Shown here in pieces: positions 1 to 43,255 of a stretch of DNA of 43,255 bases. The notes under the pieces are model-generated. The model was not told the origin of the DNA. It made no database searches and saw only the letters and a list, made by a program, of their open reading frames with translations. The translations under genes were made by a program, and so were the position numbers. The DNA lies in the NCBI GenBank assembly GCA_019634045.1, contig JAHQWA010000289.1, positions 1 through 43,255 of the forward strand, given 5' to 3'. Every line of letters starts with the position of its first letter. The stretch's first letter is position 1. Source of the stretch: Saprospiraceae bacterium. Its GTDB lineage: Bacteria > Bacteroidota > Bacteroidia > Chitinophagales > Saprospiraceae.

Positions 1-105
1 CAATGTGGGTTCAAAAACAAGTCCACTTTCTACAAGGTATTCAAAGAAATAACTGCTTTTACGCCAAAGGATTACATCAATTCTTATGAGAATAAGGCCT
101 TTTAG
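1..105 (+). CDS. AraC-family transcriptional regulator, C-terminal fragment (5' truncated by window)
   Basis: The reading frame is open from the first base and ends at a TAG. It encodes 34 residues that match the end of an AraC-type helix-turn-helix domain: the CGFKNKSTFYKVFKE stretch has the usual pattern of the second DNA-recognition helix (C-G-F, then S-x-F-x-x-x-F-K), and TPKDYI corresponds to the conserved x-P-x-x-Y-R/I ending. Proteins of this class bind DNA near promoters and usually activate genes. The effector domain lies outside the window, so the ligand and targets cannot be guessed. Confidence 0.7.
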   Translation, partial: QCGFKNKSTFYKVFKEITAFTPKDYINSYENKAF

Positions 106-206
106 GCTGTAATCTGTCCGTTTTTAAGAATATATACCCGCTCAGCCACTTATCATTTGATACTGCCAACTAATTAAGGCAACTTTAAGTAAGCAAAAAA
201 TAAAAC

Positions 207-398
207 ATGAGCGGGAACAAGGACTTAATGGGTCTGATTTTTTGGATGGATAACTCCAAGAAAGCCCGCTTGGAAGCCTATCTGAAAGGCAAACAAGAGC
301 TTTCCAAGGAAAAACGCCACATCATGGCAGCCATTCTAAAAGAAAGGACTGAGAAGTCGAATGGCAAACACACCTTACCTTCAACACCAAAATCATAA
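207..398 (+). CDS. Small hypothetical protein (63 aa)
   Basis: This short ORF begins with ATG and encodes a charged, lysine-rich 63-residue protein with no signal peptide or membrane segment. An N-terminal hydrophobic stretch (LMGLIFWM) is too short to span a membrane. The middle (residues about 18-48) is predicted helical and rich in Lys/Glu. I do not recognise a family. It lies 100 bp after the AraC-type gene on the same strand and converges on the msrB gene. It could be a real small gene or a chance ORF. Confidence 0.35.
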   Translation: MSGNKDLMGLIFWMDNSKKARLEAYLKGKQELSKEKRHIMAAILKERTEKSNGKHTLPSTPKS

Positions 399-511
399 AC
401 TGACCCGTTAGCAACAATTCAGACGGAAGAATTTGAGGCCCTCAATGCTATTTGATAGATCCAAGGCATTAAGGAGCGACCAAATTCCTCCACTGCTATT
501 TCGTTGTCAAT

Positions 512-1078
512 TTACTGATCTAACTTCGCTTGGTATTCCTTCTGAGGAACAAAATCTAAAGAGAGAGAGTTAATGCAATATCTGAGTCCGGTCGGTTCTG
601 GTCCATCAGGGAAGACATGTCCTAAATGGCCATCACATCTGGCACAAACCACTTCTACCCTGCGCATCCCATAACTATTATCCGATATCTCAGTGACTAA
701 TTCCGTTTTGATGGGTTCCCAAAAGCTAGGCCAGCCCGTTCCGGATTTAAACTTGGTGTTAGAGGCAAACAAGGGCAATTGACAGCCGCCACAAGTATAG
801 ACCCCCTCCTCTTTGTTGTTCCAATATTCTCCCGTAAAGGCTCGTTCGGTGCCAGCCTTACGCAATACGTAAAACTGATTCTCGCTAAGGGCTGACTTCC
901 ATTCTTCCTCAGACTTTACAATCTTCTCTAAGTTTAGGCCAGCCGGCAATTCAATGCCGGCGGCCCCGTCTTTCATCTCTTCTGAAGCCTTCTGAGCCGA
1001 TTGGCTCTTTTGTGCCTGATTGCAAGCTACCAATACTAGCATAGCCGCGGTCAACACTAACAATTGCTTGATTAACAT
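512..1078 (-). CDS. msrB: Peptide-methionine (R)-S-oxide reductase MsrB, lipoprotein form
   Basis: MsrB reduces methionine-R-sulfoxide in oxidised proteins. The 188-residue product starts with a lipoprotein signal (hydrophobic residues 5-18, lipobox LVAC, Cys19), so it should be anchored in the envelope and repair extracytoplasmic proteins. The MsrB domain covers about residues 55-180. Visible family features are the two zinc pairs (Cys96/Cys99 in CGGC, Cys145/Cys148 in CARC), the SGTGWPSFW block at 112-120, [10 protein letters not shown] at 151-160, and RYCIN with the catalytic Cys168. A linker rich in Ser, Ala and Lys follows the lipid-anchored Cys. There is no fused MsrA domain and no msrA neighbour. 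The electron donor is unknown; thioredoxin-like envelope proteins are typical. Confidence 0.93.
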
Positions 1079-1141
1079 ATTTACTATTTTTGGTTAAAAT
1101 AATAGTGTTTAAAAAATAGTAAAAGCTGACAATGATTTATC

Positions 1142-1609
1142 TTACTTCTTAGATCTTCTACTTCTAATACGTGGATGGTTCCATTCCTCCTTCTGGGCAA
1201 ATTCTACCACTTTCCTCATCGTAGCCATCATACTCAAAAACACCATATATCCGATACTTACTACCACATAGATCCATTTATAGGATCCAGCCTCGCTGAT
1301 AGACAAGGAGGAAAACAAATATGCCAATCCCCCAGCAGCGGCAGCTAATCCCAGAAAGCTATAGACCGAACGCCCCCAATACTTTAACATATTTTCGCTA
1401 GACAAAGAAAAAACACTGTTAAAGAGCGCAAACAGCAATAGGAAGGCCGCAGCCGTCATCCAGGGAAAACGCTCTGGAATTTCCATCAGGCCGACAGCGT
1501 GAATAAGCTTCGCCACCACGATAAAAACCAATACCCCACCAAGGGCTACCGCAGCCTGCAGTACCGGATCTATCGACTTCTCGAATAAAGATTCATTTTG
1601 AGTACTCAT
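1142..1609 (-). CDS. Conserved membrane protein of unknown function, four predicted helices
   Basis: The 155-residue product has four hydrophobic segments at about residues 17-38, 50-68, 80-104 and 112-131, and a basic C-terminus (RIRSRRSKK). The N-terminus is polar and short, without a signal peptide. I do not recognise the family. It lies upstream of msrB on the same strand, with a 63-bp gap, so the two may be cotranscribed, but the AT-rich gap could also hold a promoter for msrB. No catalytic motif is visible. Confidence 0.7.
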   Translation of the reverse strand: MSTQNESLFEKSIDPVLQAAVALGGVLVFIVVAKLIHAVGLMEIPERFPWMTAAAFLLLFALFNSVFSLSSENMLKYWGRSVYSFLGLAAAAGGLAYLFSSLSISEAGSYKWIYVVVSIGYMVFLSMMATMRKVVEFAQKEEWNHPRIRSRRSKK

Positions 1610-1780
1610 GATTATAAAATAAGTTCATGCTCAGAAAGTTTAGTACATCGCAAGAAATTTTCCCATTTGGATATTCGTTTGAATACTTTGCTTAAAGCCG
1701 ACAAATGATTTCATTCGTGCTAGCCAATCTGCCAAAGAAATTCTTTTTGTCCCACTATTTTTTGAACATTGCCGCCGTCG

Positions 1781-1788
1781 TACCTTTG
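1781..1788 (+). promoter_or_regulatory. Candidate Bacteroidota -7 box (TACCTTTG) before the secreted nuclease gene
   Basis: An exact match to TAnnTTTG lies 25 bp before the ATG at 1814. A TTTG at 1761-1764 could be the -33 element, but the 16-bp spacing is shorter than the usual 19-21. About twenty chance matches to this box are expected over both strands of the window, so position is the main support. Confidence 0.4.
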
Positions 1789-1813
1789 ATTTTGCTATCG
1801 ACCAAAAGGATCT

Positions 1814-3754
1814 ATGAAGTATATGCTAAAACCTCTACTCTCATTTTTGCTTGTTTTTTGCTCCATCGTACACTTGCCTTCCCAGGCTTTGGAAATCTGG
1901 GAGATTCAAGGCGCTGGGTTGAATAGCAATTATCAGGGACAACGGATCTCCACTGAAAACAATATCGTTACTGCTAAAGGCAGCAATTTCTTCTTCATTC
2001 AAACGCCAACAGAAAGGTCTGATAATAAGACAGAAACCTCTGATGGCATTCTTGTATTAAGTTCCGGCAATCCATCTGTAAAGGTAGGAGATTTAGTAAA
2101 TATCGAAGGGACAATCCTTGAAGAAGATAACACCACTGCCATATCCAATGTAAACCAGGAGCTTACGATCATCGCTTCTGACCAAGAACTTCCAGCTGCA
2201 ATTGCTCTTAATGTCGATTTCCCGGGCACCCAGCGGGCCTTTGTTCCAGACCTGGAAAAAGTGGAGAGCATGCTCGTGACTTTCGATGGCCTCATCTGTG
2301 GGCCGCCAGAAGATCGAGATTGGATACCGGTCACTACTCAAGAAACGCGCCGCTTCCGGGAGCCAGGTATTCCTTATCCCGGACTCCCCAATCTTCCGAT
2401 TTGGGATGGAAATCCAGAGCTATTTTGGGTTGATTTGGATGCCTTGGGTGAGTCTAATAATCGCTTTATAGGTGGGCAAACCCGGATCCAAATGCAGGGT
2501 GTGATGGTGGAAATCAGTGGGCAATACGTCGGGTTTCCAAGTTCATATACACTAAGTGGAGATAATTATATTCAAGCCGTTCGAGCTAGACAAAGTGGTG
2601 AGTTTACCGTCGGCTGTATCAATACGCTACGACTGATCAAGGGTGAATCTGCCTACGAAATTCGAAGTCGGAAAATGGCGACTTATATTGTTCAACAGTT
2701 AGGTTCACCTGATATTGTGGCTGTACAGGAAATAGGTGGTGTGGATGAGCTTGAAGATTTGGCTTTTCATATTCGGCAGTTAGAGCCTACTTCCAACTAT
2801 CAAGTGCAGTTCCTGAGTAGCAATGGAGATATTCATACCGCTTTCTTGGTCCAATCTTCTACTTTTCAGGTCTTGGAACTCATACAATTAAGCAAAAATG
2901 AGTTTTTGAGCATTGGTGGTACCCTACACGATCGGCCTCCGATTTTACTCTCTGGTCAGGTCCAAACCTCCCCTCCTACCCCCTTAAAGGTGCTCAATTT
3001 GCATCTGAGGTCACTACTTGGAATTACGGGTAGCAATTCTACCTTTGTACGCACCAAGCGCAATGAACAAGCTAAATCTGTAGCAGAAATTGCGCAAGAA
3101 CTTAGAGATGATAACCTAGTAATCTTAGGTGACTTCAATGCTTATCCCTTCTCTGATGGCTATGTCGATGTAGTAAATCAAATCGCTGGTACACCTACGG
3201 AAGGAGCTTTATTTTCCAATACCAACATTGTCACACCGCCCTTGATAAAATACGTGGATCGATTGCCAGAAACGGAACGATACTCCTTTATTTTTGAGGG
3301 AAATGCCCAAATGATAGATCACTGCCTTAGTACGGAATTAGATGACTTTATCTATGAAGACTTCCAATTTGCCCGTGGTAATGCCGACAACTCTTGGATT
3401 TATACCAATAGTGCGAATATCCTGGAACGCAGTTCAGATCATGATGGCTTTGTACTCTTCTTACGGCCTAAAAACAGTGGACTGACGAACACCAGCTCCC
3501 CAAGGCTTGAGCTTGATCTGCGCTTTAGCAATCCTATGTCACCGGATCAAGCAATTGCGCTAAATGGTCTATTGAAAGAACCGACTTGGATCAGTTGGAT
3601 GGATGTGCAAGGACGTCTGCTGCATCGTCAAAAACTTAGGGCTGGCGAAAATCAAATGAATTGGCAGCAGGTACCGGCGGCTGGTTTATATTTTGTACAA
3701 ATTACGAGCGAAAGTGAGCAATACACTACAAAAATCATTCTCCAGCGATCCTAA
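1814..3754 (+). CDS. Secreted endonuclease/exonuclease/phosphatase-family nuclease with T9SS type A sorting domain
   Basis: The 646-residue product has an N-terminal signal peptide (residues 1-25), then an OB-fold-like region (about 30-240) as in ExeM/NucH-type extracellular nucleases, then an EEP catalytic domain (about 270-550). EEP motifs seen are the metal-binding Glu306 in AVQEIGG, Asp440 and Asn442 in LGDFNA, and Asp542/His543 in SSDHDG. The last 80 residues form a type A sorting domain with the LRAGENQMNW and PAAGLYFVQI features, so T9SS should export it to the surface or medium. A role in scavenging phosphate or nucleotides from extracellular DNA is inferred. It stands alone and converges on rimO with a 49-bp gap. 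DNA as substrate is likely, but another phosphodiester is possible. Confidence 0.85.
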   Translation: MKYMLKPLLSFLLVFCSIVHLPSQALEIWEIQGAGLNSNYQGQRISTENNIVTAKGSNFFFIQTPTERSDNKTETSDGILVLSSGNPSVKVGDLVNIEGTILEEDNTTAISNVNQELTIIASDQELPAAIALNVDFPGTQRAFVPDLEKVESMLVTFDGLICGPPEDRDWIPVTTQETRRFREPGIPYPGLPNLPIWDGNPELFWVDLDALGESNNRFIGGQTRIQMQGVMVEISGQYVGFPSSYTLSGDNYIQAVRARQSGEFTVGCINTLRLIKGESAYEIRSRKMATYIVQQLGSPDIVAVQEIGGVDELEDLAFHIRQLEPTSNYQVQFLSSNGDIHTAFLVQSSTFQVLELIQLSKNEFLSIGGTLHDRPPILLSGQVQTSPPTPLKVLNLHLRSLLGITGSNSTFVRTKRNEQAKSVAEIAQELRDDNLVILGDFNAYPFSDGYVDVVNQIAGTPTEGALFSNTNIVTPPLIKYVDRLPETERYSFIFEGNAQMIDHCLSTELDDFIYEDFQFARGNADNSWIYTNSANILERSSDHDGFVLFLRPKNSGLTNTSSPRLELDLRFSNPMSPDQAIALNGLLKEPTWISWMDVQGRLLHRQKLRAGENQMNWQQVPAAGLYFVQITSESEQYTTKIILQRS

Positions 3755-3803
3755 AGATACCTGCTTTTCTGCGGCAACTTTTAGTGCTTGTTTGGAGTTA
3801 GGC

Positions 3804-5120
3804 TTATTCCGTTTCCAGCGTTCCGTAAAGATCATAGTCTTCTGCACGCGAAATTTTAACAGGAGCAAAATCGCCAATCCGTACGTAATTATCAGCGGCA
3901 TTGACCAATACTTCATTATCTACTTCAGGGGAATCTCCTTCTGTTCGTCCAATGAAATATTCTCCTTCTTTGCGATCGAATAAGGTCTTGAAGGTTTGAC
4001 CTACTTTAGCCTGGTTTTTAGCCCATGAAATATCTTGTTGAATTTCCATTAAAGCATTAGCACGTTCGGCCTTCAGCTCAGCCGGGACATCATCAGCCAA
4101 AGCATGGGCAATGGTATCCTCTTCATGTGAATACTGAAATACTCCAAGTCTATCAAACTGCATTGCTTCCACAAATTGACAAAGATCCTGGAACTCCTGC
4201 TCAGTTTCTCCTGGGAAGCCGACAAGCATCGTAGTTCGCAAAGTTAGATCTGGTACCATGATTCTAGCTTTCTCGACCAAATCGATGGTCTCCTGTCGAG
4301 TAATCTGTCTTCTCATTCTAGCTAAAATCGCATCATTAGCATGTTGAAGCGGCATGTCCAGATAATTGCAGATCTCAGGACGTTCTGCCATGACTTCAAA
4401 TATTTCGGTGGGAAACTTGCTAGGATAAGCATAGTGCAAGCGAATCCAATCAATGCCCTCCACATCAGCCAAGGCGTGCAGCAGCTTGGGAAGTTCCCGC
4501 TTTTTGTAAATATCAAGACCGTAATAGGTTAGTTCCTGCGCAATCAGCATCAATTCTTTCACTCCATGGCGTGCCAAGTTTTCCGCCTCTTTCACCAAGC
4601 GTTCGATCGGCTTTGACACATGCTTCCCTCGCATTAATGGGATAGCACAGAAGGAACAGGTTCTATTGCAGCCTTCGGAGATCTTAAGATAGGCATAGTG
4701 CTGGGGAGTAGATATCCAACGCTCTCCGATCAGATCATGCTGATAATCTGCCTCTAATTTAGCCAATAAAGAAGGAAGTTCAAGCGTCCCGAAATAGGCA
4801 TCCACTTCGGGTATTTCAACTTCCAAATCGTCCTTATATCGTTGCGATAAACACCCCGTTACATAGAGCTTATCAATCCCTCCTTGCTTTTTCACCTCTG
4901 CATACTGCAAGATGGTATTGACTGACTCTTCTTTAGCCAAGTCAATAAATCCGCAAGTATTGACGATCACCACATTGGCATCTTCATCATTGCTATCGTG
5001 CACCACATCATAATCACTCCCCTTGAGCTGGGTAATAATATTCTCTGAATCCACTAGGTTTTTCGAACAACCTAGGGTGATCACGTTCACCTTATCTTTC
5101 CTCAGTGTTTTGGTCTTCAT
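3804..5120 (-). CDS. rimO: Ribosomal protein S12 methylthiotransferase RimO
   Basis: RimO is a radical-SAM enzyme that adds a methylthio group to an aspartate of ribosomal protein uS12 in the cytoplasm. The 438-residue length is normal. The N-terminal UPF0004 domain carries the three cluster cysteines Cys18 (LGCSKN), Cys56 (NTCGF) and Cys90 (TGCLSQ). The radical-SAM motif is CNRTCSFC with Cys151, Cys155 and Cys158, followed by IPLMRGKH. A TRAM-like domain closes the protein (about residues 370-438). The VNVITLGCSKN start and the MRGKH block favour RimO over the related tRNA enzyme MiaB. It is divergent from the outer-membrane protein gene and seems to be transcribed alone. Confidence 0.95.
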   Translation of the reverse strand: MKTKTLRKDKVNVITLGCSKNLVDSENIITQLKGSDYDVVHDSNDEDANVVIVNTCGFIDLAKEESVNTILQYAEVKKQGGIDKLYVTGCLSQRYKDDLEVEIPEVDAYFGTLELPSLLAKLEADYQHDLIGERWISTPQHYAYLKISEGCNRTCSFCAIPLMRGKHVSKPIERLVKEAENLARHGVKELMLIAQELTYYGLDIYKKRELPKLLHALADVEGIDWIRLHYAYPSKFPTEIFEVMAERPEICNYLDMPLQHANDAILARMRRQITRQETIDLVEKARIMVPDLTLRTTMLVGFPGETEQEFQDLCQFVEAMQFDRLGVFQYSHEEDTIAHALADDVPAELKAERANALMEIQQDISWAKNQAKVGQTFKTLFDRKEGEYFIGRTEGDSPEVDNEVLVNAADNYVRIGDFAPVKISRAEDYDLYGTLETE

Positions 5121-5140
5121 CCACTATTTTTTTGGCGTCG

Positions 5141-5148
5141 CAAAGATA
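5141..5148 (-). promoter_or_regulatory. Candidate -7 box (TATCTTTG, minus strand) for rimO
   Basis: This exact TAnnTTTG match lies 20 bp upstream of the rimO ATG and would give a very short 5' leader. I see no good TTTG at -33 spacing. Confidence 0.45.
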
Positions 5149-5323
5149 TACCTTGCTTTCCAATTTTCGCTTGACTTTGAATTTTAAATAGAAAGCTGCG
5201 CACAATTTCTGCTATTATTGCGTTGTAATAGCAATGTAAAAGCGAATGTTCTCGTGCTTTGCAACTATCATGCGGTTCTTCTTTCCTAGGATAGATAGAA
5301 CTCCAAAACAAAACCCTCACAAC

Positions 5324-6007
5324 ATGCGAAAAGTTTTCATGCTAGGTATTTGTCTATTCTTTGCCTTTTCTGCCTTCGCCCAGTTTGGCGTCAAAGGCAG
5401 TTATCACTTTAGCGATGCCGCCGACTGGCAAGTACCCACCAACAATGGAAGTAATTCCGAAAGTCTAATTGGTAATGGCTGGTCTGTAGGCGTAGATTAC
5501 TGGTTCCGCCTAAAGAACTATCGAATGGAATTTTTGCCAGAGTTGAACTTCAGTCAACTGAATCAGCAAGTAGATAATGCGGACTGGGCGAATCAGGTTT
5601 CCTTCTCCAGCTTCTTTTTCAACACCAATTTCTATTTATTTGACTTTAAGGGCGATTGCGACTGTCCGACTTTCTCCAAACAGGGGCCGAGCCTGGAAAA
5701 GGGCTTCTTTCTGCAAGTGTCTCCCGGATTGACTTTTGCACAGAGCGAAATCGAATTGAGCGGTAATACCTTGAAAGCCGATGATCTGGCCTTTAGTATT
5801 GGAATAGGAGCCGGATTTGATCTGGGCGTATCGGACTTGGTAACGGTGAGCCCAATGGTTGGTTTCCGTTATTTCCCTAGTATTTCCTGGGATTCTTTAG
5901 GGGAGAGCCTGGAGGACGAAGTACCCCAATTAGAGGTGGACGATACCCGTTCTAGTCTTACTCAATTTTACGCAGGTCTCCGAGTTGGATTCAGGTTGGA
6001 CTACTAG
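5324..6007 (+). CDS. Secreted/outer-membrane beta-barrel protein (OMP_b-brl-like)
   Basis: I chose the ATG at 5324 because it begins directly with a signal peptide (MRKVFMLGICLFFAFSAFAQ, cleavage near residue 20); the frame is open 26 codons further upstream but that extension would bury the signal. The mature part of about 207 residues has alternating polar and aromatic residues typical of beta strands, for example WSVGVDYWFRLKNYRMEFLPE and a C-terminal strand YAGLRVGFRLDY ending in an aromatic residue. This resembles the eight-stranded outer-membrane barrel proteins common in Bacteroidota. A CDCP motif near residue 112 is unusual. No specific function can be assigned. Confidence 0.75.
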   Translation: MRKVFMLGICLFFAFSAFAQFGVKGSYHFSDAADWQVPTNNGSNSESLIGNGWSVGVDYWFRLKNYRMEFLPELNFSQLNQQVDNADWANQVSFSSFFFNTNFYLFDFKGDCDCPTFSKQGPSLEKGFFLQVSPGLTFAQSEIELSGNTLKADDLAFSIGIGAGFDLGVSDLVTVSPMVGFRYFPSISWDSLGESLEDEVPQLEVDDTRSSLTQFYAGLRVGFRLDY

Positions 6008-6045
6008 CACTTAAGATTGTTTTTTATATACTTTTTTATTGATAA

Positions 6046-6077
6046 TTTGTTTTTTCAATTTTTTTGATCCACATTTG
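6046..6077 (+). promoter_or_regulatory. Candidate promoter of the ilv leader and operon
   Basis: A TTTG at 6046-6049 and a CACATTTG at 6070-6077 are separated by 20 bp, the preferred spacing of the Bacteroidota primary sigma factor promoter (TTTG, 19-21 bp, TAnnTTTG). The -7 box has one mismatch (C for the first T). Transcription would begin about 15 nt before the leader peptide ATG at 6099. Confidence 0.45.
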
Positions 6078-6098
6078 TTGCATCAAGCGAAGCAAATT

Positions 6099-6185
6099 AT
6101 GAGATCTTCTGTGATCAATATTATCGTTGTCATTATTACTGTGGTCGTCATTATTGGACAGACACCCCAGGAAGGATGGTATTGA
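6099..6185 (+). CDS. ilvL: ilv operon leader peptide (28 aa), Ile/Val-rich
   Basis: This short ORF encodes 28 residues, 13 of which are Ile or Val, all within residues 5-19 (VINIIVVIITVVVII), with no leucine. It is followed by an intrinsic terminator at 6208-6243 and then ilvD, which is the layout of a classic branched-chain amino-acid attenuator. When Ile- or Val-tRNA is scarce the ribosome should stall within the run of control codons (6111-6155). The last codons (residues 23-28, 6165-6182) carry the antiterminator segment, so the peptide's GQTPQEGWY tail may be constrained by RNA pairing rather than protein function. The gene symbol follows enterobacterial usage. It is too short for most gene finders, and no Shine-Dalgarno sequence is needed in this phylum. 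Confidence 0.85.
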   Translation: MRSSVINIIVVIITVVVIIGQTPQEGWY

Positions 6186-6229
6186 TTTGATCGATCAGAG
6201 ATTTCACAAAAAAGCCGTTCTTCCTAGGG
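6165..6229 (+). promoter_or_regulatory. Antiterminator pairing of the ilv attenuator
   Basis: Bases 6165-6180 (CCCCAGGAAGGATGGT) can pair with 6214-6229 (GCCGTTCTTCCTAGGG) over 16 positions: 15 pairs, three of them G-U, and one C-A mismatch at 6168/6226. The partner region covers the GC part of the terminator's 5' arm (6214-6221) and its loop, so this structure and the terminator exclude each other. A ribosome parked at the stop codon 6183-6185 would cover 6165-6180 and favour termination; one stalled on the Ile/Val codons would free it. Confidence 0.8.
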
Positions 6230-6247
6230 AGAACGGCTTTTTTGTTT
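6208..6247 (+). terminator. Attenuator terminator upstream of ilvD
   Basis: A perfect 14-bp inverted repeat pairs 6208-6221 with 6230-6243; the core is GCCGTTCT/AGAACGGC, and the loop is TCCTAGGG. The 3' arm ends in six T residues, followed by GTTT. It lies 22 nt after the leader stop codon and 213 nt before ilvD, so it can stop transcription before the operon. Confidence 0.88.
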
Positions 6248-6369
6248 GGGGTGCTGCGCCAGAATATTAGCTCAAAGTTGTCTAAAAGTCGGCTTTAATT
6301 CGTAAGACAATTAAACCTTTTTGCTTGTTTTTCAATTAATTACAAAAGGCATATAGGTACTTAGGCTCG

Positions 6370-6377
6370 TAAGTTTG
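6370..6377 (+). promoter_or_regulatory. Possible internal -7 box (TAAGTTTG) between attenuator and ilvD
   Basis: An exact TAnnTTTG match 79 bp before the ilvD ATG. No TTTG or TTG sits at the right distance upstream. If active, it would give some ilvDBN transcription that bypasses the attenuator. Confidence 0.25.
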
Positions 6378-6456
6378 GCATTTTTTCGTTCGATTTCTCA
6401 ATTGCACCCTTTTACCTTTATATGAACAACTCATTATACCGAAAATAAAACGCAAC

Positions 6457-8136
6457 ATGAAGCAGCTGAACAAATACAGCAGACACCTAACGCAAGATGA
6501 GACACAACCGGCCGCACAGGCCATGCTTTACGGTATTGGACTAACGGAAGAGGACATGGAAAAAGCACAGGTTGGTATCGTCAGTACCGGCTGGGAAGGT
6601 AATACTTGTAACATGCACCTGAATGGACTAGCAGAACAAGTAAAGGTTGGTGTATGGGATAGTGACCTGGTGGGATTGATCTTTCATACGATTGGAGTCA
6701 GTGATGGTATGTCTATGGGAACAACGGGCATGCGATTTTCGTTGCCCTCTCGCGACCTGATCGCTGATTCAATTGAAACGGTAGTTTCTGCGCAATGGTA
6801 CGATGCAGTTGTTCCAGTAGTAGGCTGCGATAAGAATATGCCAGGGGCCATGATCGCTTTAGGTCGGCTGAACCGGCCTTCTATCCTCTTATATGGGGGC
6901 ACCATTAGCCCCGGCTGCCATGCCGATCGGAAGTTGGACATCGTTTCTGCTTTTGAGGCCTTGGGTGAAAAAAATACCGGCCAGCTAAGCCCTGAGGATT
7001 TCAAGGAAGTCGTCAAAAAAGCCTGCCCAGGACCAGGAGCTTGTGGGGGTATGTATACCGCTAACACGATGGCCTCCGCTATCGAAGCTTTGGGTATGAG
7101 CCTGCCGTACAATTCATCTATCCCAGCCAATCATGAAGATAAAAAGATGGATTGTGAGCGAATTGGCAAAGCCATTCGCAAGGTGTTGGAATTGGATTTG
7201 AAGCCTCGAGATATCATGACTCGTAAGTCCTTTGAAAATGCCATTACGCTGATTACTGTCCTTGGGGGGTCTACGAATGCGGTGCTACACTTACTAGCCA
7301 TTGCGCGTTCTGTAGAGGTAGAATTGACGATTGATGATTTCCAGCAGATCAGCGATAAAACGCCCTTCTTGGCCGACCTGAAGCCAAGTGGCAAATATGT
7401 TATGGAGGATCTTTTCCAAGTAGGAGGTGTCCCAGCAGTGATGAAGTTTTTGCTAGAGGAAGGTTACTTGCACGGAGATTGCATGACGGTTACCGGCAAA
7501 ACACTTGCTGAAAACCTAGCAGAGGTAGAGCCCTTGAAAGAAGGGCAGCAAATCATCCGGTCGTTTGGCGAACCCATTAAAGACTCTGGGCACTTACAGA
7601 TCCTTTATGGAAACCTAGCAGAAGAAGGTTCCGTAGCAAAGATTACCGGTAAGGAAGGCGAAGTATTTAGTGGCCCAGCCCATGTATTTGATAGTGAAGC
7701 CGATCTGAATGCCGCTTTGCAAAAAAGAGAAATTCTAGCTGGAGAAGTAGTAGTTATCAGATATTGTGGTCCCAAATGGGCCCCAGGAATGCCTGAAATG
7801 CTGAAACCCACTTCTTCCATTATGGGACAGGGTTTAGGAAAAAAGGTGGCCCTGATTACAGATGGTCGATTCTCTGGCGGAACGCATGGATTTGTAGTAG
7901 GTCATATCACTCCAGAAGCTCAACAGGGCGGATTGATCGGCCTCCTCCAAAATGGAGATCTGATCACGATTGACGCGATTAACAATAAACTTGAAGTGGA
8001 TCTCTCAGCAGCAGAGATTCAGGCGAGAAAAGCCAAGTGGCAAACGCCTGCACCTAGGGCTACCACTGGGCTATTAAGAAAATATGCGCTTACCGTCTCT
8101 TCAGCCAGCGAAGGTTGTGTGACGGATGCCATGTAA
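6457..8136 (+). CDS. ilvD: Dihydroxy-acid dehydratase
   Basis: IlvD removes water from 2,3-dihydroxy-isovalerate or -methylvalerate to give the keto acids of valine and isoleucine. The 559-residue length is typical of the bacterial enzyme. Cysteines that bind the Fe-S cluster are seen at Cys51 (GNTCN), Cys124 in GCDKNMPG and Cys196 in [15 protein letters not shown]; Asp83 and Lys126 (carbamylated in known structures) are the expected magnesium ligands. The C-terminal [20 protein letters not shown] block is also present. The ATG at 6457 gives a natural start 20 bp after the nearest stop-rich region. It is the first structural gene of ilvD-ilvB-ilvN and sits behind the leader attenuator. Confidence 0.97.
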
Positions 8137-8185
8137 TTCCCTCTAATTCAGCAAATATCACGTAGAAACCGCAAATTGCAATGCC

Positions 8186-9931
8186 ATGAAAAGCAATACT
8201 CAGACAGCAACAGCAACCAGCGTAGCTCCTCAGCAAAAAGAAGTGATTTCAGGGGCCGAAGCCATACTTCGGTGTTTACTTGAAGAACAGGTCGATACTA
8301 TTTTTGGGTATCCCGGTGGTGCCATCATGCCTGTTTATGATTCTCTGTACTACTATCAAGATCGGCTACGGCACATTCTCCCTCGTCACGAGCAAGGCGC
8401 TATTCACGCCGCGCAAGGATATGCCCGAGTCACTCGAAAGATTGGAGTCTGTATGGCTACCTCTGGACCAGGGGCTACCAACCTGATCACCGGCCTGGGA
8501 GATGCCATCTTAGATTCCACTCCTTTGATCTGCATCACTGGACAAGTATTTAGCCATCTATTGGGTAGTGATGCTTTCCAGGAAACGGATGTGATTAACT
8601 GTACCATGCCCGTTACCAAGTGGAATTTTCAAATCACCAAAGCGAGTGACATTCCTGAGGTATTTGCCAAGGCATTTTACATCGCCAACTCCGGTCGACC
8701 TGGTCCCGTAGTAATCGATGTCACGAAAAATGCTCAGCTAGAAGAGGTCGAGTTTCATTATACACCAAGACCGACGATCCGCAGTTATCAGCCATTGCCC
8801 AAAGCAGATCCAGAATCCTTGCGGCAAGCAGCTGAATTGATTAACAAAGCGAAACGTCCTCTAATTCTTGCTGGACATGGAATACAGATAGCACACGCTC
8901 AGGAAGTGTTTAAGGACTTTGTAGAGAAGACGGGTATTCCACTTGCCTGTACTATACACGGTTTGTCTTCGATATCATCCGAGCATCCGCTACACATCGG
9001 GATGCTGGGGATGCATGGCAACTACGGTCCCAATATGATGCAAAACGAATGCGATGTCTTGATAGCCATCGGAATGCGTTTTGATGATCGGGTGACGGGC
9101 CGCTTGGATGCTTATGCTAAGCAAGCTAAAGTGATCCATATTGAAATTGATCGTTCGGAAATCAATAAGAATGTGCACGCCCATGTTCCCATCGTTTCTG
9201 ATGCTAAGCTTGCATTAGAAGCCTTATTTCCGATGGTGGAGGAAAAGTCTTACCCAGACTGGCTAGCCAAGGCTGCCGAGTATTATCGGATTGAAAAGGA
9301 AAAAGTAATCGACAAGGCCGTTGGAGCCTCCGAAGATGGATATATCAAGATGGGAATGGCCGTTAAAGAAGTCTCTGACCAAACAGACGGCTTAGCAGTA
9401 GTAGCAACGGATGTAGGTCAGCATCAAATGATTGCGGCTCGCTATTTCTCCTATCGTGCGACCAATCAGTGGGTCTCTTCAGGAGGAGCAGGAACCATGG
9501 GTTTTGGCTTACCAGCTGCCTTTGGCGCCAAATTGGCCCAGCCTGAACGAGAAGTAGTCGCATTTATTGGAGACGGAGGGTTTCAGATGACGATCCAGGA
9601 ATTGGGCATGTGTGCGCAATGGAATGTAGGCGTCAAAATCGTTCTGCTCGACAATAATTACCTCGGCATGGTCCGGCAATGGCAGCAACTTTTCTTCGAA
9701 AGAAGGTATTCATCCGTTGAATTGGTCAATCCTGATTTCATCAAAATCGCGGAAGGATTTGGAGTCCCCGGTAGGAAAGTCTCTAAACCAGAAGAACTAA
9801 AAGAGGCCGTAGCGGAGATGATTGCCCATGATGGACCCTTCTTGTTGCATGTAGAGGTAGAGAAGGAAGAAAACGTCTTCCCGATGGTAGCCAGCGGAAA
9901 GGCTGTTGACGAGATCGTTTTGGAACCTTAA
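8186..9931 (+). CDS. ilvB: Acetolactate synthase large (catalytic) subunit
   Basis: This is the thiamine-diphosphate enzyme that joins pyruvate with pyruvate or 2-ketobutyrate, the first common step of valine, leucine and isoleucine synthesis. The 581-residue product has the three-domain pattern of the family: the N-terminal PYR domain with [12 protein letters not shown] (41-52) and catalytic Glu69 ([16 protein letters not shown]), a middle FAD-type domain with [13 protein letters not shown], and a C-terminal PP domain with the ThDP motif beginning at GDGG (462-465) and ending near [13 protein letters not shown]. The first 20 residues are a poorly conserved Thr/Ala/Gln-rich extension. The gap to ilvD is 49 bp and to ilvN 28 bp, consistent with one operon. 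Confidence 0.97.
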
Positions 9932-9959
9932 ACACGGAAAAGCATTCAATTGAAAGATC

Positions 9960-10517
9960 ATGGAATCAAAACCTAAATATACCATTACGGTTTTCACAGA
10001 GAACCAGACGGGTTTGTTGGCAAGAGTAGTATCTGTATTTACTCGACGCCATATCAATATTGTTAGCCTAACTACATCTGAATCTTCTATTCCTGGCATA
10101 CACCGATTCACTATCGTTGTGAGTCTAGAACCAAGGGCTATTGAAAAGCTCATGGGACAACTAGAAAAGCAGATTGATGTAATCAAAGCTTTCTACTACG
10201 AGGAAGATGAGATCGTTTATCAGGAAATAGCCCTGTATAAGGTACCGACCCATATATTTTCGGGCAATAGCAGCGTCGAACGGCTCATTCGCCAATACAA
10301 CGCTCGAATTCTACAGATAGAAAAAGAATACATTGTAATCGAAAAAACGGGGCATGAGCATGAAACCACTGCCCTACTGGAAGAACTTAAGGAAATAGGC
10401 ATCTACGAGTTCGTCCGTTCTGGTCGAGTGGCGATTGTAAAGCCTATGGAAAGACTGAATAAATACCTGCAGAGCCTAGAGCAAGAAATCGGCAAAGAAG
10501 TCGAGGAAGGCGTTTAA
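9960..10517 (+). CDS. ilvN: Acetolactate synthase small (regulatory) subunit
   Basis: The 185-residue product belongs to the IlvN/IlvH family, which stimulates the large subunit and makes it sensitive to feedback by valine. An ACT domain covers about residues 5-80 (TVFTENQTGLLARVVSVFTRRHINIVSLTTS), followed by the longer C-terminal domain seen in IlvH-type subunits (to about residue 170). It lies just after ilvB and is the last gene before a strong terminator. No ilvC, leuA or leuB follows here, although these often sit next in Bacteroidota. Confidence 0.96.
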   Translation: MESKPKYTITVFTENQTGLLARVVSVFTRRHINIVSLTTSESSIPGIHRFTIVVSLEPRAIEKLMGQLEKQIDVIKAFYYEEDEIVYQEIALYKVPTHIFSGNSSVERLIRQYNARILQIEKEYIVIEKTGHEHETTALLEELKEIGIYEFVRSGRVAIVKPMERLNKYLQSLEQEIGKEVEEGV

Positions 10518-10554
10518 ACAAGGAAACAAACAAATTACATTATTGCGAAATGTT

Positions 10555-10591
10555 ACAGGGGCACTGACCGTCGGTCAGTGCCCCTGTTTTT
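10555..10591 (+). terminator. Terminator at the end of ilvDBN
   Basis: A perfect 16-bp inverted repeat pairs 10555-10570 with 10572-10587 (ACAGGGGCACTGACCG and its complement; the tip opens to a loop of at least three bases) and is followed by TTTTT. It lies 37 bp after the ilvN stop. Confidence 0.9.
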
Positions 10592-10624
10592 AGCTGCATT
10601 TACTGCTTTATCTAACGGAAAGGG

Positions 10625-11728
10625 TTATTTAGCCAAATTTACCACGAAACCTCTCATGTTGTAGGTCCGCTTCAATTGTTGCAAACTTTGAGCAGCAGTG
10701 CCCTGGTCACTGAATGGTCCCACAACTACGCGAAAGACCTGATCTCCTTTACGGCTCTTGCCTTGCTTGATGAAGACATTATTGATTCCTTTAGCATAAA
10801 CGGTGCGCTGACGCTTATCTGCATTATTATAGTTTGCATAAGAAGCTACCTGCACCCCATAACCAGACGAAGCACTTGGTACATAGCTATAATTGGCCGG
10901 AATTGCCTCAGGAGTCCGGGTAGTACTAGGAGCCGTATTGGTTCGGCTGGCATCACCTCGGATTGCCGTATTGGGTGACCAAGAATAGTTGGTAGGAACA
11001 TTGCTTCTTGCCGTGGTACCCTTTGCCGTAAATTCCCGGTCGCTGACTGCATTGGTATTGGCAGGAGCACGAGAACTTAAGGTAGGGGAAGTATAAGAGT
11101 AGGTTCTAGGTCTCACTTGAGAAGAAGTGCGGTTCCTCAGATCCTGCTCCCATTGGGACAAAGTCGAAGTCCCTGAGGATTGAGCAGTGGTGGTTCTTCT
11201 CCGAATTGTATTATTCTGCGGTACACTACTGTAGCTTTGTGGCACATTACTATAAGTGCTTGGAATTCTGTTGCTACTGGTACTAAAGCTCTGAGGAATA
11301 TTAGTTCCTCCACGAGCCGTCAACTGTTCTGCGGTGGACTGGGTAGGAGCCGTCTGGGTTACTCCCATGGCTTCCACTTTTACTTCAGCTCTACCTGCTT
11401 GTAATAAATTGATTCTGGCAGCAGCGGACTTTGAAAGATCCACTACACAGCCTTCACAGAAAGGGCCACGGTCATTCACTCGTACCGTCACCGATTGTTG
11501 GTTGTCTAATCGCGTAACTCTTAGCCAAGTTCCGAAGGGGTAGGTTTTGTGAGCGCAAGTTAATTCTGACTGCTTAAAAACTTCCCCTGAAGCTGTTCTC
11601 CTGCCTTCTAAATAATCGGCATAATACAGCGCCGTTCCCGCTTCAACATTATTAACAATTGATTGAGAAAATATTGGTGTAGATAGCAAAAGCGAGAATA
11701 GGACTAGATAAGTAAAACTTTGTTTCAT
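10625..11728 (-). CDS. rlpA: RlpA-like septal ring lytic transglycosylase with SPOR domain
   Basis: RlpA-type proteins are double-psi beta-barrel enzymes that cut peptidoglycan glycan strands lacking stem peptides, often at division sites. I start at the ATG at 11728 because it begins a signal peptide (MKQSFTYLVLFSLLLSTPIFSQ); the frame is open another 30 codons to 11818, but that would hide the signal. The 367-residue product has the DPBB domain at about 30-122 with His60, Asp86 in VNDRGPF and Asp97 in VVDLSKSAA, an extra CEGC pair inside the DPBB, a 160-residue Ser/Thr/Arg/Asn-rich linker, and a C-terminal SPOR domain (about 288-367) that binds denuded glycan. It converges on ilvN. An unusually long leader (11729-11876) precedes the start. 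Confidence 0.88.
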   Translation of the reverse strand: MKQSFTYLVLFSLLLSTPIFSQSIVNNVEAGTALYYADYLEGRRTASGEVFKQSELTCAHKTYPFGTWLRVTRLDNQQSVTVRVNDRGPFCEGCVVDLSKSAAARINLLQAGRAEVKVEAMGVTQTAPTQSTAEQLTARGGTNIPQSFSTSSNRIPSTYSNVPQSYSSVPQNNTIRRRTTTAQSSGTSTLSQWEQDLRNRTSSQVRPRTYSYTSPTLSSRAPANTNAVSDREFTAKGTTARSNVPTNYSWSPNTAIRGDASRTNTAPSTTRTPEAIPANYSYVPSASSGYGVQVASYANYNNADKRQRTVYAKGINNVFIKQGKSRKGDQVFRVVVGPFSDQGTAAQSLQQLKRTYNMRGFVVNLAK

Positions 11729-11827
11729 GATCCTATTGTTTAATAACGTATTTAGTTTTTTTCGCATGGGAAATGTCTTCATAGTGAACGTTTTTCCTTT
11801 AATCACATCGATGTGCAAGGTTATAAC

Positions 11828-11847
11828 AATAATTTAACGAAATTATT
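11828..11847 (-). repeat. Inverted repeat in the rlpA leader region
   Basis: Two perfect 8-bp arms, AATAATTT and AAATTATT, flank AACG, about 100 bp upstream of the rlpA ATG and downstream of the candidate promoter. A 12-bp palindrome CACATCGATGTG follows at 11804-11815. They could form an mRNA leader hairpin or an operator. No protein is known to bind them here. Confidence 0.3.
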
Positions 11848-11881
11848 ATACGTTGTCACATTCAAACGGTTTCGTTCGATG

Positions 11882-11889
11882 CAAAGATA
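11882..11889 (-). promoter_or_regulatory. Candidate -7 box (TATCTTTG, minus strand) for rlpA
   Basis: An exact TAnnTTTG match 153 bp before the rlpA ATG at 11728, just outside the preceding gene's stop codon. It implies a leader of about 150 nt. No clear -33 TTTG is seen. Confidence 0.35.
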
Positions 11890-11896
11890 CTCTTTT

Positions 11897-13357
11897 TCAA
11901 TCAGTTAATCCAGTTTTCAACTTTTGCAACTGTTGCACTAACCAAGCTTTATTAAATATGGCTTTTGCCTCCTCGATCTCCTCCTCTACTCGCCCCCATT
12001 CTCGCTTCCTTTTTTCCGTCGACCAATAGGTCCAATTTCCATTCAAATGTGCCACTCTTCTGGTTAGCCGGAAGAGGTTTGAATAACCGATTCTTCTAGC
12101 ATCTGCTAAGTGCTCGTTCCGATGTAAAAACTGCAATGATGCATCGACCAAAGAGTACAAAGCTTCGAAAGATCCTTGTTCATAAAAGGTTCGAAGGAGC
12201 AGTGCTTTTGCTCCTAAATTATATCTAAAGTCGCTGTACGCCACTTCCTGCAACAAAGCCAATACCTCATCATATTTTCCTACTGCATGATAATAGGAGG
12301 CTAAATTGAAGGTATAAGCATTTTCTCTCACCGCGGGACGCAACGCCAGACGATATTGCTCAATAAAGCTTTTCACCCAATCTAGCTCTTGCAGCCGAAT
12401 TCCCGTTGTTACAATATTCTTGTAATGGAGATCAGATAAATAGCCATCGTCAATGATCAATTCTTGCTGCAATTGGAGTTGATACAACAGAAAAATTTCC
12501 TTTAAAAAGGCGGGATTATTGCTGTTAATTTGTCCTATGCAGTAGTTCTGAAAATAATTGTAAATGGTCGCCAATTCCTCTTTCGGAAAATAACGTTCTT
12601 TGGCCTGTAAGGTTTTCAAGGCATCAAAATAGTAGTGCGTTTCCTCCTGCGTGATCATTAAGAATATGCGATAATACAAGTCAATCGCCGGAATTTCTTG
12701 ATACAGGTGATGGTACTCCGCGACCGCCCCTAAAACGGGCTTCATCATGGGGTTGACATATTCCTGTTTCAGGATTTTTCGTCGGATCTGGATCTCTACC
12801 GCACTCTTTAACTTCTCTGCCAGGTAATAGTGATCAAGGCTACGCAACTGCTGATCCAAACTAAAGTCTTTACCCTTTCGACGAATTGTTGTATAAAAGT
12901 AATCCGCCTCTACGGCTAGTTCATACTCCTTTTGATGAAAACTACTATCTCTAATCGCGTGATACTCAAGGCCTTTCTGCGTTTTCCCCAAGCGGCTTTC
13001 GTATAGTTTAAACTGCTTGCGTTGCCGCAGGTCCTTAAGTAATAACCTGTTTTTCAAATACTTATCCTCCTTTACTCGCTCAGACACCAAAAATTCTTCC
13101 ATCAATCGCTGCGCATAGGTGAATACGACGGCAAGCTTAGATTGGTCATGCGGCTCCTTTGGAAAAATTTTTTTAAAAATTTTGTGCCGATGGCAATTTC
13201 GCTCCTCAAATTTCGGGTAAATGCGATCAAAGTAATTGAGGAGTTCCTTGACTTCCTTGTGCTTGTTGTAATAGGGTGAGTATACGAATTCTCTAAAACG
13301 AGTGAATTCCTTCCTAGAAAGTGTAGATAACAATTTAGTTAATTTATTATCTATCAT
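11897..13357 (-). CDS. Hypothetical helical protein (486 aa), unknown function
   Basis: The product is soluble in appearance, with no signal peptide or membrane segment, and is rich in Lys, Glu, Leu and Tyr. It is predicted almost entirely helical, with repeated patterns such as QLRSLDHYYLAEKLKSAVE, KTLQAKERYFPKEELATIY and YTFNLASYYHAVGKYDEVLA that resemble degenerate TPR or other helical-hairpin repeats, so a scaffold role is possible. I do not recognise the family; proteins of similar style are common in Saprospiria genomes. It lies upstream of rlpA on the same strand with a 168-bp gap that contains the rlpA candidate promoter, so the two are probably separate transcripts. Confidence 0.75.
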   Translation of the reverse strand: MIDNKLTKLLSTLSRKEFTRFREFVYSPYYNKHKEVKELLNYFDRIYPKFEERNCHRHKIFKKIFPKEPHDQSKLAVVFTYAQRLMEEFLVSERVKEDKYLKNRLLLKDLRQRKQFKLYESRLGKTQKGLEYHAIRDSSFHQKEYELAVEADYFYTTIRRKGKDFSLDQQLRSLDHYYLAEKLKSAVEIQIRRKILKQEYVNPMMKPVLGAVAEYHHLYQEIPAIDLYYRIFLMITQEETHYYFDALKTLQAKERYFPKEELATIYNYFQNYCIGQINSNNPAFLKEIFLLYQLQLQQELIIDDGYLSDLHYKNIVTTGIRLQELDWVKSFIEQYRLALRPAVRENAYTFNLASYYHAVGKYDEVLALLQEVAYSDFRYNLGAKALLLRTFYEQGSFEALYSLVDASLQFLHRNEHLADARRIGYSNLFRLTRRVAHLNGNWTYWSTEKRKREWGRVEEEIEEAKAIFNKAWLVQQLQKLKTGLTD

Positions 13358-13650
13358 AAAAAAAATCCAAAAATATAATTTCTAAAAATTATTTATAATC
13401 AACGCTTTACATTCAATATTTGATTCAAAAATAACTATTTTTTTCCAAAAAAACAACAATAATGTTTTTCCAAAAGGAAGGGAAAAAAGACAGATTTGTA
13501 GTGCAAATAGGGCAGACATGACAGATTTTTGCTATTCGACGCTTGCTGGAATAGTCGTATTTTCAGCTCACGACCTAAATAGTATTGAAATCTCGACGTC
13601 AGCCCCTACCACGAGCACTAGATTTCAAGAACAGAAAACAGAACCATTAA
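13358..13650. other. Divergent intergenic region, very AT-rich
   Basis: This 293-bp space separates the helical protein gene (minus) from the large Cys-module gene (plus). The first 150 bp are A/T-rich with A-tracts. A near match to the -7 box (CAGATTTG) lies at 13491-13498, 152 bp before the downstream ATG. No RNA gene or convincing small ORF was found. Confidence 0.4.
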
Positions 13651-15069
13651 ATGATTATCAATCCCAAAAGAATATTACTTAGCTTATGCTTCTTTGCTTG
13701 CCTTTTGAGCAGCCAAGCCCAAGAAAACAATTGTATCACTTTTGAGGAATTTGAGGTAGAACAGAATTTCGGCCGGGCTAGCGGTGATGAACCAGGAAGT
13801 GTAGCTTTTACACAAGGAGATGTGAAGGTCACGCTTGAACCTTTCCAGTATTTTGATGGAAGCACCGACTTTTGGAATGCTACCGTTTACGAATCGCTTT
13901 TCAGCGATTTTGAATTGGCAGATGGTAAATCTCTCTTTGTTAGCAATATTAATCTACAATTTGACTTCACCGCCTTGGAAAAGCCCGTCCGAAAAATATG
14001 CATGGCCTACTTTGATGGTGGAGGCGAAGAAAATATTTCGGTAAATGGTTCTCCCATATTTGTACTCAATCACTTCGGAGAAGCGCCACAGGAGATTGCT
14101 CCTGGTGTTACCCTCAGGATTGATCCACCAGTGGGTAATGGTCAATTCCTTTCCACCGGAATGCTTTGCCTCGAAGGAGACATCAAAACACTGCTAATTG
14201 GCGGCCAAGAGTTTGGCCTCGATAATATTTGTTGGGACACCTGCCCTATTTACAATCTCACCGCAGGGATTATTGGCTGTGAACGGCATCCCAATGAATA
14301 CTATGAATATGACATCCAATTGAATTTCTTACATGATGGGCCATCAGTAGCGGGTTTTGGTCTTTCACAAAATGGAGAATTCATCGGCATCTATGAATAC
14401 GCTCAGCTCCCCTTAACCCTACCCAATATCCCTAACTTTCAAGGGCTTGATGCTTTCGTGTATACCATTTGTGAAAATGACAATCAAGGGTGTTGCCGTG
14501 AGATTGAAGTTCCTCTAGCACCTTGTGAGGATATCTGTCAGTTGGAGGCGCGAGTAGAGGAAGTGGGCTGCAACGAGGCGGGGACGGAATACTTTGCCCT
14601 GGTTGCTGTAGAAGGTCAAAATGTAAGCGACACCCTAAGGGTGAGTAATAGCCAAGGCTTAAGCTACCTCGTAGTTAAAGATCCTAGCACGCAGCTCATC
14701 GAGATCGGCTTTGCACCACTAGAGAACAGCGTAGACTTAGTAACCATCTGTGATTACGATGATCCCACCTGCTGCTACAGCTTGTGGATTCAATATCCCT
14801 GTGCCCCCACAAATGAATGTCAGTTTAACGGTTTAGAAGCTACTATACTAGAGTGCTATGAGACGAATGCTGGAATAGCTTATGATGTAAAGATCAATTT
14901 TGAGCCCAGTGGAATGAGCAACGAGTTTTTTGACCTTCACAGCCGAGAAGGATTTGTTGACACCTACCGTTTTGACCAATTACCCATCACCCTTTCAGGA
15001 TATGTTCCTGAAGGCAATCCGGACAATCTCTGGTTTAAAGTCAGGGAAGAAAACGACAATCCGGACTGA
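13651..15069 (+). CDS. N-terminal part of the Cys-module protein, up to the TGA (472 aa)
   Basis: If the TGA stops translation, this 472-residue fragment would be made. It has a signal peptide (residues 1-24, ending SSQAQ) and would be exported across the inner membrane, but lacks the T9SS sorting domain that lies at the far end of the gene and so would remain in the periplasm. After the signal, residues 28-195 form a beta-rich domain ending SLDN-like (FGLDNICWDTC), followed by modules 1 and 2 and most of module 3. Cysteines come in repeated pairs such as NQGCC and PTCC. No catalytic motif is seen. Confidence 0.55.
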   Translation: MIINPKRILLSLCFFACLLSSQAQENNCITFEEFEVEQNFGRASGDEPGSVAFTQGDVKVTLEPFQYFDGSTDFWNATVYESLFSDFELADGKSLFVSNINLQFDFTALEKPVRKICMAYFDGGGEENISVNGSPIFVLNHFGEAPQEIAPGVTLRIDPPVGNGQFLSTGMLCLEGDIKTLLIGGQEFGLDNICWDTCPIYNLTAGIIGCERHPNEYYEYDIQLNFLHDGPSVAGFGLSQNGEFIGIYEYAQLPLTLPNIPNFQGLDAFVYTICENDNQGCCREIEVPLAPCEDICQLEARVEEVGCNEAGTEYFALVAVEGQNVSDTLRVSNSQGLSYLVVKDPSTQLIEIGFAPLENSVDLVTICDYDDPTCCYSLWIQYPCAPTNECQFNGLEATILECYETNAGIAYDVKINFEPSGMSNEFFDLHSREGFVDTYRFDQLPITLSGYVPEGNPDNLWFKVREENDNPD

Positions 15070-15107
15070 CAGGCGGTCACAGAAGATGCTACAGGCGAAT
15101 GTCAAGC
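14815..15107 (+). repeat. Near-identical direct repeat, copy A (contains the TGA)
   Basis: This 293-bp segment matches 15397-15689 at 280 positions (13 differences, 95.6%), with an offset of 582 bp (194 codons). Bases 14939-15068 are identical over 130 bp. Eight of the differences are synonymous, four change an amino acid and one makes the TGA. The flanking modules are also related but more diverged. Confidence 0.95.
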
Positions 15108-15234
15108 AACTGAGTGTGCGATTGAAAATGTCACACTCTGGGAGATTGACTGTAACACAACTGGTACTGAGTACATAGCTCTTGTCTCCATTGAAGGTCA
15201 AGGACTAAGCAATAAATTCAAGGCCACCAACGCA

Positions 15235-18200
15235 TTGGGAGAGGTATTCTACGGAGAATATCCCCCAGCGGGTCATGAAATAGAACTGGGCTTCTCCACT
15301 AGGGAAAGTGGCACGGATCGCATTGAAATCTGTGATTCGCAGTATGAAGGATGCTGTTTTGTCCTCGAACTAGAATACCCTTGCCAACCTAACTTGGAAT
15401 GTCAATTCAACGATTTTGAAGCTACTATACTGGAGTGTTATGAGACGAATGCAGGAATAGCTTATGATGTAAAGATCAACTTTGAACCAAGTGGAATGAG
15501 CAACGAGTTTTTTGACCTTTACAGCCGAGAAGGATTTGTTGACACCTACCGTTTTGACCAATTACCCATCACCCTTTCAGGATATGTTCCTGAAGGCAAT
15601 CCGGACAATCTCTGGTTTAAAGTCAGGGAAGAAAACGACAATCCGGACTGTCAGGCGGTCACAGAAGTTGCTACAGGCGAATGTCAAGCCGCAAACTGTG
15701 TCATTGAAAATGTCACGGTTTGGGAAATGGGTTGCAATGCCAGTGGAACGGAGTATTTGGCCCTGATTTCTATCGAAGGAGAAGGGCTTAGCAATAAATT
15801 CAAAGCCACGAATAGTGCCGGAGAAAGCTTCTATTATGAATACCCTCCTTCGGGTAGTGAAGTAGAAATAGGTTTCTCAACCCATGCTAGTGGAACAGAT
15901 GTGATCGTTATATGTGACTATGCCAGTCCGGATTGCTGTAAGACGATAGAAGTAGAGTATCCCTGCCAACCCAATGGGGGCGACTGTGAGATTAGAGACC
16001 TGGAGGTAGATATTCTAGCCTGTGAACTTACAAGTGCTGGCTATGCCTACGATCTAAAAATCAACTTTGTGTCAGAAGGGACCAATAATCCCTATTTCGA
16101 CCTCTTCCTACAAGGAGAACTCTATGAAACCTATAGTTTTGAACAGCGCCCTATAACGGTATCCAATTACCTATCCGGGCCTGGGAACAATAGCCTTTCC
16201 ATAAAAGTTGCTGAGAACGACAACTTGGAATGTCATAGCATAGTGGAAATCCCGCTGGCTCCTTGCGACAATACAGGAGAATGTAACATTAGCGAAGTGA
16301 TTGCCGAAGCGCACAATTGTGATGGCAATACCTTCCTCCTAGATGTAGCCTTCCAATCTGCTAATCCAGGTCCACTCGGCTACTATGTCTATGGGGATGG
16401 TGCCATCTTCGGGCCCTACAGCTACGATGAAGCCTTTGTCACCATCGGCCCATTTGCAGGCGACGGACAAACCATTGTAGATATCCTAATTCTTGACATC
16501 GCCAATCCAGCATGCTTTGGCTATTTGGAATTCGGCCCCTTAGACTGTGAAACACAATGTCGCATCACTGAAGTACGAGCTGAACAGTTAGATTGTGTCG
16601 ATGGAGCCTTCTACGTACAAGTTGACTTTGAGAGCGAAAACGTAGGGGCCGAGGGATATACCCTCCGAGGCAATGGCGTAAACTACGGATCTTTCTCTTA
16701 CGAGCAGGTTCCGGTCATGGTGGGGCCTGTTGAGTCTACCAATGACCAACTCCTAGAATTTGTGGTGATTGACAATTCAGATACCAACTGCCGCGCGTTC
16801 ACCACTTTAGAACCCGAGCACTGTCCAGATTGTCAAATTGAAGGATTGAATTATACTGTAAACTGCCCAGAAACGGGTGTCGGCTTCACCTTGCAACTGG
16901 ACTTTTCAGTAAGCGAAGCGAGCAGTGGGTCCTTTTACCTAAAATTTGACGAAGAGGTCTTTGAAAGCTTCTCCTACGAAGCTCTTCCCCTATCCATAGA
17001 TCTACCACTGACTTTAGCGGAAGCTTCTAGTATCTCTGTTTTTGATGCCGAAAATGCAACTTGTGGCCAGACGATTGACTTTAGCATTCCTTGTTGTAGT
17101 GTGCGAGATCTTGTAGTAGAAGCCTACCCTTGCGAAGAGGATGGATCATTCAAGGTAGATTTGGATCTGTTGCATACTAATACGCAAGACTCCTTTACCT
17201 TAGTCTATGGTCCGGTAAATGGAGATCTAGAAAGTGCCCAGTATGCCTATGAGGACCTTTATCTCACCTTGGGCCCCTTAAATGGAATCAATCAAACAGA
17301 CTGGTACTTCCAAGTCACTGATGAAAGCCTATTCTGTAGCACTTCTAGAGAATTTACTTTTGAATCCTGTGAGTTATCCGAATGCATGGGTTTGGAAGAG
17401 GCAGATGCTGGGTCCTTTGGCCCCTTGACGGGATATGAAACTGGGGATGTTTTTCTTGAAGAAGGAGGTCTAAGTTTCAGTATCGGTTCCAGCTGTGATT
17501 GCTTCATTCATATAGTCGATTACCCCTCTATTTTCCCTGCCTTCACCTTAGCGCAAGGACAGATGATGGTATTAGATGGGTCGGAAGTTATCGTAGGATT
17601 TGATGACTTGGATTCAACGGTTGAGTCATTGACGATCGACTACTACTTTGATGGTAATCAATTCTCCTTAATCGTCAATGATGCCTCCTTGATTGAAGTC
17701 ACTCATCCCACAGAGCTCCCCAATGCAGTTGCCCCTGGTATTAGCTTGGTGGTAAGCCCGAATGAAAACGATCCCAAGATGGGTACCATGACCTTTACTG
17801 GTGATGTGAACCTACTATTACTTGGGGTGGATGGGAAAATGAGCCTAGATAATTTTTGCTTAACACTCGGTAGCGAAGAAGTATGGCCAGGTGATATCAA
17901 TACAGATAATCTTGTCAATCATTTTGACCTACTGCCTTTAGGAATTGCCCAAGGTGCACAGGGGCCAATTAGAGAGAATGAAAGCACAGAGTGGCAGGGT
18001 ATTCCGGCGGCTCCATGGGAACTCAGTTTCTCCAATGGTCTAAACTATAAGCATGCTGATACAGATGGTAATGGTCTGATTGAACCGCTGGATCAACAAG
18101 CTATACTAAATAACTTTTTACAAACTCGAGGAGAAGTCACCCCCTACGAACCCATTGATGCCACGCCTAATAACCCGACCCTCTTTGTCGAAACTCCAAA

Positions 18201-18870
18201 TGAGGGCTGGCCTACTGGACAAGCATTTAACTTGCCAATTGTTCTGGGCACCCCAAATCTTCCAGTAGAAGGAATTCACGGCATTGCCTTCACCATCCAG
18301 TTTGACCCAGAAGCCATTCGGCCTGAAAGTATCGAATTAGACTTCTCCAATAGTTGGCTAGGGGATGTGAACCAAGACCTCCTAACCTTAGACAAAACCT
18401 TGGCAGAAGAGGGTGAGATTTATGTGGCCTTAAGCCGAGTAGGTCCACAGGACCTGTTTGGCAGTGGGCCTGTAGCTTCCTTAATAGGGATCATAGATGA
18501 TATCGCTGGATTAAGCTCCACACCGCTGAATGTGGCCGCACCATTAGCCGTCACAGCGGATCTGGATACCATTCCAATATTCACAGAATCTAGTGATCTG
18601 ATTATTCAGCGATTCCAAGATGTTCCCAATCTCGATTTACTAAAATCCTTGATTCTATCCCCCAATCCTACCCATGATGAAGTAAGAATTTGGAATAAAT
18701 ATGGAGTGCCCATAGATCAAGTGGATGTCATAAATAGTGCGGGCAACTTGCTGACCACCATCAAAGAAGGGGCGAATCGCATCTCCTTGAAAGCCCAACC
18801 TGCAGGCGTGTATATGCTACGCATAAGAATGGGAGAAGTGATTGCCCATAGGCGTGTTGTCCGCTTATAA
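15235..18870 (+). CDS. C-terminal part of the Cys-module protein: modules, dockerin, cohesin-like domain, T9SS type A domain
   Basis: This is the open frame after the TGA; the first base given is a TTG and no good start codon or signal peptide exists, so it is unlikely to be an independent gene. It continues modules 4-11, each about 90-100 residues with Cys near the start, near residue 12, near residue 85 and at the end. Two calcium-binding dockerin-type loops follow (DINTDNLVNHFD from residue 1415 and DTDGNGLIEPLD from 1470 of the full protein), then a cohesin-like beta domain (about 1510-1650), and a type A T9SS sorting domain at about 1669-1739 (SPNPTHDEV, PAGVYMLRI). The likely site is the cell surface. 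A role in adhesion or matrix binding is inferred from architecture only. Confidence 0.6.
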   Translation: MGEVFYGEYPPAGHEIELGFSTRESGTDRIEICDSQYEGCCFVLELEYPCQPNLECQFNDFEATILECYETNAGIAYDVKINFEPSGMSNEFFDLYSREGFVDTYRFDQLPITLSGYVPEGNPDNLWFKVREENDNPDCQAVTEVATGECQAANCVIENVTVWEMGCNASGTEYLALISIEGEGLSNKFKATNSAGESFYYEYPPSGSEVEIGFSTHASGTDVIVICDYASPDCCKTIEVEYPCQPNGGDCEIRDLEVDILACELTSAGYAYDLKINFVSEGTNNPYFDLFLQGELYETYSFEQRPITVSNYLSGPGNNSLSIKVAENDNLECHSIVEIPLAPCDNTGECNISEVIAEAHNCDGNTFLLDVAFQSANPGPLGYYVYGDGAIFGPYSYDEAFVTIGPFAGDGQTIVDILILDIANPACFGYLEFGPLDCETQCRITEVRAEQLDCVDGAFYVQVDFESENVGAEGYTLRGNGVNYGSFSYEQVPVMVGPVESTNDQLLEFVVIDNSDTNCRAFTTLEPEHCPDCQIEGLNYTVNCPETGVGFTLQLDFSVSEASSGSFYLKFDEEVFESFSYEALPLSIDLPLTLAEASSISVFDAENATCGQTIDFSIPCCSVRDLVVEAYPCEEDGSFKVDLDLLHTNTQDSFTLVYGPVNGDLESAQYAYEDLYLTLGPLNGINQTDWYFQVTDESLFCSTSREFTFESCELSECMGLEEADAGSFGPLTGYETGDVFLEEGGLSFSIGSSCDCFIHIVDYPSIFPAFTLAQGQMMVLDGSEVIVGFDDLDSTVESLTIDYYFDGNQFSLIVNDASLIEVTHPTELPNAVAPGISLVVSPNENDPKMGTMTFTGDVNLLLLGVDGKMSLDNFCLTLGSEEVWPGDINTDNLVNHFDLLPLGIAQGAQGPIRENESTEWQGIPAAPWELSFSNGLNYKHADTDGNGLIEPLDQQAILNNFLQTRGEVTPYEPIDATPNNPTLFVETPNEGWPTGQAFNLPIVLGTPNLPVEGIHGIAFTIQFDPEAIRPESIELDFSNSWLGDVNQDLLTLDKTLAEEGEIYVALSRVGPQDLFGSGPVASLIGIIDDIAGLSSTPLNVAAPLAVTADLDTIPIFTESSDLIIQRFQDVPNLDLLKSLILSPNPTHDEVRIWNKYGVPIDQVDVINSAGNLLTTIKEGANRISLKAQPAGVYMLRIRMGEVIAHRRVVRL
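15397..15689 (+). repeat. Near-identical direct repeat, copy B (intact)
   Basis: Partner of the segment at 14815-15107. It encodes module 5 and has TGT where copy A has TGA. Copies A and B together with their following modules make a 582-bp tandem unit, pointing to a duplication of two modules. Confidence 0.95.
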
Positions 18871-18902
18871 AAAAGAAGAAAATACTGGAGTTTGAGTATA
18901 TG

Positions 18903-18935
18903 TACCGAAGCCACGAATGTGGTTTCGGTATTTTT
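18903..18935 (+). terminator. Terminator after the Cys-module gene
   Basis: Arms 18903-18914 (TACCGAAGCCAC) and 18919-18930 (GTGGTTTCGGTA) pair over 12 bp with one G-T wobble, with a GAAT loop, followed by TTTTT. It lies 33 bp after the stop codon. Its retention fits a gene that was functional until recently. Confidence 0.85.
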
Positions 18936-19008
18936 ATGTCCGGGACAGCCTTGTTGGTGTAAAACTTCGCTGGCGAAAGGTCGGTGCAACAATGGCTGCT
19001 TTGTAGGC

Positions 19009-19749
19009 TTAAGCGGGGAATGCGACACGAATGATCCCTAGGTCATCTCCGGGTTGCGCTTGATATTGATCCTTTAATAACTTGAGTCGCTTGGTAAGCA
19101 TCTGCTCGTTTTCTCGATCTACAGGCTGCATCAAAAGGTGGTCGATCGGGATTTGAGGGTCCAGGTAGGCCTGGGCTTCAAAATTTCGGAAGGACAAAAT
19201 CCCGTCCGTGCTTAAGCTTAGGTCCTTGACATCAGTCAGGGATAGCAATTGCTCCTGATCACTCCACCAAGTCGCAAAGTCTCCAGCTAAATGATAGGCT
19301 AAATAGTCCGGGCGATTATCTTGATCATACTCCCAATATTCTCCATTGGATACAAGTAAACCGTCCCCAAATACGCCTACCTCAGCTTCAGCAGTTTCTT
19401 CATCTACTACGGCCATAAGCAAGGTTGCCAAGAGCTGATTTGTGTTTAGATACAGTTGGTTTTTGAGGGATTCTAATTCGGCAAACAACTGTTCAAGTAC
19501 ACTTGGCATTTGTTCCGACAAAGCAAGCTTGGAGTTTGTACGATAGACATCCAAGTAATAAGCCTGCTTGGCAATTTTCTTCAGAATGTTCCCTATCAAG
19601 GCTGAGGCAAAGAAGCTCTCCTCTCCCGCACTGCATCCATCCAGCACCGCAAGTAAATGGCGATTAGATGCAATTGGATGCACCACAACATAATCTTCAC
19701 AGTGGTTTTGATGAAATTCTCCAATTTGAGTAAGCTGATAAACTAACAT
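19009..19749 (-). CDS. PP2C (PPM)-family protein phosphatase-like protein
   Basis: PPM phosphatases remove phosphate from Ser/Thr using two metal ions held by aspartates. I start at the ATG at 19749; a TTG at 19773 in the same frame is less likely. The 246-residue product has recognisable PPM positions: Asp at NHCEDYVVV near the N-terminus, the metal motif LLAVLDGCSAGEES, GVFGDGLLV, LSTDGILSF and the final GDDLGIIRV. The DGCSAG form, rather than DGxGG, is common in stand-alone Bacteroidota members. There is no receptor, GAF or kinase domain, and no kinase gene nearby, so the substrate is unknown. It lies downstream of the 1333-residue gene on the same strand, after a terminator. Confidence 0.78.
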   Translation of the reverse strand: MLVYQLTQIGEFHQNHCEDYVVVHPIASNRHLLAVLDGCSAGEESFFASALIGNILKKIAKQAYYLDVYRTNSKLALSEQMPSVLEQLFAELESLKNQLYLNTNQLLATLLMAVVDEETAEAEVGVFGDGLLVSNGEYWEYDQDNRPDYLAYHLAGDFATWWSDQEQLLSLTDVKDLSLSTDGILSFRNFEAQAYLDPQIPIDHLLMQPVDRENEQMLTKRLKLLKDQYQAQPGDDLGIIRVAFPA

Positions 19750-19923
19750 GTACAGCTTAACCTCAACACCCAAACATTGGTTCCAGAAAAGGATAAAAAA
19801 GCAGTGGAAGGTCTAAGTTCACGAACTAAAAGTCCTCTAATAAATCTTTTTGAGATGACTTCCAGTAATGAAGAGATTAGATCGGCATCAAAGTGCAAAT
19901 TGGGGCGCCCACAGCAGACAATG

Positions 19924-19954
19924 AAAAGCCCCCCTCCAAAGTCTGGAGAGAGGC
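19924..19954 (-). terminator. Terminator after the 1333-aa gene (minus strand)
   Basis: On the minus strand, arms GCCTCTCTCCA (19954-19944) and TGGAGGGGGGC (19938-19928) pair over 11 bp with two G-T wobbles, followed by TTTT. It lies 85 bp beyond the stop codon at 20039. A run of ten T (plus strand, 19989-19998) lies in between. Confidence 0.65.
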
Positions 19955-20038
19955 CATCCCAAAAACCGATTAAAAAATCAAATATCTGTTTTTTTTTTGT
20001 ATTTCGAAGGTATTTACGAATAAAACACCACAATTACG

Positions 20039-23000
20039 TCAATTCGGTAAAGCATTGAAATTAACATCGCCCACCTTTATCCCTACAAAATTGAAAGTGG
20101 TATCCGGATTCGACAGCGTGAATATGAGTTCTTCCGGTATGGGATCTGCAAAGGGCTGAGTCTGGTTGCTAAATTCATGATCTGCGGGTACAAAGCGCCA
20201 AGAGGGACTTTCCGGAAAGCGATCATCTATCCCCAGAATTAACCTACGAATCTTCACAATGTCCAAAGTGGTTACGGTATTGGAGCGATTCACATCGGCA
20301 GCTAAGATCTTATAAGGAGAGTCCAATAGATTCATTCCGATAATATGTCGAGAGATCAGCACGATATCAAAGGTAGAAACGCCGTTACTATGACGATCAT
20401 CCTTACTGGGTCTTAATTTATACACTTGATCCAATTGAACATCTTCAAAACAGAATTGTCCATCTACTAGGGTCACCTCCTCCGCCACTACAATACCGGA
20501 TAGCTGTACATTTGTGCCGGCAATGGGCTCCTCACTGACTTTAGCTACCACGCCGCAGATGCCGCCAAATTGAATACAAGCCTCTTCATGGGGCGTAATC
20601 TCTAGTTGAACACTACATTCTGTACCATTCCCTACTTCATCCATGGCGTAAACCGTAACAAAGTCCATTCCTTCATCATCACAGGTAAAGCTTAGGCTAT
20701 CCAAGGACATGTCGACAGAGAATGAAAGATCGACACTTGAGCAATTCTCTTCAACGGATTGAATAATATCCAAAGGAGCGATGGTGACCCTCTCTGTCAC
20801 CGGTGGAATCTCTACCGTAGCTTGTTCAGGACAGAGTAATGCTGGTGCCGTACAATCTTGTACTTCAAACGGTAAGGTATATTGTACTGGATTGGAACAA
20901 TCATCAAAAACGGTCAAGAAGATGGAATGAGACCCAACTGGATAATTTCCCTCCAGTCGGTAACCACTATCAAGTGGGTTTAAGTTTCCGTAAGCATCCG
21001 GGAGGGTTGTTTCATTATTCAATACCAAGCTATAAATGATCTCAATCTCTGAAGAGCAGTTATCCGTCAGGCTCAGATCAAAACTCACCGGTCCGAGGCA
21101 GTCTGAAGACACGGAAAGTTCCGGTGTGCAGAAGGGCTCACGTGCGGGGGCATCCAGCTGTGGCGGCTCATCATCTACCACCGCTATAATTTGTACATAT
21201 CTATAATTTCCCGTTGAGGGGCCTACCGGGGTACTCCCCTGATTCGTTACTTTAAACAATGTTGTTCCATCGGATCGCAAGGCATACCCCTCCGAACTTC
21301 CGAAGGCATCTTCAGATGGATCCAGACGCTCCAACTCCATAGGGTTCGGGTTGCCATCAAAGTTACATAGATTAGTAATGGTATGGGTCCTGCGAATATA
21401 GTAGCAAGCCGAGCCACCTGGCAAGGTAAAGGGCTCTTCTGTCACCGTAGCCATGATATTATCGCAGGCTAAAGCGGTGGTACGGAGTTCGGGGAACAGG
21501 ATCCCGTTACAATCTACAATGGTATCTCTCGGCAAATTAATCCAATAGTTATTGACAATTTCTAGTTCTACATTTTGCGTCACGATGGTAGGTGGGTTCC
21601 GCTCGTGGTCTATGGCAGTCCACGTCCTAGTCAACCGCCCTTTACCACACTCATCAATCTCTTCAGCCGCACTAAAGTCGACCGTGAAGGAACAATTGTC
21701 GCCAAATTCAGGGGCATCATAATCTGCTTGGAAATAATTATCAAACTCTTCCTGACAGGTCAGGAACACATCTTCCGGTTCACTGATAATGACCGGCGGA
21801 ATCGGATCATTGACAATCACCGTCGCTTCACAATTGTTGAAGTTTCCAGCACAGTCCCAAAGTCTTAGGACTGCCGTGACTGTATCATTGGTACAGTAAA
21901 AAGTGATCTGATCTCTAAATTCAGAGTCTGGTTCATCAACCAGTTTTATCCTACTAACATCGGTACAGCATTCATCTCGACTCCCTTCATCAATGCGATC
22001 GGGTAATAAAATACCATTGCCCGCAAAATCCAGGGTTATGTTTATTTGGTTATTACATATCATCAATGGAACGAGATCATCTATCACCGTGACCTCTACC
22101 TCCAAGGTCGATGTATTTCCACACTCATCCCAGGCTTCGTAGGTAATCGTATGCGTGCCTAGCGGTAATCCGGGGGCGGGGATCGTTCCCCCTGCACTGT
22201 GATCCGTGCCATTGGCAAAGCCGGCTTCCCCTAGCGGAGTAATGATCCGGAAAAATCCATTGTTACAGGCATCGCTGACGGCTGGTGGCGGGATAAAACC
22301 GGTAGAGCTGCAAATTCCAGAGGCGTTACTTTGCTGCGATACATTAGCCCCGACGGTAAAAGCTGTTGCTTCTATTTCCGGTGGCGTGCGATCCTCCACC
22401 GTGATTACTTGTACATTATCATTGCCTTCCGCATCCTGCGTATAGATTTCAAATCCACAGCTACTCAGGAATAGCCATTCTCTAATAATTACAAAGTTGT
22501 TCGAATTATCTCCACAAAGACCAATGGTATCATCACTAAAGGTGTAGATGAATCCGCAGGTTTCAACATCCAGATTGGTAGGCAAACCGGCATATTCGTA
22601 GCCAGGGTCTGTAATCCTCGCATCTGCTAGATATTCTGCACAGCTTACCACAATATCATCCGGAAAGATAAAATCTTCTTGCCCTCCCCTTTCAATCCCA
22701 ATAAGCTGGGTATCACTCACTGTATTTCCGGTCAGGTCAGTCGCAGTCCAGGTTCTTTCAATCCGAATTCGCGGCACCCCACATTCATCTTCAACTTCAT
22801 TGTCTTCGTAGGTTACGGTTATCTCATCACAGTCAGATCCCACGGCAATCCCAGTTACTGAAGGATCAGGGTTACCGGTACAAGTTAATGTAGTATCTGG
22901 AGGGATACTCAAGATGGGAGCCGTATTATCAAACAAGCGTAATCCAGAGGTGCAAAATAGACCCGTACATTCATCTGTCACTTTTGCCGTCAACAGCTGA

Positions 23001-24040
23001 TTGGCATAGGTCCCTGGAACCGGGTTTGGAACCGGGTTATTATTTTCATCGGTGATCGTAACGGTATATAAAAGCTCTGTCGTGATGTCCGTGGCCAGTA
23101 CGATGGCGGGGCTGATATAAACTTCGCAGGTAGTCGGGTTGATCGGAACATTAAGTAAGCCATTACAAACCAGGGTTGGCGTGGGCCGAATATAGACTTC
23201 TTGTTCTACCGTCGTGGGGCAACCGGTACTGTTTTCTGCATCATTGGCATTATCTGGCATGACGAAGGTGTATTGGACCAAAAAGTCTCCGCCTCCAAGT
23301 TGCCCTGGATCAAATTCTCGTTCTGCAAAAACGCGGTTGTCCGACAATCTTCGAATCGTCCAGAATGTCTCCTCTGGTGAAAGTGGAAGAACATTACCAT
23401 CCTCCCCTGAAGTAGCTCTTCCTTGCAGAAAGAAACTGGGATCCGATTCGCAATAAAAAGTATCTAGATTTAATATTTCTGCATCGGGATAAAAACAGGT
23501 ATTAGCAACCGAGCCAAATTCTTCGCCCGGATAGGAAGGGCTGGTCACTTTCGCTCGATATCGTAAAGTTTCTTGATGGATGACTTTTAAAACGTAGATT
23601 CCTGTATTCCCTATCTCCTCTAAAGGCGTGCCGATGACAATGGGCGCCTGAGACAATGGATGATAAAGATTCGTAGCTGAACTCACTTGCCAGATCTGGC
23701 CAGAAATACCCGTAGCCACCACTAGTTGGTCATCAAAAAATCGTCCATCATTATTGGTACCGTTAGGAGTAGCTTGGTGAGCTTGGCAGGAACAGGGTTT
23801 CACAATGTCGATTGTTCCGTCATTGTTTAGGTCCAATCCAGCATCGGGAACATTATTCAATAAAGCATCGAAGGGGGCTGAAAATTCTCCAGGGATCTCA
23901 AATTGTGGCGGATCCATCAGGGAAAGCTCATCAGATTTTGTAGATAAAGAATGACCAAAGATCGGATAAAGAGAACATATTAAAAGTAGCAGAAAGCCGC
24001 TCGATCTAGGATCGGCTAACGCCAATAGGCCTATTTTCAT
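20039..24040 (-). CDS. Large secreted Cys-rich multidomain protein (HYR-like repeats, dockerin), 1333 aa
   Basis: The product has an N-terminal hydrophobic signal at about residues 14-30. The body is a string of beta-sandwich-like repeats of the HYR type, with recurring D-x-x-P-P and C-G-N/E-C patterns such as VEVTVIDDLVPLMICNN and YEAWDECGNTS, and many cysteines. Near the C-terminus (about 1155-1210) there is a regulatory-like beta domain (GGICGVVAKVSEEPIAGTNV), then two dockerin-type loops (DDRHSNGVSTFD from residue 1214 and DVNRSNTVTTLD from 1249). It ends at VGDVNFNALPN. No T9SS sorting domain follows in any minus-strand frame, although related proteins often carry one. It is the only gene of its transcript, ended by a terminator. 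The site is probably the cell surface or outside; function unknown. Confidence 0.82.
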   Translation of the reverse strand: MKIGLLALADPRSSGFLLLLICSLYPIFGHSLSTKSDELSLMDPPQFEIPGEFSAPFDALLNNVPDAGLDLNNDGTIDIVKPCSCQAHQATPNGTNNDGRFFDDQLVVATGISGQIWQVSSATNLYHPLSQAPIVIGTPLEEIGNTGIYVLKVIHQETLRYRAKVTSPSYPGEEFGSVANTCFYPDAEILNLDTFYCESDPSFFLQGRATSGEDGNVLPLSPEETFWTIRRLSDNRVFAEREFDPGQLGGGDFLVQYTFVMPDNANDAENSTGCPTTVEQEVYIRPTPTLVCNGLLNVPINPTTCEVYISPAIVLATDITTELLYTVTITDENNNPVPNPVPGTYANQLLTAKVTDECTGLFCTSGLRLFDNTAPILSIPPDTTLTCTGNPDPSVTGIAVGSDCDEITVTYEDNEVEDECGVPRIRIERTWTATDLTGNTVSDTQLIGIERGGQEDFIFPDDIVVSCAEYLADARITDPGYEYAGLPTNLDVETCGFIYTFSDDTIGLCGDNSNNFVIIREWLFLSSCGFEIYTQDAEGNDNVQVITVEDRTPPEIEATAFTVGANVSQQSNASGICSSTGFIPPPAVSDACNNGFFRIITPLGEAGFANGTDHSAGGTIPAPGLPLGTHTITYEAWDECGNTSTLEVEVTVIDDLVPLMICNNQINITLDFAGNGILLPDRIDEGSRDECCTDVSRIKLVDEPDSEFRDQITFYCTNDTVTAVLRLWDCAGNFNNCEATVIVNDPIPPVIISEPEDVFLTCQEEFDNYFQADYDAPEFGDNCSFTVDFSAAEEIDECGKGRLTRTWTAIDHERNPPTIVTQNVELEIVNNYWINLPRDTIVDCNGILFPELRTTALACDNIMATVTEEPFTLPGGSACYYIRRTHTITNLCNFDGNPNPMELERLDPSEDAFGSSEGYALRSDGTTLFKVTNQGSTPVGPSTGNYRYVQIIAVVDDEPPQLDAPAREPFCTPELSVSSDCLGPVSFDLSLTDNCSSEIEIIYSLVLNNETTLPDAYGNLNPLDSGYRLEGNYPVGSHSIFLTVFDDCSNPVQYTLPFEVQDCTAPALLCPEQATVEIPPVTERVTIAPLDIIQSVEENCSSVDLSFSVDMSLDSLSFTCDDEGMDFVTVYAMDEVGNGTECSVQLEITPHEEACIQFGGICGVVAKVSEEPIAGTNVQLSGIVVAEEVTLVDGQFCFEDVQLDQVYKLRPSKDDRHSNGVSTFDIVLISRHIIGMNLLDSPYKILAADVNRSNTVTTLDIVKIRRLILGIDDRFPESPSWRFVPADHEFSNQTQPFADPIPEELIFTLSNPDTTFNFVGIKVGDVNFNALPN

Positions 24041-24398
24041 GGGATTGTAATTTGCTGTTTTTGGGAATCGATTTTGGGAGGTCCGGGTTGTACGTTCGTC
24101 AACCGGTCCAATGCAAATTAGGAATCAAATAGGCTTGTTGGAAATTGGTAGGTAATGAGACTCTCATACGCTCAAAGGATTAAGGGATGTTAAAACTCTT
24201 AGTTAACTTGCTTGTTCACTTTTAGTATGGCGACGGGTATGTAGGCTCAACAAAGTTAATTAAAATTTATATTTGCCGCTCGACAAATATGCATTTTTTA
24301 TATAGTGTCGCAGTCCTTACAAGTCAACGACTAGGCTCACACTTGGATACACAAAGGCTTTGACAGGATTAAGCACTACTTCAACAAGATACTATCAA
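24041..24398. other. Divergent intergenic region between the 1333-aa gene and the MoeB-like gene
   Basis: This 358-bp space holds the candidate MoeB promoter at 24268-24275. A 24-codon ORF at 24289-24363 has no amino-acid bias and is probably not a leader peptide. I see no RNA gene. Confidence 0.4.
24268..24275 (+). promoter_or_regulatory. Candidate -7 box (TATATTTG) for the MoeB-like gene
   Basis: An exact TAnnTTTG match in an AT-rich stretch, 123 bp before the ATG at 24399. No good -33 TTTG is present at 19-21 bp. Confidence 0.35.
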
Positions 24399-25550
24399 AT
24401 GGAAGGATATAGTTTTAGCAAAGAAGAACTGAACCGGTATGCCCGGCATTTTGCCATTCCAGAATTTGGTCTAGCGGGGCAAGAAAAGCTGAAGCAAAGT
24501 AAGGTCCTGGTTGTGGGAGCCGGTGGTTTAGGGAGTCCGGTCCTACTCTATCTGGCTGCTGCCGGAGTGGGAAAAATTGGGATTGTAGATTTTGATGTGG
24601 TAGATACGAGCAATCTACAACGCCAGGTACTATACACCGTCGCAGATGTTGGTGAGTCCAAGGCGCAATTGGCCAAGAAAAGAATTTTGGCTATGAATCC
24701 ACATATTGAGGTAGAAGTGTACCAAGAGGCATTTACTCGGGAAAACGCCTTAGAATTGGTGAGTCAATACGATGTAGTAGCCGACGGCACAGATAACTTT
24801 CCAACGCGATATCTGGTGAATGATGCTTGTGTCCTGGCTGGCAAGGTCAATGTATATGCCAGTATTTTCCGTTTTGAAGGACAGGTTTCTGTCTTCAACC
24901 TAGCGGGAGCTGATGGTAGCCGTGGGCCAAATTATCGGGATCTATTCCCCGAGCCTCCACCTCCGGATATGGTGCCCAACTGCGCAGAAGGAGGAGTGTT
25001 AGGGGTATTGCCGGGTATTATCGGTAGTTTGCAAGCCAGTGAAGTGATTAAGGTAGTTACTGGAGTGGGAGAGCCGCTTAGCGGTCGTCTGTTCTTATTT
25101 GACGCTGCCGCTTTCAGTACCCGCGTATTGAAATTTCCGATCAACCCTAATCTTGAAATAAAGGAGCTAATCGATTACGAAGAATTTTGTGGGATACCTA
25201 AGCCCGACGAGGCGGTGAATGCCTTTGATTTGAGTGTTGAGCAGCTTCATGAACTGGCTAAACAGCCAGCGGACTTTTTACTACTAGATGTCCGCGAAGC
25301 ATATGAATTTGCCACGGATCAAATGGGTGGAAAACTGATCCCATTGGATACCTTGGCGGATGCCCTTCCTCAATTAAATAAAGATCAACGAATTATTGTG
25401 CATTGCCGAAGTGGAAAACGAAGCCTGAAGGCAGCTAGGTTACTGCAAAAGAACGGCTTTGGGAAAGTACATAATCTCCTTGGAGGCATACTGGCCTGGC
25501 GGGAAGTCTACGGGAAGCAAAATATCGAGCCTAAGTTGGCAGAAAACTAA
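24399..25550 (+). CDS. moeB: MoeB/ThiF-family adenylyltransferase fused to a rhodanese domain
   Basis: E1-like enzymes of this family adenylate the C-terminus of a small sulfur carrier (MoaD, ThiS or Urm1-like), and the rhodanese domain supplies sulfur as a persulfide. I start at the ATG at 24399; an in-frame TTG lies 39 bp upstream. The 383-residue protein has the nucleotide motif VVGAGGLGSP (38-47), the catalytic-region VADGTDNFPTRYLVND (127-142) and a Cys195 in NCAEGGVLG. The zinc-binding CxxC pairs of E. coli MoeB are missing: RDLFPEPPPP stands where the first would be. The C-terminal rhodanese domain (about 275-375) has the active Cys336 in CRSGKRS. No other moa, thi or urm genes are close. 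Whether it serves molybdopterin or thiamine synthesis cannot be told; it overlaps the ABC-F gene by 4 bp, tail to tail. Confidence 0.85.
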   Translation: MEGYSFSKEELNRYARHFAIPEFGLAGQEKLKQSKVLVVGAGGLGSPVLLYLAAAGVGKIGIVDFDVVDTSNLQRQVLYTVADVGESKAQLAKKRILAMNPHIEVEVYQEAFTRENALELVSQYDVVADGTDNFPTRYLVNDACVLAGKVNVYASIFRFEGQVSVFNLAGADGSRGPNYRDLFPEPPPPDMVPNCAEGGVLGVLPGIIGSLQASEVIKVVTGVGEPLSGRLFLFDAAAFSTRVLKFPINPNLEIKELIDYEEFCGIPKPDEAVNAFDLSVEQLHELAKQPADFLLLDVREAYEFATDQMGGKLIPLDTLADALPQLNKDQRIIVHCRSGKRSLKAARLLQKNGFGKVHNLLGGILAWREVYGKQNIEPKLAEN

Positions 25551-27478
25551 CCATCCAAGGCACTATCCAACACTTCTTGGGCCTCCTCCCATTCGCCGTA
25601 AGCAGTTTCCAGGTCCTGCTTTTTGCCTTTGTACTTCTCCATGGTCTTTTCGGCATCAGGAGATTGATAAAAGGCAGGATCGGCCATGTCCAGTTCTATT
25701 TTGGAGATTTCCTTTTCTATTCGCTCAATTCGTTTCTCAGCGTTTTGCACGGCGCGAGTAAGTCTTTTCTTTTCTTCGTAGGACAACTCCACCTTAGGCG
25801 TGGCCGGGGCGGTGGTGGCAGCCGTTGCGGCGGCCTTCTTAGTGCTCATTTCTACCGCACGCATATCTGCAAGGGCTCGCTTTTCTAAGAAAGCATTAAC
25901 ATCTCCGATATGATCGAATAGTTGGCGATCGCGAAATTCAATCGTACGATTGGTTAGGTCGGCCAGAAAATCTCGATCATGCGACACAACTACTAAGGTA
26001 CCGTCGAAATCCATCAGTGCCCTTTTCAAGAGATCTTTGGAGATAATATCTAAGTGATTGGTAGGTTCATCCAGGACAAGCAAATTGAATGGCTTCAGCA
26101 AGAGGCAGGCTAAAGCCAACCGCGCCCGCTCCCCTCCGGACAGAACACTAACCTTCTTATCTACATCTTCACCACTAAAGAGAAAAGCACCAAGAATGTT
26201 TCGCAATTGCGTTCGCATCTCAGGTGGTGAAGCCTGCTCCATCGTTTCCAACAGAGTCAATTTGGGTTGTAGCGTGTCCGACTGGTTCTGGGCATAGTAC
26301 CCGATCTGCACATTATGCCCGAGGGTAAACTCTCCGCCGCTACGATCTAACTGTCTAATGATAATCTTGGCTAAAGTAGTTTTACCTTGCCCATTCTGCC
26401 CAACAAAGGCTACTCGATCGCCCCTATCCAACTTGATATTCACCCGGTCCAACACATTCAATTGACCGTAACTCTTTTCCAGTTCCTTGGCTTCCAGGAC
26501 GATTTGCCCAGAACGAGGAGCTGGTGGAAAACGCAGGTTCATACCCTCGGTGTCTTCTGCGGCAATCTCGATGCGGTCTATCTTATCCAGTTGCTTTTTC
26601 ATGGACTGTGCCATCTTCGTCTTGGTCGCCTTAGCCATGAAGCGATTGATGGTTCTTTCCTTCTGGGCAATTACCTTCTGCTGATTATCGTAGGCAGCCT
26701 GCATTTTTTCCCTGCGCTCCACGCGTAAGGCTACAAAATCACTATATGCTGCCTTATAATCGTAAATCTGCCCCAACTCTACTTCAACCGTTCGTTTGGT
26801 CGTATTATCTAGAAATTGTTTATCGTGAGAAATAATGATGACGGCTCCAGGGTAGTCTTTGAGAAAACTTTCGAGCCAGATAATGGATTCAATATCCAAG
26901 TGATTGGTCGGCTCATCCAGCAGTAGGTAGTTGGGCTTTTGCAAAAGCATTTTTGCCAGTTCCACCCGCATCTGCCATCCTCCACTAAATTCATCTGTAA
27001 GTCGGTCCATATCAGATGACTTGAAGCCTAGTCCCTTTAGCACCTTTTCTGTTTCAGCTTCCATGGAGGCACCGCCAAGCAATTGAAAGCGATCGTTGGC
27101 TTCTGAAAAATCTTCTAATAGTTTCGTATACCCGGCACTTTCGTAGTCTGTTCGCTCTGCAATTTCCTCATTGAGTTCTTCTATTCTCTTCTCCAATGAC
27201 TTTACATCACCGAAAGCAGTCAAGGCTTCTTGCTTCACCGTTTTCCCCTTTGGAAGATTCATTTCCTGATGAAGAAACCCCAGAGAGCTCTCAGAAGGTC
27301 GGGTTACGTTTCCCGCATCAGAGCCGATATCTCCCGCAATGATCTTCAGGAGCGTGGACTTACCGGCTCCATTACGTCCTACTAAACCTACCTTATCTCT
27401 TTCGTGAATAACCAGGTTGATATGATCCAGCAGTACTCGATCACCATACTTAACAAATACATCCGCTACCGTAATCAT
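25547..27478 (-). CDS. ABC-F family ATPase (ribosome-associated type)
   Basis: ABC-F proteins have two ATPase cassettes in one chain and no membrane part; they bind the ribosomal E site and rescue or protect stalled ribosomes. The 643-residue product has Walker A motifs GRNGAGKS (34-41) and GQNGQGKT, signature motifs FSGGWQMR and LSGGERAR, and Walker B-type ends LLLDEPTNHLD and LVLDEPTNHLD. The linker between cassettes (about 235-310) is helical and basic. A C-terminal coiled coil after an Ala/Thr-Pro spacer (about 555-640) resembles the Uup-type C-terminal domain. A Uup or YheS-like role in translation is more likely than antibiotic resistance, but sequence alone does not settle it. Confidence 0.92.
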   Translation of the reverse strand: MITVADVFVKYGDRVLLDHINLVIHERDKVGLVGRNGAGKSTLLKIIAGDIGSDAGNVTRPSESSLGFLHQEMNLPKGKTVKQEALTAFGDVKSLEKRIEELNEEIAERTDYESAGYTKLLEDFSEANDRFQLLGGASMEAETEKVLKGLGFKSSDMDRLTDEFSGGWQMRVELAKMLLQKPNYLLLDEPTNHLDIESIIWLESFLKDYPGAVIIISHDKQFLDNTTKRTVEVELGQIYDYKAAYSDFVALRVERREKMQAAYDNQQKVIAQKERTINRFMAKATKTKMAQSMKKQLDKIDRIEIAAEDTEGMNLRFPPAPRSGQIVLEAKELEKSYGQLNVLDRVNIKLDRGDRVAFVGQNGQGKTTLAKIIIRQLDRSGGEFTLGHNVQIGYYAQNQSDTLQPKLTLLETMEQASPPEMRTQLRNILGAFLFSGEDVDKKVSVLSGGERARLALACLLLKPFNLLVLDEPTNHLDIISKDLLKRALMDFDGTLVVVSHDRDFLADLTNRTIEFRDRQLFDHIGDVNAFLEKRALADMRAVEMSTKKAAATAATTAPATPKVELSYEEKKRLTRAVQNAEKRIERIEKEISKIELDMADPAFYQSPDAEKTMEKYKGKKQDLETAYGEWEEAQEVLDSALDG

Positions 27479-27500
27479 CGTTCAAATTTGCTTGTGAGCG

Positions 27501-27508
27501 CAAAAGTA
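27501..27508 (-). promoter_or_regulatory. Candidate -7 box (TACTTTTG, minus strand) for the ABC-F gene
   Basis: An exact TAnnTTTG match 22 bp before the ATG at 27478, giving a short leader, as for other genes here. A clear -33 TTTG is not seen. Confidence 0.45.
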
Positions 27509-27716
27509 CGGAATGAGGGATAAATAAACTGTACAAGGAGGTGCAATATTTTTGTATCAGACAAGCCGACGAAAGCCGAGTACCTGTCGAGCCGCTAGGC
27601 AGCATAGTCCAGCTAAATAGTTTTTTTGTAAAGGCCAGAGGATGAAAAAAGACAAAGCGTGGGTTGATTTTTCACTTGTGGTTCTTTCCTAGGCTTGATC
27701 CGACAAGCGAACCAGT

Positions 27717-28772
27717 CTATTTAGCTTTTTCCAAAGTAAACCCAAAGGTAGATCCCAAGTCATCTGCACTACGCACGTTAATCGTTTGTTTGTGGGCATC
27801 GATGATGTGTTTCACAATGGACAAACCAAGACCTGAGCCACCTTGGGCTCTAGATCGGCTTTTGTCCACCCGATAGAAGCGATCAAAGACGTGGTCTAAG
27901 TGTTCTGGTGAGATGCCGATTCCATTGTCGGCCACTTCAATCAAGATATTGGAATCCATATCGTAGAAGCCTACTTTAGTACGGCCCTGCCCCTTCCCAT
28001 ATTTAATGGAATTATGCAGAAGGTTAGTCAAGACTTGTCTAATGCTATCGATATCCGCTCGCACCCGATAATTGTGATCAGCTCCTTCCTTGAAGGACAA
28101 GGAAATCTGCTTTTGACTTGCTTTGATTTCAAGATCCTCAAAAACCTCCCTCGTCAATTCCTTGATATCGAAGGAAACCGTATCTAACACCAAATTACCA
28201 GATTCAAGTCGAGAAATAGCACTTAGGTCTTCCACGATGGTATGCAGTCGCTCCACGTTCTTAGCTGCTCGCTTTAGGAACGAATGATTGATCTCATTAT
28301 CGTGCATAGCACCATCCAACAGCGTGTGTAAATATCCTTGGATATTAAAGATGGGCGTCTTCAGTTCGTGGGAGATATCCCCGATATATTTACGCCGGTA
28401 ATCCGCCCAAGCATTGTGCTTGTTGATCTCAGCTTCTCTAGTCATGGCCCATTCCTCCACCTCCTTTTCTACTTCTCCGATGATATCAGAGGTGATATCA
28501 ATAGAATTGGTTTTCTCCTCCGGAGATCGCTTATGTTTGTGAATGGTCTTATAGATCAGTTTGATCTTGCGGTAAATATATTTACGCAGGTAGTAGATCG
28601 TAACCCAATAGCCAGCAAGGAATACGATCAAGGGTATCGAAATGTAAGTCACCCAGGAAGGTGCCCCAAAATACTCTAGCCCTAATAGTACACCTCCTAC
28701 TACAGAAACGACCAAGCAGATATACAGTGCCGCAAATATGGCAATCTGCTTTGGCGTAGGATTTTTCAACAT
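27717..28772 (-). CDS. Two-component sensor histidine kinase
   Basis: The 351-residue kinase has two membrane helices close together (about residues 10-33 and 40-62) with only a few residues between, so there is almost no periplasmic sensing domain. The cytoplasmic part has a coiled linker (95-125), a HisKA domain with phospho-acceptor His135 in ISHELKTPIFNIQG, and an HATPase domain with N box (NLLHNSIKYG), G1 (DNGIGIS), F box (FDRFYRVDKSRSR) and G2 (GSGLGLSIVKHI). Overall it resembles the PhoR/WalK group. The gene directly follows its partner regulator: the ATG begins at the base next to the regulator's stop codon. The signal may come from the membrane or an internal partner. Confidence 0.93.
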   Translation of the reverse strand: MLKNPTPKQIAIFAALYICLVVSVVGGVLLGLEYFGAPSWVTYISIPLIVFLAGYWVTIYYLRKYIYRKIKLIYKTIHKHKRSPEEKTNSIDITSDIIGEVEKEVEEWAMTREAEINKHNAWADYRRKYIGDISHELKTPIFNIQGYLHTLLDGAMHDNEINHSFLKRAAKNVERLHTIVEDLSAISRLESGNLVLDTVSFDIKELTREVFEDLEIKASQKQISLSFKEGADHNYRVRADIDSIRQVLTNLLHNSIKYGKGQGRTKVGFYDMDSNILIEVADNGIGISPEHLDHVFDRFYRVDKSRSRAQGGSGLGLSIVKHIIDAHKQTINVRSADDLGSTFGFTLEKAK

Positions 28773-29456
28773 CTAAAACTCAAATTTGTAGCCGATCCCT
28801 TTTATGGTTTTAATAAAGGTATCGCCAATCTTTTCTCTCAATTTACGAATATGTACATCAATCGTCCGATTTCCCACAATCACATCTGTCCCCCAAACCT
28901 TATTGAAAATTTCTTCTCTTGAGAAGACTTTCCCTGGCTTAGAAACAAGCAAGTTCAATAGTTCAAATTCTTTCTTGGCAAGTTCAATTACTTTCTCACC
29001 CTTTTTCACCGTGATACGCTCGGTATCGATCTCCAGTTCTCCAACGACGATAATGGCATCGGTAGCTTCGTCTTCTAGACGATCAGATCTACGTAGTAAA
29101 GCCTTTATCCTACTCAGGAATACCCTGGGCCGGATCGGCTTGGTGATATAGTCATCTCCGCCAATATCTAGCGCAGCAATTTGGGAATAGTCTTCCTCTC
29201 TCGCCGTCAAGAAGATGATCAATGTCTTATCAAATTCAGGCTTGCTGCGTAGGTTTCTACAAACCTCTACACCATCCATCTTCGGCATCATGATGTCCAG
29301 AATAACCAAACCTGGTTTTTCTTTCTCTGCCATCATCACCCCTTCCTCTCCATTGGAGGCGGTCACGACCTGATACCCTTCCTTGACAAGATTGTACCGA
29401 AGGAAGTCTAGAATATCAGGTTCGTCGTCTACAACAAGTATTTTGATTGGATCCAT
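28773..29456 (-). CDS. OmpR/PhoB-family response regulator
   Basis: The 227-residue product has a receiver domain (about 1-120) with acidic Asp10/Asp11 and phospho-acceptor Asp54 (VILDIMMPKMDG), and a C-terminal winged-helix DNA-binding domain (about 130-227) with FELLNLLVSKPGKVFSREEI and DVHIRKLREKIG, typical of OmpR/PhoB. It is the first gene of a two-gene operon with the kinase. Targets are not visible in the window; no repeated operator was found around the gene. PhoP/PhoB- or WalR-like naming is not justified from this evidence. Confidence 0.94.
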   Translation of the reverse strand: MDPIKILVVDDEPDILDFLRYNLVKEGYQVVTASNGEEGVMMAEKEKPGLVILDIMMPKMDGVEVCRNLRSKPEFDKTLIIFLTAREEDYSQIAALDIGGDDYITKPIRPRVFLSRIKALLRRSDRLEDEATDAIIVVGELEIDTERITVKKGEKVIELAKKEFELLNLLVSKPGKVFSREEIFNKVWGTDVIVGNRTIDVHIRKLREKIGDTFIKTIKGIGYKFEF

Positions 29457-29484
29457 GCTATTAACAATTATTTTGCCAATGCGG

Positions 29485-29492
29485 CAAAAATA
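29485..29492 (-). promoter_or_regulatory. Candidate -7 box (TATTTTTG, minus strand) for the two-component operon
   Basis: An exact TAnnTTTG match 28 bp before the response-regulator ATG. A matching -33 TTTG is not clear. Confidence 0.42.
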
Positions 29493-29680
29493 AACGAATT
29501 CACAAGCATTAAAAGGAGTCCTGTTTTAAGTTAATGTTAAGTTTGTAAATCTCAAATTAAGACTTTTTCTACTATCTTGCCTCGGGCTAGTCCGCTGGAA
29601 ACAAGGGAATTATCATAAAAAAAGTCAATAGGCCTACCTTTACGGTCTTGTTTCTTCAGGTATATCTCCAAAAAATGTGC

Positions 29681-30046
29681 CTAATCTTTCACTTCTTCTT
29701 TGGATAGTTCCTCCAAAACTTTGGTGTATACACGGTCCATGATGGCTGGTTCTCGGCGTAGGATCGCAAGCGTCGAATCCAAATCTTCTTCCTGAATATC
29801 ATAGGTTCTATAAATGACCCCATAATAGCGTTCTACCAGGCTGTCTTGAATAAGATAATTCTGTTGCTGTATAATGGATTCCGCTAGTTGGATATCTTTC
29901 AAGATGGGCACCAGTTTCTCTTCTGTAATCGGCAAACTGGGTTCTTCGGGTTTGCAAGCTAGCATTGTTAGGCCCAACAGTAGTATACTACAAATCCTGA
30001 ATCGAGTCAATTTGATATTCTCCATTTTCTTCACGTAAGATTGCAT
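29681..30046 (-). CDS. DUF4296 domain-containing lipoprotein
   Basis: The 121-residue product carries a lipoprotein signal (hydrophobic ICSILLLGLTMLAC, with the lipid Cys at residue 31 from this start; an alternative ATG at 30025 is equally good). The mature part matches the DUF4296 pattern common in Bacteroidota: an acidic helical domain with LVPILKDIQLAESI near its start, a YYGVIYRTYDI middle, and an LDSTLAILRREPAIMDRVYTKV ending. The function of DUF4296 is unknown; it is a small envelope protein. It lies 26 bp behind the SixA-like gene on the same strand, so the two may share a transcript. Confidence 0.8.
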   Translation of the reverse strand: MQSYVKKMENIKLTRFRICSILLLGLTMLACKPEEPSLPITEEKLVPILKDIQLAESIIQQQNYLIQDSLVERYYGVIYRTYDIQEEDLDSTLAILRREPAIMDRVYTKVLEELSKEEVKD

Positions 30047-30072
30047 CCTAAGTACGGGCGTTTATGCCGTGC

Positions 30073-30567
30073 TTATTGAAATTGTTTTGGGTAGTAAAAG
30101 TTCCTCAGCTTCACCTTGCCTTTCTGAAAATCCTTCCAATCCTGGATTGAACCGCTAATTTGGGCAATCCCACAGGTAGGAATATTAGGAATAAAATCAT
30201 CGGTAAACTGATTGGCCAAATTGGTAAAGCCCGGGTTATGTCCAAAAAGACAAACTGTGTTCCACTCGGGCTGCAGCCGCTGTACAATAAAGAGCAGCTC
30301 CTGGGCATAGGCCTCGTATATCCCCGTCTCCTGATGTATGTCTTTAGAGGTTAACCCTAGCGCCTCCGCAAAATAGGTCGCGGTGGTAAAAGCTCTTTTG
30401 GCAGGACTGGAAACTAGTTTATCGGGTACTGGTGTTTGCTTGCTAAGAAATTGCGCCATAAAAGGTGCATCTCGAAATCCTCTCTTGTTCAAAGGCCTAT
30501 CAAAATCCCTTAATCCTGGATTATTCCAACTGGATTTAGCATGTCTGATCAAAAAAATAGTTTTCAT
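30073..30567 (-). CDS. sixA: SixA-like histidine phosphatase
   Basis: This 164-residue protein belongs to the phosphoglycerate-mutase-like histidine phosphatases. It has the catalytic RHAKSSW motif at residues 8-14 (His9), FDRPLNKRG, and the second conserved His in FGHNPGF. SixA of E. coli acts on phosphohistidine of phosphotransfer proteins; the substrate here is unknown. I start at the ATG at 30567, which begins MKTIFLIRHAK; an upstream TTG would add 20 poorly matching residues. The protein is cytosolic with no signal. Confidence 0.85.
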   Translation of the reverse strand: MKTIFLIRHAKSSWNNPGLRDFDRPLNKRGFRDAPFMAQFLSKQTPVPDKLVSSPAKRAFTTATYFAEALGLTSKDIHQETGIYEAYAQELLFIVQRLQPEWNTVCLFGHNPGFTNLANQFTDDFIPNIPTCGIAQISGSIQDWKDFQKGKVKLRNFYYPKQFQ

Positions 30568-30868
30568 AATCGTGGTTTTCTTTACAGCTTGAACTGACCT
30601 AAATTTCTTGTCTTCAGATGAGGGCAAAGGGTTGACTCTGCTGGCGGAGTTCTTTTTGAATCTGATGACGCCAGCCAGCCAGGAAAAAGCTAAAATCCAG
30701 AAGATTCAAGTTTTTCGGCTGTAATCAGATCAAAGGGTTTAAATCAGTTCTTTGCTTAAAAATGTTCGCTCGAAATGCAGGCATTCAATCATTTTTAAAC
30801 AACTTCTCTTCCTGGTCTGCTAAAAGTAAAACATATTTACCGAAATTTAGTGCATTAAAAACCTTAGC

Positions 30869-31660
30869 ATGGTCTTCAAAGATAAAGTGATATGGATCAC
30901 CGGGGCGTCCTCCGGTATTGGAGAGCACCTGGCCTATGCCTTCTCCGAACAAGGCGCAAAACTGATCCTATCTAGTCGCAACCAGCAAGAACTCAATCGC
31001 GTGAAACAGAACTGTTCGCAACCAGACGCTATACGGATACTTCCGCTTGACGTCGCGCAATTTGAACAGGTTCCCGCTACCTACAAGCAAGCAGTCCAAG
31101 ATTGGGGACCACCTAACATTGTCATCAACAATGCTGGCGTCTCGCAACGGGAGTTGGTCAAAGACACCGACTTTTCGGTAGATGAAAAGATCATGGATGT
31201 TAATTTCCTAGGTGCTGTAGCTGTCACCAAAGCAGTATTGCCTGATATGCTTGCTAGAAAGAGTGGCCAAATTGTAGTCATCAGTAGCGTTATGGGTAAA
31301 ATTGGCACCCCTTTCCGGTCGGCCTATGCCGCCTCCAAACATGCCCTACAAGGTTGGTTTGACTGTCTAAGAGAAGAGGTCTTGAAAGATAACCTCAAGG
31401 TTACCATCATCTGCCCCGGCTACGTTCATACCAATGCCACGATCAATGCCCTCAAAGGCGATGGTAGTAAGAATAATAAAATGGCTGAATCAACTGCCGG
31501 TGGAATGGAGCCCTCTGTTTTCGCCCAAAGAGCCTTGCGCGCGATAGCCAATGAGAAAGACGAAGTTCTAATCGGCGGTAAGGAAATTGCAACCGTTTAT
31601 CTCAAACGAATTTCTTCTAGATTACTAAAGTATGTCCTACGGCGCGCGACGGTGACTTAG
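30869..31660 (+). CDS. Short-chain dehydrogenase/reductase (SDR)
   Basis: Classical SDR oxidoreductase using NAD(P)H. The 263-residue chain has TGASSGIGE (11-19) for cofactor binding, NNAG (87-90), Ser139/Ser140, and the Tyr153-x-x-x-Lys157 active site (YAASK). The C-terminal FAQRALRAIANEKDEVLIGG stretch resembles the DHRS7/dehydrogenase family of Bacteroidota. It lies alone, divergent from sixA and convergent with the thioredoxin-like gene. The substrate cannot be named from sequence. Confidence 0.9.
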   Translation: MVFKDKVIWITGASSGIGEHLAYAFSEQGAKLILSSRNQQELNRVKQNCSQPDAIRILPLDVAQFEQVPATYKQAVQDWGPPNIVINNAGVSQRELVKDTDFSVDEKIMDVNFLGAVAVTKAVLPDMLARKSGQIVVISSVMGKIGTPFRSAYAASKHALQGWFDCLREEVLKDNLKVTIICPGYVHTNATINALKGDGSKNNKMAESTAGGMEPSVFAQRALRAIANEKDEVLIGGKEIATVYLKRISSRLLKYVLRRATVT

Positions 31661-31755
31661 GGTATGGATAATGGATAAAATAAACATTCGTCATTTTACC
31701 CTAGACGCTATTAACTATACCGTATTAATCTCACACTATTTATTCTACCTTAAAA

Positions 31756-33186
31756 TCACTCATCACTCCCCTCTCCCTCATTCACCTTTTGCTCGAGGAT
31801 TCTGTTCATCAATTCCTCCAACTGATCTGCACCGATACGCTTCGAGATGATCTCTTTCTTATCATCTAGTACATATACTTGCGGCGTTGAGCGTATGTCA
31901 TACAATTTTGAGAAGCGGCTTTGGTGGTAAGGATCAACCGTGTGTAGCCAGTCTTGAATCTCATTTTCCTCAATGTAATCCCAACAACCATCGACCTCGT
32001 CTGTGAACTTGGTACAAACGGCGAAGAGCTTCACACCTTTATCTTTGAACTTTTCGTAGAAGGCCTTCATGTGTGGCGTTGATTCCTTGCAATGCCCACA
32101 ATCGTATCTCCAGAAATAGAGAATAGTATAGTCCGAATCCACGCCATGAAGGCTAACCTTGGATCCATCCTTTTTACGCATTTCTATGTCTGGTGCAATC
32201 TTTCCAATCAACAAGGGCTTGAGCTTATCAGCACTCTCAAGGATCTTTTTTAATGCTTCCTCATCCGTCCAGCTGGCTTTTCCGGTGCGGTAGTAGTTGT
32301 CTACCAAGTGCACATAGGCCGCATCCATCCCAACGATCTTGGATTTTGCATATTCATTCAGGTAATGAACGAGAAAGAACTTGAAAGTCTCCTCCGCTGG
32401 CTTCATTCTCTCTAGCACGAAATCTACCGCCAATGCCATCGTATCCGGATGCTGTACTTGTAGCTTATTAATGTAGTAATCTACTCTTTGGAAAAGAAAG
32501 GGCGTACGCAACATTCTTTGATCGCCTAGATCGATATTGTCAAAGTAGTGCTTTTGTGTATATCGCCATCTTTGCATTTGTACTTCATCATCTGTGCCTT
32601 CAAAATCCGGCGTATCAAATGGAAGATTGGCTTTGATAATGGCTGCGGTTAAGGTCGTAGGATGATCTGCCACCAACTTGCGTTGGAAGTCAATAACAGA
32701 AGTATTCAATTGTTCCTGCTCCTTTTGCAACTTTTCCTTTTCCGCACCAGACGCGGCCGCAACGGCTTTTCCGAGTCGCTCGGCTTCTGGACGCCGAGCA
32801 TTGATGAAGGCTAGGTATTCATAGAACAAAGTATTATCCTCGCTACCCGTAAATGTGATATTTGAAGCCGGGTCGTCCTTCTCCGTTACGATGGAGAATT
32901 GTTGATTTTTGCCGTCTACTAAAACCTGGAAGAAATTGTTATCTGGGGCCATTACAACCAAATAGATACCTCCTTCCAAGGGATCTTCTCCTTTGAATCG
33001 AAAAGTACCATCTTTCTCCACTTTTACCGTATCGCGGATGTACTGCTTATCTCCCAGGTGATAGGCCAGGTATAGTTCTGACTGCTCATAGCTCTTGATC
33101 TTAATACTAATATCGTGTCCAGATTGTGCCCAAGTTGTGCTGATTGTGGCTAAAACCAAAAGGACGACGGATACAAAAACTCTCAT
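31756..33186 (-). CDS. Thioredoxin-like envelope protein with DUF4369-type N-terminus
   Basis: The 476-residue product has a signal peptide (MRVFVSVVLLVLATISTTWA), then a DUF4369-like beta domain (about 22-125), then a helical middle region (about 130-320) that resembles DUF5106, and a C-terminal thioredoxin/AhpC-like domain (about 330-460) with the CGHC active site (Cys363 and Cys366) in RYDCGHCKESTPH. Such proteins act in the periplasm, probably as disulfide reductases or isomerases for cytochromes or secreted proteins. It is monocistronic as far as visible, divergent from the TM2-TPR gene by 626 bp. Confidence 0.85.
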   Translation of the reverse strand: MRVFVSVVLLVLATISTTWAQSGHDISIKIKSYEQSELYLAYHLGDKQYIRDTVKVEKDGTFRFKGEDPLEGGIYLVVMAPDNNFFQVLVDGKNQQFSIVTEKDDPASNITFTGSEDNTLFYEYLAFINARRPEAERLGKAVAAASGAEKEKLQKEQEQLNTSVIDFQRKLVADHPTTLTAAIIKANLPFDTPDFEGTDDEVQMQRWRYTQKHYFDNIDLGDQRMLRTPFLFQRVDYYINKLQVQHPDTMALAVDFVLERMKPAEETFKFFLVHYLNEYAKSKIVGMDAAYVHLVDNYYRTGKASWTDEEALKKILESADKLKPLLIGKIAPDIEMRKKDGSKVSLHGVDSDYTILYFWRYDCGHCKESTPHMKAFYEKFKDKGVKLFAVCTKFTDEVDGCWDYIEENEIQDWLHTVDPYHQSRFSKLYDIRSTPQVYVLDDKKEIISKRIGADQLEELMNRILEQKVNEGEGSDE

Positions 33187-33812
33187 TGCTGTAATTTTTT
33201 ACTTTTCCTTAATATCTATTCGTAGGACGGTTATCTGTAGAAAGTGTCACCTTCATGCCTCTCCTTTTCACTAAACGTCACAAACCACAGGTCTTACTAT
33301 ACAAAGGTCGCTTTTTTTTCAAAACTCGATATTTGCAAACTTGACATTAAAAGTACTTTAACCTTTGTTCAGTAGATAAGTCAAAGCTAGCGCCTCCCAA
33401 AATATGTGAAGGAAGCCCCCTACTACCCTCTCTAAAAAGGCTGAAATTCATCAGATTGTTCAATCTAAATCTGGATTTTATCGGCTATAAACGTAACCAA
33501 GTGCAACCTCCTGCATTATGAAATCGTCAAATAAGCTGATCTTTGTCGATAAAAATTAAACTTTTGGATAAAGGTTTTACGTTATTAGTAAATAGGCTCT
33601 ATCTTGTAAGAATAAGACTTGTTCAAGCAAACCGTTGAAAGGCATCTGACTGTGGTTCGGTCTTAAGGAATTCCCGATATGGCTATAAACGACGCAAATT
33701 TTCAAAGCTATTGCAGAGATCTCTAGGGAAATTTGCTTCGTTTTCCACCAAAAAACCGTCCACTAGGCATCCTTGACCATAGAAAGATGGCTTCTAGAAA
33801 AAGGAAACACCG
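33187..33812. other. Intergenic region between the thioredoxin-like and TM2-TPR genes
   Basis: A 626-bp space without a convincing ORF or RNA gene. An 8-bp inverted repeat (GCAAATTT at 33694-33701, AAATTTGC at 33729-33736) encloses the palindrome AGAGATCTCT (33715-33724), 77 bp before the downstream ATG. An 11-bp direct repeat GGCTATAAACG occurs at 33483 and 33681. Their meaning is unknown. Confidence 0.35.
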
Positions 33813-34655
33813 ATGAAGAAAAAAGAGGTTGCAGCAACGCTGGCACTATTCCTTGGCATTTTTGGCGTACACCGATTCTACTTGGGAAAACGATTTTTGG
33901 GCATTTTACATTTTGGTTTATTCATGTTCTCTTTCATGATTTTGATGGAAGAAGATGTCCCCTTAATCATTTTCCCGGCTATTCTCGGTTTTATAGACGC
34001 TGTCCTGTTATTTGTCATGCCGAAGGAAGAATTTGACGAACGTTACAACAAGAAATGGATCAAAAGCGATTATGCTGAGCCTGGCCGATATCGTTCCTAC
34101 GGCAATGCCCCAGCCCTCCCCGCTCCCGCCACCAAGACGGTGGAAAAAGAAAGGTACTTCAAGAAAAAAGGTGTACAACTGTTCCGTCAATTCCGCTACG
34201 AAGGCGCGATTGAGGCTTTTGACGAGGCCTTGGAGATTAATTTCGAAGACCCCAGCACTCATTTCAATTTGGCTTGCTGCTATTCCTTACTCAACGAGCT
34301 GGATAATGCCTACTATCACTTGGAAAAAGCGGTACAATTTGGCTTCAAAGACGTGAACAAGGTCTATACTCACCGAGCCCTATCCAATCTTCGGGCTGAT
34401 GCAGAATTCCATTATTTTGTAGAGAATGGCTTTAAAGTTTCTGCTGAAGACCGTATGGAAGCCCCAAGATCCCGAACCATTCCCGTTAGTACCCCGATCA
34501 AGGAAGATCCACCCAACAAGAAGGAGGCTGAGGCGCTGGACTTAGACGGAGACTTACTGACGCAAATTGTGAGATTGGGCGAGCTCCGAGATAAAGGCAT
34601 TCTGACAGAAGAAGAATTCAAGGTGCAGAAGGAAAAAATCTTGGCTGAAAAATAA
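33813..34655 (+). CDS. TM2-domain protein with TPR-like repeats and SHOCT-like C-terminus
   Basis: The 280-residue product starts with a TM2 domain (residues 1-80): two hydrophobic stretches (about 8-28 and 35-68) and a GVHRFYLGKRFLGILHFG core, as in membrane proteins of the TM2 family. A cytosolic linker follows, then TPR-like helices (about 115-205; RQFRYEGAIEAFDEALEIN, STHFNLACCYSLLNELDNAYYHLEKA). The end (245-280), with LTQIVRLGELRDKGILTEEEF, fits a SHOCT domain, which often ends membrane proteins and may mediate oligomerisation. The combination suggests a membrane scaffold. No enzyme motif is visible. Divergent from the thioredoxin-like gene. Confidence 0.8.
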   Translation: MKKKEVAATLALFLGIFGVHRFYLGKRFLGILHFGLFMFSFMILMEEDVPLIIFPAILGFIDAVLLFVMPKEEFDERYNKKWIKSDYAEPGRYRSYGNAPALPAPATKTVEKERYFKKKGVQLFRQFRYEGAIEAFDEALEINFEDPSTHFNLACCYSLLNELDNAYYHLEKAVQFGFKDVNKVYTHRALSNLRADAEFHYFVENGFKVSAEDRMEAPRSRTIPVSTPIKEDPPNKKEAEALDLDGDLLTQIVRLGELRDKGILTEEEFKVQKEKILAEK

Positions 34656-35225
34656 AAAACATAGGTTCTATTATAATTTTTTAAAATATCTAAGCGTTAT
34701 AGCACTGAATTTCTCCCAAAGACCTACGAAAACTATACATAGGTATACATCATGAAGTAATAAGACCTACAAAAGATTGCGGAATCTCCCCTCATGTATT
34801 GTTCCCATCTTCATTGGTCTTTCTCTTCACAATAGTTATTAGCAAGCGGATTAAGCACTCATTATTCAATTTGGCGTATGGTTAAACATACGCTTAGCTA
34901 TAATCCTAGGTATAAATAATACCAAAATACCTACCTAATCACATCCAAATCGTCGTTCTACCCCTCCCCAAGGAACTAATCCATCAACCCAACCTCAGTT
35001 TACTGAGTATTGTTACCCGTGCGTCACCTTTGTTGGTAGCTCGTCAAGGGAAACAATACCTTCCTACTAATCCCAGCATTTTCAAACAAGGCTAATACAT
35101 TAGTCCGGGGTCGAACCCTCACGACTATGAAACACTATAGCTTTTAAGCAATAATGTCCCCCTTTTCTATTCTAACCCATCCAGTTATACACGATAAGAT
35201 TAGGTCATCCTATAAACTGATTTAA
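34656..35225. other. Long intergenic region before the PorP/SprF gene
   Basis: This 570-bp space holds two small hairpins: GCGTATG and CATACGC flanking GTTAAA at 34874-34893, and CTCAG/CTGAG around TTTA at 34994-35007. A near -7 box (CACCTTTG) lies at 35025-35032. I found no ORF, tRNA or strong terminator. A long leader for the downstream gene is possible. Confidence 0.35.
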
Positions 35226-36374
35226 ATGAACAGCCCATTATCCCTATGGTTAAGGCGGCTACTCGTATGGGTAGCCCTGTGGTCCAGCACCCTCTCATTA
35301 CATGCCCAAGACCCTTCTTTTTCACAATTTTATGCTAACCGAATTTATTTAAACCCAGCCTTTGCCGGTCTTGAAAGCGGTATCACCTTGTCCGGCGTAT
35401 CACGAATTCAATGGTTGAATGCAGACAGAGGCTTTAAGACCTTTGGCGCAAGTGTGGAAACTCAACTGCCTTATGTCGGTTTGGGTTTAGGATTCCACGT
35501 TATGAGCAATACGGAAGGTATTGCCAATTTGAAATCTAATCAGGCAGGAGTGGTATTCTCCTACACCATTCCCGGAGAAAAAAGCAATATTCATTTTGGA
35601 ATGGAAGGACGCCTTGTTCAGAAGAGTTTAGACTGGGATAGACTCGTATTCTCTGATCAATTGGATCCTATCTATGGAGTAGTGCAAGGCAGCAGTGTAT
35701 TGCCCGTACTGGACCAAGTAATGTATGGCGACTTTGATTTTGGAATAGTTTGGCGCCAAGTGAGTGATTTCGGTCGGGGAAAACGAAGGTGGAGAAACGT
35801 CCGCAGTCAATTGGGAGTGAGCTTCCACCACCTTCCTCAACTGGTGAGTAAATCCTCAAAAGGTAACGATTCCTTCCTCAATCGGGAATCTGGCGTAGCT
35901 CCTCGAACAACTTTCCATGGGGGGCTAATCATTCCCATGAAGATCTTTCAAGGTTCGGGCTTAGATGTGTCCTTTTCGCCCAATGTGAAAGTGGATATGC
36001 AAGGCTACAAATTCCTGAATTTCCAAGAGAATATCACGGTAAGTACCATCGGCATGTATGGCCTGGTCAATAGCTTCTACGTAGGCTTATTGTATCAAAA
36101 CCGATTCTTTGCACCCAATGCCACCCATACAGATGCCTATATCCTCACCGTAGGTGGTTACGCGATGACGACTAGCCGGAATAAAGGGGGCGAACCGAGA
36201 CTCTTTTTTGGTGCAAGTGTAGATGTCAACACAACAGGCGTAGGTCCGATTGCAGGGAGTGTATTTGAGATGACTTTCCGTTATCGCTTTATGCCCGATT
36301 TGAATATCGGGGCTCGGAAAGGTGGTCGAAGCCGATCCGGCAAAAAGATACTCGACTGCAAGGATTTCTTTTAA
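35226..36374 (+). CDS. PorP/SprF family type IX secretion partner
   Basis: PorP/SprF proteins are outer-membrane barrels that work with the T9SS and are needed for the surface attachment or export of specific large substrates such as SprB. The 382-residue product has a signal peptide (MNSPLSLWLRRLLVWVALWSS, ending LHAQ), then the family start DPSFSQFYANRIYLNPAFAGLE and a chain of amphipathic strands ending YRFMPDLNIGARKGG. The adjacent gene downstream, 31 bp away, encodes a 1824-residue PKD protein with a CHU_C-type (type B) C-terminus, the usual substrate class. The pair is probably an operon. Confidence 0.92.
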   Translation: MNSPLSLWLRRLLVWVALWSSTLSLHAQDPSFSQFYANRIYLNPAFAGLESGITLSGVSRIQWLNADRGFKTFGASVETQLPYVGLGLGFHVMSNTEGIANLKSNQAGVVFSYTIPGEKSNIHFGMEGRLVQKSLDWDRLVFSDQLDPIYGVVQGSSVLPVLDQVMYGDFDFGIVWRQVSDFGRGKRRWRNVRSQLGVSFHHLPQLVSKSSKGNDSFLNRESGVAPRTTFHGGLIIPMKIFQGSGLDVSFSPNVKVDMQGYKFLNFQENITVSTIGMYGLVNSFYVGLLYQNRFFAPNATHTDAYILTVGGYAMTTSRNKGGEPRLFFGASVDVNTTGVGPIAGSVFEMTFRYRFMPDLNIGARKGGRSRSGKKILDCKDFF

Positions 36375-36405
36375 ACTTCTCTCTCTACTCTTCAAACGCT
36401 CTGAC

Positions 36406-39400
36406 ATGAAACTAGGAATTCGAAATTTCATCCTCATAATAGTAGCTTGGAGTACATTTGTTCACTCCAATTACGGACAATGCAGTTTTACATTTTCAGA
36501 TCTTGGTCCCTGCGCAGGGGTCCCAGTTGATCTAACTGTTGACAATCCCGATGGCGCCGTCGCCTACAGTTGGGATCTCGATAATGACGGAAGCCCGGAC
36601 GAGGACGGTACTAGTATTTCCTACCGCTTCCCGATCCTGGCGCAGGAGATAGGATACCCTGTAACGCTTTTTGCTGATGGTACTGCTTGTGCAACCGATA
36701 CACTTACCGTATTAGCCACCCCCGATGCAACGATTGGCGTCCCCCCTGGAATCGTCACTTTAATTGACCGGGAAATCAAAGCCTGTAACGGCTCCGCTGC
36801 CTTCGAGCTTAGCATATTCAATGCTTCGGCATCCTATGCGGAAAACGAAGGCTATACCATCAACTGGGGGGATGGAACGCCCTCAGAAAACTATGACAAT
36901 ACCACTTTTTCAAATACTACTACCCTAACCCACACATACACAGGCTATGGTTACTATACCATCTTTTTTACTGTTCGACACCAAAATGGATGTGTCTTTA
37001 CCAACACTTATACCTTCTATAATGGCGGGAATCCCTCTGTAGGACTGGTGATTCCAGGGAATACGGTGGGGCTTTGTGCGCCCGCTACTTTGGACTTTCC
37101 GATCATCAATACGGAAAGCAATCCTCCGGGCACCGAGTATACCGTATTCATCAATGGTGAGGAGGTGGCGTATTACACGCAAGATTCCTTGCCAGAAGTC
37201 TTCACCTATACTTTTGAGGATAGCTCCTGCGGCCAAATGACCAGCACAGGGAATTATAATGATGCCTTTGATATCAAGATCGTGGCCTCCAACCCGTGTA
37301 ACTCTTCTACCGCAACTATTGAACCGATTGAGGTTAGTAGTCCGCCTGATCCTATGTTTGAAGTAATTGCGCCGCCCAATAGTTGTGCTGGTTCAACCTA
37401 TACCTTCAATAACAATACAACGGACATCAATGAAGTGGTGAGTGGGAATCCCTCCGCTTGCATTGATGTACTGAATCCAAGCTGGACTATTTCAGGAACC
37501 TCTGGAGAAGATTGGAACATCGTGAGTGGAAACCTCTTCAACTCCAATAGCATTGATATTGAATTCATCAACCCAGGCACCTACACTATCGAGATGACCT
37601 TGGTCAGTTTTGCCTGCGGGGAATTCATTTTCACACAGCAGGTAACGATTTATGAAGAGCCTGAGGCTACTGCCATTCCCATCTTTACCGATGTAGGGGC
37701 TGGTGAAAGTTGTACCCCGGTGGATGTCGAAATCACGAATAATTCTCTGGGTGAAGGGCTCACCTTCGACTGGCTTGTCAACTCGGATCTAGATTGGGCC
37801 TTTATTGATAGCACAGATGCTAGTTCAGCCAGTCCTGTAATCCAGTTTTTAGAAGGGGGTGAATACGAATTAATACTTAGTGTAAGCAACCCTTGCACAA
37901 CGGTACAATGGGATACTTTGCTACAGATGCCTGGTCCACCAGTAATCAATCTGGAGCCCTTAGCTGATTCTTGTGCCACAGCTACTTTACACTTTGATAG
38001 TTTAAATCTAGAATACATCTCAAATGGCTTGTCCATCACAGACTACAATTGGCAATTCCCAGGAGGATCCGTTAGCAACTCAACGGAGGCCTTTCCAAGT
38101 GGAATTCGCTATGATTCGGCGGGCACCTATATCATTCAACTCGAAGCCACCAACAGTTGTGGCAACTTCATGGTTGCCGACACTTTCATCGTACAAGAGT
38201 TGACTACACTCACGCTGCCAGAGGATCAAACACTTTGTGCCTCTGTAAGTCCTTTTCAACTGGACGTAGATCCAGTTGGCGGAACATGGTCGGGAAGTGG
38301 AGTTAGTCCAGGCGGACGCTTCGACCCGGCCGCAGCGAATAGCGGGCCAAACCTACTGACCTACAACTATGGCGTGGGAGCCTGTTCTATCTCTGACAAT
38401 TTCACTATTGAAATCATTCCTGCTCCTTCAGTCAATGCAGGGCCAGATGTTACGATATGCAGTAATGAACCTAATCAATTGCTCACCGGCAGTCCTGCCA
38501 ATGGTACTTGGAGTAGCACGATAGATAATATATTGGATGGCGATCAATTTATTACCGCGACGGCAGGACCCGGTAGTTTTACCTTGGCTTATAACTTTAC
38601 CGACGGAAACAATTGCCAAGGTGTAGACTCCGTCACAATCCTGGTAAACGAAGCGCCGAATATCAGCGTGGCCGATTCTTCTTACTGCAATACCCCCGGA
38701 GCCACGGCCTTACCACTGGCCACCCCTACTGGTGGCAGCTGGTCAGGCCAAGGTGTAGTGGATGGCAATGCGGGTTTATTTGACCCCATCATTGCCGGCG
38801 GCCCAGGAAGTTATCAACTAAATTATACCGTTTCGAATGCCAATGGTTGTACCGCCACTTTAACAGCCAACATCGGCGTAATTGATCCTGTAAGCGTAGA
38901 TGCGGGACCTGATGTAAGCTTTTGTCAATTTGATGCCGTTTATGATCTAGCGGCAGCCGCCAATCCAACGGGCGGATCTTGGTCTGGAGGAGGAAATGGT
39001 TTAAGTGGCAGTTTATTCGATCCTAGTCTAGCTGGACCAGGCACTTATCAATTGCGTTACCAGGTGGGTGCTGGCAGTTGTGCATTCGAAGACATGTTAA
39101 CAGTAGAGGTTATCGCACCAGAGGCGGCGACGGCCGGGGCTGACCAGAGCCTTTGTGTCGATGCCGCCCCTTTTCAACTCAGCGGCAATACACCTGCCGG
39201 TGGAAGCTGGTCTGGGCCTGGTATTGTAGATCCCCAAGCGGGGACTTTCGACCCGGCCAATGCTAGTATTGGGACGCATGTTTTAACCTACAGTCTCACA
39301 GACGCCGCGACGGGTTGCCTTAGTCAAGCGCAAAAAACCATAGTTGTGGAGGAGGTTCCGTCGGCAGCCTTTAGCCTACCAAATTTGATATGTGTAGGAG

Positions 39401-41880
39401 ATGAAATTCAAATCCAAGACAATAGTACAGGTGCCAGTACCTACAGCTGGTTGTTTGGGGATGGCAATAGCAATACCACTGATGTTAACCCAACTCACCA
39501 ATATAGTAATGCCGGACAGTACACGGTACAATTGACACTGACCAACGCTGCTGGTTGCACGGCAGTAGATACCAAAGAAATACAGGTAGCATCCCCTCCT
39601 CAAGCTACTTTCACAGCTGACCTATACGAAGAATGTGGTCAGCTCAGCACGGTCTTGACCAACGAAAGTCAAGGTTTTGCGAACAGTTACAGCTGGGATT
39701 TTGGCAATGGTCAAACAGCTGCTACTGCGGAGCCCCCTGCTTCCATCGTTCTTGAGGGCGGGATTAATGATACGACCTATGTGATACAACTGGAAGCCTC
39801 CAACCAATGCGGTATGGATGTTGTTTCGGATACGTTTACGGTGCGCGCCTACCCGATCGTTGATTTTGGATTTACAGTTGACACCGGCTGTGCTCCCCTG
39901 AGTGTTTATTTTGCAAATATTTCTCAAGGCAATCCAACTGCTTTTTACTGGGACTTTAGCAATGGTCATTTTTCCACGGATTCCATACCCAGTGTTCAAA
40001 CATTTCAAGCAGATTCTGCCACAGTGGGCTATCCTATTACCCTGATAGCCAGCAATGCCTGTGGTGTGGATACCTTAGAGAAACTCCTCGTCGTAGAGCC
40101 AGAAGAAGTCAACGCGTTTTTCAACATCAATCGAGCGGTAGGTTGCGCACCCTTTGAAATCAACTTTGAAAACTTTTCAACACCTGGGACTAGAGTACAA
40201 TGGGATTTTGGGGATGGTAATGGGGCCTCGATGACAAACCCCACCTACACCTATGTCGACCCTGGCACCTATACCATCACCCAATATGCTAGTAACTCTT
40301 GCGCGGAGGATAGCACCATGCAAACCATCACGGTGCTTCCCCCGCCAAGTGTTGACTTCGAGTTTTCGCCTAACCTTTGTACCGGCCAAGAAATTCAGTT
40401 TAATAACCTTTCGACCAACTTGGCCGCCGCCTATTGGGATTTCGGTACGGGCGATACCTCTAGCATGAGTAGTCCAGCCTATACGTTCCCAGAAATGGGC
40501 ACTTATACTGTTCAATTGCGTGGAACGGCATTGGGAAATGCCTGTGAAGAGACCTTAACGAAAACGATAGAGATCAAAGAGGCTCCTACAGCCTCCTTTA
40601 ATATGACAGCACCCAATGGCTGTGCTCCGCTGTCGATTTCCTTTCAACAGAGTGCACAAAATGGACAATATTACCAATGGGACTTTGGGGATGGGAATAC
40701 CTCGGTAGAGCCCAACCCTGATCATACCTATATGGACACTGGTAATTATGCGGTGCGCTTGCGGGTTTCTACTCCTTCTGGTTGCTATTCCGATAGTATT
40801 TACGATGAGATCTTTGCTTTTCCAGTTCCAGACGCGGCTTTCAGCTACGACAAAGAGGCTATCTGCGGGCTTCCCGTAAATGTGCAGTTCAACAATGAGT
40901 CGCAAGGAGCTGATGGTTACAGTTGGAACTTTAGTGGAGATCAATCTTCGAACTTCGTGGATCCCGCACAGACTTTCTACCAGCCGGGTGAAGTAGCTGT
41001 TAATTTATGGGTCAGCAATACCTATGGATGTACAGATACAACGCGCCAAATGCTGTATTTCTACGAAAGTCCTGTGGCAGAATTTGAGCTTGACTCTATT
41101 GTAGGCTGTGAACCCATGGAAGTGCAGTTCACGAATCTGGGAGTAGGCAACCGATTCTTTTGGGAATTCGGCGATGGCAATCAATCCACGGAGCTGGAAC
41201 CACAACACACTTATACAGAAGCTGGAACCTACGATCTACAATTGATCGCTGCCTTCGATGATATTTGCGCGGACACCCTGAGGCTTCCGGCTTATGTCGA
41301 GGTTCGGAAAACCGCTAAGGCTTCCTTTACATGGAGCGAAGAAATCATCAATGGGGCAGGTTCCGGCTTCATTCAGTTTCAGAACACGTCCACCGATGCA
41401 GATGCCTACTTCTGGGACTTTGGAGAGGGCAACACGAGTGAGGACTTCAACCCTAGTCATAGATTCTATGAGAACGGTTTGAAGCAAGTCTATCTGCAGG
41501 CCCTGGCTACCAATGGGTGCCCTGATGACACCTTGCTGACTTTGACGCCGAGCTTTATACGAGGCCTACATGTACCGAACGCCTTTGCACCGACACAAGG
41601 GGCTGGGGACGCACAAATATTCCTGCCCAAAGGATTGAGTTTAAAAGAATACCGTTTACAAATATTTTCACCCTATGGCGAACTGCTGTGGGAAACATCA
41701 GAGCTAGATGAAGGAAAACCAGCTCGGGGATGGGATGGCACACACAACGGTCATCCCTTACCCCAGGATGTTTACGTATGGAAGATCTTAGCCATCTTCG
41801 AAGATGGTACCGAATGGCGGGGAGTCAAAACAGAGGTAGGTGGGTATAAAAGGATTGGATCCGTGACCTTACTTCGATAA
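36406..41880 (+). CDS. Giant PKD-repeat surface protein with CHU_C (T9SS type B) C-terminus
   Basis: The ATG at 36406 begins the signal peptide (MKLGIRNFILIIVAWSTFVHS); the frame is open 84 bp further upstream but overlaps the PorP/SprF gene. The 1824-residue product has PKD-like domains, five tandem ~78-residue repeats with GGxWSGxG cores (from about residue 600 to 990, nucleotides 38206-39366), then nine PKD domains with WDFGDG-type cores (to about 1715), and a type B gliding-motility C-terminal domain at about 1721-1824 (VPNAFAPT, YRLQIFSPYGELLWET, GWDGTHNGHPLPQDVYVWKI). The repeats hold paired cysteines. Such proteins act as surface adhesins or matrix proteins in gliding bacteria; binding targets are unknown. 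PorP/SprF upstream is the likely partner for surface attachment. Confidence 0.92.
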   Translation: MKLGIRNFILIIVAWSTFVHSNYGQCSFTFSDLGPCAGVPVDLTVDNPDGAVAYSWDLDNDGSPDEDGTSISYRFPILAQEIGYPVTLFADGTACATDTLTVLATPDATIGVPPGIVTLIDREIKACNGSAAFELSIFNASASYAENEGYTINWGDGTPSENYDNTTFSNTTTLTHTYTGYGYYTIFFTVRHQNGCVFTNTYTFYNGGNPSVGLVIPGNTVGLCAPATLDFPIINTESNPPGTEYTVFINGEEVAYYTQDSLPEVFTYTFEDSSCGQMTSTGNYNDAFDIKIVASNPCNSSTATIEPIEVSSPPDPMFEVIAPPNSCAGSTYTFNNNTTDINEVVSGNPSACIDVLNPSWTISGTSGEDWNIVSGNLFNSNSIDIEFINPGTYTIEMTLVSFACGEFIFTQQVTIYEEPEATAIPIFTDVGAGESCTPVDVEITNNSLGEGLTFDWLVNSDLDWAFIDSTDASSASPVIQFLEGGEYELILSVSNPCTTVQWDTLLQMPGPPVINLEPLADSCATATLHFDSLNLEYISNGLSITDYNWQFPGGSVSNSTEAFPSGIRYDSAGTYIIQLEATNSCGNFMVADTFIVQELTTLTLPEDQTLCASVSPFQLDVDPVGGTWSGSGVSPGGRFDPAAANSGPNLLTYNYGVGACSISDNFTIEIIPAPSVNAGPDVTICSNEPNQLLTGSPANGTWSSTIDNILDGDQFITATAGPGSFTLAYNFTDGNNCQGVDSVTILVNEAPNISVADSSYCNTPGATALPLATPTGGSWSGQGVVDGNAGLFDPIIAGGPGSYQLNYTVSNANGCTATLTANIGVIDPVSVDAGPDVSFCQFDAVYDLAAAANPTGGSWSGGGNGLSGSLFDPSLAGPGTYQLRYQVGAGSCAFEDMLTVEVIAPEAATAGADQSLCVDAAPFQLSGNTPAGGSWSGPGIVDPQAGTFDPANASIGTHVLTYSLTDAATGCLSQAQKTIVVEEVPSAAFSLPNLICVGDEIQIQDNSTGASTYSWLFGDGNSNTTDVNPTHQYSNAGQYTVQLTLTNAAGCTAVDTKEIQVASPPQATFTADLYEECGQLSTVLTNESQGFANSYSWDFGNGQTAATAEPPASIVLEGGINDTTYVIQLEASNQCGMDVVSDTFTVRAYPIVDFGFTVDTGCAPLSVYFANISQGNPTAFYWDFSNGHFSTDSIPSVQTFQADSATVGYPITLIASNACGVDTLEKLLVVEPEEVNAFFNINRAVGCAPFEINFENFSTPGTRVQWDFGDGNGASMTNPTYTYVDPGTYTITQYASNSCAEDSTMQTITVLPPPSVDFEFSPNLCTGQEIQFNNLSTNLAAAYWDFGTGDTSSMSSPAYTFPEMGTYTVQLRGTALGNACEETLTKTIEIKEAPTASFNMTAPNGCAPLSISFQQSAQNGQYYQWDFGDGNTSVEPNPDHTYMDTGNYAVRLRVSTPSGCYSDSIYDEIFAFPVPDAAFSYDKEAICGLPVNVQFNNESQGADGYSWNFSGDQSSNFVDPAQTFYQPGEVAVNLWVSNTYGCTDTTRQMLYFYESPVAEFELDSIVGCEPMEVQFTNLGVGNRFFWEFGDGNQSTELEPQHTYTEAGTYDLQLIAAFDDICADTLRLPAYVEVRKTAKASFTWSEEIINGAGSGFIQFQNTSTDADAYFWDFGEGNTSEDFNPSHRFYENGLKQVYLQALATNGCPDDTLLTLTPSFIRGLHVPNAFAPTQGAGDAQIFLPKGLSLKEYRLQIFSPYGELLWETSELDEGKPARGWDGTHNGHPLPQDVYVWKILAIFEDGTEWRGVKTEVGGYKRIGSVTLLR

Positions 41881-41925
41881 TCCGCAGTACTACACTATAA
41901 TAGACGCTAAGTGTTTCCTAAAAGG

Positions 41926-41970
41926 ACTGGGAGACGGAGATCTACGTCTCCGCTCCCAGTTACTTTTTTT
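41926..41970 (+). terminator. Bidirectional terminator after the PKD gene
   Basis: Arms 41926-41940 and 41947-41960 form a 14-bp stem with one bulged A (ACTGGGAG-A-CGGAGA pairing TCTCCG-CTCCCAGT) and a TCTACG loop, followed by ACTTTTTTT. On the minus strand CCTTTT follows, so it may also end the lipoprotein gene that stops at 41977. Confidence 0.88.
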
Positions 41971-41976
41971 GCGGGT

Positions 41977-42879
41977 TTATTTATACTTGATCTTGACATT
42001 AAAATCTGCTTGCTCCTCTCCGATCTGGGACGACGGGGCGGAAAAAGTAACCGTATTTCCCTTAATGACTGCACCTGGGATATTAATCTTTTTCACTTTT
42101 TTAGGAACATGAATGATGTACTTGTGATTCATTCCTCCCATGAAAGCCGACATCATTTTCATTTGCTGCATTGTTTCTTGGTCCGCCTCAGCGTAGTCTG
42201 AACCTTTGCGCGTCAGGTGAAACTCTTTTTTGGTCAGGCTGTAGGCAGGCGCATTTCCCATCATCATGCGGGCCATCTCAATATCTTTGGGATCTCGATT
42301 CTCCATGGTTCCAGACATAGTACTAATGAATTCTACAAAGTTCATGTTCTGCTCGATCTCTTCTGCGTTGGCATAATCTCGAATCATAGAAATCAGGTAG
42401 GTCCCAGCTTCTCGATCAAATTGCATACGCATTTTGGTTTTCAGTACCCCTTTAAAGAATTCGACAACTTCCTTTCTTTCTTCCAATGTTCGCCCCTCAC
42501 TCTCTTCTTCCAACATGACCTGCCACATATCTTCCTCAGAACTGATTCCCCGCGATTCCATTTCTTCTTGGAATACGCCTAAAAAGTCAATGGTCGTATC
42601 TACCCGTTCTTGCTCAAAGAGTTTAGCCATACCTTCGCTAAATTTCTTCGCGCTTTCAGATTTGGGGTTTTCTTCATCCTCATACAGCGGGCTGTCCGGA
42701 TTTGTCTTTTTACCTCCTGCTAAATCCTCGGGACTTAACAGGCCCAAAAAAGCACTCATATCATTGTGTACTTCAACGTGGATGCTCCCATCCTTATTGA
42801 TCCAGATTTCTTCGGTGGTTGCACAACTGCTGAACAATAGGGCAAGGATGCCCAGGCAAGCTAGAATAGTGTTTTTCAT
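41977..42879 (-). CDS. Lipoprotein of unknown function, Met- and Glu-rich
   Basis: The 300-residue product has a lipoprotein signal (MKNTILACLGILALLFSSC; lipid Cys at residue 19). The mature domain is acidic and largely helical, with Met-rich stretches such as MARMMMGN and MQQMKMMSAFMGGMN, then a beta-rich end beginning HKYIIHVPKKVKKINIPGAV. I do not recognise a family; it looks like a conserved hypothetical of Bacteroidota. Convergent with the PKD gene, upstream unlinked to the following SDR. A methionine-rich region could bind copper, but no other copper gene is near, so this is speculative. Confidence 0.7.
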   Translation of the reverse strand: MKNTILACLGILALLFSSCATTEEIWINKDGSIHVEVHNDMSAFLGLLSPEDLAGGKKTNPDSPLYEDEENPKSESAKKFSEGMAKLFEQERVDTTIDFLGVFQEEMESRGISSEEDMWQVMLEEESEGRTLEERKEVVEFFKGVLKTKMRMQFDREAGTYLISMIRDYANAEEIEQNMNFVEFISTMSGTMENRDPKDIEMARMMMGNAPAYSLTKKEFHLTRKGSDYAEADQETMQQMKMMSAFMGGMNHKYIIHVPKKVKKINIPGAVIKGNTVTFSAPSSQIGEEQADFNVKIKYK

Positions 42880-43075
42880 TTTTTGGTTTTTAGTGGGTTC
42901 AAATACTTTATTCCTAGAAAAAAAGAAATGTTACCAATTGGCTTTTTTTATCGATTTCTTACTTTCGGAATATTGTCGATTGCGAAAATTAACTGTACTA
43001 ATTTTTTGTTCGTACCATTCATCTTCGAAATTCTGCCCCAATAATGCTGATTATTCTGCGACAGCTCTCTATTTT

Positions 43076-43083
43076 TAGATTTG
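43076..43083 (+). promoter_or_regulatory. Candidate -7 box (TAGATTTG) for the C-terminal SDR gene
   Basis: An exact TAnnTTTG match 32 bp before the ATG at 43116. The expected -33 TTTG is not obvious. Confidence 0.42.
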
Positions 43084-43115
43084 TGCAGTCATTTACTCGA
43101 TAACTATACCCTAAA

Positions 43116-43255
43116 ATGGAGGATTTCAACGGAAAAAAGGTACTCATTACTGGTGGATCACGTGGCATCGGTAAAGCCACGGCACAAGCCTTCGCTGCCA
43201 AAGGCGCGCAAATTGCCATTAATTTCAGATCAGATAGCACCGCAGCGGGGGAAAC
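43116..43255 (+). CDS. Short-chain dehydrogenase/reductase, N-terminal part (cut by window end)
   Basis: The first 46 codons encode a classical SDR cofactor-binding start: KVLITGGSRGIGKATAQAFA (residues 8-27), with the TGGSRGIG glycine motif, then the second strand AQIAINFRS. The short N-terminus and Arg in the motif resemble FabG-type 3-oxoacyl-ACP reductases, but the active site lies outside the window, so the substrate is open. Confidence 0.8.
   Translation, partial: MEDFNGKKVLITGGSRGIGKATAQAFAAKGAQIAINFRSDSTAAGE

Follow-up and report, generated by a model that had tools for sequence, protein, structure and literature searches.

The ilvDBN operon in the stretch of DNA analyzed here (the window; 43,255 nt, contig JAHQWA010000289.1 of a Saprospiraceae bacterium) is very probably governed in vivo by a ribosome-mediated transcription attenuator. 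Ahead of ilvD, a short ORF dense in Ile and Val codons is followed by an intrinsic terminator, part of which can pair instead with the end of that ORF. The two structures exclude each other, the alternative pairing comes and goes in computed folding with the position of the ribosome, and the arrangement is conserved, with covariation, ahead of ilvD in relatives.

Leader, terminator, and antiterminator in the window

The initial annotation had described the leader as a 28-codon ORF with 13 Ile/Val codons among 15 consecutive ones, and its coordinates turned out to be right when read from the window sequence (Table 1). The last Ile codon is codon 19. The ORF ahead of ilvDBN is short and translatable and carries a run of codons for the amino acids that the operon produces, and no other Ile/Val-rich short ORF in the 43-kb window was coupled to a terminator; the number of such ORFs in the reverse-strand and shuffled controls of the window was zero. 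All three downstream genes exceeded the curated NCBIfam cut-offs, which bears out their earlier naming as ilvDBN. Upstream of the leader, the predicted promoter P1 would start transcription at about position 6083 and is conserved in four relatives (L003, L004, L067, and L068; relatives' loci are designated by L numbers); a −7 consensus, TAnnTTTG, has been reported for a Bacteroidota sigma-A (PMC9723704).

Table 1. Coordinates of the attenuator, predicted promoters, and structural genes in the window
Feature	Position	Strand	Basis
Predicted promoter P1, Bacteroidota type: −33 TTTG (6046-6049), 20-nt spacer, −7 box CACATTTG (6070-6077)	6046-6077	+	sequence, conservation
Leader ORF, MRSSVINIIVVIITVVVIIGQTPQEGWY, 28 codons (ATG 6099, TGA 6183-6185)	6099-6185	+	sequence; counterparts in 45/129 ilvD upstream regions
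Regulatory run, 13 Ile/Val of 15 codons, no Leu	6111-6155	+	sequence
Segment 2, antiterminator 5′ strand CCCCAGGAAGGATGGT, within the last leader codons	6165-6180	+	pairing, 15/16
Segment 3, antiterminator 3′ strand GCCGTTCTTCCTAGGG, GC part of terminator 5′ arm plus loop	6214-6229	+	pairing, comparison
Intrinsic terminator: stem 6210-6223/6228-6241, loop 6224-6227, T run 6238-6243	6206-6247	+	folding
TCGTAAG box 1 of predicted P2 region	6300-6306	+	conserved, 67-69 nt before box 2
TCGTAAG box 2	6367-6373	+	exactly 46 nt before −7 box of predicted P2
−7 box TACCTTTA of predicted P2, between attenuator and ilvD	6413-6420	+	conservation; predicted only
ilvD, dihydroxy-acid dehydratase	6457-8136	+	TIGR00110, 723.8 bits (cut-off 618)
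ilvB, acetolactate synthase large subunit	8186-9931	+	TIGR00118, 717 bits (cut-off 538)
ilvN, acetolactate synthase small subunit	9960-10517	+	TIGR00119, 114.5 bits (cut-off 56.9)

The intrinsic terminator lies between the leader ORF and the first structural gene, and its hairpin reached −26.3 kcal/mol (z −8.1), a value equaled by none of 200 shuffles. Its stem had been called a perfect one of 14 bp; the 14 bp do exist, but one of the pairs is G-U. The loop reads CTAG, and A-U pairs extend the stem to 18 bp. The pairing proposed earlier between 6165-6180 and 6214-6229 could be read directly from the sequence at 15 of 16 positions. It overlaps the GC 5′ arm and the loop of the terminator, with which it is mutually exclusive, and it is conserved by covariation (see below). 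The region 6163-6231 folded at z −4.2 and the whole of 6080-6260 at z −5.65. A 1:2 protector hairpin appeared in the minimum-energy fold, yet 6110-6200 folded no better than shuffles (z −0.55). The Rfam leader families (Thr_leader, Phe_leader, and others) gave no match at the gathering score in this leader, the best subthreshold model being Thr_leader with 31.8 bits against a gathering score of 55, and the T-box and riboswitch models of Rfam likewise gave no match in it.

To assess the influence of the ribosome, the RNA between about 6083 and 6231, which still lacks most of the 3′ arm of the terminator, was folded as the nascent transcript. A ribosome footprint extending from 18 nt upstream to 12 nt downstream of the first A-site base was placed at each codon in turn. 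With the A site on codons 2 to 19, which include every Ile/Val codon, the computed probability of the antiterminator was 0.99 to 1.00; at codon 20 it was down to 0.47, and it was 0.00 for codon 21 and all later codons up to the stop. The switch point sits at the end of the Ile/Val run. The fold with 6165-6180 blocked by the ribosome, which the initial annotation had suggested as a check, abolished the antiterminator; in these computations, the antiterminator is left free by a stalled ribosome and is covered by one near the stop codon. At equilibrium, the full-length RNA preferred the terminator at every ribosome position, so the decision must be kinetic, as in classical attenuators.

We infer that the leader is translated, that ribosome and polymerase are coupled there, and that the operon responds in vivo in the following way. 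RNA polymerase from P1 would make the leader RNA, followed by a ribosome that translates the leader. A shortage of charged tRNA-Ile or tRNA-Val would stall the ribosome within the run at 6111-6155; as its leading edge would reach about 12 nt past the A-site codon, 6165-6180 would be free to pair with 6214-6229, the terminator could not form, and ilvDBN would be transcribed. When both charged tRNAs are plentiful, the ribosome would proceed towards the stop codon and cover 6165-6180, the terminator would form, and transcription would end near 6245.

The unit among relatives of IlvD

The 129 distinct upstream regions compared here belong to IlvD relatives found in 100 genomes of the same family and in named genome contigs. 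The best named matches were uncultured Lewinella and Saprospiraceae, and the window was placed in that group. Units composed of an Ile/Val-rich ORF and a terminator, 51 altogether, were found in 45 of the 129 regions, while no leader was detected in more than half of them. On the forward strand, 51 of 52 Ile/Val-rich ORFs were followed by a terminator, the corresponding numbers being 0 of 6 on the reverse strand and 0 of 4 to 5 in shuffled sequence. This coupling bears on a simpler reading of the hairpin as the terminator of the upstream gene (5246-6007), with the ORF incidental. The gene does share the leader's strand, with 200 nt between its end and the hairpin, but besides the coupling, the units persist behind a different upstream gene, e.g., leuB, and a predicted promoter lies between the upstream gene and the leader, so that we consider this reading highly improbable.

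The gene leuB is found upstream on the same strand at eight loci (L027, L039, L042, L043, L048, L049, L059, and L100), where the attenuator appears to separate the leu from the ilv genes. A conserved small ORF, mostly with an SII end (e.g., MTTDLNPEVAYSCSQFGDIVESLILGEELNLKSLKESSYSII), lies between leuB and ilvD in L027, L034, L043, L052, L054, and L061. An Ile-rich leader with a terminator also precedes ilvD in L136 (Balneolaceae bacterium MES10), the record being labeled Balneolaceae, outside Bacteroidota proper.

The leader sequences vary freely across relatives while their Ile/Val content stays. When the run of the window was compared with those of its two closest relatives, all the nonsynonymous changes inside it were exchanges between Ile and Val (codons 6, 10, 11, and 12 for L003 and codons 10, 11, and 12 for L067). 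The runs of the 51 leaders contain a total of 314 Ile, 177 Val, and 43 Leu codons, i.e., 491 for Ile plus Val versus 43 for Leu. These numbers are hard to reconcile with the ORF encoding a functional small hydrophobic membrane peptide (e.g., a toxin-like one) that has its own terminator and is unrelated to ilv control. The run VINIIVVIITVVVII could span a membrane, but membrane helices are normally Leu-rich, the sequence changes freely around a constant Ile/Val content, the unit precedes ilvD in 45 loci, and one would not expect a peptide gene to be accompanied by a covarying antiterminator whose distance from the run is nearly fixed; a membrane peptide is therefore extremely unlikely.

Leu-containing, Leu/Val-rich leaders precede ilvD in Neolewinella agarilytica and N. 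persica (L089 and L091) and at the Cytophagales-type loci L119, L135, L142, L143, and L144, which suggests that the sensed amino acid changed between lineages. The earlier expectation that a leader devoid of Leu codons responds to Ile and Val only fits the window leader, but it does not extend to Neolewinella and to some Cytophagales. We also considered the idea that Leu-containing leaders accompany linked leu genes. It found no support: leuB is the immediate upstream neighbor of leaders that are free of Leu or poor in it (L039, L043, L048, L049, and L100), and for the Leu-rich leader of Neolewinella L089, leuA is not near ilvD by coordinates.

The pairing of the leader tail with the arm of its own terminator had a mean of −14.4 kcal/mol, in comparison with −10.1 kcal/mol for permuted partners, and none of 20,000 permutations was as good, the set of 51 units including close relatives and thus not being fully independent. 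When each unit's own pairing was ranked individually against those with the other units, the result was weak (own best in 8 of 51) because the arms share a consensus, and the pooled permutation was used instead. With the terminator's first non-A base as the reference point, registration of all 51 units gave 0.81 paired versus 0.74 swapped and failed for many units. In the 26 units that registered without gaps, hand-chosen and hand-registered for clean pairing, 91% of the cells paired and 8 of the 11 antiterminator pairs had changed on both sides. The covariation in these hand-registered units was 0.429, versus 0.249 when shuffled and 0.08 to 0.22 when slid; as the hand-picking favors this result, the permutation test on all 51 units is the safer number.

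The folding with a ribosome was extended to 50 units of the family. The number of pairs expected between the terminator arm and the upstream RNA was 10.9 for a ribosome on Ile/Val codons and 5.0 for one at the stop, and the drop came 1 to 3 codons past the last Ile/Val codon. Clean switching was not universal, the value at the stop being less than half of that on the Ile/Val codons in 28 of the 50 units.

The distance from the last Ile/Val codon to the start of the antiterminator had a median of 12 nt and a standard deviation of 3.6, versus 9.3 relative to the stop codon; the antiterminator search began at the end of the run, and it is the clustering near 12 that is informative, not the positive sign. 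This near-constant gap matches the distance that a stalled ribosome would cover, as the mechanism predicts. The last leader codons contain the antiterminator strand in the window's group, where the conserved GWY ending is encoded by the RNA segment GGATGGTATTGA; in other relatives, the stop codon precedes the antiterminator strand.

The comparison of upstream regions that the initial annotation had called for revealed ORFs rich in Ile/Val codons, terminators, and an antiterminator that is conserved and covaries, and none of the comparative outcomes that it had set against its own reading. Its supposition that attenuation operates in this lineage of Bacteroidota gains support from the folding switch, the conservation, and the covariation.

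Predicted promoter P2, tandem units, and other operons

The conserved block at 6300-6420, located 3′ of the attenuator, looks like a regulated promoter (P2), and transcription from it would probably bypass the attenuator; if P2 is active, the attenuator governs P1-derived transcription only. The spacing between box 2 and the −7 box was 46 nt in 22 cases, and any other spacing occurred in at most 4. In the window, where the two boxes are 67 nt apart, a partly conserved CTGAT..TCA element is located midway between them. Predicted P2 was found in 26 of the 129 loci, 10 with an attenuator and 16 without a detected one, and 35 loci had an attenuator and lacked predicted P2.

The attenuator could be real but minor, with most ilvDBN transcription coming from P2 under the control of a DNA-binding regulator at the TCGTAA boxes. 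The retention of predicted P2, with the exact 46-nt spacing in nearly all of the 26 loci and at 16 of them without a detected attenuator, speaks for such an arrangement, as does the finding that the full operator pattern occurs in the window's genome only at ilvD and one other place. P2 is a predicted promoter only, however, and the Ile/Val content of the leader is kept even in species with P2, so the leader must matter under some condition. On balance, we regard a dominant P2 as unlikely, if well short of negligible, and favor the attenuator as a governing element.

At six loci (L024, L025, L030, L059, L060, and L127), two complete Ile/Val units were found in a row. The second ATG lies 7 to 33 nt past the first terminator, a gap that leaves no room for a separate promoter, and the tandem units therefore probably act in series on a single RNA. 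We tentatively propose, with doubt slightly outweighing conviction, that the control of ilvDBN in Saprospiria shifted repeatedly between a single attenuator, two attenuators in series, and a regulator-bound promoter with TCGTAA boxes, the window having both an attenuator and a promoter. If this is true, two ribosome-gated terminators in series would multiply their effects, making the response to charged tRNA sharper.

A five-His leader (MSFNRVHHHHHFSFAPTGKW) lies upstream of hisG in the same genome, with a terminator just ahead of hisG, and folding at successive ribosome positions gave 8 to 13 pairs when the ribosome was on the His codons, versus 1.5 with it near the stop. At this locus (L156; G000:C418, 8466-8689), a tRNA-Phe gene is followed 14 nt later by the His leader, the terminator, and hisG; the tRNA-Phe and the his leader may be cotranscribed. 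An attenuator was looked for and not found at leuA (leuACDB) and ilvC of the same genome, and trpE was not found in it with PF04715. The organism seems to use attenuation for more than one pathway.

Comparison with known attenuation systems

Ribosome-mediated attenuation is a classical, textbook mechanism, and it requires a ribosome that keeps pace with RNA polymerase. The leader attenuators of the enterobacterial ilvGMEDA and ilvBN operons have a short leader ORF rich in cognate codons and an antiterminator overlapping the 5′ arm of the terminator. The window locus shares with them the cognate-codon ORF, the antiterminator on the terminator 5′ arm, and a branched-chain amino acid operon located 3′. 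Unlike in the enterobacterial leaders, there are no Leu codons in the window leader, no Shine-Dalgarno sequence is expected in this phylum, the antiterminator strand is inside the last leader codons, and no Rfam family matches at the gathering score. Bacteroidota initiate translation without Shine-Dalgarno sequences and have their own promoter consensus, and clear, selected attenuation in them implies that transcription and translation are coupled at these leaders.

As late as 2010, leader-peptide systems were said to be shown only in Proteobacteria and Actinobacteria (PMC2965389). The transcriptome of Flavobacterium psychrophilum gave strong hints of leader-peptide attenuation upstream of operons for amino acid biosynthesis (PMC9723704), so its existence in Bacteroidota is not new. 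That case resembles ours in the phylum and in attenuation being inferred upstream of amino acid operons, but it concerns another class, and the passage in question gives neither gene names nor covariation (PMC9723704). Leader-peptide attenuation appears to have been barely documented in Bacteroidota before, and the comparative evidence for it at ilvDBN is very strong. The present set comprises about 50 natural variants, cultured Neolewinella strains among them, with a measurable rule, namely, 12 nt from the last control codon to the antiterminator. The comparative case, this design rule, the serial units, and the downstream predicted promoter are points for specialists to test.

The Corynebacterium ilvBNC attenuator and the ilvB-II motif are alike in that, in the passages describing them, a leader uORF and alternative hairpins control an acetolactate synthase operon (PMC10272879, PMC11857589); the window belongs to another phylum and has another gene order. 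The tandem attenuators of Salmonella mgtCBR, as described in the passage concerned, provide a parallel to the six relatives with two short ORFs in series in one leader (PMC3641672). Unlike mgtCBR, which has other signals and target genes, each of these relatives has a pair of complete Ile/Val units that share their specificity.
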